A stretch of 64,000 nt of DNA from Liolophura sinensis (taxonomy: Eukaryota > Mollusca > Polyplacophora > Chitonida > Chitonidae): contig NC_088295.1 in the NCBI RefSeq assembly GCF_032854445.1, positions 30,498,470 to 30,562,469 on the forward strand, in the 5' to 3' direction. Both the position numbers and the translations under genes were made by a program. A model generated the notes under the pieces. That model was not told where the DNA came from. It made no database searches and saw nothing but the letters and a program-made list of their open reading frames with translations. Positions within the stretch are counted from its first letter, which is position 1. Every line of letters starts with the position of its first letter. Below, piece after piece: positions 1 through 64,000 of this stretch.

Positions 1-268
1 GCTAAAATAGCTACAGTTGGGATCGAATCCGTGATCTGTTTGGTCAAGAGCAGGTTGGCTGCGGCGAAAAGAACGTTTAAGTCAACTGACACAGTGACGG
101 TTCTGTTCAGTGAAGAATCCAACGATGCTTGGCCTTCCCCTTTCCCTGCTTGTTCCTATTTAGGTACCATGCTTACCACGCTTTTGACACACAGCAGAAC
201 AAAATGGTAGTACTGATCTACTCTCGTTGGCGATTTTTTTCACAGTGTATCTGTATAATCTGTTACAG

Positions 269-346
269 CTGGTTTGCGGGAGACATAAGTAGGGAACAGG
301 CAGAAGTCTATCTGGAGGGTCAGCGTAAGGGCACATACCTGTTACG
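269..346 (+). CDS. SH2 gene, exon A (alpha-A to beta-B)
   Basis: The exon encodes W-F-A-G through GTYLL and ends in the first two bases of the conserved arginine codon, followed by a good donor (GTAAGG). The acceptor is ambiguous. One AG precedes 269 (phase 2 entry), and a second, with a better pyrimidine tract, precedes 246 (phase 0 entry, adding a few residues before the tryptophan). The reading frame also stays open back to 129, so the true 5' edge could lie further left. Confidence 0.65.
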
Positions 347-3128
347 GTAAGGCAAACCAGTAATATGGCCGTAAGCTTCATGTAAGGCGAAACCAGGCTT
401 ATACATGTTATCATATAAATACGTAGGTGTCATTTTTTTTTTAAAATTCGCATTACATGAACTGTATTCGGCAGTTTGCCTTGAAATAACCCCTGTCATA
501 ATCAGGCATAGCTCAGGTCAATTTAACTCTCCGGCATATCATGGAAATCCTCTATACTTTGTTTTATTATTATTACTAATGTTACTCATGTGCTTGTCGG
601 CATAAAAACAAGTTTGTACGTATTGATCGCCTTGAGTGCAAAGTCTTATTTAACATGCATGTAAGCAGATATATATTTTAATCTGCTTAAAATTAATTTT
701 TAAAATTTAGAATTAATATATTTTAATTCAGATTTTAATCAAATCTGAATATGTAAGCCAAATATTCAAATAAGTAGAAAATGACACCGACTAAGTAATT
801 TACAACTGAATATATGTGGTCCTTGTATATGAATTTGCACTGAGTTAACCATATAACGCCCTTGTGTCATTTTTCCATAGCTATAATCAATGCAGTGGTC
901 ATTTGTTTTTCTTTGGGCAGGCTAAGCCAGTCAGAGTTTGGGGCCTTCGCCTTGTCTGTGGTAGCGGTCGAAGGAGAGCCACCGCTTCATGTAATGTTTA
1001 AGGTATTTAAACATCTGATTTCATTTCCCTGACACCAAGCTACAAGGGCCAACAGACACATGGTTCTAGTTACATTTCATCCTAATTTATATTGAATTGA
1101 CTAATAACGAGATATAGCTAAACACACCACAAACTTCACGTTTTAAAATCGTGCCTCAGGATAAGTCAGATATGAAAACCTTGGACTGGCAACCCTGGTA
1201 CTTTCATGGCCTAAGCCGTACTTCTTAAAGCGCATGTGCTGCTCCATACGCATCACTGTCACCATTAGACAAATTTGACCCTTGCCACCTTGCGACGCAA
1301 GTACAATATTGTTTAGGCTCATCACGTACTGGTTTCCTTGCGTGGAACTATTTAATCAGCATTCATCAATAAAATTGCTTAGTTAGAATCATGTTACTGG
1401 ACATACTTTAGAAATTGCGTGTGTTTCAAGTATTAATGGATACAAAGATTAAGATACAGTGATTGTAATTTCTACATCACTTCCTGTCTCATCACCGAGA
1501 CCTTGGACTGGACAAAATTTCTCTACAAAAGGACCTGGTATAGTAAGGCGGGAAGTCGTCCCCAGTGCAAGAAATGGGCTACCTCAAGAAGCGAAACTGG
1601 CTATAGCCGACCTAGACGACCACGTGCTGTTCTCAAGGATTCTCGTATGATTTCGCCATCCGTTTCCAAACGTTACGTAATACCATAGGGCCTACCTTAT
1701 ACCATACCTTAACAATTATCCATTATAGTTCATGATAACACTTATTTAACGTAAAACGTCCTACATCTTTACTCACACAAAAGTATGCTTCCGAAGAAAA
1801 AAAATAAGCACAAAGGTACGAACTCTTGCTAAAGATGCGACCTATTCTCCACAGTGAGTTCGTTAGTTCACTGTACTATGATGAAGACTTCCTTCTATGA
1901 CACAATATGGATTTTAAACTAGCCAAAATATGGCCAAACTGATCACATTATAAAGTTTATACTTTACTGATGAAGTCAAACTTTAACCAAAACGAAACTT
2001 TCACAACATCTAGAAACACACATGAAAGTTTCAGTAAAAATATTTTTCTGGTTAACGTTGATCTTCATACTGTAAATTAAGAACACAGTTCCTCGTTTGA
2101 AGGAAAAAATTGTCGAGAGTGCTCTTTAGCCGGGTTATTACCATAGCTACCATCTCTTTTGTGGCCATATAAATCCACGTGATTGTGTGAAGTTATTGTA
2201 ACCCTCGGCAGCCACACACAGCTCAGCAAATGTCGTTCATTTTATGTAAATCTTTGTGACAACTGAATCTCGAGTCAGTATAGTTTCAAGTCTAAAACTT
2301 TGAAAAGCACACATAAAAACTAGGGCTGAGCTGAATCCTGTGCTCTTGCCAAGGTATGTAATGATGTAGCATAGGAATAGATGTGTCATGTGGTTTTATT
2401 TATCGCACAAATAACCCATTTTTTAGAAAGCTTATAACCACTCGAAATAGCATATTGCAGTGATGCAACACTACAAGGCATTCTTGTGAGGCAGCAGGAA
2501 GACACCATCAACAAGCTAATGTTAAAAGCCACTTTGGTCTCGAGGAAAACTTACAAAATTACACTCTGCTTTTGATCTACTTTTTCTAATCAATGCGTTG
2601 AAACAGGCCTATAATCATACCTGCCTTTATCCACAGTGGACGTCCAAGGTCACTAATCGTTAGAGCAATTTCGAAAATAACATTCAATAAATACCGACAA
2701 CACAAAGAACTAACAAATATATAAAATAAGAAATTAGAACGGATTAATGCAAAGAATAACAGTCAACAGTTTTAATTGATGACGGAAACACGCAAGGGAT
2801 GCTCTTGGAGAATTAATTAAATCTGTATCCAAACTGTGTGCTATGCTAGTTCATAATATGTCGTTAATCACAGTATGTACCTCAGTTGTACTTTGATTGC
2901 AATTGTTCATATATCACGTCTCCTTTTGACTCACAGTTTGAGAAGGATTCAGGTGACAGTGCCGAGTACATCTGGTTTAACCGTAAACACTACAGCGCTC
3001 TCAAAGTCATCGAGTATTGCCAGCGTGAACTATTTGACGATGATTACCGAGACCTTCGCTGTAGGTATGAATGCCCCAACCTGCCGTTCAACAGCATTGT
3101 CACAGGCTACCGTGGAAGAAACAAGTAG
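269..3128 (+). CDS. 3' part of an SH2-domain protein gene (three exons, possibly Vav-like)
   Basis: Exons 269-346, 921-1002 and 2937-3128 join in frame (phase 2, then phase 0). Together they encode a complete SH2 domain, a module that binds phosphotyrosine peptides in cytoplasmic signalling proteins. Visible landmarks are the opening W-F-A-G, an alpha-A arginine in ISREQAE, the beta-B GTYLLR containing the phosphotyrosine-binding arginine, beta-C FALSVV, a beta-D histidine in PPLHVMF, and a closing helix ALKVIEYCQREL. The W-F-A-G opening and an L-P-F after the domain recall Vav exchange factors, but the protein stops about 20 residues after the domain, with no second SH3. Other SH2 adaptors therefore remain possible. 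All upstream exons are outside the window or unresolved. I am confident of the domain and unsure of the family. Confidence 0.72.
921..1002 (+). CDS. SH2 gene, exon B (beta-B to beta-D)
   Basis: A pyrimidine-rich acceptor ending in GGGCAG precedes 921, and a GTATTT donor follows 1002. The first base completes the arginine codon begun in exon A. Twenty-seven codons follow, including FALSVV and PPLHVMFK. Entry is phase 2 and exit is phase 0, which matches both neighbours. Confidence 0.7.
1185..1500 (+). repeat. Dispersed repeat, copy 1 (partner at 11145-11485)
   Basis: This segment of SH2 intron 2 shares a long diverged match with 11145-11485 in the same orientation. Common landmarks occur in the same order: AGCGCATGTGC, then ATCACTG, TAGACAA, GCGACGCA, CTATTTAATCAGC, TCAATAAAATTG and GTTAGAATCATGT. 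It has no coding capacity. It is probably a non-autonomous element or an old segmental duplicate. Confidence 0.6.
2937..3128 (+). CDS. SH2 gene, terminal coding exon
   Basis: The acceptor is a CT-rich tract ending in CACAG at 2936. Sixty-three codons precede a TAG stop at 3126-3128. The exon supplies the end of the SH2 fold (EYIWF, then ALKVIEYCQREL) and a short Cys- and Arg-containing tail ending in RGRNK. No donor-like site is visible before the stop, and no obvious AATAAA follows closely. A 116-aa frame overlapping it from 2875 has low-complexity Ser/Thr content and is a shadow. Confidence 0.68.
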   Translation, partial: FEKDSGDSAEYIWFNRKHYSALKVIEYCQRELFDDDYRDLRCRYECPNLPFNSIVTGYRGRNK

Positions 3129-3640
3129 TGCGACTGTATACTGGGTAGTGGTGCTCTTTCCACAAAGCAATTTAGTCGGAAGCCCCAAAATAATCTTTTT
3201 GTGGGATTTTCGGTCATCGGAGTAAATTCACATGGGAATTATTCATGCGTGTATTTTATTGCACTGTGTCTACAAAGTTTGCAGCAATACTCTAAATTTA
3301 GAGGGATACACATCCGTTCATACTACACAAAGAGTTGATTGTGTGCTGTCTGCATATTTAGGACTAAGCTGTAATTTAAGTATGAGTAGAGGGATACTTC
3401 CCTTACCTATATAGGCAATGTGGGCAAAATATATTCTCATACATTTCTGCCGACGATTCGTGAAACTTGGATGATTTGAACTAAACACATATCACATGTC
3501 ATGCAAGTTATGTGTGAAGATGAAACTGGTTATTTGAAAGGTTGATTTATATATAAAATGTGCTGACATCTTCAGTTTTGGCTAAGCAGGCGTGTTTATG
3601 TGTTAGCAGTGGATAGTACTCCAGGACCTCAGCAAAAACA
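3129..3640. other. Intergenic, nothing recognised
   Basis: AT-rich sequence after the SH2 gene stop. It probably includes that gene's 3' UTR, but I see no clear polyadenylation signal, repeat or reading frame of note. Confidence 0.4.
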
Positions 3641-3644
3641 GTAT

Positions 3645-4515
3645 TGTCCTTTCTGTGTGGCTTCCATTGTTCTCATTATATCAGCATTTACCTGGCTCAG
3701 CTCTCTATCAAAGTTCAACTGCTCTTTTTATCTGAATTTTACATGGCTGTGCTCTCTATATATAACTTCCACAGTCCACATTACAGGAGTATTTACTTTA
3801 TAGTGCTCTCTCTATATATTTTCCGCTATCCTCATTATATCGGTATTTACCTTCTTGGGCTCTCTATATATCGTCTTGTGCTCTCTATGTAGCTTCCACT
3901 ACATCCTCATTGTGTTAGTATTTACCTTTTTGTGTTCTGTGTAAGTCGTCTTGTGCTCTCTATATATCTTCCGCTATCCTCATTACATCAGTATTTACCT
4001 TCTTGGGCTCTCTATATATCTTCTTGTGCTCTCTATGTAACTTCCACTATATTCTCATTATGTAAGTACGTACCTTCTTGTGTTCTGTGTAAGTCGTCTT
4101 GTGCTCTCTATATATCTTCCGATATCCTCATTATTTTTGTGCTCTCTATGTAGCTTCCACTACATCCTCATTGTGTCAGTATTTACCTTTTTGTGTTCTG
4201 TGTAAGTTGTCTTCTGCTCTCTATATATCTTCCGCTATCCTCATTACATCAGTATTTACCTTCTTGGGCTCTCTATATATCTTCTTGTGCTCTCTATGTA
4301 ACTTCCACTATATTCTCATTATGTAAGTACGTACCTTCTTGTGTTCTGTGTAAGTCGTCTTGTAGCTTCCACTACATCCTCATTGTGTCAGCATTTACCT
4401 TTTTGTGTTCTGTGTAAGTCGTCTTGTGCTCTCTATATATCTTCCGCTATCCTCATTATATCAGTATTTAACTTCTTGTGCTATACATACATCCTCATTA
4501 TTATATCAGCACTTA
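3645..4515. repeat. Pyrimidine-rich tandem repeat array
   Basis: Imperfect units built from two related modules (CTCTATATATCTTC and CCTCATTAYATCAGTATTTA) alternate with a TGTGTTCTGTGTAAGTCGTC module. The longest near-identical period is roughly 240-270 bp, visible by comparing about 3960-4090 with 4220-4350. The plus strand is strongly enriched in C and T. Several overlapping frames are open only because of the repeat. Confidence 0.75.
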
Positions 4516-4970
4516 TCTCCTTGTCCACGGTCCATGTATAGTTAATAACTACATTATATCGGTAGTTATCTTTAGCTGGCCATCATAAACAGCTTACATG
4601 TTTGGGCTCAGAGTTTGTCTTTTTTCGTCGTTTTACAAGAGTTACGTTAAAATATGTATAAAATGTCTGTACTGGTCTTCCATAGCTTTTACTCGTTGAT
4701 GTTATCCAGTGTAGGCCTTTATTCAGGGTTTTTGTTACAAATATTCACCGTTTTATTTTTATTTTTTTTCGTTTGACTGTTTGAAACTAGGCTTTCTCGG
4801 TATGAACCTATTAAGGTGTATACTTCTGTTATGAGATTAAATATAGATTATTTCTCTAATTTATGACACGGTGATTCTCTCTGATCTTGCCCAAATTAAA
4901 GAAGATATCTGATTAAAAATATCTCGATTAGTACTCAATAAAAGACTGTTATACATTTCTCCATATAGAG

Positions 4971-5222
4971 GTGCTGAGTAATGTTTGGATTAGAAAATTG
5001 AATAAGGTCTGGATGAGAAAATTTTGTACGGGTTGGATGAGAAAATTGAGTAAAGTTTGGATGAGAAAACTGACTAACGCTTGGAACAGAAGACTGAGTA
5101 AGATTTGGATCAGAAAACTCAGTAGAATTTGCAAGAAAATTAAACTGAGTAAGGTTTGGATGAGAAAACTGAGTAAGGATTGGATGAAAAAACTGAGTAA
5201 GGTTTGGATCAGAAAATTGAGC
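4971..5222. repeat. 24-bp minisatellite
   Basis: About ten diverged units of the form AGAAAACTGAGTAAGGTTTGGATG. Because the unit is a multiple of three, the minus strand reads as repeated short FSHPNLTQ-like peptides. That pattern reflects the period and is not evidence for a gene. Confidence 0.85.
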
Positions 5223-5277
5223 TGAGTTCACGGGAAAAAGGTACAAAATGATTTGGACTGATATCTGTGGGAAAGTA

Positions 5278-6122
5278 ATGAGAATGAGAAAGTTTGGGAT
5301 AGTGTGATCGTAAAAGCTGAGAAAGTATTGGAAAGTTTGGGATGGTGTGATCGTAAAAGCTGAGAAAGTATTGGAAAGTTTGGGATGGTGTGATCGTAAA
5401 AGCGGATAAAGTATTGGAAAGTTTGGGATGGTGTGATCGTAAAAGTGGAGAAAGTATTGGAAAGTTTGGGATGGTGTAATCGTAAAAGCGGATAAAGTAT
5501 TGGAAAGTTTGGGATGGTGTGATCGTAAAAGCGGATAAAGTATTGGAAAGTTTGGGATGGTGTGATCGTAAAAGCTGAGAAAGTATTGGAAAGTTTGGGA
5601 TGGTGTGATCGTAAAAGTGGAGAAAGTATTGGAAAGTTTGGGATGGTGTAATCGTAAAAGCGGATAAAGTATTGGAAAGTTTGGCATGGTGTAATCGTAA
5701 AAGCGGATAAAGTATTGGAAAGTTTGGGATGGTGTGATCGTAAAAGCGGATAAAGTATTGGAAAGTTTGGGATGGTGTGATCGTAAAAGCTGAGAAAGTA
5801 TTGGAATGTTTGGGATGGTGTGATCGTAAAAGTGGAGAAAGTATTGGAAAGTTTGGGATGGTGTGATCGTAAAAGAGGAGAAAGTATTGGAAAGTTTGGG
5901 ATGGTGTGATCGTAAAAGCGGATAAAGTATTGGAAAGTTTGGGATGGTGTGATCGTAAAAGCTGAGAAAGTATTGGAAAGTTTGGGATGGTGTGATCGTA
6001 AAAGTGGAGAAAGTATTGGAAAGTTTAAGATGGTGTGATCGTAAAAGAGGAGAAAGTATTGGAAAGTTTGGGATGGTGTGATCGTAAAAATGGAGAAAGT
6101 ATTGGAAAGTTTAGGATAGTGT
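5278..6122. repeat. 43-bp minisatellite with higher-order structure
   Basis: About 19-20 head-to-tail units carrying GATCGTAAAAG, a variable six-base block, AAGTATTGGAAAG and TTTGGGATGGTGT. Successive copies lie 43 bp apart. Units differ mainly in the variable block (CTGAGA, CGGATA, TGGAGA or AGGAGA), and the variants recur in a loose four-unit order of about 172 bp. The minus strand is open for 250 codons because all three frames of the unit lack stops, and the peptide repeats every 43 residues. Confidence 0.95.
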
Positions 6123-6382
6123 GTAAATATGGTCTTACATATTTCATTCGACCTTTTGAAGGGGAAGGATGTCTTTGTATTTTGCTTGTCATGACCTGGA
6201 ATGCTTTTGCAATAATATCGGTCATTTATTTTATTATTATAATATTTTCTGTAACATGTATATCACTGTCACAGTATTGTTAATAAAATTTACATATATC
6301 AAATTTACATACGTCTTCGTGTGTTTCATATCCCACAAATTGCCTTTTCGATGAGTACATTTAACACAGGCACCATGCCACT

Positions 6383-6507
6383 TGGTCTGCCAGCAACCTG
6401 CGGATGGTCGTGATTTTACCCGGTTTCCTCTCACCACAATGCTGGCTGCTCTCGCATAAGAGAAATATTCTTGGGTAAGCCGTAAAACACCAATCAAATA
6501 AATAAAC
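6383..6507 (+). mobile_element. SINE family A, 3' half
   Basis: The segment matches the 3' half of the full SINE at 19316-19582, from CTGCCAGCAACCTGCGGATG through the TAAAACACCAATCAAATAAA tail. The tRNA-like head is missing. The copy is diverged and no target-site duplication was seen. Confidence 0.85.
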
Positions 6508-6759
6508 CATACCACTTATTCTCACATAGGTTTGCAATATGTAATACCCGCTATTGATCTTTGTCTCGCTTATAACCTTCAATGCCTTCATCTCCACAAA
6601 ATTCCATTATATTTCCTGGAATGTTTTTTTTTTTCATCTAAAGCAGATTTTTGTTACTTCTGTATTCGGTAAATTGCTTTTCCGGCCTCACCAAGTGCTT
6701 TAACACATCTGACATTCTATTCAGGTAACATGACAGTTTGTTTGGATAATAAGGCTAAA

Positions 6760-7352
6760 AAGATAAGTGTATCTAGATAATAAAACAGTGTAACGTAATG
6801 AGACACTCTCTTACAATAAAAAAGTGTAACATAATGAGACATCCTCTTAGACAATAAAAAAGTGTAACATAATGAGACACTGTTAGACAATAAAAGAGTG
6901 TAACATAATGAGACACTGTGTTAGATTGTAAAACAGTGTTACATACTGAGACACTCTATTCGAGAGTAAAACAATGTAACATACTGAGACACTTTATAAG
7001 ATAGTAAAACAGTGTAACATAGTGACACTCTATTAGATAATAAAACAGTTTAACATAATGAGACACTCCATTAAATAGTAAAACAGTGTAACATAATGAG
7101 ACACTCTCTTAGATGATAAATGGTGTTACATAATGAGACACTCTCTTGCATAATAAAACAGTGCAACATAATGTGACACTCTTTTAGACAATAAACAGTG
7201 TAACATAAAGAGACACTTTATTAGATAGTAAAACAGTGTAACATAGTGACACACTCTATTAGATAATAAAACAGTGTAACGTAATGAGACACTCTATTCG
7301 ATAGTAAAACAGTGTAACATAATGAGACACTCTCTCAGATAATAAACGGTGC
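6760..7352. repeat. 40-bp minisatellite, left block
   Basis: Tandem units of ACATAATGAGACACTCTATT followed by AGATAATAAAACAGTGTAAC, with small indels. The same array resumes at 9183. The 1.8 kb between the blocks is a reverse-transcriptase element, so this was once a single array. Confidence 0.93.
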
Positions 7353-7359
7353 TACTACA

Positions 7360-9180
7360 TGTACTCTGAAGGAGCTATTTAACACAAAACCTTTCTTAAG
7401 AAAGGCGCATAAATATACCTACCTGTCATACAGAAATACCACAACTTTACAGGATTCATAAAATGCATAAATCCCCATACAAGGCTCGATTTATTGCGGG
7501 TTCAAGAAGCTGTACCACAAAACTCTTGCCAACCATACTTACGAGAGCGTTACAAGAAGTAAAGTCATTTTGGAATAAGTATTGTAGTGCCATAACAAAA
7601 ATTTCAGGTGTCAACTGCATGTGGATTCTTAACAACTCCAAACGTCTTACAGAAGAACTTGATGATGATATGCATATACCGTACAAAGACATGTCCACAT
7701 GGGATTTCTCTACTCTCTATACTACGATTCCTCACAAAGATCTTATTGAAAGAATATCGCCGTTAATTGTATCGGTATTTACTAAAACAGGTCACCGTTA
7801 CATTAACGTCAGAAGCAATAAGGCCTTCTTTAGTTCTACTCTTTATAAAGGTTACCACTCATGGGATGTTACATTATTTATTGAATTACTTGAATTTCTC
7901 ATTAATAATGTCTATGTGAAATTCGGAGATACCATTTACCAACAATGCATAGGTATTCCAATGGGTACGAATTGTGCGCCTCTTTTGGCAGACCTATACC
8001 TGTTTTCATATGAATACGACCATATGCAGAAATTACTTAAAAGTAATATCTTTAAAGCTCGATCCATTTCATTTACCAAGCGGTATATTGATGATCTACT
8101 GGCGTTAAATAACCCCATATTGCTGAAGCGGTGAAGGAAATCTATCCGCCTTCATCGGATTTAAAGGAGACAACAGATAGTCCTGATGGTACATCTTGTT
8201 TTGATCTATATTTGTACAAAGACGAACAAGGTCTCCTTTCACGCCGCCTTTACGACAAAAGGGATAATTTCAATTTTGATATTGTAAATTATCCTTATTT
8301 AGATGGCAAAATACCGAAGGGTCCTGCATATGGCGTATACATATCTCGCCTTGTAGCATTTGTCAGATCTTGCGATAATTGTGATGACTTTAATCTGCGT
8401 CACAAGTTGCTAGCTCAAAAACTAGTTTGTCAAAGATACTCCATCAAACGCCTTCATTCTAATTTTCTCAAATTTTACAATGAGTATAACACTCTCGTCG
8501 GCAGGTATGGACAGAGCGTTCAGAATCTCTGGCGATCTGCATTGTGATCAACCACATAGACGGCGCTGTTATCCCTATGTACATATCTATCACGTACATG
8601 GTATTTAACAACATAGCTGGCGCTGGTTGCCCAGTGTAACCGTTTATCTTGTATGTCATGTGTAACATCATAGATGGCGCCTCTTGTAGCATGAGATTTT
8701 TACATATTAACGGGAATAATCGTCCGTTACTTTTGAGTCACAATCTGATCGGTTAGGGTCTGTAACACTCGTCATTTTCAAACTGTATCTAATACCGCTT
8801 AACCTGGGGCTAGGGGCCGTAAAGGTAGCCATGCTCATTACATCAGCATGATGCCTTTATGGACAGTTGCAATTAAAGCGCGACTGAGATACTTGTTTAA
8901 TTGTTATTTGACCTGGAACTCATTCACGGACTACGAATTTGAACTTTGATATGAAATTAATGCCTGGAATATTCATTGTCTGCCCGACATCATTGAAAAC
9001 TGATGACCGCTTCTCTCTTGTGCGTTACCGGCTTTATTTCTTATTTGTATAATTTCTTACATACCTTTATCTTTGGGAGTTAGTGTTAAACGTTGTTTTG
9101 GAAATGGATCTTGTGATTATCGACTTGGAACGCCTTTTACGGACTACGAATGGTATATGAATGTCGGACTTGACGCTTAT
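7360..9180 (+). mobile_element. Reverse-transcriptase retroelement (Penelope-like type) inserted in the 40-bp array
   Basis: A retroelement segment bounded on both sides by 40-bp minisatellite units. The first two thirds encode reverse transcriptase. The rest is a non-coding 3' region in which ATGGCGC-like hexamers recur about every 50 bp (near 8560, 8620 and 8675). No LTRs, capsid or envelope genes are seen. No endonuclease domain is visible in this copy. The Penelope-like assignment rests on the style of the motifs only, and another non-LTR class is possible. Exact ends and a target-site duplication were not resolved. Confidence 0.65.
7463..8547 (+). pseudogene. Reverse transcriptase remnant of the retroelement
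   Basis: The sequence shows ordered RT motifs: NPYKARFIAG-like SPYKARFIAGS, a WDFSTLYTTIP block, GIPMGTNCAPLLADLYL, and a catalytic YIDDL block followed by a thumb-like region with LYDKRDNFNFDIVNYPYLD and GPAYGVYISRL. The family makes cDNA from element RNA. Coding capacity is interrupted about once, and no 5' start or endonuclease is present, so this copy is not expected to be active. A related fragment lies on the minus strand at 16985-17345. Confidence 0.8.
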
Positions 9181-9182
9181 AT

Positions 9183-9752
9183 TTACATAATGAGACACTC
9201 TCTTACATAATAAAACAGTGTAACATAATGAGACATCCTCTAAGATAATAAACAGTGTTACATAATGAGACACTCTCTTAGATAATAAAACAGGGTAACA
9301 TAATGGGACACTCTATTAGATAATAAAACAGCGTAACGTAATGAGACACTCTAATAGATAGTGAAACAGTGTTACATAATGAGACATTGTAGTAGATAAT
9401 AAAACAGTGTTACATAATAAGACACTCTATTAGACAATAAAACAGTGTAACATAATGAGACACTCTTTTAGACAATAAAACAGAGTAACATAATGAGACA
9501 CTATTAGATAGTAAAACAGTGTTACATGAGACACACTATTAGACAACAAAAAGGTGTAACATAATGAGACACTCTATTAGATAATGAAACAGTGTAACAT
9601 AATAGGACATTCTATTTTGATAATAAAACTGTGTAACATAATGACACTCTATTACACAATAAAACAGTGTTACATAATGAGACACTCTATCAGACAATAA
9701 AACAGTGTTACATAATGAGAAACTCTATTAGATAATAAAACAGTGTAACATA
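9183..9752. repeat. 40-bp minisatellite, right block
   Basis: The units are the same as at 6760-7352. A SINE interrupts the array at 9753, and one more unit follows at 10021-10062. Units vary in the CTCTATTAGA segment, and several carry short deletions. Confidence 0.93.
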
Positions 9753-10020
9753 TTTGTTTATTTATTTGATTGGTGTTTTACGACGTACTCAAGAATATTT
9801 CACTTATACGACGGCCGCCAGCATTATAGTGGGTGAAAACCGGGCACAGCCCGGGGGAAACCCACGACCATACGCAGGTTGCTGACAAGCATTCCCACGT
9901 ACGGCCAGAGAGGAAGCCAGCATGAGCTGGACTTGAACTCACAGCGACCGTATTGGTGAGAGGCTCCTGGGTCATTACGCTGCGCTAGCGCGCTAACCGA
10001 CTGAGCCACGGAGGCCCCCG
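9753..10020 (-). mobile_element. SINE family A, full length, with target-site duplication
   Basis: A complete tRNA-derived SINE on the minus strand. The head carries a box A (TGGCTCAGTCGG) and a box B (GAGTTCAAGTCC) typical of RNA polymerase III promoters. The body follows, and the tail ends in CACCAATCAAATAAATAAA. It is flanked by the 10-bp direct repeat GTGTAACATA (9743-9752 and 10021-10030), which comes from the host minisatellite. Confidence 0.95.
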
Positions 10021-10234
10021 GTGTAACATAATAAGACACTCTATTAGATAGTAGAACAGTCAGTTAGACAGGACACTGTATATGGATGATACTATAGTCC
10101 ATTTAGGTAATTAAGACCTAGTAATAACATTTATTCATTTGATTGATACACAGCACACCTAGTCATGATTTTTGTAAAAGTGAAACATGATTGATGAGAC
10201 AGTTAAGCTTATAATATTCTCTCCATTACATGCT

Positions 10235-10376
10235 GATGAGGTCGCGGGTTCGAATACAGTTATCGATCTTTCGGCTGCTAGATTGGTTTACTCCGGGGGA
10301 ACTCCGGGGTCTCCGGTTTCCACAACACTTACACATGACCGCTGACATATATGTCAAAGTTAAATACCAGTCAATC
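10235..10376 (+). mobile_element. SINE-like fragment with a box B, second family
   Basis: The fragment begins with a box B-like GCGGGTTCGAATAC, continues through a CTCCGGTTTCC block, and ends in ATACCAGTCAATCAAATC. This arrangement resembles the 3' part of other molluscan tRNA-SINEs. The 5' head is missing. A second SINE begins immediately after it. Confidence 0.55.
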
Positions 10377-10386
10377 AAATCAAATA

Positions 10387-10616
10387 GTGAGGCCTCCCGT
10401 GGCCGAGCTGATTAGCGTGCCAGGGCGGTGCACTCACCCAGGAGTCTCTCACTAATGTGAGTTCAAGTCCAGTTCATTCTGACTACGTGGGAAGGTCTGC
10501 CTGCAATTGCTGACAGTCGTGGGTTTCCTCCTACCATAATGATGGCCGTCATCGCATAAGTGAAAAATTGTTGAGCAAGACGTAAAACACCAGTCAAATA
10601 AATAAACGAATAAATG
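10387..10616 (+). mobile_element. SINE family A variant, full length, with target-site duplication
   Basis: The head reads GGCCTCCCGTGGCCGAGCTG with box B GAGTTCAAGTCC, and the tail reads AAACACCAGTCAAATAAATA. It is flanked by the 10-bp direct repeat AAATCAAATA (10377-10386 and 10617-10626). Its head differs from the other family A copies and may be a subfamily. Confidence 0.88.
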
Positions 10617-10629
10617 AAATCAAATATTC

Positions 10630-11144
10630 TCAGTATTATTTTTATTCGACAATTTGAGAATGATTGTGTGGTACAGGCATGATGTCATTTGTAAAACTGA
10701 ACATGTATGAAAGAAGAAACAGACAGTTTGATGACTTGGTACCGTCCGACAGAGCGACAACTGTCCTATATGACGTCACACAGGTCTGGCCCACATCTGG
10801 AGAAGGCGTGTTCTGTCATTTCGACTTACGTAATGTTTTCTGCTTTTGATTTGTTTCAAAATTTAAAAAATCATTTTGTAGACTCTTGAGAAACAATATA
10901 TACTACGAACTTGCGTCTATACTGGGTTTATTTTTTCGTGCTATAAAAAAAAGCATTTGCATGAACCCTCAAAACGCACCTTTAACTCGCCCTTGACTTT
11001 TGAAATTTGTGTCGAGTTTTATAATAGGGTGCTGGAGTCGAGTCTTGGGGGTTGATGCAAGTACTTTTTAACTGCACAAATAGAACATCACAATGTACCA
11101 ACTTCATTTAACGCCTCTATGATTTAGTATATTACGAACCTGAT
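10630..11144. other. Intergenic with one small unassigned reading frame
   Basis: A 61-codon open frame at 10664-10849 (plus) has mixed, protein-like composition, including NRQFDDLVPSDRATTV. A second frame overlaps it, no splice context supports either, and I recognise no family. A TGACGTCA palindrome lies near 10767. Confidence 0.2.
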
Positions 11145-11485
11145 TGCATCCACCCTTTGGTTTCCGTTTCCTTGCATACTCCTTACAGCGCATGTGCAGC
11201 TGTGCGCTATCTTTCATCACTGCCACCACTAGACAAGCTTGGCCTTTGGGGCCTGTGCGACGCATGTAGGCTTGCTTAGTCCTAGCCTCATCACTGTTGT
11301 CCTCGTGCGGAAGCTATTTAATCAGCTTTCGTCAATAAAATTGTTTCCGGTGTTGGTTAGAATCATGTAAGTTGTACACACTTTAGATAAAGATAATACG
11401 TATGTATAAAGTGTTATTAGATATTAACGTTGAGTTTTTGTCTTTTCTGACATCACTTACTGAATCATCACCGTGACCCCAGTGA
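11145..11485 (+). repeat. Dispersed repeat, copy 2 (partner at 1185-1500)
   Basis: A diverged copy of the 1185-1500 segment in the same orientation, with the same ordered landmarks including CTATTTAATCAGC and TCAATAAAATTG. It has no coding capacity. Confidence 0.6.
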
Positions 11486-12415
11486 TCTCAGCGTTGTTCT
11501 AGATTACTGTACAGATTTTGCTAGGGGAGGGAGTGATTTAAAGTGAACGTAGAGATCGGCGCATGCGCTGTAATTAAGGAGTATGGTTTCCTTGGCTCAT
11601 GCGTTGTTGCAGTGTTGCTCACATGATCGAAAGATATCCACATGCAGCCAGCAAAGTACAGGACTGACCTCAGCATACATCTTTACAGACATTACTAATA
11701 GTTGCAAAAGTCTATCTGCTTGAAACGTCTATTGCAGTTGTCAATGCCTATACAGACAATTGGCAGAGAATGGACTAAAAGTACGCAACAAATGGAGTAA
11801 TTTAAGCTTTTGTTGAGGGCTCTTGACAGGGTTTACACATGCACATTTATGCGTACTGTACCATCATCATAGGTTTTTAATTAAGACTGACAGCACATTT
11901 CCAGCAGCCCCTATTTTTAGATTGCTGTTCGCACGGGTTGCTGATTCCTACTGCTTATCGTATCAGTCATGCTTTTAAACCCTGTCAGTACATCATTTGA
12001 TTTCCGCTGGAACAGCCATTGCTGTACGAATAACAAGCAACCATTCAGTACACACGGATGTAGTTGTTTTGCTAATAAATAGGTAGGCCCTACTGCACGG
12101 TATCAGTTAGACGGTAATATTCATTGGTAATTATCTAACTGGCAAATTAATAACGTGCGTATATTAAAGTACCGGTAAACTTTGAAATTGGGCTTCATTC
12201 AGTGGAGTTTACCGTGAATAAAATAGGAATTTTTTTTCACCAAGAATATTCACTTGTACGACGATGGCGAGTGAGTGAGACACTATGGTGAGAGCATAAA
12301 ACAGCATTCGTGAACGCGCACAATATAAAGTAATGATTAAGATTGCGTAAATGTGGTTACAACAGCAAATATTACACTATAGAGTTTAACAGAGTTTCGA
12401 TCAGGCAAATAAACG
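11486..12415. other. Intergenic, nothing recognised
   Basis: Unique-looking sequence. A short SINE-tail scrap (AAGAATATTCACTTGTACGA) occurs near 12241. No gene was seen. Confidence 0.4.
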
Positions 12416-12417
12416 AG

Positions 12418-12935
12418 TACAGAAGCAACAGTAGCTGGAATGGTGACAGTAGACTTGGCAATAATAGTGACAATAGCGGTAGCAGTAATAGCGACGGTAG
12501 CGTTGGTATGGTGGAAGCAGCGGTAACATTAGGCCTAGTAGTGACAATAGCGGTAGCTGTAATAGTGACGGTAGCGTTGGTAGTAATGGTGGTAGCAGCG
12601 GTAACATTAGTAGTGACAATAGCGGTAGCTGTAATAGTGACAGTAATGGTAACAGTAACAGTTACAATAGTGGTAGCAGTAATAGTGAAAGTGGCGCTGG
12701 TAGTAATACTGGTAGCAGCGGTAACTGTAATAGTGAAAGTAGCGGTAATAGTAATAAGGACGGTAGCGCTAGCAATGATAGTAGGCCGAATAGTAACAGT
12801 AGCGGTGGCAGTGATGGTACTGATGCTAATGATAGTGATTGTAGCGACAGCCATCATAGTGATAATAGCGATAGCAAAAATATAGTGACAGTAGCGGTAG
12901 TAGTAACAGAGACAGTAGAGGTAGCAGTAATGGGA
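12418..12935. repeat. Trinucleotide-periodic low-complexity block
   Basis: About 500 bp built from AGT, AAT, GGT, AGC and GAC triplets, with a looser 18-bp rhythm around GTAGCAGTAATAGTGACGGT. Opposite strands read as Val/Ala/Thr or Ser/Asn/Gly repeats in different frames. The 180-aa and 161-aa frames here come from the periodicity. Confidence 0.85.
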
Positions 12936-12959
12936 ACATCAGTGGTATGTGTGTATGTA

Positions 12960-13455
12960 TGCTTGGGATTTAACGTGGTACTTAACGATTAATATCGTGT
13001 CATGTGTGGACGAGGAGTCATTAGGTGCTTTCATGCGGAAGGGCGAGTCCATGCCCCCAAAGTGCTGCCAATGATCTATTTATTTATTTGATTGGTGTTT
13101 CACGCCGTAATCAAGAATATTTCACTTATACGACAGCGGCCAGCATTATGGTGGGAGGAAATCTGGCACAGCCCGGGGGAAAACCACGACCGTCAGCAGG
13201 TTGCTGGAGACCTTCGAACGTACGGCCGGAGAGGAAACCAGCATGAGCTGGACTTGAATTGACGCCAATGAAGTATCATGCCGAAGACACAAGACATGAC
13301 ACCCCCGTAGTCAGATTATACTGAGACTGGGCCAACCAGTCCTGTTTCTTTACTCCGCCCTGTCAGACAGAAACAACTGCCGTTTTTAAAAGCTAAATCT
13401 ATAAAAATGAGTTTCTCGACTCTCGAGGCGGGCGCTGTAATCATTACACCACTGA
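12960..13455 (-). mobile_element. SINE family B, interrupted by a family A SINE
   Basis: A minus-strand SINE related to the full copy at 37741-38099. The tail side is GGATTTAACGTGGTACTTAA at the left. A tRNA-like head is at the right, where the reverse complement contains GTGGTGTAATGATTACAGCG. The element is split by another SINE at 13075-13263. Confidence 0.7.
13075..13263 (-). mobile_element. SINE family A, 5'-truncated, nested in family B
   Basis: The family A tail and body run from TTTATTTATTTGATTGGTG to GAGCTGGACTTGAATT, ending near box B. The 8-bp repeat GCCAATGA at 13067-13074 and 13264-13271 is its target-site duplication. Removing one copy restores the family B sequence, as seen by comparison with 40810-40845. 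Confidence 0.85.
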
Positions 13456-13464
13456 AGCGGTCCT

Positions 13465-14309
13465 GACGACGGCAATAGGGATATTAGTGATAGTACCGAT
13501 AATAATAATGGTAACAGCAGCAACAACTGGAGATTTCAGTAGCCGAGAGGTTACCGGGCAAACTGGTTTCTTTTAAGTTGAAAATTCTTGTTGATTAAAA
13601 CGCCAAATAAATAACTATTACTATTACTGTGATCAACCCCACCCCCACCCCCCACCCCCCATTTACCCGTCCTATCTACGGTAAGGGACAAGATACGGTA
13701 GGGGACAGAGGAGTCTATGATACAGAGACTAATGCCAGGCTAATGGGTTAATGATTATGGCATGGGAGCTATCAGCTTTTCGGATACGTCTCTGTAACAC
13801 TATGTGTAACACTGTGTAACACGATCCTTATTTTAGACGCTTGGTCCAGTTTTGTATGACAACATATACTCCCAGGCGGACACAGGACCCTAAATACATC
13901 ATATGCGTTAAAATAGCGGAGGTCGGGTCGAGCTGCATTCTGCGGTCACCCTGTAGACTGCACCCTGTAGACTGCACCCTGTAGACTGCATGCAAGCTTA
14001 CCTAGAGGTGCACAGGACTCCCGTGCCGACGCCGATAGCTTCTTAACCCATGTGTACAGTGGGTTAACTAACTATCAAGTGTACGGCGTCTCAGCCCTTG
14101 ACTTCTCTGTACTTCACTACTTTAGGAAGCTATTAACATGTTCTGTGAGCTTACATTACCCGCAATCGTGCTGGCTGGGTGTACCAGCTCTACAGGGAAA
14201 ACACGCCAAGCTCCATGTTCAACTCTCTAGCACTGTCTCTCCCCTGATAGCAGAGTGATTTGTGATCTAGTGAGCTACAAATCCCCTCCCCTCACGCCCT
14301 AAGTCAGGC
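13465..14309. other. Region upstream of the sulfotransferase gene
   Basis: It contains a C-rich run near 13630-13660 and three tandem copies of a 15-bp unit (CACCCTGTAGACTGC) at about 13950-13990. The 5' UTR and promoter of the sulfotransferase gene should lie here, but I could not place a transcription start. A 68-codon frame at 14052-14258 has no recognisable product. Confidence 0.4.
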
Positions 14310-14415
14310 ATGGTCCGCCTCAAGAAGTTCTTCATGGCGGGATCGGGTCTGGTCTTATTTGCCATGGCTGGAGTTTATTTCATGGGAAGTACACAGAGGC
14401 CTATCAGGACGACAG
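14310..14415 (+). CDS. Sulfotransferase exon 1 (signal anchor)
   Basis: The ATG at 14310 opens a basic start followed by a hydrophobic stretch (GSGLVLFAMAGVYFM). The exon ends after one base of codon 36 at a strong GTAAGT donor. The frame continues into the intron to 14522 but loses protein character, which supports splicing. Confidence 0.8.
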
Positions 14416-17400
14416 GTAAGTCGGCAAGTTTGGCAAGCTCTGAAAATCTTATATTGCATACTCAGGGTAGGTGTTCATTGACGGGAGAGCAAGGTCACAT
14501 GACCATTACAGGTATATCCTGATAAAGGTAGTCTACTGTATTAATGATTTGCCATATACCAAGCAATCAGTACTCCTCCTCCACTACATTGCCGTTCAGC
14601 CTTAAGGGGATATTGCAACGACTGGTTGACCCGTATCAGTATAATGGCTCGGGCGGGGCGCCTTACTTGCCTTCGGTAAGTCGTCTCAGTGAAGCAGCAC
14701 TAAATATAAGAGCGGTGGAAATCCGCCCTGCAAAGAGGCACATTACACGTACATGCAGTCTAATGATTCCTTTGTCGTCATATGACTGAAAAATTGCTAA
14801 ATACCATTTTAAACCCTAAGCACTCACTCACTCACTTCACTACATTTCACGATATATTTACATTAGGTAGTCACATGTACTTTCAAAATAACAGTCTATA
14901 TAGTTCGCCTTACTCGTCTTGCACTGTAAATTTCACAAAAGTTACATTAGCTAGGTACTTCTAAAATAAAGGTTTATAGTTGGCCTTTTTCGCACGTCAT
15001 ACACTGTTAATTCAACGGAAGTTACATGAGTTACTTATTTAAAAAATGAAGCTTCATAGTTAGCTTTACCCTTCATACACTATAAATTCCATGGAAGTTA
15101 CATGAGCTACTGATTTCCAAAATGATGGTTTAGAATTTGACTCACCCGTCATACACTGTACGTTCCACGAAAGTTTAGTTAACCATTTTATTCCAAAATA
15201 ATACAGTATGTAAATAGTTTGTCTTACTAGTTTTACCCTATCATGGTACATGTAATTTCATCAGCCAGTTATCTTCCAGTACAACAGAATAAAGTTCGTC
15301 CTAAACGACATATCTCATGGTGGTTACATTAGCCAGTTATACAGTAGTTACGCTAGCCAGATATACAGTAGTTCCACTAGCCAGTTATGCGGTTGTTACA
15401 CTAGCCATGTTCTACCAAACTACAGAATATATCTCGCCATATTTGTTCTACACCCTGTAGCAGCATTAATATAGTGACAGTTAACCACTACTTTACACTC
15501 GTGCACATTTTGGACTGTTACGCGCATGTGCACAGAATGAACTCAGGGAACGCAATAAACTGACTGACTGATTGATTCACTGATTGATTTTTTGGGGTTT
15601 AACGCCATATTCATGATTTGTTTTTCGCAAATAAGGCGAAACAATCGAAGACATGAGTAAATATATCACATTTCTTTGTTGGTTCCCAAGCCTGAAGTAT
15701 AAATTCAGCAAGTTAATTTTCGGTATAAAAATTCAATGTTGAGGCCACATACTATGGGGCTTAGTTGACCCCTGCAACGCATCTGATCTTGTGGACTAAA
15801 GATATGTAGGACACAATATCTCAGGCCAGACTAACACATACTTCATCTGTTCACCCTTGTTAGTTTTGGACTATTGCTTATCTCAGTTTATCGTAGTTAG
15901 AGTTGTTTTACCTCTTGAACTCGGTTTTTCTTAATGTTCTCTCTGTTGGAATAGACCTATCATAGCACAGTAATCTCACACGGGTTCCAGATGTTCCTTC
16001 GCTCTGTTATAATGCTGTTTGACAGTTCTCACGCGTTTCTGGCCTTCCGGACTAATTAAGTTGCTGACGACGGTTACATTATAACTACGGCAGCCCGTAC
16101 CACCCAAATGTACAGCTGTGGAGAATGACGTTTGACATTTCGAGCAGGCGAACGAGCAAATCCCGCTTTATAGACATTGCACTATAGACTCGTCTCGTTG
16201 AGGACGGAAACCTCCACTGGTAGTTCCGTTTTTCAGCTTTGTTGAAAGGTAGTCAGTAAATGTTTCTTTCCAGGGATTTTGTAAACTCAGTGTTAACAGA
16301 ATATTATATAACGTCAAACGTATTGCTATTTTTTTCTGTTAACTTTTTTAACATGGCGGGTTCGTCACTCACTGTCAAATCTGGAAACTCTGGCTAGCAG
16401 TATTACACTGTTCACATATGTGTACCGTATAGACTCCACTCTTCCTGTACTGCCACTATATGATGAATAAAACAAGGCCGGTCATATATAACAGAACATA
16501 TTTTATACTGTGCGCAGGAAGAGTGAAATCAAAACTTTAAAATTTTCTAGTGGATTTCTGCTAAATCTAGGCGCTAGAACAGACATCCGTGTATTAGCCG
16601 TCAAGCATTATGGACGTTCCGGTTCAGTAGTTTGCAAAACAACGTTGAAAACAAAACACGCAAGAACTAAGAAAGGATATATTGAACGAAATAAAAACGG
16701 ATTCATCCAAGAGAGGCAGTTCAGAGTTTTCAGTGATGGCCGAATGACGCAAGGAATGGTCGAGGCGAATGAATTAAATTAGTACCCAGGTCGTGTATCA
16801 TTCTTTTTTAAATTTATTTATTTATTTATTTATTAATTTCATTAGGGTTTTACTTCGTATTCAAGAATATTTGCTACTTTATAAGGTGTTGTTTATCAAC
16901 ATATGTATCTCAGTTGCGCTGTCATCGCAACTGTTCCTCTATCCAAAGTGGCGGTTTTATTCAGCATGACGAATATAGGGCTCATAGCCTCGGGCTAAAT
17001 GGAATTAACACAATTAAGAAGCAAAATACTAACGATACTTGACACTTGACACATTTATTCTCCTTGTAAAATTTAAGAAACTTGAGGTGAACGCGTTTGA
17101 TGGCATATCCTTGACTCACTAGTTTTTGCAGCAAAAACTTAATTGTGACATTGACTGAAAGCGTCACACCATATTCAGGATCCCATAAATTCTACAAGAC
17201 GAAATATGCTCATGTCATATACAGGGCCTTTTACTATACTGTTATCCACGTAAGGATAATCCACACAGTCAAAATTAAACATATCCCTCTTATCCTGTAT
17301 AAAATCTGCTTGACGGGGAATTGTTGTGGCCATTAACTGTAACACGTAACATTTACACATAATTCTTTTATGAGTTTTGCATATAGTCGTATTCCCAAGG

Positions 17401-20400
17401 TGGGGATAAACTTTACGGATGAAGTTGGATAAATTTTCTGCTCCATTCCAGTCAAAAAGTAACTTTACGTCGATAATATCATAAGATGTAAAATGAACTG
17501 AAACGTGTCGCGTTTCTCCATTTTAAAATACGTGTAAATAGACTTTCTTCAATAAATACAAAGGTCACTATAACTGTTCAGTGGTCTATGCACATGTAGG
17601 CATGTCATTATATGAGCACCTGGCACAGGATCTGGCCTATTATTCCCCTACCAGTATACGGACTAGGTTTCCGGACTTTTTTTTGAAAACGGTTCATCAA
17701 ACTGAAATGACTCTTGGTATATGGCTTTACCATACTTACTGTTACGCTTTAAGGTTCAAGTTCGAGTTTCGGACATTTTTCCGGACTTTCTGTCAAAATG
17801 GCTCATCGTTTTGAATTCAACATTGGCACATGCCTATGCCATAACAGATTACAGATTCAGTTTGTTCCCGACACCTGCGCCCAACGTAGACAAAATTTTG
17901 TTTTCAATTTTAATAGTTTCTCAGTTTTTTTCAAGATGGCTCATTGTGTTGAACTAAAACTTGATAGCTCCACCATTACAAGTTATAATTCAAGTTTGAG
18001 TGTCGGGTTGGTTTGTCCATTCCATCAATAAAGTTATGTCCAATTTTATTGCTTTGCATGGACATAGCTATTATAGCTGTTATTCCGATTTCTCAGGCTG
18101 GTAGGGAACATTTCGCAATACTTCCACAATGCCTGCTTATTTCGGGTTAAATGACCCACACAAGACTTATTCATTTACATGACGTCGGTTAGCTTAATAC
18201 ATGGGTGGCGAAAACCGCAGAACTGCTCATCCGTAGACAGCTCTTCGCCAGGTACTAGGCAAACCTCCTGACTTCGAGTCAGAGCCAAAAAATGGACAGC
18301 TGCATGGATTTAAGCAAGTGACCTTGGTCAAGGGCCTGACACTGGCGGGGGGGGGGGGGGGGGGGGGGCACTCGATTGTTTAAATACCCGAATAGATTTT
18401 GATTCCTGATGTAAATTTTCCTTGATGACACTTTTTGTATATGCGGTTGTTCATTTGTAAGATCTTCTTTATCGCAGGTCAAATGCATTCAGCAGTTACA
18501 CAAAACTGAATACTTATTGTATTGATTGTATTACTTTTTATTGGATTCTTTCGAAATACTCACCTTTGGCAAACATGTAATGACATCGATAAACCTATGC
18601 AAGATTTAGGATTTTTTTTTTAATTTTTTATTTTAAAAAAAATTATTTTTTATTTATTTTTTTTCCCTTCCTACTCATGTATGCATGGTAAGAGGGACCA
18701 TGTACATATCATGAAAACGTTTTACGTGTTACAAAATTGAATAAATAATGTGTCAATAAACTAAAATTTCTGGAAACTTCCGATGTGTGACGTTTGTTGC
18801 TTGCCTTATTGAGATTCGTCTTCGCCATACGTGAATCGAAGAATAACGCAGGGAGTATTAGTAGCTTGGGTTATTTGTGCCCTGTAGCATCACTACAGCC
18901 AACTTTCCAGTCATAACCGTAGCGTTTTTCTATCGAATATATGTGATATGGAACGCAAACCCTGTTTTAGATTTGTGCCGAGCCACGTGGTAAATATAAC
19001 ACCGACTACACAAATAGGCGAGAAAATACAACTGGCTTCTTATTTATATTTACGGAAAAAAACACTAGGACGTGTTATCAGCGTCCACATGTGTTACAGA
19101 AAGTGAATGGAATTTAAGCCGCTCGCTTCTCAGCAGTACCGGTTTTAATTCCTATATTCTGCTAGGAGCACGTTTGTTACGCTGTATACTGTTGTCAGTG
19201 TTTGCCATTGTACAATCGTAAAAATCATACAACAGAAAAGTTCAAATCAAATCTATATTTACGCATGGGTAACCAGGGATGAGGTGCCATACGTCGATAG
19301 CTTTAAAGTTATGTCGGGGCCTCCGTCGCTCAGTCGGTTAGCACGCTAGCGCAGCGTTATGACCCAGGAGTCTCTCACCAATGCGGTCGCTGTGAGTTCA
19401 AGTCCAGCTCATGCTGGCTTCCTCTCCGGCCGTATGTGGGAAGGTCTTTCAGCAACCTGCGGATGGTCGTGGGTTTCCCCGCACTCTGCCCGGTTTCCTC
19501 CCACCATAATGCTGGCCGCCGTCGTATAAGTGAAATATTCTTGAGTACGGCGTAAAACACCAATCAAATAAATAAAATCAAATTAAAGTTATGTCAATTG
19601 CTGGATGACCGCAGAAAATGGATTTAGAAACGGATGTGTTTATTTTCATTCAAACTGGCGTTGGGCTGTACCCATGATACCTGATGATTCTCCCTTGGAG
19701 AGATGCCACTAACCTCACGGCAGACCAACAAGAGGTCCAATATGAAGCTTAACCGTAAACTTTAACGCTTACAGTTCTCGCAAAATTTGTTAATATGTTT
19801 GTCCGTTTTTTTAATACAAGATTATGACAGTTTCTTAAGTGAAAATAATTCATAAACTATTTTTATATGTCTTAATCAATGTCTAACGTAATTTTTTTAG
19901 GGAAAATATCCGTCGATTAAATCTTCCATTGTTTTCAGAACGTCGCATAGTCACATAGTTTATTCGAAAGTTATTGAAACCTTGGTTGTAGAATGGTCCT
20001 TGTGTATCTGAATATAAAAACCATATGTAACTAGAACGCACTCCGATAGCATGAATACGTCGGCTACAGTTAGATCTAAATAGGTGCACGACAAGCTCCT
20101 AGGAAGTAACAGTTCTCTGCTAGAGTCTATTAACCTATCTCCTACATTCAGCTTTCTGTACCCGCTACCAGAACTGCCTTCAGTCAGTGACGCGTAACAA
20201 CACAAGCTTTACTCGTGGACATGTAAGCCCATATATATTGTGGTACAAAAAATGAAGTTGGAACAGTTTTTTCTAATTCATAATGTTAAATTGCATAAAC
20301 TCGTCGTCGATGTCAAGAACTGATTGTCTCGAGTTACGTCATTGTTATTTAAAAAAAAACAGTGGCATGTTGGGTGTTGGACGGAGTGCACCCTCAACTG

Positions 20401-22938
20401 CCTAAACTGCTATTGACTTTATTCTAAGCCCTGCTTCTGGTACTGCCATATTTGACATTGTTTTCACGTTTTAGTATGATATAACCTTCATAAATGAATT
20501 TATTATATTCCTTGTAGTATATGACCTCACGGCAGTATGGTTTTAGAGCTTGATGTAAGGAAACTGTTATAAAAAATCAAAGTAATTTGTTCGCTAAGAC
20601 TGTAGAGTAGGCTGAGTTATTGCGTAGAGCTTGTTCGCTGAGACAGTAGAGTAAGCTGTGTTACTGCGTAGAGTTTGTTCGCTGATACAGAAAAGTAGGT
20701 TGTATTTCTGCGTGGAGTTTGCTCTAACCGCATGTTAATTGGTGCAGCTATTTGTAAAACAAATTCCTCTCCGCGCCCATTGCCAAGCATGCCGCATGTT
20801 TTTAATAATTACGACGCCATATGAGACAATGAATTCTTGTCGTCGAAACTCTGCTTTTGTAGATTAACATTATGAATCAGAAAAAGTGTTCTAAGTTCAT
20901 TTTTTGCTTTGCAAATATATAAACTTTCAACACATGGATGTGTAGAGCTTGTGTTGTTACATATGACTGACTAAAAGCACTTTTTTGTAGCGAGATTTTA
21001 CAGATTTTAGACAGCTGAATATAGGCGAATGACCAAAAGAAATAGACACACGTAAATAGTATAACAAGCGCGAATCAAGACAAATAATTCATCAGCGACT
21101 GCAGATTTCCCTATAGCTGGAAGTAAATTAAAACCACATGGGGCCTCCATGTTCAGGAACTCTTCACCAATCCAGATAATCTGATTATGTGCATTGGCAC
21201 GATCCCTATACGTGAGCTTAGACCATCACTTCATACAATCTAAGAAAAAAAATGTCCATATCACGTCACTTTGCGTGGATTTTGTAATGTATGGATATCA
21301 CTCTGATGTGTTTTATTTTACAGTTTTGACCCACGTAGTTGAAAAAGAAACAGATACTGAACTCGACGAAAAGGTAACGTTTCTTAATTAACTTATCATC
21401 TCTATTTGAAAGGCGTGAAGTTACACTTGATTCACTTTTCCTGACAACTGTATTTCGTACATGGCCATGTTAGTCATTTTGCCTGATCCTGAGAATTCTT
21501 ACACTACAGTGATTTGAGGTTTGTGTAGAAGGTAGAATATGTCTATGAAATTTTATTATGGAAATTTAACATACTATCCTGTATATACAAATTTAGTTTG
21601 CCCTAAATGGTGCAAATAAAATAGAACACCAAGAACTGAAAAGTATAGTAAAAGCATAGAGACTGCTCAGGAGGTATCTTACCTGACAAAAGCCCAATTA
21701 ATCGCCATGATGATTTGCTAATATCTCATAGGTCAACTGAAATTAATACTTATATTTATTACAACTGTTTCTTTTTTCAGTTGCCTCAGCCTTTTAAGCA
21801 GAGGCGTCTTCTTCTGAACAGAAAATGTCGGCAGCTGTTCACCAAGAGTGCACGTCGCATCATCTGGGAGCATTTTCCTCATGAACAGATGATCACTGAC
21901 GCGAACAGAAACTTTGCCTATTGCTCAGTGGAAAAAGCGGGGTCGACATTTTGGAAATCCATCTTCGCAAAGTTAGAGGGCAAAATGTTGCCGGATACAA
22001 CAGAAATTCCCATTGATGTGAAAACTAAAGACGAGATCCACGGAATTTTTCTTTATAAGCTCAAAAACTACTCTCAGCAACGAGCTATGGAATTCCTAAA
22101 GCACGCTCGCCTCATGCTCTTTGTCCGAGATCCATATATTCGACTCACTTCTGCTTATATGGATAAGCTGTTTTCGCCCAACCATTTCTACTGGGCTCAG
22201 ATCGGCAAACTGATTGTGTCCAGAGTAAGGCGAAACCCAACAAAGCATTCCCAGAAGTGTGGTCATGACGTAACGTTTAACGAGTTTTTACAGTATTTCG
22301 TGTTATCCGAAACGCGAAGGTCTGTACCTTCCGATCATCATTGGAAGCCTATATGGAGGATGTGCCAGCCATGTGCTTTGTCTTACAGATACATAGGCAA
22401 ACTGGAAACATTCACAAGCGATGCCGAGCAAATCCTTGCCATGTTGTCCGCGAACAATACTGTGTTCTTGCATGACGTCAGCAGACGTGACGCCATCGTA
22501 CGTGACGTCAGCCAGTACGTCATGTCCGTCTTGCAACACTTAGAAGAATACAAAAAATGTTTGACGCTACCAGAAATTTTACAACGACTGTGGGCGTTAT
22601 TTATTTTTAAGGGTTACTTTAAAGGAACAGAACCTTTTGTTTCACCTAATATATCCAAGAAAGATGTGTCCGTGAATTTGGAAACTTCACTGATTCACCA
22701 ATTCCTGAATATGACCATTCTCAAGATTAAAAAGACAGTGAATGCTAACTCACTGGATTCCAGGCGAAACAAGATTTCCAGAGAAATGTTTAGAACCGTA
22801 TCAACGTCTCTGTGTACTGACGTACAACGACTGGTTCACCCAGACTCTGTGTTGTTTGGATATAACAAAAATACTGACATCTGTTCTCAAGATGGTGCGA
22901 CTTCCCCTGTATCTTCAATAGATCCGAACTGGGTCTGA
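14310..22938 (+). CDS. Carbohydrate sulfotransferase, CHST8-14 type (437 aa, three exons)
   Basis: Exons 14310-14415, 21324-21373 and 21781-22938 join in frame (phases 1 and 0) into 437 codons. Residues about 8-25 form a signal-anchor helix after the basic start MVRLKK, giving a type II Golgi membrane protein. A short acidic stem follows, then a Sulfotransfer_2 catalytic domain. Family members move sulfate from PAPS to GalNAc, GlcA or related sugars on glycans. The 5'-phosphosulfate site is YCSVEKAGSTFWK (about 99-111). The 3'-phosphate site is VRDPYIRLTSAYMDK, with Arg168 and Ser176. HWKPIWRMCQPC and YIGKLETF match the conserved chondroitin/dermatan 4-sulfotransferase block. The usual P-K-V-A-C/G core of the first site is changed to E-K-A-G-S. 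The exact acceptor sugar cannot be inferred. Confidence 0.88.
14590..14841 (+). mobile_element. SINE family B, 3' part, in sulfotransferase intron 1
   Basis: A plus-strand copy matching the reverse complement of 37741-37980, including CAACGACTGGTTGACCCGTA, TAAGTCGTCTCAGTGA and a tail ending in ACTCACTCACTCAC. The tRNA head is missing. Confidence 0.85.
14850..15420. repeat. Diverged ~75-80-bp tandem repeat plus a ~22-bp block
   Basis: Between 14860 and 15300, units share a sequence like CGTCATACACTGTAAATTC, then GAAGTTACATGAGCTACT. The spacing is about 75-80 bp over roughly five copies. At 15310-15415 a shorter unit (CTAGCCAGTTATACAGTAGTT) recurs about four times. The block is intronic. Confidence 0.6.
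16510..16782 (+). CDS. Unassigned 90-codon open frame in the intron
   Basis: An open frame with mixed, lysine-rich composition, containing GRSGSVVCKTTLKTKHARTK and ending in TQGMVEANELN. It starts just before an acceptor-like CGCAG. I recognise no family. It could be an exon of a nested gene, a mobile-element scrap or chance. Confidence 0.2.
   Translation: MRRKSEIKTLKFSSGFLLNLGARTDIRVLAVKHYGRSGSVVCKTTLKTKHARTKKGYIERNKNGFIQERQFRVFSDGRMTQGMVEANELN
16806..16870 (-). mobile_element. SINE tail fragment
   Basis: A TTTATTTATTTATT run followed by GGGTTTTACTTCGTATTCAA and GAATATTTG, which is the family A 3' end on the minus strand. The rest is missing. Confidence 0.6.
16985..17345 (-). pseudogene. 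Reverse-transcriptase fragment, second copy of the 7.4-9.2 kb family
   Basis: The minus strand encodes QDKRDMFNFDCVDYPYVDN and GPVYDMSIFRLVEFM, then LLQKLVSQGYAIKRVHLKF and LKFYKEN. These align in order with the thumb region of the element at 7463-8547 (YDKRDNFNFDIVNYPYLDG, then LLAQKLVCQRYSIKRLHSNF). Only the C-terminal part survives, and it is degraded. Confidence 0.8.
17650..17990. repeat. Diverged local repeat
   Basis: Three loosely similar segments begin with TTTCCGGACTTTTT- or TTTCTCAGTTTTTTTC-like sequence and continue into AAAATGGCTCATCGTTTTGAA-like sequence, roughly 100-130 bp apart. The similarity is low. Confidence 0.4.
18347..18368. repeat. G22 homopolymer
   Basis: An uninterrupted run of 22 guanines on the plus strand in sulfotransferase intron 1. 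It could form a G-quadruplex and is prone to length error in sequencing. Confidence 0.95.
19316..19582 (+). mobile_element. SINE family A, full length, 13-bp target-site duplication
   Basis: An intact-looking tRNA-SINE with box A (CGCTCAGTCGG), box B (GAGTTCAAGTCC), a body, and a tail ending AATCAAATAAATAAAATCAA. The perfect 13-bp direct repeat TTAAAGTTATGTC flanks it (19303-19315 and 19583-19595), which indicates a fairly recent insertion into sulfotransferase intron 1. Confidence 0.96.
20587..20720. repeat. 44-bp repeat, three copies
   Basis: TTGTTCGCT begins at 20587, 20631 and 20675, exactly 44 bp apart. Each is followed by ARACAGTAGAGTARGCTG and TACTGCGTAGAGT. Confidence 0.8.
21324..21373 (+). 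CDS. Sulfotransferase exon 2 (stem)
   Basis: A 50-nt exon between a TTTTACAG acceptor and a GTAACG donor. It completes codon 36 and adds LTHVVEKETDTELDEK, an acidic luminal stem segment. Its phases (1 in, 0 out) fit the neighbouring exons exactly. Confidence 0.75.
21781..22938 (+). CDS. Sulfotransferase exon 3 (catalytic domain)
   Basis: The exon begins after a TTTCTTTTTTCAG acceptor and runs 385 codons to a TGA at 22936-22938. It contains the whole PAPS-binding and acceptor-binding domain. The open frame extends upstream to 21715, but that part is intronic by its composition and by the strong acceptor. Confidence 0.9.
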   Translation: MPQPFKQRRLLLNRKCRQLFTKSARRIIWEHFPHEQMITDANRNFAYCSVEKAGSTFWKSIFAKLEGKMLPDTTEIPIDVKTKDEIHGIFLYKLKNYSQQRAMEFLKHARLMLFVRDPYIRLTSAYMDKLFSPNHFYWAQIGKLIVSRVRRNPTKHSQKCGHDVTFNEFLQYFVLSETRRSVPSDHHWKPIWRMCQPCALSYRYIGKLETFTSDAEQILAMLSANNTVFLHDVSRRDAIVRDVSQYVMSVLQHLEEYKKCLTLPEILQRLWALFIFKGYFKGTEPFVSPNISKKDVSVNLETSLIHQFLNMTILKIKKTVNANSLDSRRNKISREMFRTVSTSLCTDVQRLVHPDSVLFGYNKNTDICSQDGATSPVSSIDPNWV

Positions 22939-23002
22939 TAACGGCTAATTCTGTAAGCTTATAAAATATTTCATATGCAAAATGTTTTAAACACTTATAT
23001 GT

Positions 23003-23008
23003 AATAAA
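23003..23008 (+). terminator. Polyadenylation signal of the sulfotransferase gene
   Basis: A canonical AATAAA lies about 65 nt after the stop codon. No better candidate is nearer. Confidence 0.6.
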
Positions 23009-23029
23009 GTAAAGCATGTAAAAGTATTC

Positions 23030-25520
23030 AAGAAGGAGAGTAAGATTTATGACAAAATGAAGGCTATTCTTGGTTATTGATATTTTCATTTTGTTTGTTT
23101 TCTTGGCTCTAATATAGGTCCTTCTCTTGACGTACACGTATGTCGATTTACCATGATATTTTCTTTTAAAAGCAGGTAATTTACTAACAATTAGGACTTT
23201 CCCAGTTTAACTGGTGGATCCTCGATTTCTCAGTTTTTGGTGCCGTCGATTTTCCGACAGTTTTTCGAAAGTTCAAAGGTCTTTATAGTTACGCCGTTAA
23301 TCAACAAAGACATGATGAAGTACACTTCTATGTTTTTGTAACTGAGTTATTAACCGGTTTCTACACCAGAGGTTATGCCAATGGTTCATGACTCAGGCCA
23401 AAGTTCTTTAGTTAGTCGTTCAGCCCCACTGAAATAGATAAGAATGCTTCCAATTTTATCTGTGTCTGACTTATTACTACGTTATATTATACTGGAGCTT
23501 TTACCAGTGCTTCTACTCGTTAAAATATAGACGCAGTTTCAGTAGCAAATGTTGGCATCACATCCTGATGGTAGAATTTGTATTTATAAAATTGTATCAT
23601 TCAGCACAATCGTAACGTGTGTATTATCAGACACACGCTACCGCATGTGACAGAGAGCATTGTTTTATCTAAATGTTATGCGAATAACATAAATAATGTA
23701 TATAGTTCAAACTGAACGCTGCGTCGTTCTATGCATCCCATTCTACTCTTGCATCAGCTTATGACATTGCGATTTAGAAAACTTTTAATACCTGTAGTCC
23801 ATTAATGAGAATTGCACGAATCGATGAAAACATTCAGTCCAGAAGGCGTGTCTTCATGGATGAAATCAAATATATCCGCGTCATCCATGTGTTAATATCA
23901 ACACGATATGTCCACAACTGGCGAAGTGCGATCCAAGAATAGGCAGCATGCGTACCGTGGATGAAACTTTGTCTCCACTGGTCCACAGAGGCGATAGGCA
24001 CATACCAAATACTCCTGGATGATCGTTAAAATTACAACCAATGAACTACTATATTTAGCAGGATATATAACGGGCTGTTTAAACTTTTGTTAATCGTTGA
24101 CGAAAATGAATAATCAGCCCGTGAGAAATCATTATCTTTAACCAGCACCATTACTGTCAGAAAACACTAGCCCTTAACACTACACCGAGTTATTACTGAA
24201 AAACAAATTGTGCACCCACTACAACTCACGACGACGTAAGCAACTATATTCAGTCATTTTTGTATGATTTCTATACGTACTTGGAAGTAGGCCTTTGGTG
24301 GATTACAAAACAGATTATCAGGAAAGTTAGTGAATATAATATGTACAACCACAGTATAGAGTGGAAAATGCAAGCAGCGAGAACATAGTTGAAAAATGGT
24401 TATACGTAACCTGTGAAATACGGCCTCTTATCAAATTATCTCGGGGTTTTATTTCAGCTGTTTATGTAACTGCTTAGACAGCAGTAACTTGTGCATCCCT
24501 TACACCATGGTTTAAGTAGAATTAGGTAAAAACATGTAGTGATGTTTGTGGCAATACCTGAGAAGTCACTGTTTCTTACATTATATTTTTATCTTGTTAT
24601 TTTTTGCATAGAAAATCTTTTATATTGGAAAGTAGGTTTTGTAAGTAAACTATGTACCATAAAACCAGTACTGGGATTCGGAAACAAATATTCTTGCCTG
24701 CATGTACCACTAGTATCTGTAATATGGCTGAAATATTGCCAATGTGGCGTTAAGCGATAATCATTCGTTCACTAGTATCTATAAGTATTTCCCCCCTTCC
24801 TTATACAATCGTCAGTATTAGGGGCACATATCCTTAACCATCACCATGGCTATCAAAATCAGAAACCACATTAAGTTGTTATAGATTATATGTAACAATT
24901 CCCCAAAAGTTCTTGTAGGCTAACATGTACATACAGTTTAGAGGTAAGTGGTACCTGTTAACAGCTAACATGTTGTACAAAGCACGACAGTACCTAAAAT
25001 GTCAAAAGTACCATCTGACTCCAAACGAAGATCAGAACTGACAATAACTTTTCACACACCCTTAACCAGTTTCACTGATGGAAGCAACGTACCTTTGACT
25101 AACATTAAGACTGACAAAAACCATGAACCATACAGCGCTATAAGCAGCGCAAACCTGAATAAGTAACACACTGCCAAGGGACCTTCGGCTTTGACCAGAA
25201 CAAGAGCCTTTTAAATTAGACCTCATTACGGCTAAGCAGTACAAAGATTGTCAAAAGCCATGTAATGTCAATAAGCCACAAAAAGGCAAAGGCCCTTTCG
25301 TCACTAATGATACAAAGATGGTCAAAATCCGCTGTACATAGTATCAACCAGGAAGATTTTAGTCAGGGGCCTCTTACCACCAACAATTTCCAACTTCCAA
25401 GTACAAAATTGGTCAAAATGCCCTTAACTTCAACCAGTAACAAAACATAATAGCCAGGGCCCTGTTAGTGGTTACAATTTAACCAAAACCTGTGTGAAAG
25501 TCTAATTAATCTATGAGTCT
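23030..25520. other. Intergenic, mostly unassigned
   Basis: No gene recognised. A SINE-tail scrap (TGGCGTTAAGCGATAATCAT) lies near 24743. From about 24990 to 25450 a phrase like ACAAAGATGGTCAAAATCC recurs four times at irregular spacing (near 24995, 25247, 25313 and 25402), suggesting a very old tandem repeat. Confidence 0.4.
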
Positions 25521-25524
25521 GGCA

Positions 25525-26123
25525 GAATTGTAGAGCCTTTACAGCCTAGCTCTGTCAACTGGCTACGCGGAAGGCGAGATCGCACTGAATCGCTTGCAGC
25601 GCTCCACTGAAGTCATGCTCTGAGTGTTCTTATACATGTATTCTTAGTAAAACGCACACAGTAATGGGTCGTTGGCCTACCTTGTTAGAACAAACCCGAA
25701 GACAAACAAATAAACTCCGACTTAGTTTTTTTCTCCAACCCCATGATAGACTTCGTTTTGAAATCGGTGCATCTACACTATAAAAACGTTGACTTCTCCC
25801 CCACCACAACAAAGCCTCCCTGTACCAAATTTCTACAATACCGAACTGAAATTCGACGCTTTCTTGGAGTAGATGTATCGATTTCAAAACGAGGCCAAAT
25901 ATGGAAAACGAAGGAAAACGTTGAGGCGAAGTTTTATGTTTATCCTCGGGTTTCTTTCTAACAAGGTAGGCCAACGACTAAACACAGTGTGGACTTTACT
26001 ATGAATAGATCTACGAGCAATCAGAGCATATCTTACATGGAGCGCTTCAGAGCGATCTCGCCTTCCGCAAGGTTGGTAAAGCGAGTAGGTAGGGCTAGAC
26101 TGTATAGGCAAGCTCTAGAATTG
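25525..26123. mobile_element. Foldback element (long imperfect inverted repeat)
   Basis: Left arm 25525-25780 and right arm about 25866-26123 are imperfect reverse complements. Matching blocks occur in mirrored order: GGAAGGCGAGATCGC, GGTCGTTGGCC, CTTGTTAGAA, and CGTTTTGAAATCG followed by ATCTAC. The centre is near 25824. No transposase is visible, so it resembles a non-autonomous foldback or MITE-like DNA element. Confidence 0.75.
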
Positions 26124-26358
26124 TTCTACAATGACTCCTGATATGCGCCGGTTCGTCTAGGGCTTTAAATCGGAAGGTGTTTCAGGTACATGATGAAAAG
26201 CGCTTCAGTGCAATCTCGACTTCCGCAAGGTTGATAAGGCGAGTTGGTAGGGACAGGCTGTAAAGGCAAGCCTTAGAATTGTTCTACAATGGGTTCTCAT
26301 ATGCGCCGGTTCGTCTAGGGCTTTAAATCGGACGGGCGAGCTGGTAGGGCTAGACTAT
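26040..26358 (+). repeat. ~160-bp direct duplication at the foldback's right arm
   Basis: 26040-26175 and 26200-26333 are near-parallel copies. Both contain CTTCCGCAAGGTTG, AATTGTTCTACAATG, ATATGCGCCGGTTCGTCTAG and GGCTTTAAATCGGA. A third partial unit (GGTAGGGCTAGACTAT) follows. The first copy overlaps the foldback's right arm. Confidence 0.8.
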
Positions 26359-26496
26359 ACAACCTATTATATTATTATGAAAGGTATCATCATTAAATAC
26401 GAACTTTTGATATTGTCAAAATATACCGGTATGTCTACATAATTAGTTTGCTTATCTTCTATGCTGTTCCTTTCAGCGCTTAGAAGCTCATAAGAT

Positions 26497-26892
26497 TTAT
26501 GATTTTGAAGTCAGAATAGTGCGTGTGATGTCTCTTAATTTGGTGCCATGCGATTTGCGTGCCCTCTGATTTTTATAACGGTCTTGCTGGTTTTGTTTTA
26601 CCGATATGCCTCGACCGTAACGGCCGTGCATGCCGGGAACACCTGATCTGCATGCCACACATGTAGTAGCAGCCTTCCAGAGACATCGATCAATGGGTTG
26701 GAGATAAAACAGGCTCCAATGACCGTGGAAAGCGAATAACAGGTGAGACCAGGAGTTGTGGCCAAACAAAAAGCTTTCACGGATCTGTGCGATGCCAGAG
26801 GCTACAAGGAGATCGGGCAATGCCAGTTTGTCGATACACCTACCACTGACTTGGCATTCAGCAATCTGGATGTAACAAAACCCGAGGCTCAA
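26497..26892 (-). CDS. Unassigned 131-codon open frame
   Basis: Non-repetitive composition with W-S-H-L-L-F-A-F-H-G-H-W and a basic C-terminal tail ending in ILTSKS. No family was recognised. Other frames of the same stretch are also open (60 codons, minus), so coding status is doubtful. If real, it would be transcribed divergently from the selenoprotein gene. Confidence 0.2.
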   Translation of the reverse strand: MSLGFCYIQIAECQVSGRCIDKLALPDLLVASGIAQIRESFLFGHNSWSHLLFAFHGHWSLFYLQPIDRCLWKAATTCVACRSGVPGMHGRYGRGISVKQNQQDRYKNQRARKSHGTKLRDITRTILTSKS

Positions 26893-27367
26893 TAGACTGA
26901 AGCTTTAGACCTTTTGTATTGGAAGTATATATCATTTCTGAAGAAAGTGTCCATACGAAGAGCGGTCATATAAAATAGGAATTCGGACAGCGATGGGCGG
27001 AGTGTAATGAGAGAGTACATGTAAAAGGGGCTTTATTTAGGACTTAACCTGAAGAATCCGAAGAAATCTGTTTAAAGGCTTGGAGTGAAGTCGCCGTTCG
27101 GAACAGAAAATAGTTTTGTGGAAACAGTGGGAACAAAAACCGGTTTTTAGTAACATTGGGAAGAAGAATCTTTAGAACAAAAAGCTGATTCATCAGCTGG
27201 ATCAGAAGGCTACCTTGAAGGCTCAGGAAAAAGATTGGTCCTCGCAAGAAAAAGTCTCCTTGAACCAAAAGACGGTTTGATGGGAGAAGGAAGTTTTCCT
27301 GGTCATCAGCGTCACCACAATTTATACCAGTTATAGTCTGATAGCTGCGGATCACAAGAATTCAAGC

Positions 27368-27432
27368 ATGTCGAGGTTCGACACGATCAGTTCCACGTCT
27401 CGGAAGCCGGTAATAGTTCACGTCGATTATTG
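27368..27432 (+). CDS. Selenoprotein exon 1
   Basis: It encodes a Ser/Thr-rich start (MSRFDTISSTSRK), strand PVIVHVDY, and the first two bases of Cys22. A strong GTAAGT donor follows. The split codon TG|T becomes Cys when joined to exon 2. Confidence 0.82.
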
Positions 27433-30400
27433 GTAAGTTATTCATTAATCAAAGAATATCTCTATACACTAGTTTATAAGAGGATACTTAATATTGAAAT
27501 AAGATACAAATAAACCTATAGTTGAGAAAATGTCCACAAAACTTAAATCGTGAGAATGAATGAACAGTATGAACTTTATTTAATCAAAAGTTAATGCTGA
27601 TATTTCATTCAGCCAATTTCCGACAAATGGCTATTTGGCCATTCACTTTACTAAAACTTACGCTGACATCCTTGTGTACTGTGTACAAGCCTTCATAGGA
27701 CACTTTAGAGCTTGCTTTAATCTCGCTGTATATAAATAGGTTCTGTCATTGCCCTTAACCGCGAAGCTTTCTCAATAAAAACTTCCAGATCTGAGACTCA
27801 GCTTACATATGATTTGCTGGAATATCACAGCCGAAGCGCAATGGGCAATTCGAGTTACCAAAGCCAAAGTATGAGTGTGATCAGAGTAGTAGATACAAGC
27901 CGTGTATTATGTGTGTATAGTAAACATCACTACAAATCCTTGTATACAATTTAGGCGATGATTTCACAGAAGACATATACATATAATAAAAATATGATCT
28001 CTATGGAAACAAATTGTGATCAGTCGCCATTTACCGATGTACAAAATGCTCAAACATGGAACGAATGACTGGTTATGAAATGTAGATATTAAACAGAGAG
28101 ATTTCGCGGTTCTGTATATCAATAGTCTGCAGTTGTTTTTGCTGAAATGTAAAAGGAATAAATTAACAAATTCACATGAAAATTAACGCTTCTTTCTATA
28201 CTCCCTCTACCTGGCAAGTAGGCCCCGTTGCGGTTTATAATACTTTATACAACCCAAAGAGTTTCATACCCAAAGAGTGTTATATAATACAAAACTCTTT
28301 TGGAATTTTTTATTTATTTATTTATTTATTTTATGTTTTGCATTGCATAGGAACGTATATAGACTGTACGACGGCGGTCAGTTTTGTATTTAGGTGAAAC
28401 AGAACAACACATGGAGGAAACCACCGCACCCCGCTACGTTTACCTAACCTCCCGACGAGAGGTCATAATCGAGACAGCATAGCCGCTGTATTACGTATGA
28501 AATTCCTGGTTAGCATCAATACAATTGCTATCAATCCCTGCATTTTTATACATCTCGATTATTCTGCGCCTAATAGGCATCAAGTATTAATAACCATATT
28601 ACATTTCTACAATCCAACAAATTACAATATATTAAGTGCGGAATGTATGCGATAAGTTGAGGTTTGGACTGTGGCAGTATGCGGAGACAGAATTTGCTTT
28701 TTGTCAACAGACATGCAGGGTGAAAAAAGTTTCCGATAAGCCTAGCTGATGGAAAGGTATATCGGTATTTGAGATGTAGGGATGTAGGGTAATTTTGTAT
28801 TTATTTGCAGTCTGTCCTACATGACAGAACGGAAAACTTAAATAGGACATTGATTTTGTGATGTTGGAGAAAAAAAATAAGCTGTCTGGATCGACAACGT
28901 TTACTTGATGACCTTTAGAAAAACTATAAAAGAAGCTGAGCGTCTTTAGCACGTGTGTAGCAAATAGAGCCTTCACCTTTCTTGCAAGAAATAAATTGTC
29001 AGTTATAAAACATAGGGATAAGCTATAAAAAAAAAAGAACGGTGCACAGACTGACTAAAGCCATACCCAGATCTTACTGTTCATCATTACCATCCACCAA
29101 AACCTGACGACTAGACTTCTCCAATACATGATACCAGTCTTATTTTATGTATGTTAACAAGTTACTTTTAAGTAAACAAATGTAGGTACTTGTGAACGGA
29201 TTCCGGGAACGGTGCATATAAACAGAGCTAGAATATGGGCTTGAGCAAAACCCTTGGGATAGCTAGAATTTGGGCTTTAGCATAACCGTTGGAATAGAGC
29301 TAGAATATAGACTTTAACATAACCCTTGGGACAGAGCTAGAACATGGGCTTTACCATAACCATTGGGATATAGGTAGAACATGGGCTTTACCATAATCCT
29401 TGCGATACAGGTAGAACATGGGCTTTAGCATAACCCTTGCGATACAGGTAGAACATGGGCTTTACCATAACCCTTGGGATAGCGAGGATATGGGTTTTAG
29501 CATAATCCTTGGGGTAGAGCTAGAACACGGGCTTTACCATAAACAAGGGGTGGAGATAGAACATGGCTTTAGCGTTATTCTTTGGATAGCTAGATAACTC
29601 TTGGGACAGGGCAATAATATGGACTTTAGCATAAGCCTTGGGATAGCTAGGATATCCGTTTTAGCATAGCCCTTGCGACAAAACTGGAACATGGACTTTA
29701 GCATAACCCTTGGGATAGCTAGAATATGGACTTTAGTGGTAGAGTTGAGATAGCTAGAATATGAGCTTTAACACAATCCTTGGATAGAGCTAGAATATGG
29801 ACTTTAACATAGCCCTTTGGATAGGGCTAGAATATGGGTATTAGCATAACCCTTTGGATAGAGCTAGAATATGGGTATTAGCATAACCCATGGGATAGAG
29901 ATAGAACATGTGACTTAGCGGGACGTCTGGGATATCTAGAATATGGGATTTAGCATAACCCTTTGGATAGAGCTAGAATATGGGCTTTAGCATAACCCGT
30001 GGTATAGAGCTAGAACGTGTGATTTAGCATAACGTCTGGGATAGCTAGAATATGGGATTTAGCATTACCCTTGGGATACAGCTAGAATATGGGATTTAGC
30101 ATTACCCTTGGGATACAGCTAGAATATGGGATTTAGTATTACCCTTGGGATACAGCTAGAATATGGGATTTAGCATTACCCTTGGGATACAGCTAGAATA
30201 TGGGATTTAGCATTACCCTTGGGATACAGCTAGAATATGGGATTTAGCATTACCCTTGGGATACAGCTAGAATATGGGATTTAGCATTACCCTTGGGATA
30301 GAGCTTGAATATGAACTTTAGCGTAACCATTGGGATAGAACTAGAACATGGACTTTAGCATAACCCTTGAGATAGAACTGGAACATGGACTAGCTAGAAT

Positions 30401-33400
30401 ATGGGCTTTAGCGCTACAGTTGGGATAGCTAGAATATGGGCTTTAGCATAACCCTTGGGATAAAGCTAGGGCATGGATTTTAGCATAACCCTTGGGAATA
30501 TGGACTTTAGCATAACCCTTGGGATAGAGCTAGGATATTGGTATTAACATAACCACTGGAATAGAGCTAGAATATGGGATTTAGCATAACCCTTGGGACA
30601 GAGCTGGAACATGGGATTTAGTGTAAAGTCTGGGATAGTTAGAATATGGGCTTTAGCATAACCCTTGGGATAGAGCTAGAATATGAGTTTTCGCATAACC
30701 CTTGGGATAGCTACAATATGGACATTTGTACACATTAGAGCTATAATTAACACAACCCGACGGGAGACAGTGCAATCCAGCATGTATTCTGTGTAGCGTT
30801 AGGGCTATATCACATGAGTGGGGCATTTTTGTGTGTGTTCTGTGTAGCGTTAGGGCTATATTACATGAGTGGGGCATTTTTTGTGTGTGTTCTGTGTAGC
30901 GTTAGGGCTATATCACATGAGTGGGGCATTTTTTGTGTGTGTTCTTTGTAGCGTTAGGGCTATATCACATGAGTGGAGCATTTTCGTGTGTGTTCTGTGT
31001 AGCGTTATGGCTATATCGCATGAGTGGGGCATTTTTGTGTGTGTTCTATGTAGCGTTAGGGCTATATCACATGAGTGGGGCATTTTTGTGTGTGTTCTGT
31101 GTAGCGTTAAGTCTGTATCATATGAGTTGGGCATTTTTGTGTGTGTTCTGTGGCCTACATACAGAATACTTTACCTTTGGGAGCACTGATGTGGACATCT
31201 CCACTACAAACGTATTAGCTGTATTTCACGTAAAGCTGCAACATGTGGAGCAAACAGAGTTGTTTTTGATTCACACAGTCACTGCGGTATTTCGAACCAG
31301 CCTTATATTTGTCTGATCCACAGGAAACGATCTACGAATCATTTGCCTACTAAGGTGCGAGTATACAAACCGAACGCACTAACGAGATTCGATCAGAGCT
31401 CGGGGTATGTTGTGTCGTATACAAACCCATACAAGGCCTAATTCTTTTGTCATCTGTCCACTATAGGTTTCTAACCGAGTCTTGTCAAAGAAGACATTCC
31501 TCGTTTGCTGAAATCAGTTTTGTAATCCTTCCTCGCCAATATCCAAGCTTTTAATTATCCCTTATCTGTCGGAGGTATTATTTTACCTTCCGCATACACT
31601 GGAGACGCATATTATCTTGTGGGGATTTCATCTAGTTCTAATCGGATAAGAATTATCAGTCTTTCTCAACTCCACGTCTTCCTTCATGGTAAATTAGTGA
31701 CAGCAAACGCGTTTCCAGTTCAAATCTGATTAGATCGAATCGTTTTAACACCTGGTGTACGGCTTCATTCTACAGCCCTTCCCAAGGGATTCAAACATGA
31801 AGTAAATACGATGACGGAATGAGCACAGTCTCAAAAACAAAAAAACTTGAAACTTTTCCCTCCAAGTGAAAATCAATATGTTGGTAATTACCTAATGTAA
31901 ATGCATAGTAAAAGGTGATTACTCTGCTTCTTTTTACACTCAATAAAACTCTTACAACTATGCTATTCCTTAACAGATCTGTTACCATTTTATAACATCC
32001 AGGCACTAGCCGAAGTTCAGACAAACCTCCACGTGACAATGATCCAATACCAGTATCCCAAACACTAAGGCAGAGTGTCAATGTTCAAACAAACCTTCAC
32101 GGGGCAATGATTCAATACCAGTATCCCAAACACTAAGGCAGACTGTCAATGTTCAAACAAACCTTCACGGGGCAATGATTCAATACCAGTATCCCAAACA
32201 CTAAGGCAGACTGTCAATGTTCAAACAAACCTCCACGTGACAATGATCCAATACCAGTATCCCAAACACTAAGGCAGACTGTCAATGTTCAAAGAAACCT
32301 TCACGGGGCAATGATTCAATACCAGTATCCCAAACATTAAGGACTGTATGATGTCCTTTCAGACATGCAGACAATGTTCAATGTTCAAACAAACCTCCAT
32401 GTGACAATGATCCAATTCCAGTATCCCAAACACTGAGGAATGTATGATGTTCCTTCAGACTTAAAGTCTGTTGATGTTCAAACAAACCCCCATGTGACTC
32501 TATGATGTCCCTTCAGACAAGCTGTTGATGTTCAAACATACGCCCATGTGACTGTATGATGTCCCTTCAGACTTAAAGACTGTTGATGTTCAAACAAACC
32601 TCCATGTGACAAAAATCCAATACCAGTATCCCAAACACTGAGGACTGTGTGATGTCCCTTCAGACAGGCAGAGTGTCGATGCTAAAACAAACCATATGAT
32701 AATGGTCCAATACCGCCGATGTTCACATCATAATCAACACCAGCATCTCTAATAGCAACACCATATTCGGTGCATTATTGATCACCAAGGATTATGCTTT
32801 TCTCCCTTTTATCTAATTTAATTCAGATTTTATAGCGCGGAATAGTAATTGGCCTCCCGTATTTATTTTAGAGAATGCGTTATTTTTCGTCTCAGTTTCT
32901 CACATGAGCGAGGAGGATTTTCTGTGATTATATTTTCATCCCCGTTGCCAGGATAAAGCACTGTTAGCTCGGGTGCCAGCCGTTCCTAATTGAATGATAG
33001 AATCCATTTTGCACAAGTAATGCACTGATGGAGGCAACAGTCCTTTGAAGTGCCCCTTCTTTCACCAGCAAGTTGGCGTCAAATGCACAGATTGATTTAA
33101 TGCAGTTTTGTTGACTGAACCACTGGACTCATTATCGAATATTGGTACAGACGGGATAATCAAACTGACAAAACAAAAAGTCGGCCGAACTATAATGATT
33201 TCAACCACCAATGAACCTTTAAAATACAGATACATTTAAAACCAACTGCCATAATGGGTGACCGTGTCAGTGCAATTTTTTGTTGTGGTTAAATAGAATG
33301 ATTAGAGATAAGCAATCACGGGCATTTCTGGAAAGTAATTTTGCTAATGTGAAGTGAAAACTCCTTTACGATATATTTTGGCTGCAAACTGTGGATGTGG

Positions 33401-36400
33401 TCCTGAAAAACTTCTATCGTTCTGTTCATTATATAGATCCATTCCAATGTATAAAATATAAAATCAAGAAATGTGCTGGAAAGCTGACCTTACGGTGTGT
33501 GATACGGAGACTCTGCACGCGGTGTTCTCCAACATGTTCTTATACACGGTGCTATGCTGAATATAAAATGAATTATAAAAGACTACAGCATACAGAGCAA
33601 AGCCAGAGCTTTGGCAACAGTGTAATAGTTGGCAAATGGTCACACGTCACAGGTGAAATCGGGCCTCTTGTATATTTAACCCAGTTAGGATTTTATTCTA
33701 ACTGTTAATAAATATACAGAGAGCAGAGAAATCATTGTGTTATTAGGCATTGTTACAGTAGCCTTACAACACGGCGACAAAACTGTTACGGATTACAACA
33801 GTTCGATTGCTCAGTCCGCGGATTATGTTAATCAGTTACCTTTGAGTCACTTTATGAGGATGAGCAGACGTTTTAGACGGTAGGTTACTCTAGATATGCT
33901 GGAAGTTTACGTCGTACAGGTACTTAACATTTTTTCAGTCATATGACGACGAGTCTTTCGGTGCGTGTACATAGATGTATACTGTGTCGTCCTGTGGCAG
34001 GGCAAACCATTGCCGCCGAAGGGCTGCCACCACCGACGGTGACATATTTGGGTCACCTGGAAACGAAAAGCTGTTCAGATGGGTGATTATAATGCGCTCA
34101 TATCCGAGAGTCCATCATTACTACAGGCTACTTTAATCCCTTGATGACATGTTGTTTCCGGGCACGTGATTTTTAGAATATGTACCTCGGTTAGCACAAG
34201 GCTAAAGTAGTACTGTAGTCTGTATGAGTAAAATGTACAGACTACAGTGGTTCAGAAATACGTAAAATCTCTTTAAAAGATGTTCAATGCTATGCTGAGT
34301 TTTTCACTTCTATGGCGACGGGCAAGTTTATGGGGGGAGACAACTGGAGTATTCAGAGCAAACAGCCAGTTTTCTTCAGGTGGCCACACAGAACAGGAAT
34401 CAAACCTTAGACGAAGATATTGCTTGGCTCTAGGCGGCTTATAAATTATTGATTTTTGCATCAGAATTAGCGTATTGATAAAAAAAAAAACAAGATGGAC
34501 GTAGCCCTTAAGGATATGGTCTTGAACAACAGTTATACAATGGCACGCTTTTGTCTTTGTAGGGTTAATAACACACCGATTTTTGAATCAAGGTTGGCTT
34601 AGTGGTAAAAAAAATAACAAGTTTAAAGCACACGTAAGAAAGCTATATCCTGGACACATGTTATATGTGTACTAATAAGGCTTTACATATATATGTATTA
34701 AACATTAACATTCTCGTTTGCATTACTTCCGGTGTTAAGCGACGTGACATTTAAACCACGTTGTGTGTCAATAACACTTATCCATATCGTATGTGTTTAG
34801 CACTGTTTGTATTTGAGATTTATCACGTGTCTTTGACCCTTCCGTGCTGGAATCACTCAGGTTTACCATTAACTACGTAGCATCACGCACAGTTTTGTCA
34901 GTTCTGAGTAAATAATGTAAATGGACGTGACATATACTGAAAAAGGTTCACGAGGTAAAAGGATGACGCGCTTGCGTAGTCTCAGTGGTGTGCTCAACTG
35001 ACATCTTCTCAACAAGCATCACAATTCACAATGCTGAAGTTGTACGGCTTCGTATTCCATGCCAACACTTTCCTGTACCAGTGTCTGGAGGTCTTTGATA
35101 TTCGAAAGGGCAAACGCTAAGTAATACATTTAGGTCTCTCACTGGGTCATATTGAATAATTTTGATAATAGCATAAAGTAAGACGCTCAATGCACTCAGC
35201 AAGCACAAGGTTCAACAATTCATCCAATAAAGTGTGATAAACAACCACGGGCAATAAATCGAAGCTTTGAAGTGGTTTGAATTTTGACTGAGGTATGTTT
35301 GCATAAACCAGGATTCTGCTGGTGGGCTAAGCATCCCTTGGCATTGTTTTCATGTTATTTTTATTAAATGTGATGAAACTGCGGCGTTTTTAGTAATTCT
35401 GGACCAATAGCCCTGAGGTAAACTGGCAAAAGGCCGGATTTCACCGGTTATGTGTGACCATTTGCCATTACACTGTCGTTGTTGCTTCATCCTTTCGTCT
35501 TTTCTGTCTGTTTACATAATTTGCGTCCAAATGGAACATGAGACCGCGTTTTAAAATATAAAAATATCTTGCCATACATTGAAAAAACTGAAGTGAATCA
35601 TTTGTAATGATGAGATGTGGAAAATACTTTTGGTTTCCGTTCAATCGAAAAAAGATTGTACTTTAAACGAACAAGGCCTTCTGTTGTGCTCCAGCCATCA
35701 CACAAAAAAGCCCATGGCAAGGTAATGGCAAGGTAATGCACGACAAAGCAATACTAGGTCGACATTTCAAACTTCTTTTATTCTATCCTTATAGACCTAT
35801 ACGCCGGATAAATACCTTAAAGAAGAGAAACATCAACAATTATCAGAATATATTTCGACTGAATGACCTGTTATCTGTGACTTCTTTCTATTCTATTTTC
35901 TATGCAGTTATTCCTGACAGAACTATGGAGGTAAATTTACTGATCTAAAACTGGCTGTGATAGAGAAATTTCCTCATGCCGATGTGTCGGGAACATTCGG
36001 CGAAAAGGGTGAGTAACCACAAGGGTATAGGCTTAATGATTTAACGCGATCGTCTAGCTGTATTCTACCACGCGATCGTCTAGCTGTATTCTACTCTAGA
36101 CGGAAGAAACCAGGCAAGACTGAACCAGAAACAGCCCACGGTACCAAGGTCACTCAAACCGATGTTGGCATCCTTTCAGGACGCTGCGGCAGTGTAGTTT
36201 AAAGTGAAGAATGATTTCGCGTATTAATCCCATATATGCAGACGTGTTGTATGCCGTTGGATTTGTCACGACTACTAGCCGTGTACGAATCCACGCCTAT
36301 TTACAAGTGAACGTGAAGGGGCGAAGTTTAGTCATACCTCCTAGGTTATTCCAGCCATGAACACGATCCCCTAATGGTTTAATGCAATTACTTTGGATTT

Positions 36401-39054
36401 CAGCGTGACAGCAATGATAAAAAAAGACGTACACATTGCTAACCGCTACCGGTGTATTTCACTCTGTTATAGAGCTTGGTGAAGTTAGCATAGCATTCCA
36501 ACACAACATTCAACATCATATTGACCAACATACAGCATGGTTTGCAGTGTTATGCTGGAATCAGCCGCCAGCCTCGCCGAAGGAAAATCAATATCTGTTG
36601 CCGATATAGGTGTAATATTAAGGGAAACGTCATACAAATCAGTGCCTGCATTTTAGCGTATCTGAAACATTAAGCTCTACTTTGAATGTCACCCAGTCGG
36701 ATCTGCTTGTTTCCTAAAGTTATATTTATTTCACCAACGACACCATCAAGCAATCGTGTAGTCTAGAAGCGGTTGTGTTTACCGCTGACATTTTTAGACA
36801 ACTGAACACCTGAATTAATAGCCCTAGCCTCAGTTAAACTTGATACAGTATAATGTCACCCTAATCACTGTTAATATCTAATATACACAGCAGGGAGTAT
36901 AATACATTTGATCATGTCGCCACGAATGGAGTTTGGTCTCCATGGTTAACTGAACATGTAATGGCGATTTTTCTGGTGTCAGTGTCACGATCTCCTGTCA
37001 TGGAATGTTGACATACACTGATATATTCTTTCCATCAATAAATTACACATGTACATGTTACTCAGGGGGATATTAAACCTAAATTGTTTGGGGTTAAGTG
37101 GAAAACACATTTGTAAATTCATCATATACAGACATATGTGGTTCATCCGTCATATATATGATCGATAACATTTATGATCCATGCAAACATGATTAAATAA
37201 ACCATTAAAAATTTCCGGAAATCTGGTCATTGTTGCAAAGGTAGCAGAATACATACACATCCTGAATGAATTCACAAGAAAACATTCACAAGACGAGAAT
37301 AACGTATAGTCCTAACTACCCTGTCCCAGAAAAGAAAATGTCTTCAAACGCTGATTAAACTGATCTTAAAACAAGACCAATGCACTACATGATCGTCATA
37401 TACACACCAAAAATTAATCTCTTAATTTTAATAGAAAGTCTCTTAAAAGAAAGTGAATTAAAAGAATATGTGTCATATTTAACAGAATAATCTGTTGCAA
37501 TAACAGAAAACATTCTAGCATCACTCAGACAACAGACTTTCGGTTAAAATTAACACAATGATTTTTTGAGTGTACCTTTTCTAGATATCTAGACAGCTTT
37601 CTTTAAATATTGACATTGGTGATAGATATACTTGAACAATTTTGAATTATTCGTAAGCGTACAAGCCAGAATGCATGCTTCTCCATAAGAAAATTACAAT
37701 TCCTGCAGTAGTAGAGTTCAAAACCGATTTGAACTGGATTGTGAGTGAGTGAGTGCTTGGGGTTTAACGTCGTACTCAACAATTTTTCAGTCATATGACG
37801 ACGAAGGAATCATTAGGGTGCATGCACGTGCCTCCTTGTTGCAGGACGGATTTCCACCGCTCTTTTATTTAGTGCTGCATCACTGAGACGACTTACCGAA
37901 GGCAAGTATGCCGCCCCGCCCGAGCCATTATACTGATACGGGTCAACCAGTCGTTGCACTATCCCTTTCATGCTGAACGCCAAGCGAGGAAGTTACAACT
38001 TCCTCTTTTAAAGTCTTAGGTGTGACTCGACCAAGGATTGATCCTGGATCTACCGGTCCCGAAGCGGACGCTCTACCAACTGTGCTATCCGGGCCGGTCT
38101 GAACTGGATTGTGATCTGAAATTATTTATTTATTTACTTCATTTCCGTTTAACGTCGTACTTTAGACGTACTCAACGTTACGATTGTAGGCCCTACATAC
38201 CGGTAGTCAGTTTTTAGTGTGGGGGAAGCCGGAGCACATGCAGTTAACAACCGACCTTTGGGTAGTTGCCAAGAACTCTCCTACGCGTGAGGTAGCCTAC
38301 AATCTTGCACATCATTTTGGTAGAATAAGATCTTCCTGCCTGGAGTGACGTTTTCAAAGTTTCAGCACCATATAATAATTTGATTGATTACCATCACAAT
38401 CACTGGTATTCCCTTTACGCTATACGACCAGACTAAAAAAACACATCTCAATTAGACGCCATGACTTTATATAATATCATAATGTATTCCTCTATCCACA
38501 GATTCCTTTGAAGTGTTTGTTAATGGACACTTGATATTTTCTCGCCTGTATACCAACGCCTTTCCCGACCACGACAGCGTAAGTTCATACCTCTGATATC
38601 ATGGGTATTGTCATCCATAATGACAATTTTTTACCATATTGTATGCACTTGTATTAACAAATGCACTTTCCTGATTTTCGCCACAGGCAATCTGAGAGAG
38701 ATGAACACAAATGAAACAAAAGGGCATAACAATTTATCGCAGTATTATACGGTAGATGGCAATAGACTATTCTGTCAAATGTAACTCACATATTCTATTA
38801 ATTCAAGGGAACGATTGGACTAACAGGCTGTTATGTTGAATATGACAGACTACTGTGTTATAACCACAGAATACATTCTCTGAAAAGACTTTGTTAAAAT
38901 TAACAGATTAATTTTTTTAAGTTAATGTGTAGAATTGAATACAAGTGTGGTAATTTGACGTATGCTGCATTTGTAGGTTATAGAGCAGATCATGGACCTC
39001 ACTACAGATCAGGCAGCAAAGACCACGCGATCGTCTAGCTGTATTCTACTCTAG
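27368..39054 (+). CDS. Selenoprotein of the Rdx family (SELENOW/MIEN1-like), 106 aa, four exons, TGA read as selenocysteine
   Basis: Exons 27368-27432, 35908-36008, 38502-38578 and 38977-39054 join without a frame error (phases 2, 1, 0). The product is a small thioredoxin-like protein. Residues 14-21 (PVIVHVDY) form the first beta strand. They are followed by Cys22-Tyr-Ser-Sec25, where Sec is the in-frame TGA at 35915-35917. A helix (LKLAVIEKFPHADV) comes next, then the family core SFEVFVNGHLIFSRL, and last a C-terminal Cys-Ile-Leu-Leu CaaX box for prenylation. Human MIEN1 has Cys-x-x-Cys and ends Cys-Val-Ile-Leu; SELENOW has Cys-x-x-Sec but no CaaX box. A SECIS element lies in the 3' UTR. 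Its likely role is a membrane-tethered thiol/selenol redox protein. The ATG is the first in frame after an upstream stop and has A at -3. Confidence 0.88.
28309..28485 (-). mobile_element. SINE-like element, family C
   Basis: A TTTATTTATT tail, then ACGACGGCGGTCAGTTTTGT and a GGAGGAAACC-like block. A related copy is at 38121-38330. It resembles family A only in general plan. Confidence 0.5.
29215..30720. repeat. 37-bp minisatellite in selenoprotein intron 1
   Basis: About forty units of GGGCTTTAGCATAACCCTTG plus GGATAGAGCTAGAATAT. Flanking units are diverged and vary in length, while seven consecutive units at about 30055-30300 are almost identical with an exact 37-bp period. Confidence 0.93.
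30770..31155. repeat. 51-52-bp minisatellite in selenoprotein intron 1
   Basis: Seven to eight units of TGTGTAGCGTTAGGGCTATA, TCACATGAGTGGGGCATTTT and a TGTGTG run. Because 51 is a multiple of three, both strands hold open frames with a 17-residue period. These are not genes. Confidence 0.92.
32025..32700. repeat. 68-bp minisatellite in selenoprotein intron 1
   Basis: Units contain CAATACCAGTATCCCAAACA, CTAAGGCAGACTGTCAATGT and TCAAACAAACC. Four near-identical copies at the left have an exact 68-bp period. To the right, copies are shortened and shuffled with an extra GTATGATGTCCCTTCAGAC module. Confidence 0.92.
32701..35907. other. Remainder of selenoprotein intron 1
   Basis: No exon recognised. 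A family B SINE fragment (minus) lies at about 33911-34050, shown by ACATTTTTTCAGTCATATGA and CTGTGGCAGGGCAA. A 105-codon frame at 33391-33708 shows no family features. Confidence 0.4.
35908..36008 (+). CDS. Selenoprotein exon 2 with in-frame TGA (Sec25)
   Basis: The acceptor is a long pyrimidine tract ending in TATGCAG. The exon reads (Cys)-Tyr-Ser-TGA-Gln-Asn-Tyr-Gly-Gly, then KFTDLKLAVIEKFPHADVSG and TFGEK. A second AG at 35919-35920 would skip the TGA but would not keep frame with exon 1, which supports use of the upstream site. The donor is GTGAGT. Confidence 0.85.
36067..36208 (+). repeat. Near-perfect copy of the end of selenoprotein exon 4, in intron 2
   Basis: Its 142 bp differ at one base from 39022-39163, which covers the last ten codons, the TAG and 109 nt of 3' UTR but stops before the SECIS. 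Just upstream, 36044-36068 repeats the first part again with a 26-bp offset. No good acceptor keeps the copied CaaX frame in line with exon 2. Confidence 0.95.
37741..38099 (-). mobile_element. SINE family B, full length, with 15-bp target-site duplication
   Basis: A tRNA-headed SINE (reverse complement begins GGCCCGGATAGCACAGTTGG, with box B GGATCAATCC) and a tail rich in GTGAGTGAGTGAG on the plus strand. The perfect direct repeat TGAACTGGATTGTGA occurs at 37730-37744 and 38100-38114, so the insertion is recent. It lies in selenoprotein intron 2. Confidence 0.94.
38121..38330 (-). mobile_element. SINE-like element, family C
   Basis: A TTATTTATTTATTTAC tail, GTTTAACGTCGTAC, and a GGTAGTCAGTTTTTAGTG block like that at 28370. 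It is diverged, and no target-site duplication was seen. Confidence 0.5.
38502..38578 (+). CDS. Selenoprotein exon 3
   Basis: Flanked by TATCCACAG and GTAAGT. It encodes (Asp)-SFEVFVNGHLIFSRL and YTNAFPDHDS, the beta-hairpin that is the strongest family signature (compare F-E-I-E-I-N-G-Q-L-V-F-S-K-L in human MIEN1). Confidence 0.9.
38977..39054 (+). CDS. Selenoprotein exon 4 with CaaX box
   Basis: Entered from a TTTGTAG acceptor in phase 0. It encodes VIEQIMDLTTDQAAKTTRSS, then Ser-Cys-Ile-Leu-Leu and TAG. A leucine in the last position predicts geranylgeranylation by established CaaX rules. The true stop is TAG, as expected for a gene that reads TGA as Sec. Confidence 0.87.
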   Translation, partial: VIEQIMDLTTDQAAKTTRSSSCILL

Positions 39055-39179
39055 ACGGAAGAAACCAGGCAAGACTGAACCAGAAACAGCCCACGGTACC
39101 AAGGTCACTCAAACCGATGTTGGCATCCTTTCAGGACGCTGGGGCAGTGTAGTTTAAAGTGAATTTAGAGGGATTCGGA

Positions 39180-39243
39180 TATTTTCTCTATGAAGTCATA
39201 CGGCAAAAGGGCAGTCTGGCGTATGACAGATGACATGAAAATA
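39180..39243 (+). promoter_or_regulatory. SECIS element (selenocysteine insertion signal) in the 3' UTR
   Basis: Helix I pairs TATTTTC (39180-39186) with GAAAATA (39237-39243). The non-Watson-Crick core is ATGA (39190-39193) opposite GA (39229-39230). Helix II pairs GTCATACG (39195-39202) with CGTATGAC (39220-39227), eight perfect pairs. The apical loop opens with AAAA at 39205, 11 nt after ATGA. All hallmarks of a eukaryotic SECIS are present. It lies about 135 nt after the stop codon and about 380 nt from the TGA in the spliced mRNA. Confidence 0.9.
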
Positions 39244-39249
39244 ACCGAT

Positions 39250-40630
39250 CACCTTTGGGATTTTTAAACAGCACTGGACATGAAGCTATATAAAGTATAT
39301 CTATGAAACAACTTGTCTGTAAAGGTTAACCCAGATCTGGAGATTGCGACATATCTGCTTTCGTATTCTTTAATTATCCTGATATTTAGTGTTTCTAATC
39401 TTTTTTTATACTGATGTTCCTGGCAGGTCTACTGTCACAGGCCTATCTCAATTTGCTCAACAAAAGTGGAATATTTTAGTCTATATCAGTGGGATCTGTT
39501 TCTTTAACCACTTCGATGCGCCAAACAGTAAATACCCTCTACATAATATTAGCATCGAATCATTCACCGAGAAGATACCTTCACGATGGTATCATGTAGA
39601 ATAGAGGCATGAATACCTGGCACCGCGTTCGTTACCTTAAATCAATATCAGTAAATATAACAAAAATAGGAATGCAGAAATGTCGAATTAAAATATGGAG
39701 AGTTCAGCATAACGATACATTACAATAACCCTTTCTAAACTCGTGAACACAATCGGAAGTAGGGACTGACACCTACTCCTACCTTGCCCGATGATGCTTC
39801 ACTGTGATTCTTGTTTAGGCATGTTGAAAAATGAATTTGGCTCTTTGCGTCAGATTCGTATAACGGTTAACCACTCTATTCAAAGAGTTTTCATCGGATT
39901 GCGCCATGCAACTTTGGCCTACTTACTTTAGATCAAGTTCGCGGCACGTCAGTAGGCCTATATTTAGTGACGGGCAACTATATCGGATCGACTGGATTTA
40001 TCTACAAATGAACATTTTCCCCAATTTCCCCACATATTAATTCATCTTAATAACTCGGTCACTGTATGACCGTCATACCCTGATCAATTCAAAGCGAATT
40101 ATCTATGAACTGACCAGTTGAATACGCACACTTTGAAGCTCGCGAGTTTCCACGACAATAAAGAGATATAGACTTGTCAGTGATTGACTCCTGTGGCATT
40201 GAAGTGAAGTGTGAAGTAAACCTGTCCCATTTGGAAGCCTACGTTCTCTAAAAACGTGTAGCAGTCTAATACTGAGCCTGCATGTATAAGTATATGCCTA
40301 TGTTTCATTTGCAATGAGTTCATCATCGTTTATTTCCATATCACTGCAACCCAGTTACCATTTACATAACAATCATTCAACTTAATGTGATGATATATAC
40401 ACATGTAATACATGTTTTCACAGAGCCTTCACTCCGTAAAATCAGTTTGCAAAACACGGAATGAAGTTATTCATCATTCAGTTTTGGCCTGTGCATACGA
40501 CTCTTTATTCAAGAAGAACAATAAAAATAATTTGACTGATTGAGGTGTTTATAGAACATAGCTTTCATTATTATTTTGGTCACATTAACAAGGGGTTTCC
40601 TTGATTGTAGCGGGTATGGGTGTCTGCTGT
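39250..40630. other. Downstream of the selenoprotein gene
   Basis: The end of that gene's 3' UTR must lie here. AATAAA occurs near 40148 and 40521, but neither is close to the SECIS. A 71-codon frame at 39389-39604 is not recognisable. Confidence 0.35.
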
Positions 40631-40632
40631 AT

Positions 40633-40985
40633 GTTTATTTACTGATTGGTGTTTTTAAAACGTACTCAAGAATATTTCATTTATACAACGGCGGCCTGCA
40701 TTACGGTGGGAGGAAACCCGCCAGAGCCCAGGGGAAACCACGCGACCATCCACGGGTTGATGGCAGACATTCCAACGTACCTTTATCTCCCTGTGGCAGG
40801 GCAAGTCCATGCCACCAAAGTGCTGCCACCACTGAAGTATCATGACGGGGACACTATATCTGACAACCCATTCTGTCACACTATACTGACACCAGGTCAA
40901 TCAGTCTAACCTTTGTTCTGACCTTTAAGTATTGGTGAGAGGCTCCTGGGCCATTGTGGTGCGCTAGCATCCTAACAGAGGCCCT
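40633..40985 (-). mobile_element. Mosaic SINE: family A with family B sequence inside
   Basis: A family A tail and body occupy 40633-40780. Family B sequence (CTGTGGCAGGGCAAGTCCAT to about 40915) follows. The family A head ends the element (TTGGTGAGAGGCTCCTGGGC to CAGAGGCCC). It is either a nested insertion or a recombinant. Copies are diverged. Confidence 0.7.
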
Positions 40986-41902
40986 TTATGGGATTTCCCC
41001 AGTGCCCAAATATGCATAAAGGTTGCCTCACTGGAACGCCATGTCGACAGGACGCCCGACCCAGTCAAGAAATGCCAACAACCAATGCCCCATGGCCCCA
41101 AATGCGAGAATAGCCAATTTTCAAGTCGTGAGTATCACGATGCAGGCTAGGGCTTAAACTCGGTTCGCTCGCTTTGTATTTTATTATCGACTCCATCCAG
41201 CCTATATTACCGAGATGGGATGGAATAAATAAGTTAAGTCAAACGACCACTATGACGAAGCTGCACATCTTGACTGATACTGAGAGTTCTCTTGGTGTCT
41301 CGTGAGGTTACTTGCTAAGAAGGCGTGAATTTCAGCACGACAAACATTTTATGACATTTGCCATTAACATTACAGTTCTTCTTGATTCAGTAAACTTAGC
41401 TGGTGAATAAAATATAAACATCTGATCTCTCACGTCTGCTTTAGATCACGTCACCGGCATTTACATAAATTTCCATTTCAGCTGCTTTGTCAGGCAGGTG
41501 AAGGAACCCTCAGTTTTGTCACAAAAAGTGTAATTCAGACATAAATCAACCAGTTTTGAAATGTTCCATTTCTGAAATAAAAATTGACCACTGCTGAAAT
41601 AATTCTGCCTAATACTTTTAAATAAAAAATGCCCTTTTATATAACTGGTTCATTTTTATTACAAAAGTGGAACCAATTTCAAAACTAGTCAAGGTCAATT
41701 TTTATAACAAAGGTGGTTTTTGGTTTTGAAAGTGGTCTTCATGTCAAAACTGGCACTTATTTTTAAAAAAGTCTTCTACTTGCAACTATTTTATTACATG
41801 TAGTTCTGCTTCAATGGAATTTCCTGTAGATAACACAGAACACGATGCCTCATGTATATAGACCATTGGCCACACAACCAGTACTTTTCCAGTCCCTGTT
41901 GA

Positions 41903-42055
41903 CTGTATGTGGGAAGGTCTGCCAGAAACTTCCAGATGACCATGGTTTCTGCCAGTAACTTCCAGATGACCATGGTTTCTGCCATAATGCTGGTTGCAGT
42001 CATGAAAGTGAAATATTCTTAAGTACAACATAAAATACATGTACCAAACAAATAT
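41903..42055 (+). mobile_element. SINE family A fragment with internal duplication
   Basis: Body and tail of family A, from TGTGGGAAGGTCTGCCAG to a degraded AAATACATGTACCAAAC tail. The segment ACTTCCAGATGACCATGG is duplicated in tandem at a 31-32-bp spacing. Confidence 0.75.
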
Positions 42056-42059
42056 ACTA

Positions 42060-45000
42060 ATTACTTTATGCTGATTGCTGATTTTATTGAAACAGCTGTT
42101 ACCGAACACGAACTGATTCTCTGTTTTTCATAGGAGATGCAGAATCCATACAAATTGTTCACTGCACTACACTCTCTGACAGTCAAGAAAATAAAACACA
42201 AAGGAGGTCTCATTATATTGTCTTTTAATGTCAATTCAATTCTGTACACGGCCAAAACCACAACACAACATGGTACAAGGAAAATCAAAGTTGTAATAAC
42301 TACAATGGGCTTAATCAAAGCAAAAATGAAATGTCCATCTAAGATAAAAACGATATAAGAGTGTCAATAAAAAACCAAAGCTGTGGTTCTATGAGGTGAC
42401 CTTACTAGGAATCTGTTTGACTCAACGTTTACACATCTAATTAACTGTTGATCAATTTATAGTATTATTGGCTTCTTTCATAACAAAAATAAAATTTGAT
42501 ATCAAAGCATCTTGATTTGTTTGTCTCTCATGTTTCAAGCATTCCCAATACATGTAATAATAATTAGCTCCAATACTCCTCATTTTGTAGGTCCTGATAA
42601 TGTACAAGTATAAAATGCCATTTAAAATGGGCTAAAGGATATGTGTCGAGAGTGCATACTTGTACGTTAAAGACACACATGAATAAGTCGAACTGATAAT
42701 ATGAATTCTTGACTAGAACACATGGGGGTCGCTGGACAAGTTGCCCTTTTTTTCCTGGCTCCCAATGGGCACAATGAAACTTCATGTATGCTATCAGGGA
42801 TTGTTCAGACTAACACTAGACAAAGATCTGGTACAAACAGAGTAGGCCGAGACAGTTTCCCCCACGTACAATTATAACTGGCCAGTATGGTGATGCTAAA
42901 GGTGCTCTCCCCTGATCACGTACAGCCTTCATAAACACTTATAATAAACCCTTAAAACGTGAAACAAAAACATCATCTGTTTAAAGCCAACGAGTTGTGA
43001 CAAAATTATTTTGATTTGGATACTTCTCTCTCAATACTACTTATAACACAGATAATAATAATCATAATCATATAATGTACCTCAAATATTAACTTGGCCA
43101 GCCCCAGACGTAAAAGCGCTGTATGGTGTTCTACAGACAATCTACAAACACAAGGGGCTTCACCTGGTGGTAGGAAGGCTACAGTTATCTGCTCCTCCCA
43201 CCATGTGACCTGCCACTTTGTGTGACCACGTCCGCCATCCATTCAGTAACCGTGGTAACACAGCGTTCTGACGACACATTAAAACATGTAATACCTGAGT
43301 TCCATCAGCAGTTAACACAGACTGTGGCTGAGAATAGCTTTCCAAATAATTATAATAATCATAATAAAAGAAAATTAAAAAACAAAACCCACCCTATCTG
43401 ACAGATGACAATCAGAATTTTTCAATAAATTAGGGACCACATAACAAAAACACTCAACAGAACCATAAAACAGGTAAAAATAGTTAATGCTGTTTACCTG
43501 GAAAGGTCTTGGATAATCTCCCCTGAGGTTTGGGTTTTGTTTTTCATAAGTGTACTGCTGAAGACGTGGAATCTGGGTATTATAGTAGTATTGCTCTTTT
43601 AAAACTATGGAGATTATGTAGTAAAGTGGCAAAGATCTATAAATAAATAAGTTTATTACCTGCATTGATATCATCAATGCAGCTACTCTGTGTTATATGT
43701 ACGTAACTACTAGGAGCAACCAGTGATAATTAAATATCTGTGTGAATATGGTTAACTTAAAGGTAATGTGAGGTCCAAATCTGGGTCAACAACCAATACA
43801 GGTACGGTATTACAGTCTAAAGCCTATGGTAACTGTCCATAAATCCAACCCACTGAGAATAAAAACTAATGTGACTTTGGCAGATAATAGTAAAACGAGG
43901 GGGGAAAAATCTCAATATATCCTCTGTGCAACACTGACACATGATAATCAATAACTAATATGGTAATAAATGCAAATCAACAATCTCAGTATTATTAAAA
44001 CTTCTCTGAAATGACACGTGGTCAACGTAGTAGGACATGATATATTAATACAGTGAATGGCACCAGATCTCTGTATGAAGATAACCCAGAATGAATTTCA
44101 TCTACTCAATGGGACTTTCATGGTTACTGGGATGCTCAACATTTACACTCTACCAATATTTAAAACACCTGTGTATTAACTTTAAATGAACATCCTTGTG
44201 AGCTACCTTTAAAATGAAATGCTCCTTACATGAACTTACATATTCTTTCTGAATGGAAGAATTGCAAATGTATTACACAGGTGAGCTGATGTTAGATCTT
44301 GGTCATGTGTAGCTTTGCGAGTCAAGCTTCTCTACTTGGTTGAACTCCTTAGCTTACATGTACCAAATCTGCCATCCAAAAGCACAGCACACAACCAGTC
44401 CTTTTCCCACCCTATCAAAACATACAGACCTGTACTGCACATATGACTTACTCCTTGTAAACTGATAAAACATAAACCACTAAAGATAAAAGTGGATGCA
44501 TTGTGCTGTATGGTAATATTTACGAACACCTACAAATATATTGCATGTGAAATGATCAAAACAAACACATAGAAAATAATAAATCCAGACAAAAATCCTT
44601 TCCCTATTCCCAGCCACACTATCTAATACTGCCATTTTAAAGTTTTGAACAAAAAAAAATATCAACCTTGTGATGTCAGATTATTCTGTAGGACACACCA
44701 TACAAATACATCGGTTCAACTCAAAAGCCTCACACAGGGCTTTCGGAACATGGTACAATGAGAAACGGGGGAGGGAAAAAAGCTCTTATAATCATCTCAC
44801 AAACACAAAAATTCCAGGACTGGATAATAAATCATTTCTTCACACTGATTAACAAACTTTAAACATTCTTTATAAACAGCGAGGGGAAAGGGAAACAATT
44901 TTCAAAACAGTAACAGTTCGTTGAACACTGCAAACAATTCACCACAGGGCACCAAACTTAAATCGTTTATTAACTACAAAGAAACATTTCAACAAACTAG

Positions 45001-48000
45001 GTGCTATAATGTTAAGTATACCTCCACAAACAAATAAGACAGTTACACTCTGAGCTCTTTTTGCTGTTAAGTTAGCAGCTAGGAACACCCTCCTCCTAGT
45101 CTTAAACAACCTATGATAACAAATTAAAACTAAGTTGCCTGTCCAACTTGAGGACAAAAGTTATCCCCCCTGATTACTTAAGGTTACATGTAGTTGTATT
45201 CCAGAACTAAAATCAAGCCCAGGTGATTACAAACAAAGCTGGTTATATGTGTTAACTGAAACAGGTATAGTGTAATAACAAAGCCTCAATCAACATTTGA
45301 TGTAAGAAAAAAAAAAAGAAAAAAATATAAAAAAAAAACAAACAAAAAAATCACATTCAAGATTAAAAACGTAATACTTGATTTCTTTCATCTCATCTTA
45401 ACCTATGGTGTTACTTACATAATGGGCGCTGGAATATTACAATGGCATAGCTTTATACAACTAAAATCTGTGCGAGTCGGACTGCACGACGCTGTCCCGT
45501 GTCGAGTTGCCCAGTTGAAAAGGAGGGGAGGGGGTCCCTGTAACGCTGAGTGATCAGCTAAAAGCCATCATGGACAAGGCTAGCTAGATAGCTAGCTCTT
45601 ATAGAACGACGCAGAAACAAACCATAGAAGGTCATTGAACGTATTGTTTGCAGGACGTGGTGTACACTTACAACAGCAAATGTAACAGGTAGAGCGATCA
45701 GAGGAGACATGAAGGACGTCACACACGGGTAATACACGGCACGTCGTCTACAGAGAAGAAAAGCAACAGGAATCAAAATTTAAACGTGTGCCATACAGTC
45801 ATGGAGTGTAGGACAAGTGCTTTCTTCAGCCAATCGGGCCTTTTTCTTTGAACATTTGTTTAACCATTATTGGTACTCGACTGGTTTTTGCTATATCAAA
45901 TTTTAGTTTCATTAGCTGGTGGCTTATATTACCAAATTAAATATGCTTGAAGTACATGTATCCGAGTGTTTTGATTGCACTAGCTGTAAACAGCTTCAAA
46001 TAAGTGTCAAACAAAATTATGCTAAATTTTACCACACACTGCTACTAAACAAAGACTAATCATGAAATAAATTTGTCTGCACGAACAATGTTACTGTCCA
46101 AAAAAACAACATCACACATGTAGTTCATTGAAAACTCATGTTCTTCTTATGCACAAGACTGGAAAAGGTACAACAAGTGCACAATGAAAATGAGGTCACT
46201 GCAGTGAAGTCTCCCTTGAGTTAGGTCACAAAAGGACTACTAGAGGGCAGTCAGAGGGTAAGTGGAAGAAAAACCAAACAACAAAACAACAGAGTGAAAT
46301 AAACAACTACCAAACTTCATAAGGAAAAAAGTAAAGAAAAATCTGAGAAACAAAAGGTAGGAATATAAAGAAATGTACAGTTTTAGAAATAGTGCAAGCA
46401 AAACACTCAGTAGTTCATTCCAAACATCTATAAACTGTTGTGTCTTTACTGGTGCAAATATAGGGACAGACCACATCTCTGGAATGTCCAATGTTGACAA
46501 ATGTCACATGAATGGTCAATACTTAAGAAAAGGCCAGATAGGATAAAGCAGGACAACTCCAGTGAAAACAAAGGTCAACATACGGAAACAAAATCATCGG
46601 CAGACAATAATAAACAGAACAAAATAAACAGAACTTGTCAGATGATGGCACTGGTGCTTGGCAGTGTTGTTACGTTCCATTTCAGAGCAAACAAATTAGG
46701 AAAAACAAAATGTCAGAGCATGGTTAACAGACTGTGGTGGCAGGGGTGAATGGTCTCTCATTTTTGTGGTTGTGAACAACGTTAATATACAAGGTCTGGT
46801 ATGTGGTATTGGTTTTTTTTTTTATTACATATATTTTCAACGAATTTGCACTAATTTTGAGAAAGCATCTCCAGGAAATAAGGCTGCCATTCAAGTGCTT
46901 TGTGCTAACATTTTGGTCATTTCAAAGATTATAAAAATCACTGGGTATTACATTTATTTATATATATATATTTTTTTTTTAGCTTATTTTTACATCCTCA
47001 ACTAAGACCTAATATGCATTTTTTTATGAATATAAACTATAGGAACAATTCAAACACAATGAATTCAAAAGTTTTTCAAAAGGCCTTTTTGTTTGAAAGT
47101 TTGGCTGATGCATGTGCAATACAGAAACTGTAAATAGCAGTGGTACTGCCAGTCTATAATAACTTTCTTCACACAAAATCCAAGTATATTATTACTGCAG
47201 TAATTTCTTGCTATTCACAAACATCGTTCATAACATACATTTTTATACTTTGGTCACAAAAATATATAATTTGACTCATGACATTTATTACAAGTTAGCA
47301 TTGTACACTGTGTGAAATATTTACAGACCTTATACATGTAATTTGAAGATTTCTACAGGGTCAGCCATGTTATGTGAGGGGTAAAACAAAGCAGCTTGCT
47401 CTTACAGGTTTATACAGCACAGGGAGCTCAGAACAGAAAACAAGCAACAACTGCTGACATGCAAAAGAAAGAAAAAAAACACCAAAAACATGTGGAATTT
47501 ACAACCAGTGTAAGAATGTACAAGTAGTCTCCCCTTACTCATACATGATTTTCTGGAATAAAAACTACCTTCTATTCCTACCTTTGACTTATGAACTTAT
47601 TTCAGTACATAGTATAATAGATGTACAAGAAGAAAGTGTCCAAACAAAAGTTGTGAGTCTGTGAAGCCTCCAAATTAAATCCTTAAACTTTTAGTTCCAA
47701 TGTTTCAAAGCAATTTCACTTATATGATGACCACCACCCACGGGAAACTCACGACCATCCGCAAAAAATGTTTACAGGTAAATCCTTTAAGGTTAGCAGC
47801 ACTAAATGACTAAGCAGTTAACTTATATATACTTCATGTAATGAATATAAATTCGCCGCCCTATATTCAGTAAACAACTATATGTCCACACATATGAACA
47901 CCTCTTTCCATGCATTGTTTTTCTAAATAATAAACAAGATTTAATTTCTGAAATTTAACCATTTTTTTTTTCATTAATCTCGAGAAAGGAATGAATAACA

Positions 48001-49457
48001 GGGATTCATAGAAGCCCAATTTTTACAACCGGAAATTCAAAGTTGCGTTTTTTATCAGATTGAGTTTATTTATATTTTAACTACCGACCATAACCTGTAA
48101 TAAGTCTTTGTTATTCGCTGGAATTTATTTTTGTGGACTTTATTTTTGCTTCAAAGATGGGTTCACAGGAGTTAATTTTCGTGTAATTGATCAAGGAAAT
48201 CCTGCAAAAAAAATATCTTAAAACAGTTTAATTTTCCAAGTTATAATATGGCCGAAATTATTCGAGCATGTCAAACAGGTAATATCAAAGTGTCAATAAT
48301 GCTCTCTGCTTCCTGCGGTGTCGCTAATCCTCGTAATCTGGATCACATATTAAAACAATGGGGGATTGATAATCACTATGTAAGAACATTTGCACCTACT
48401 ATGAGCAGTATTCAAAAAGCCTAAGAGTCGTCACCTGTTTTCCCACAGGCCACCGGACAGTCGAGTGAATACATGTATTTTTAATCAACTGGCAAAGTGA
48501 CCTGTCACCTTATGAGCAGTTCTTCTGTAGTCGGTCAGAAACTGCTAACATTGGGTAGCTGTCAACTGGCCATTGCATTGTTGTATACAGTTCCTAATTT
48601 GTTAGAAGATCACTCACTGGTCCAATAGGATAGCTTGTGTCAAAGCGACATTCACTGGAAGCCAGTATGTGTTGTGTCTATTTTTCTTTCACATCCCTAA
48701 TCCGAAGTTTGATCAAACTAAATACAAATGGACTCCCATTTTGTTTTATGCCCACTAAACCTTATCACCATATGTTATCACCATGAATATATTTAAAGCC
48801 TAATTTTAAATTAATTGCAGCCAATACACGCATAACCACTTTGGTTTGTCACGGATGCAGCCATTGGAGACTGAAGTCGATATATCATCCCTATGCAAAT
48901 ATTTTCAAATGCAATTCAGTTTTTATCCAAAAATTTGAGCGCTTGTACAAGAAAAAGAACGAATTGAGTTTTTTTTTACCCCCATTTTCAGCTGTTACCT
49001 GAATTTTACCACCAAATACCGGGATCTAAAATCGACATGTATGAATACCTTGAATAATCATGTCTTCTTGAACGAGCCCATTTTTTGAGGGTTCATTGTT
49101 TTTAATCCGAAATTTAAGCATTTCTTTTTGTTAATAAAAATCTTGAGAAAGGAATAAATAATCACGTCAACTCGAACACCGAGCACTTGTTTTGGAGAGA
49201 TTCATTGGTTTTTTTTTTTTTTTTGTTTCTAACATACTGTGAAAAGACAACTGGTTGTAAATTCCGGAGACATAAATAAACTGTAGACTGGTGACAAAAG
49301 ACGAGACCTGAAGACATGGCTGAGCTGTCCAATAGGGCACAGAGACTGGGCAGCTCAGGAACACACAACACCCTGCATGAGGACAGGAAACACAGGTGAC
49401 ACAGCACAGCGCTCCACCAGGGGGCTACCACCTACCTGCTTCCTGCAGACACCCGCT
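42060..49457 (-). other. Downstream flank and probable long 3' UTR of the CELF gene
   Basis: AT-rich sequence without a convincing gene on either strand. CELF transcripts in other animals have long 3' UTRs, and this side is downstream of the stop at 49458. Candidate polyadenylation motifs (TTTATT on the plus strand) are frequent, so no end can be chosen. A_n and T_n runs lie near 45310-45350, 46810 and 49210. Confidence 0.35.
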
Positions 49458-49585
49458 TTAGTAAGGTTTCCCCTCACTCTTTGGTCGCTTTAACTGCACT
49501 TTGAGTCGCTTCATGCCGATCTGAAATCCGTTCATGGCCTGGATGGCTGCTTGGGCTGAGACAGGGTTATCATAACTCACAAAAC
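49458..49585 (-). CDS. CELF: CELF last coding exon (second half of RRM3)
   Basis: After a TTGTAG acceptor it encodes (G)[19 protein letters not shown] and [15 protein letters not shown], then KSEGKPY and TAA at 49460-49458. RNP1 is completed across the intron. Confidence 0.95.
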
Positions 49586-52500
49586 CTACAATTGTGGAGA
49601 CAAAAGTGTTGTAAGTTAATGGGAGAATTTGAATCAGAAAGAAACACATGTTTAGAAACATGGAAAAATTCGAAATAGAACTGTTTGCCTCACACTGGAG
49701 ATGAAAGATTCTGATTTAAGTCTACTGGGCTTCTGTCACTTGAGTTTAAAACTTCTGAGAAACACTGTATTCCTAATTTGTTATTAAAGACTTGTTGTTC
49801 TCAGTCTCGGTCAATATTCAATACTGACTCCTTTCCTTTAAAGGTGTATTTATGGCATCAGTACGCTAAGCGTCCGCAAAAATAATACCAGACAGAAATT
49901 CTGTAAATAAAACTAAAATATGCAATCTCAGTTTGAGCTGTTAAAATCTAAATTCCTGGCTATGAACACAATTTGTGAATATGAGCAAAGACATGTCACA
50001 CTAAGGCCCTAACTACATACACATATGTGGAATAGGCAATATATTTAGCTCTATATTTATATACATGCACCTGATCTCAAAATATGTCAAGTACATAAAA
50101 TTCCAAAGCCTGTTGAATATACATGTACATTCTTATCAGCACATCAGCTTACCAAAACATTTGCTTAAATTTGTTTGTTTGTCAACGTAGACCTTGGCGG
50201 ACACAACAGATCCAAATGGGGCAAAAGTCTGCATGAGGTCTTGGTCAGAAAATTCCTGGGGGAGATGGTAGATAAACAAGTTTGCCCCTTCTGGACCTGA
50301 AACCATAGCTGGAGAGTTGGAAAGATGGCCATGCCATGCTTCTGTAAAATGTATTGATATCATGTGCAACTTCGCATTTCTTATTAAGATATAACATGGA
50401 AATCAATTTCATTTAGTTTGTTGAAAACACTAAAAAATAGCAATAAACTAAACTATTCTGAAAAGCCGTAACATTTATAATTTTTCAAATAAGCAATACA
50501 AAATCAGTGTGGACAGAAAAAAATTGAACTTCTGTTTATCAGAAAGGAAACTTCACACCACACAATGTTTGGTGCACTACAATATATGTGCAGTATGTAG
50601 CAACATTAAGGAGCCATGGTTAGATATGTAGTTATGAACAGGAGCATACCTTCAGAGACTTTGCCTGCGGCGGAGTTCGCGCCGACCTGCTGAAGTTGTG
50701 CTGCAGACTGGCTATTGAAGGCATTTGGAAAGGAGGCTGTGGAAGAAGACAGTGATAAATAACCATTAAACAAATGAGATTATTATGCTTCTTAATACAA
50801 CGTCTTGATTGCAAAATTACTTGGAACACAAACCAGCACAGTCTGAAACACTAAACTTGCGAGAAGGTTCAAAAACAATATGTAAATCTAAAACTATGTT
50901 AGGCAGCAATCTCTTCCACCAACCTCTTCCCTGTACATGTTTTATACATATACAGATCAAGAAATATTTTGGGATAAAGTCTTGACAAGACTGAAGTTTA
51001 AACCATCCTTTTATGATTTGCAAGACTACTTCAGTATTTATAACCGAGTCTTATATGACACGGAGAAACTGTCAAGGTTGTAATCAGACAGTGGGAGCTG
51101 ATTAGTGTATTTCTACGACAGAATGCTGAAACATTATATGCAACTCAAAAAGTGTGTTTTTACTGATATTACAACAGTTTTTTTGTGTCTTCTGAAAGCA
51201 GTCCAAACCTTGATTGCTCAGTATTCAAATGCGTTCACCATTTTGCTGTCATGCTGTTTTTCTCTTGTCTCTTTTCTCAAGTTGAACCACATAAAACTTC
51301 AGATACAAATTCTGATACCAAACTAAAAACAAGTACTCTAGCTTTTCACCTGAAAATGTATCTATAACACTTATTTCTGTCAGCTGTACAATTTTCTCTG
51401 TATGTTGAACCACAGTACAGTTTCCCATCATCAGTAAACAATGAAACAAAGTCTGTGGGCACAACAAAGCATTTAACAACAAATCCACAGCACACACAAG
51501 AAATATCAATGTCAATCCAACTACAAAGGTGTACGAGTTGATTTGAGAGGGAATCCAGATAACAAACATCATCTTAAACAAACACGAACAATCATCTTTT
51601 CGAACCCAGTGAGCCTAGAATGTCAATTTGCTACATGAATTTGATAGACTCCACATAAAACAGATGGAAAAACAGCAACTATACAACCAGCAAGCTGAGT
51701 ACAGCAGAGTTGATGATAATGTACACATGCTTTTGTTTGTCTATCATCATACACAGGTCAGTACCAGTGCAGTTTGCCTTACATTATACTCCTAAATTCC
51801 AAGCAGTGGTTTTGCTTCATCCATCAGTTTCATTTATCATTATTAGTGTATGTTACATGTCTGATATTTCAGTCACATCACTATCTGCTTTCCATTTTGA
51901 AAGGTGATGGAATGGGGGGGTGTGGGGGGGGATACCAGGCTAAACCTGGAGGAAATCATTGCAACAGGGGAGATCTTGTAAATAAAGTAAAATTACGCCC
52001 ATGACTAAATTAGCATAGTTTAATGACACAAACAAATCAATTTTGGCATCACTTTCATACTAATTGGAAGCATAAATTCCAAAAAAAACCCTGCTATACC
52101 GGTTGAATAGGATGAAGATTTGAGATTTTTCTTCCGATTGGAGAATTCTGCCGTAATCAAGAATATTTCATTTATATGATGCGGAACAGCATTATGGTGG
52201 GAAGAAACTGGGCAGAGTACAGGGGAACTCGTGACCAGTCGCAGATCAACACCACTATGTTGATCATGACATTTCAGAACATTTATTTGCCTCTAAAAAA
52301 GCACTTTTTGGTGAAATTTGTAATGCGTCATTTGCAGTACTTGACAAACCGTAAGATGCAGGATTGCAGTCGATATTCAAGAGGTGAATAATACCGAATC
52401 TGCAGTATGTAGCAACACATCACTCCTTGAACCACTCAAGTTTGTATTTTAAATCAGTAATTTAGTTTTCCTGGAGACTTCCAGCTGATCGTGGGTTTCT

Positions 52501-55500
52501 CCCAGATTCTGCCCAGTTCTCTTTCACCATAATGCTAGCCACCATCATATAAGCGAAATAAGTAAAACACCAATCACATAAATATATAATAAATACTTTT
52601 TTTGGAGTCTATGACATGTTCTGAACAAGTTTAACATTCTCAGACATCACACTACAGCTACTTCATGTACGATGCAGAGTCAAAAGAGATACAGGCATCA
52701 GAATTTACAGCACAGCTTACAAAGCACAGAAACTTGGAAATGCACCATATTATGTGAATTTCTCTGAGCCAAGAGGACAGAATGTCATGACACCAGATCT
52801 CTTTTGACAGCTGCCAATTTTTGGCCATATATTTTAATGGGTGAAAATAAGAGGGAGGCCATAATGGCATCAGAATTAAGACAAAAACAATCAAACAAAA
52901 TAAAGTTCGCATCAACTTTGGTAAAGAATTCAAACGAAAGCCATGACTGTGCCACATGAATTAGTCCCGACACCACTGGAGCTGCTAATACACGACTTCT
53001 CCACTACCCCGTGCATATGGTTTATACATAACATAGGCATATATATATGTATTCATATACGCTCCACTATAGAACATGATTAGTTTAGGACATCTAGTCA
53101 CAGCAAACTTTACAGATAACAAGACAAAAGTTTGGGGAAGAATCACACAAAACAACATCTGGACCAAAAACGTGTCACTTCATATGCAGCTCTGGTCTCT
53201 GGCTTACTTTATGTGATAGGTTACATTTTACCTGTTCATCACAGAAAAAATTTGGAATTCTTAGACTAACAGATGAAGCATCAAATGTCATTAACAAGGT
53301 CTTATGTGCATAAATATTCTCTTGAAGGAAGAAAGTACAGAAATCTAAACTTCAATTACTTTTATCCTTTTTATTAAATTTACTTTTAGACACAAGTCCC
53401 CCATGTTCAGATGTGTTCTATGTATTTATTTTCTTTTTTGCAATGTTTTTTAAGTTTAATACCTAAATTTAATGAATATCTTTCACCAGTTGACGCCCTC
53501 AAAGACAGATCTCAAAATATCTGCAACTGCAAACAGCTTGCTTTGAGCATATACTGACATGGGTATTAAAATCTCTAACCATTCACTGCTTTTGTCTACA
53601 TGTTACATTTATCCTTTATTTAGCTCACGTGTCTAATTGGCTGAAGTTCCTGGGTGGAGGACAACAGAGTAAACCACCACACTTCACCAGATAACCCTTC
53701 AGACTGGTCCAGGGCCTAATAACTGCAGAATCAGCACAATAAATGTGTGACATTGTGATGGTTCTATTCATCCTTAACTAGGCCCTTAACTCTTTTCAGC
53801 TTTCATATTAACTTATTTGTATTCGACATCTATCTTTAACAAAGCCTTTGTTTATTTCATTGGTGGTTTACTCCGTACAAGAATATTTCACTTATACAAC
53901 ACAAAGCCTTTCTTTCCTCCTTTCACTTTCATTTCAGCCTGTTTAACCTATCTTTTACCAGAAGCCATTAATTGTTTCTTACAATGTACTTTTACATACA
54001 TTTCAACCTTTTTCTACTGGTCATCGATTTTCTACTAAAAGCCTTTAAGTGTATCTTACGTTCACTTTCATTTCATGCTGTTGCAACCACTCATCTATCT
54101 TTTATCACAGGCCTTAATTGTTTCTCACTTTCGCTTTAATTTCAACCTACTGTTTACAGTATGAAGAGAGGCAAGGTTTTGGGGGGTAAGAGTGTTGATT
54201 GCGAAATCACAGCACAGCAGAGCATCCACAAGGCACAGGGACTTTCATAAGACTTAGCACAGGTTAAATAGAAGGAAGAAAAAGAAGTACACTACAAAAC
54301 AGGCACACACCCACGCAAAATAGATAGCCAAAAATAGGTACATGAAACGAACCTTTACCTTGATTGATTAAACCGGACAAACCTGCATACTGCTGGATAC
54401 CCGAGTAGGCCTGGCTTAAGGCATCTAGACTGGAGGGGTTGGAGGCACCCATGGAGGTGCCTATACCGTTAACACCATTGTTCATGTTAGCTGTTAGGCT
54501 GGACATGTTGGGTAAGCTGTTGCCTGCGAGGGCCTGCATCCCTGTCAAACCACTCATACAGGTGGACATGGAGTTACTGGTGGTCGTTCCCGTCAGGCTT
54601 CCTGTTCATACAACATCATGCTCAATGTTTTACTGGCTTCCCTATTTTTATGTTTGTTTTTTTAAATCAATATTTTCATCTTCAAACTTCGTCTGACATA
54701 TATTTGTTCAGTGTTTTACAGCATCATCAAGACAGCCATCAGGTTTACCAATAGGAGGAGGCCATTTCACCTTGCCAGGTACATCACAATCCTCCAGACT
54801 TGAAATCACAAACAAATCAGCATGAATTGCACTCAAATAGGCAAAAGCTTGCAAGAAAATCAGAAACTTACTTGTGCATTAAGTAGTGATCAATTAAGGT
54901 ACCTTTACTTTTTTCAAATCTCGCTTTTTATGAATTTAATTACAATCTATGTAGCCTTACCTATGGGAGATCTGTCTAACACTGAAATATAACAAAACAA
55001 GGCTATATTCAATATAAAAGACACAATTTCCCAATACTCTAAACAAATCTTAGATGATGCATAAAAACTTGGTCACGTATAAACCATGTTAGTACATATT
55101 TTACAGTCTTCCTTTTCTCTCCTTTTTGTCTTTCTTCAGTATTTTCTCTAACATTTTACTCCTAATTAATAGTTAACTATTAATTTTAAGTGTCCATAAT
55201 GAAAACAAAAATGAAAGAAGCTTTTTTTAATGACCACAAATGTTTAGTATCCTCGTATTCCCAAACTGGACATAGGCCATCTATGGATGGACATAGGCCA
55301 TCTATGTCCCTATACTCACCAGAAACATTTGGTGAACTGGTTGCCCCTGACAACTGGTTTAAAGCTGCTAGATTCTGCATCCCCATTGTGTTTAACGAAC
55401 CTGCCACGAGACAGAGATGGAAACATCAATTTTTTAACAGGTTTTAACCATCAAATGAATTGCTTGACTAAGTCTCTCAACTGCTGGCAGATAAACATGA

Positions 55501-58500
55501 GGACTGTATTCACACAATCCTTTCATAGTTAATAATTCAGCAGGATTTCCATTAAACGAGGGAGACAGTGGCGACAAACACATTTCATCTTCGACAGATA
55601 TTCCTTAACACAGAATTACATCTGCAATGCTTTGGAAGTGCAGTTTATCAGACATTTAATCCTTTTTTTTTTTTTTTTGTATGCTACGAAAATGAATGTG
55701 ATAAGGGACAAATATAAACGTGAAAAGGAGAAAAAAAATGCATTAGTGAGCTAAGAACACAGAATCTACGGATCTTCAGTTACAAACGCTCCCAGCATTG
55801 CACATTTCGATCCCATATTATTATAAACAGCATAAATAATCAACCAATACCGTATTTATAGATTTTTAGTTTTATATATACATATAACCCTGTTAAAAAC
55901 ATACATATAAGAAACATTTATTCCAAACACCTACACATAGAGCTTCCTTCAACACACAATGACATACATGTAAAACACACTACTAGTAATATCCTGAGTA
56001 AAAGGTTCAATTTCTAAAACTTTCACAAGTTGGTAGAACTATTAATGTCTGGACAATTTCCCTCAGTAAAAATGATCTTATAATAACAGAGTGTAGGATA
56101 CACTGACTTTAAGATATCGTTACATGGCACTTATGGTAATCTTCCAACAACACAGTCAACCAAACCTCATCAGTACTCAGTATACATCTATCTGCATACA
56201 CATCAAGACCGGGTAAATGACATTCCAACAGCTAAATTCTTTCTTGAGAAATATAGTTGCATGCCTACAGCATTTTGTCAAGGAATTAAATATTAATCTT
56301 TCATACAGTGACAATGCACTGGTCAAGCAGTAATTTTGTTAAAGCTCTAGATTCTCAGATGAACAAAATATGGTATTTACAATGATCTGGAACAGCCATA
56401 ACATAAAACCTATTGACCAGATAAAAGCAGAAAAAGAAAAAAAAAATTAGAATTAGCCATGCAAAACAAGCTGCCAAAACTGGAAAGGGGAATGCAATCA
56501 TAAGGGGAGATCACCTCCAGCTGGTCCACTGGGGTTGTTGGTCGCATTGGCGAGGGCAGCCAACCCTTGAATGTTCTGTAAGTGCTGCATGTTGTTGGCA
56601 TCACCTGAAAATTAGTGCAAAATGTGAGTACATTATCACAAGAGTGATCTCCCTTGACACAACACTCTCCACTGCATGTGCTGGAACAGTACAAGGTGCA
56701 GAGTTAATTTATTATCTAAGACAGATGGGTTTTAGTGTTTAGTAAAACACTGACTATTCAGATGAACTTTCTACTACATGTTTTATGCCCGAGAGCCTTT
56801 ACTATCTCGCAATGCTTGGTTTGAGTCTCCACACTCAAACAGTTTCCCTGAATACACTCCAATCTCCTCTGAATGATAACTGGTTTTACTGTGAATTTCC
56901 TAGCGTGTTTTTCTACAGCAATCAGTTAGTGATATATTACATTAGTTAATATTTAAGAATAGTAATCATAGCCTAACTCAATATTATTCTTCAAAATTAT
57001 TAACAAACATACGATTTTTTCTTAGCAGACACAGTTGATAACAGAAAAAATACTGCCCAAAGAAAAACCATGCTTGGCCAGTTGTTAGTTGAATTAGGTA
57101 TAAATACAGTACATGCCGTCACAGAACTTGGAAACTTTCATACAGAGATCAGATACATTTGCACTTGTCCTTTCCGCTTTAAATTACCAACACTTTCATA
57201 TTTTGTTTCTACAGAAACTCCAACTACATGTCTTTGGCTACACTGAATGGTACTGATATGTACTTCAGTGTTAACACTGATAAAGACAGCTTCAGCTTTG
57301 GTTACATGAATCCCTTCTTTATTGTAGCTCACTCTGTAGCTGCCATTCCTAGATTAGAATTATATTTCTGCAATATTTTCATGTAATTATAATTTAAATT
57401 CATCATAAAAGCTTTAACTATACACGAGACATACACAGTACAAGACCCGCCTACAACTTCCTACAATGTACTTGCTCACAAAGATTTACAAACACACATG
57501 TATACTCAAATAATCCCATGTATGTAAGAAAAGAAAGAAACAAGCACATGAAGCAAAAGGCTATTTCTGACACACTCTACACAAGCATGTGTATTGTAAG
57601 ACAAATCATCTTTCTGGCCCAATGATTTGTACCTGTTTCACACAGAGCCTTTGTCATAATAACTCAAAAATCCCTTCTTATTATATATCAAGTTGTGTTA
57701 TGTACACTTTGATTAATCAAAACTTTACACTTATGTTTTCCCATGAATTTTATTATCATTATTTAATATTATTATTGCTACCTGTTTAATTCTAAGTGGA
57801 AAGGTGCGACCACTGGGAAACACAAGGTCCATACCAGTACAGAGTGGATCAGTAATAACCCCATATCACACTACTCAGGTCAACTTTTTATCTCAAGTGA
57901 ATAATACACTTTGCTTTCATGAATAATAACTGAGCAGTCAAAGAAAAACACAAAGCTCCCAAGTGGAGCGTTAATCTATCAATTTATTTATTTATTTATT
58001 TATTGGATTGGTGTTTTGTAACATTCAAGAATATTTCACTTATACAACGATGGCAATTCAGTAATTCACACACGAACCTAAACATCGTTGACCTGAGTGA
58101 AAAAAACATGAAGAAAAGAACAAAAAAAAAAAAAATTCATAATTGAGGAAGCTGTAATCATTCAAACGAATTTGTGAACAGATACAAACACAACAGCAAC
58201 AACGTAATATTTTCATGCAAAACAAAAAAGCAGTAAACAGAAAAACATGTCTAGTAAATAAACGAGAACTAAATTAGTGAAGTTGGCATGCAAATAAATT
58301 GGATGTACTGGTTACGATACTGGAGTACATCTGAAGCCAAACAACACTGGGATTACCTGCGCCTGGGTTAACACCCTTCAGTAACTTGTTCAGTGCTGCA
58401 AGATGCACATGCAGAAAACCATTGCAAATTCATCCACAAAAGGGCGTCCCAATAACCCGATCTACCCAGCCCGTAATTAGTAATTCCCTCCGCTAATTAA

Positions 58501-61500
58501 ATACATTTCCCTTTCAGAGCATTCCTTTCACCCGTAATAACTGCTCCACGGATGTGTGAAGCTGTTACTTTCTCTTGGAAGTACTGATGAAGATTCTATT
58601 AATTCACATAATGGTACAGTTAAAGATAATTAATTCTCCCACCATGCATGATGAAGTGAGAAATTGCTAGAGATTTGCCTTAATTTACCAGTACAATTCC
58701 AAAACACAACTTTCGCAACATACATTTACATAGAGCAAGTATGAAATAGTGCATAAAAATACCTCCACCAAATAGAATGAGTAATGAGCCAACGCTTTAA
58801 ATCACAATCAACAAATAATAAGGAAAGAAAATAACAGTTATGCAGAAAGTTATATGCACATGTAACTACAGTACATTTAGTACATTGAATATATTCTCAT
58901 AAAATGAACAGTAGATGTACATCTAGGTGCAAAACAAATGAAATTTTGACTGCATTCGTGTGACTGGTAGAACCCCTTAGCCAGAGAGCCAGCCCACATA
59001 TTTGCGTCACCTAATACAGAGAACGAGATAATTTGGTCTTAACAGAATCTAGACAGCGCTCCTTCCCCTCAAAATCTGTTTTAGTACGTAGACTAGCCCG
59101 TCTCTGAGCCGAGTGACCTACGGAAGGTAAGGGGAGCTAAGAGGTTTGACATAACTCTCCGTCCCAATTAAATAACCAGTGCATTATTCAAGGCCCCAGA
59201 ATTTCAGAGCAGGAACAGATATTGAACTGTCATCACATTTTCAGCTGCAGAGCACAACTCAAGCCAGATCTGTTAACTAGATTAGTCCAGCTATACATGA
59301 ATAATACAGCATAGCAGGCCAAAAGACGAAAAAGATATACAAATTTAATATCAGCCTTGTGAGGGGAAAAAAGAGGCGATTGGCTCTGATATTGTCAATC
59401 ATGCTAAGAGGCAAATGAAGAAATGCACTCAAGGGAAAGAAGATGGGCGAAAAACTTCAAATCAAAACTGACAGGCAAAAGTGCAGCACTAGCAGTGGTA
59501 GGGGGGTTATATGCTGGGTACAGCCTTGTTATGTTGTTGATCGCATGGCTGTACAGTACCTGGTGCACTATTGGCTGTCCCCTGTGTAGCCGAGCTGGAA
59601 TTATTGGTTAGGTTGTTGCTGTTTAACCCTGCCGCCAGGGCCGCCAGACCTGCTGTTACCATACAGTGTTAAATCAAATATACACAACACATAAAAACAA
59701 CAACAACAACATAATCATTTCCGAGCACATACAGACACAGACAGGACCAACACATTTAAAACTGTTTTTTTATCACATTAAATCTATCTTATAACTCATA
59801 AGGAAATGGAGAAATTAAAACAGACAATGCGTACGTTACGTCTGAAGTTTCTATGTAACACGATTAAGATAAATGAGGTACTTAACATTTAGAGTAATCA
59901 CAAGCGATTTCTCAATATTTCCCAGAGGGGAAAGGATATGGATGCTGGAAGGGAGCAAGGCATAATGTTGCAAACTGTATGCTGGTGTCATGCATATCAT
60001 TGGAGGACATGTGTTCTTAAGTGTACAGGAGATGCTTGCCTGGGCATGGATAAAGGTGCCATGTGGTTGTATTGATGGCTTTGCCTGTAGACAGAATGTG
60101 AACAAGTGGTAGAATGTTGGCATGCCAAATATAAGGCCATGTATCACAAGTCAAATTGAAATACATATATTCATCTCTCGTCCATCACTTTCAGACAAGC
60201 TCAAAGCTTTTCGCTGGCTGATGGAATATTTATCAGAATGAGGTAGTAACCAGCTCCAGTGACAAGCAGTTCAATGGACTCCCATCCATTCTGGACACCT
60301 AACTGCCAGCAGCTATAGCTCCTGCTGATCCACAGGAAAAAAACTGTAAGCCCTTTTATATTTTGCGCATTCTGATGATAAAGCACAGCTATATTGAAAG
60401 TGTCTGTGCCACATGTAGATACTGAAGTACACGCCTGAAAAGCAAGGCGAAGTCTGGCAGTATCTTTCTCATCTACCCCCTCCTGGCCACTTGTCCGCCA
60501 GCCGTGAGTTCAGAGCTGCGTGACTCGTGTGCCATGCGCCTCCCCGGGGGTACGCCGTGTTGTTTGAGAAATACACATCAAGATAAAACCCATTTCTGAA
60601 ATGTCACACATCTAAGACTTCGTCTTCCAATTTAACTTAGCAGACAGGCGTCAGGGTCTCTGGATGAGAACGGACATATTGCAATGAGTACTGAGAATTC
60701 CATCAAAGTCATTTCCAGCAATTTGCCAAGAAAAGAAAAACTACATAAAAATATGAAAAAAACAAAAAAAGGAAAAAACAATCACAAAAGGAAAAGGACA
60801 GACAGGGGGAAAATGACCCCCTATTGTACTGCGGCAATAGGATACCTTGCGATAAGTTACTAGCGAAACAGCACATGCTTGTATCGTATATAGCCTAGTA
60901 TCAGTTAAATGTTATCTGATGCCTAAAGCCATTGGAATTCCTACAAGAGAGAAAGTCGTCATTTTACCGCACTGCCTGCCCTTCACTTAACTACAGGTAT
61001 CCATGGCACAGCAGAAAAACTAACAGAAGCCTGGTCCTGCAGGTCCCAAGGATATTTATCCTCTACAGTCATCTCATGTGGACTTGATGAGCTCCATAAC
61101 TTTTCTAACCATCAGCCGTTCTTCATGGCCCGATGCCATGCTAACTAAATCGCTATGCTCCTGCGATTAACACTGCTAATGCTGTTCAATATCTGGCTGC
61201 TTACTGCTCTTGAATGACTAACCAACTAATCTGTTTACGACACGTCCACCCGGGGAGGACATAACACAGGCAATTTAATAGTCACGCCCGTAACAATCTG
61301 CAACAAATTCTTTGATCTTAATGCAATCCAGAAGTATTTTCAACAATCTCATAAAAAAATATCTGATTTTAATCTTTTATGCTAGGCCCGTAAATTCCCT
61401 TTGATGTTCCCAATGAGATAACAGCACAGGCCTCAGACAATTCATTTCAGCCAAATGCAATGACAGGAGAGAAATTTTGGTCTGGTTCATAAATGAAACC

Positions 61501-63522
61501 AATTTCTCCATACTATAAAGGAGGTTCCACAGCAACAGGCCTACAAATGCCTAGTTCATTTGATGACTGAACAAGGAGAATGTATGTACATGTAAGGAGA
61601 ATGTATGTACATGTAAGTAGTATGTGCATACAATCATAGTAATAGGCAAAACACACATATTAATCTTCATGTAATGCTTGTTGAACTAGCATGCCAACAC
61701 AGGGAGACCAGTCATACCACATATAAAAGTAAGGAGAAAGCAAAAGAATGGGCATGTAAATGGCTACAGCACCAGTTGCTCAATTTATAGTACATGTTGG
61801 GTAAAATTAAAGTCGGCATATTGACAAAAGATTTTTCCAGGAGTCACAGAATTATGTCATGCCAGTAGATCAGTTAGATGTTTAAGTTTTTAAAATAAAA
61901 AAAATGCATTTCTTTATTAAACCTTCAAGATATGCTGTCTTGCCCCAACAGAAGTTTGTACTGCAGAAGCCATCAGATTTTAAATGCAGAAATTGGAGCC
62001 ACCCATGTTGTAATTAGCTCAGGGGGGGGATTTTGACAACAGGAAACTATAACTCCACATGTTACCCTACCCCAGGATGGGTGGGGTATTACTTACATCT
62101 ACATCAAATCTCCATCAGATCTCTGGGCAACACACTTTCGTACATTTCCTATCACCAGTACAACTTTAATGTTGTTATAACTATGCTGTATGGAAATGCA
62201 AAGTTTCTTCAATTTGAAAAAAAAAAAATAGTACAACTGGTCCACTTAACTTCTGTGAACTAAAAGGAATTGCTATCCAAATCACTGTAATTTGAACCAG
62301 CTGAAGACGTATTCACAAATTTCAAATCCATGACCCCAAAAAATTTCCCTGTCAGCAGTTCATGTAGCTATTATCTCTACTGGATTTTAATACTGTAATT
62401 AGTCAATTCCCAGTGGTACTGCTGCACAATCTCAGGCAGAAAAGAAAATTGTGGTTTAATGTTTCAAGAAACTTTATAACGGCTCCTTTTTTCCAAAACC
62501 AATCCATGAGAAAAGCAATCTGCTGGGAAGCTGCAGCTGGATACAGGGAAAGCCTGAGTCAAATACATGTCTGTCTAGATAGTTGTGTCTGGTTTCTATG
62601 TAAACAGCTTGTAGTCTCTACACACTGTATATCAGCTGATCTCTGTGAAAACGCTAATAGAGGGATAACCCAGCTCAGATTGTATCTCCTGTATCATACC
62701 GGCTGTTTGTAACACTGTACCATCAGGTAGAACAGCTGCATGGCCCTGTGGCACAAGATCACGTGGCACAGTGTGGAAATTGGACAATTCCAAACGATAC
62801 ACTAATCCAGAAATCAAATGGAAAAGACACAATCATTTTCCTTTTTTCCCCCAGCCTACAAGTTTGTAAATTTCAAAGGCCAGTCCCTCCATCGGATGCA
62901 GGTTTGCTAATCATGTTATCTATTATTTACCCATACAGACAAGTTGCATGAACTAATTCTGCTTTGATCTTGATGACAAAGTCATAAAGAGCACGACCTA
63001 AGGAGCATGCCTCCAGAAAACACCAGAGCTTAACCAGCCAATATAAGATTTTTTGTATAAAGGTAGAAACTGTTAATAAATACCTGACGGTAATGTGTCT
63101 ATCTGTAAATGGATTATTTAGGATCAAAAAAGTAGAGGACCAAACTAAGGATAAAAGTCAAAAAAGAGGGAAAACAAAACAGCCAAACACGAGCTGGTTT
63201 GAAAAAAAGGATGGGAATACAAAATTAAATGTAGTACATGTTTGCATACAATGTACAACAAGTAGTCAAGCGAGATAAAACAGCCTAAACTTATAAACAT
63301 GTAGGCATGTAAAAGAACGAGTAGACAACAGTGAAAAGTCACGGGTGGGTAGACACTAGCAGGTACAAATCTAGGACGGACAGGTGTGCTGACCCCCATG
63401 GGGTCAGTCACACGGAGAGAGACGGGATCAGGGAGCTAACGGTAAATCACCTGGGGGGTTGTTACTTGCTGCTGCAGCTGCGGCCGCCGTTATTAGCTGT
63501 TGCAGCCCCAATGCATTCACAC
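49458..63522 (-). CDS. CELF: CELF/Bruno-like RNA-binding protein: linker and RRM3 (nine exons, 3' part of gene)
   Basis: Minus-strand exons 63451-63522, 59560-59649, 58357-58395, 56515-56604, 55320-55400, 54359-54601, 50650-50736, 50153-50296 and 49458-49585 join in one frame, every intron in phase 1. The last two form RRM3, with RNP2 LFIYHLP and RNP1 KCFGFVSY. They end [17 protein letters not shown], nearly the CELF1/2 C terminus. The earlier exons encode the low-complexity Ala/Asn/Gly/Gln/Ser linker between RRM2 and RRM3. CELF proteins bind GU-rich RNA and control alternative splicing, deadenylation and translation. RRM1 and RRM2 lie beyond 64000. The similarity fits the CELF1/CELF2 group, but a finer assignment needs a tree. 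Confidence 0.93.
50153..50296 (-). CDS. CELF: CELF exon, first half of RRM3 (144 nt)
   Basis: It encodes [36 protein letters not shown] and [12 protein letters not shown]. The length of 144 nt equals that of the equivalent vertebrate exon. The donor is GTAAGC. A second acceptor 45 nt upstream (exon start 50341) would add 15 residues in frame. Confidence 0.93.
50650..50736 (-). CDS. CELF: CELF linker exon (87 nt)
   Basis: Acceptor CTTCTTCCACAG, donor GTATGC. It encodes [20 protein letters not shown] and SAAGKVSE, and runs into the conserved GPEGANL of RRM3. Phase 1 at both ends. Confidence 0.88.
52148..52245 (-). mobile_element. SINE family A fragment in a CELF intron
   Basis: GCCGTAATCAAGAATATTTC followed by AGCATTATGGTGGGAAGAAA, which is the tail and body of family A on the minus strand. 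Confidence 0.75.
52470..52590 (+). mobile_element. SINE family A fragment, inverted relative to 52148-52245
   Basis: CTGATCGTGGGTTTCTCCCA, CACCATAATGCTAGCCACCA and AAAACACCAATCACATAAAT form the family A 3' half on the plus strand. With the preceding copy it makes an inverted pair about 230 bp apart inside the CELF pre-mRNA. Confidence 0.75.
53850..53905 (-). mobile_element. SINE tail fragment
   Basis: TTTCATTGGTGGTTTACTCC, then CAAGAATATTTCACTTATAC: the family A 3' end on the minus strand. Confidence 0.65.
54359..54601 (-). CDS. CELF: CELF linker exon (243 nt)
   Basis: It encodes [40 protein letters not shown] and a stretch ending GLSGLINQ. The donor is GTAAAG. The acceptor (GAACAG) has a weak pyrimidine tract. 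Phase 1 at both ends. Confidence 0.82.
55320..55400 (-). CDS. CELF: CELF linker exon (81 nt)
   Basis: It encodes [20 protein letters not shown] and SSPNVS. Acceptor CGTGGCAG, donor GTGAGT. The MQNLAALN phrase echoes [15 protein letters not shown] in the next exon upstream. Confidence 0.87.
56515..56604 (-). CDS. CELF: CELF linker exon (90 nt)
   Basis: It encodes [20 protein letters not shown] and TNNPSGPAG. Acceptor AATTTTCAG, donor GTGATC. Phase 1 at both ends. Confidence 0.87.
57982..58050 (-). mobile_element. SINE tail fragment
   Basis: A TTTATTTATTTATTTATTGG run followed by ATTGGTGTTTTGTAAC and CAAGAATATTTCACTTATAC: the family A 3' end on the minus strand, in a CELF intron close to the 39-nt microexon. 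Confidence 0.7.
58357..58395 (-). CDS. CELF: CELF microexon (39 nt)
   Basis: It encodes [12 protein letters not shown] between a TCTTGCAG acceptor and a GTAATC donor, phase 1 at both ends. The frame and context fit, but the exon is short and is called from splice sites alone. Confidence 0.7.
59560..59649 (-). CDS. CELF: CELF linker exon (90 nt)
   Basis: It encodes [20 protein letters not shown] and TQGTANSAP. Acceptor AACAGCAG (weak tract), donor GTACTG. Phase 1 at both ends. Confidence 0.83.
59650..63450 (-). other. CELF: CELF intron, no further exon recognised
   Basis: A 3.8-kb gap between linker exons, the longest or second longest intron in the visible part. I found no symmetric phase-1 exon here. 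A splice-flanked frame near 62700-62760 does not fit the phase. Confidence 0.5.
63451..63522 (-). CDS. CELF: CELF linker exon (72 nt)
   Basis: It encodes [20 protein letters not shown] and PP. Acceptor CCACAGCAG, donor GTGATT. The poly-alanine run after LQQL resembles the CELF linker that follows RRM2. Exons further 5' lie beyond the window. Confidence 0.86.
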
Positions 63523-64000
63523 CTGCTGTGGACAGAACGTAAAACAACACACACAGTTAGTACACAGAGTGATGAAAGAAAACGTTGCAGTATGTTGTCC
63601 TTCGATATATGACCACCCTGCTCACTCTCTCTCTTTTCCCCACACCATAGCCACTTCATTACTCGCACACATGTAACATAAAATCATTGAAGTCCAGGAA
63701 CCACTTAGGATCAGTGCTTAAAATACTGGAAAAGCCGCCACTTTGTAGACTTGCAACTTCCAAATCAGCATAAGCTTTAAGGATATGTTGTCAGAAATGA
63801 CACCCATAGATGTATTTCCTCCTTTACATGTACCCATTACAAGCTCTCATGAAAGGTTATGAATATTAATCTACATGTATGAATGAGATCATACCAGTGA
63901 CCACATATGCATCCACAGGTACTTATAAATACATTCAGCAAGATGATGAAACTTATTTAAATAGAAAAACTTTTGATTTAGTTTGACATGCTATTAACGT

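Follow-up and report, generated by a model that had tools for sequence, protein, structure and literature searches.

The window, the whole 64-kb stretch of DNA that was analyzed, carries on its plus strand what its sequence indicates to be a real selenoprotein gene of the Rdx family, a new and divergent member of the MIEN1/SelW2 branch. The joint reading of the results, to which we assign a probability of approximately 0.85, is that the product is a thioredoxin-like selenoprotein of this branch, into which selenocysteine (Sec) is inserted under the direction of a SECIS element and which is anchored by a prenyl group to the inner membrane face. The exons, the position of the TGA, the family, the SECIS fold, the CaaX-type end, the tRNA-Sec, and two paralogues of like construction were read from the sequence, and we infer Sec insertion, prenylation, location, and the redox role.

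An earlier note on this DNA had proposed that four exons join into a single frame when an internal TGA is read through. The start codon, the splice borders, the TGA, and the final TAG were all found as that note had placed them (Table 1). The joined exons comprised 321 nt and encoded 106 residues, with a single in-frame TGA at codon 25 followed only by the terminal TAG, and all three introns were of the GT-AG type (phases 2, 1, and 0). Stopping at the TGA left only 24 residues, the truncation that the note had foreseen, and an ordinary gene finder or annotation would cut the gene at residue 24. The UGA is very probably read as Sec. Skipping of exon 2 was considered as a different exon arrangement and rejected because stops resulted. 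The intron-2 copy of exon 4 was likewise rejected as an alternative end because exon 2 read into intron 2 gave Gly-Glu-stop before the copy.

Table 1. Positions of the features of the window gene and of its two paralogues in the same genome.
Feature	Position	Strand	Content	Basis
Exon 1	27368..27432	+	Start codon ATG 27368, strand VIVHVDY, bases 1-2 of Cys22	Sequence, joined frame
Exon 2	35908..36008	+	Base 3 of Cys22, Tyr-Ser, Sec TGA, helix start	Sequence; Pfam Rdx over joined protein 8.3e-14
Sec TGA, codon 25	35915..35917	+		Frame; downstream residues alone match Rdx
Copy in intron 2	36067..36208	+	Duplicate of 39022-39163 (3' end of exon 4 with adjoining 3' UTR)	141/142 identical
Exon 3	38502..38578	+	DSFEVFVNGHLIFSRL...	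Sequence; also retrieved as paralogue B match
Exon 4	38977..39054	+	CaaX-type box CILL, then stop TAG 39052-39054	Sequence, joined frame
SECIS candidate, presumed 3' UTR	39182..39241	+		Rfam SECIS_1 30.4 bits; fold
Paralogue B	contig C2, G000:C2:1011225-1019521		Exons 1011225-1011253, 1015628-1015725, 1016376-1016452, 1019435-1019521	
Paralogue C	contig C2, G000:C2:929709-950159		Exons 929709-929737, 935711-935808, 943708-943784, 950073-950159	

The joined protein, with Cys put in place of Sec, was compared with family profiles and solved structures. It matched the Pfam family Rdx (PF10262; 8.3e-14, 52 bits, curated cut-off 22.6) and TIGR02174, CXXU_selWTH (1.3e-15, 57.4 bits, cut-off 34.2). 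Among solved structures, human C17orf37/MIEN1 (2ljk, 1.6e-9) was the best and sole credible match, with one ribosomal protein (E 1.7) as the only further hit up to E 10. These profile and structure matches support the claim of the earlier note that the gene encodes a Sec-containing Rdx protein with MIEN1 as its nearest relative among solved structures. Further support, absent from that note, comes from the SECIS candidate, the CaaX-type end, the tRNA-Sec of the genome, and the two paralogues. The 81 residues downstream of the TGA (26-106) matched Rdx (6.5e-10), TIGR02174 (3.4e-11), and human MIEN1 (2ljk/C17orf37, 2.8e-7) unaided, and the codons after the TGA are family-like, as had been suggested. 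The TGA lies behind the first strand in CYSU and occupies the second redox position, again in agreement with the note, and the C terminus, CILL, is of the CaaX type. The protein is closer to MIEN1 than to selenoprotein W, with mouse SelW (2npb) absent from the matches at E up to 10. Raw identity did not separate the two (26/89 to 2ljk and 21/66 to part of 2npb), whereas the alignment score did (108 versus 30.5).

A SECIS candidate began 127 nt downstream of the stop codon. The Rfam SECIS_1 model matched it over its full length, with an E value of 0.0019 in positions 38900-41000 (2.1 kb) and of 0.058 in the whole window, and among the ten Rfam rows obtained from the 64 kb at E up to 10 it was the only SECIS row. 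A default Rfam search omits the candidate because 30.4 bits fall under the gathering score of 35. Folding of 39170-39260 (-27.0 kcal/mol) gave a basal helix, an internal loop with AUGA and AGAU on opposite sides, a perfectly paired helix of 8 bp, and an apical loop with an A-rich start. The candidate was the sole plus-strand site in the window for the SECIS core pattern, which also gave a single, looser match on the minus strand. The chance rate of this pattern was 0.11 per strand in 100 first-order Markov sequences, but the pattern itself is biased because it was devised after the candidate had been seen. A genome-wide SECIS search, in which 150 of 13032 candidates were scored, returned two rows of 34.9 and 23.8 bits, neither of which reached the cut-off, and none of the three SECIS sites of the window gene and its paralogues was among the matches listed. 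The best of these genome-wide matches (L012, G000:C12:2217677-2217744; 34.9 bits) lay near open frames in which no gene was recognized.

The assembly that holds the window comprises 609,464,459 bases in 632 contigs. A genome search with the tRNA-Sec model RF01852 returned 36 rows, five of which were at or above the cut-off of 47 bits, and the top two lay on contigs C6 (80.4 bits) and C5 (79.1 bits). ARAGORN, which was run on four of the eight loci, called tRNA-SeC(tca), with the anticodon TCA, at both of these top loci, and the C6 gene was counted once although it lies in both of the overlapping loci L004 and L006. Locus L007 was called as tRNA-Ser. Beside the C6 gene (L004/L006, G000:C6:47907347-47908763), two more hits to RF01852 (59.3 and 26.1 bits), neither of them called by ARAGORN, are perhaps degenerate tRNA-Sec copies.

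Two paralogues, B and C, were identified on one other contig, C lying approximately 61 kb before B. Paralogue B read MPVKVHVEYCGSU-GHSSRYREL... and ended in CTIL, and paralogue C read MPAEVHVEYCGAU-GYEPRYREL... and ended in CRIL. Both share with the window gene the site of the TGA, intron phases 2-1-0, a 77-nt exon 3, a C terminus of the CaaX type, and a SECIS match downstream of the stop codon, but they lack its additional residue after the redox pair (CGSU-GH in B and CGAU-GY in C). In the two paralogues looked at, the frame behind the site was intact, free of the stops and frameshifts that the earlier note had named as evidence against its reading. The SECIS_1 matches lay on the coding strand, 435 nt after the stop of B (23.1 bits, E 1.2) and 61 nt after that of C (21.8 bits, E 1.9); taken alone they are at chance level, and their place and their core (AUGA, AAA, and UGAU) make them credible. 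Paralogue B matched both 2ljk (8.5e-19) and mouse SelW (2npb, 5e-7). Paralogues B and C were identical at 54/96 residues (56%) and the window protein was identical to each at 34/93 (37%), which makes the window gene the divergent copy of the three. In the exon-wise genome search that retrieved C, the matches listed comprised six exons from three genes, the window gene being represented by exon 3 only; none of the genes among these listed matches had Cys in place of the TGA.

Queries of the protein database with the window protein, with exon 2, and with an alignment of the window protein and B yielded two proteins from other sources, P0001 and P0003. P0001 (65 residues) reproduced the reading of exon 2 over 37 residues, with Trp in place of the TGA and with different flanks, and P0003 (95 residues) carried CGKW-G at the site and CVVM at its C terminus, being identical to B at 52/89 residues and to the window protein at 30/91. 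Trp at exactly this site in both would be the product expected of a code in which TGA specifies Trp, although the Trp may instead stem from TGG codons. No relative of the exon-2 peptide was confirmed in viral and prokaryote contigs. The extra residue between Sec and the aromatic position, which the note had described relative to human MIEN1, was visible in the phmmer alignment; it occurred in the window protein and in P0001, which has the same peptide, and was absent from the five other rows compared. The residue directly after the second redox position was Gln in the window protein (UQN) and Gly in B, C, P0003, 2ljk, and 2npb, this Gly being a trait of the rows compared rather than a published criterion.

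The TGA would have another meaning if the window gene were a decaying, non-functional copy in which it is now a plain stop. The lower identity of the window protein to the paralogues (37%, against 56% between them), the extra residue directly behind Sec, and the partial self-copy in intron 2 are all consistent with such decay, which we nevertheless consider improbable, given that the frame, the splice sites, the SECIS candidate, and the CaaX-type end are all intact. Moreover, the exon-2 peptide recurs unchanged in P0001, with Trp at the Sec site, between flanks that are unlike those of the window gene, which suggests selection on the protein. Still less probable is an ordinary Cys-x-x-Cys MIEN1 whose Cys codon was misread in sequencing or turned into TGA by a private mutation. 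The TGA is one base away from TGC or TGT, and tetrapod Rdx12 is described with Cys at the site (PMC3316567), but a SECIS candidate stands downstream of the stop, two paralogues have TGA at the same site, and the two database relatives carry Trp rather than Cys.

The TGA could also be skipped by another splice form, so that a Sec-free protein would be the main product. Among the combinations of GT donors at 27380-27699 with AG acceptors at 35600-35999, 14 joins avoided the TGA and remained open to 36008, and 8 of these held the frame into exon 3. However, such joins use sites internal to exon 1, all 14 lack residues 19-25 together with the redox residue Cys22, and they would leave the SECIS without a purpose. 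This appears to us the least probable of the explanations considered, and a selenoprotein gene with a UGA read as Sec remains the preferred reading.

The segment copied into intron 2 is a 142-bp repeat, for which a genome search returned only these two places among the matches listed, and 24 of its bases are present a third time just before the copy (stretch 36045-36208). The CaaX codons are part of the copy, which extends into the 3' UTR but stops short of the SECIS and may have arisen by local duplication or through an error of assembly. A tblastn search for Rdx in the window returned the four exons, a 10-residue match in the intron-2 copy, and two weak rows (E 2.9 and 6.2). Intron 2 also contains a minus-strand match to the tRNA family (38023-38094, 29.2 bits) that ARAGORN did not call, and the surrounding 37740-38100 looks like a tRNA-derived repeat. 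A Pfam scan of the neighbors, covering 20 of the 30 stop-to-stop frames of at least 100 residues, gave no clue from synteny: only a sulfotransferase passed the cut-off, a long open frame on the plus strand at 21652-22938 (PF03567, 3.7e-38). A plus-strand open frame at 7400-8134 with a weak reverse transcriptase match below the cut-off (PF00078, 0.00048) is probably an old retroelement. Comparison of the window with itself revealed tandem or local repeats at 4974-6123, 6774-7355, 9183-9752, 29222-30729, and 32015-32693.

On the preferred reading, UGA codon 25 of the spliced mRNA would be decoded by Sec-tRNA, directed by the SECIS 127 nt past the stop, so that Cys22 and Sec25 would form a CxxU redox pair following the first strand. 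CILL would be prenylated, most likely by geranylgeranyltransferase-I, as MIEN1 is on its CVIL end, and the prenyl group would tether the redox site to the inner membrane face, where the protein could undergo disulfide exchange with membrane-bound partners. The fold, the redox motif, and the prenylation of MIEN1 are described in PMC3527542 and PMC6738349. Because the window protein combines CxxU with CILL, a prenyl-anchored selenoprotein oxidoreductase is the simplest account. More tentatively, lipid-anchored selenoproteins may form a small family in animals, in which the window copy, with an active site altered by the extra residue behind Sec, might be tuned to another partner. If this were true, a single genome would have three MIEN1-type genes that combine Sec with a CaaX-type end and thereby bring selenocysteine redox chemistry to the inner membrane face. 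The presence of at least three such Sec-type, CaaX-ended genes of the MIEN1 branch also makes it testable whether MIEN1-type membrane signaling was once selenium-based and lost this property in most tetrapods. With the window gene, a well-supported case is added to the known selenoprotein genes, one that ordinary annotation would cut short.

Selenocysteine in this branch is not new, since SelW2 has been published in fish, frog, shark, sea squirt, and flatworms. The selenoprotein SelW2 is described from bony fishes, frog, and elephant shark, with Rdx12 as its remote Cys relative (PMC3316567); it is also listed for the sea squirt (PMC2874816) and for flatworms (PMC3828610), and the limpet Lottia is credited with three SelW genes (PMC3473315). 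A prenylated SelW2 was not found among the listed literature titles and beginnings of abstracts, and CaaX ends may be usual in SelW2. The window protein resembles SelW2, as published descriptions portray it, in being a Sec-bearing CxxU relative of Rdx12. With mouse selenoprotein W (PDB 2NPB) it shares the Rdx family and the CxxU motif, but it does not match that protein at E up to 10, although B does so at 5e-7. Human MIEN1 (Rdx12, C17orf37; PDB 2LJK) differs in having Cys for Sec and in lacking the additional residue after the redox pair, with 26 of 89 aligned residues identical, and agrees with the window protein in the Rdx domain, the redox pair after the first strand, and a CaaX-type end (CVIL, compared with CILL here).
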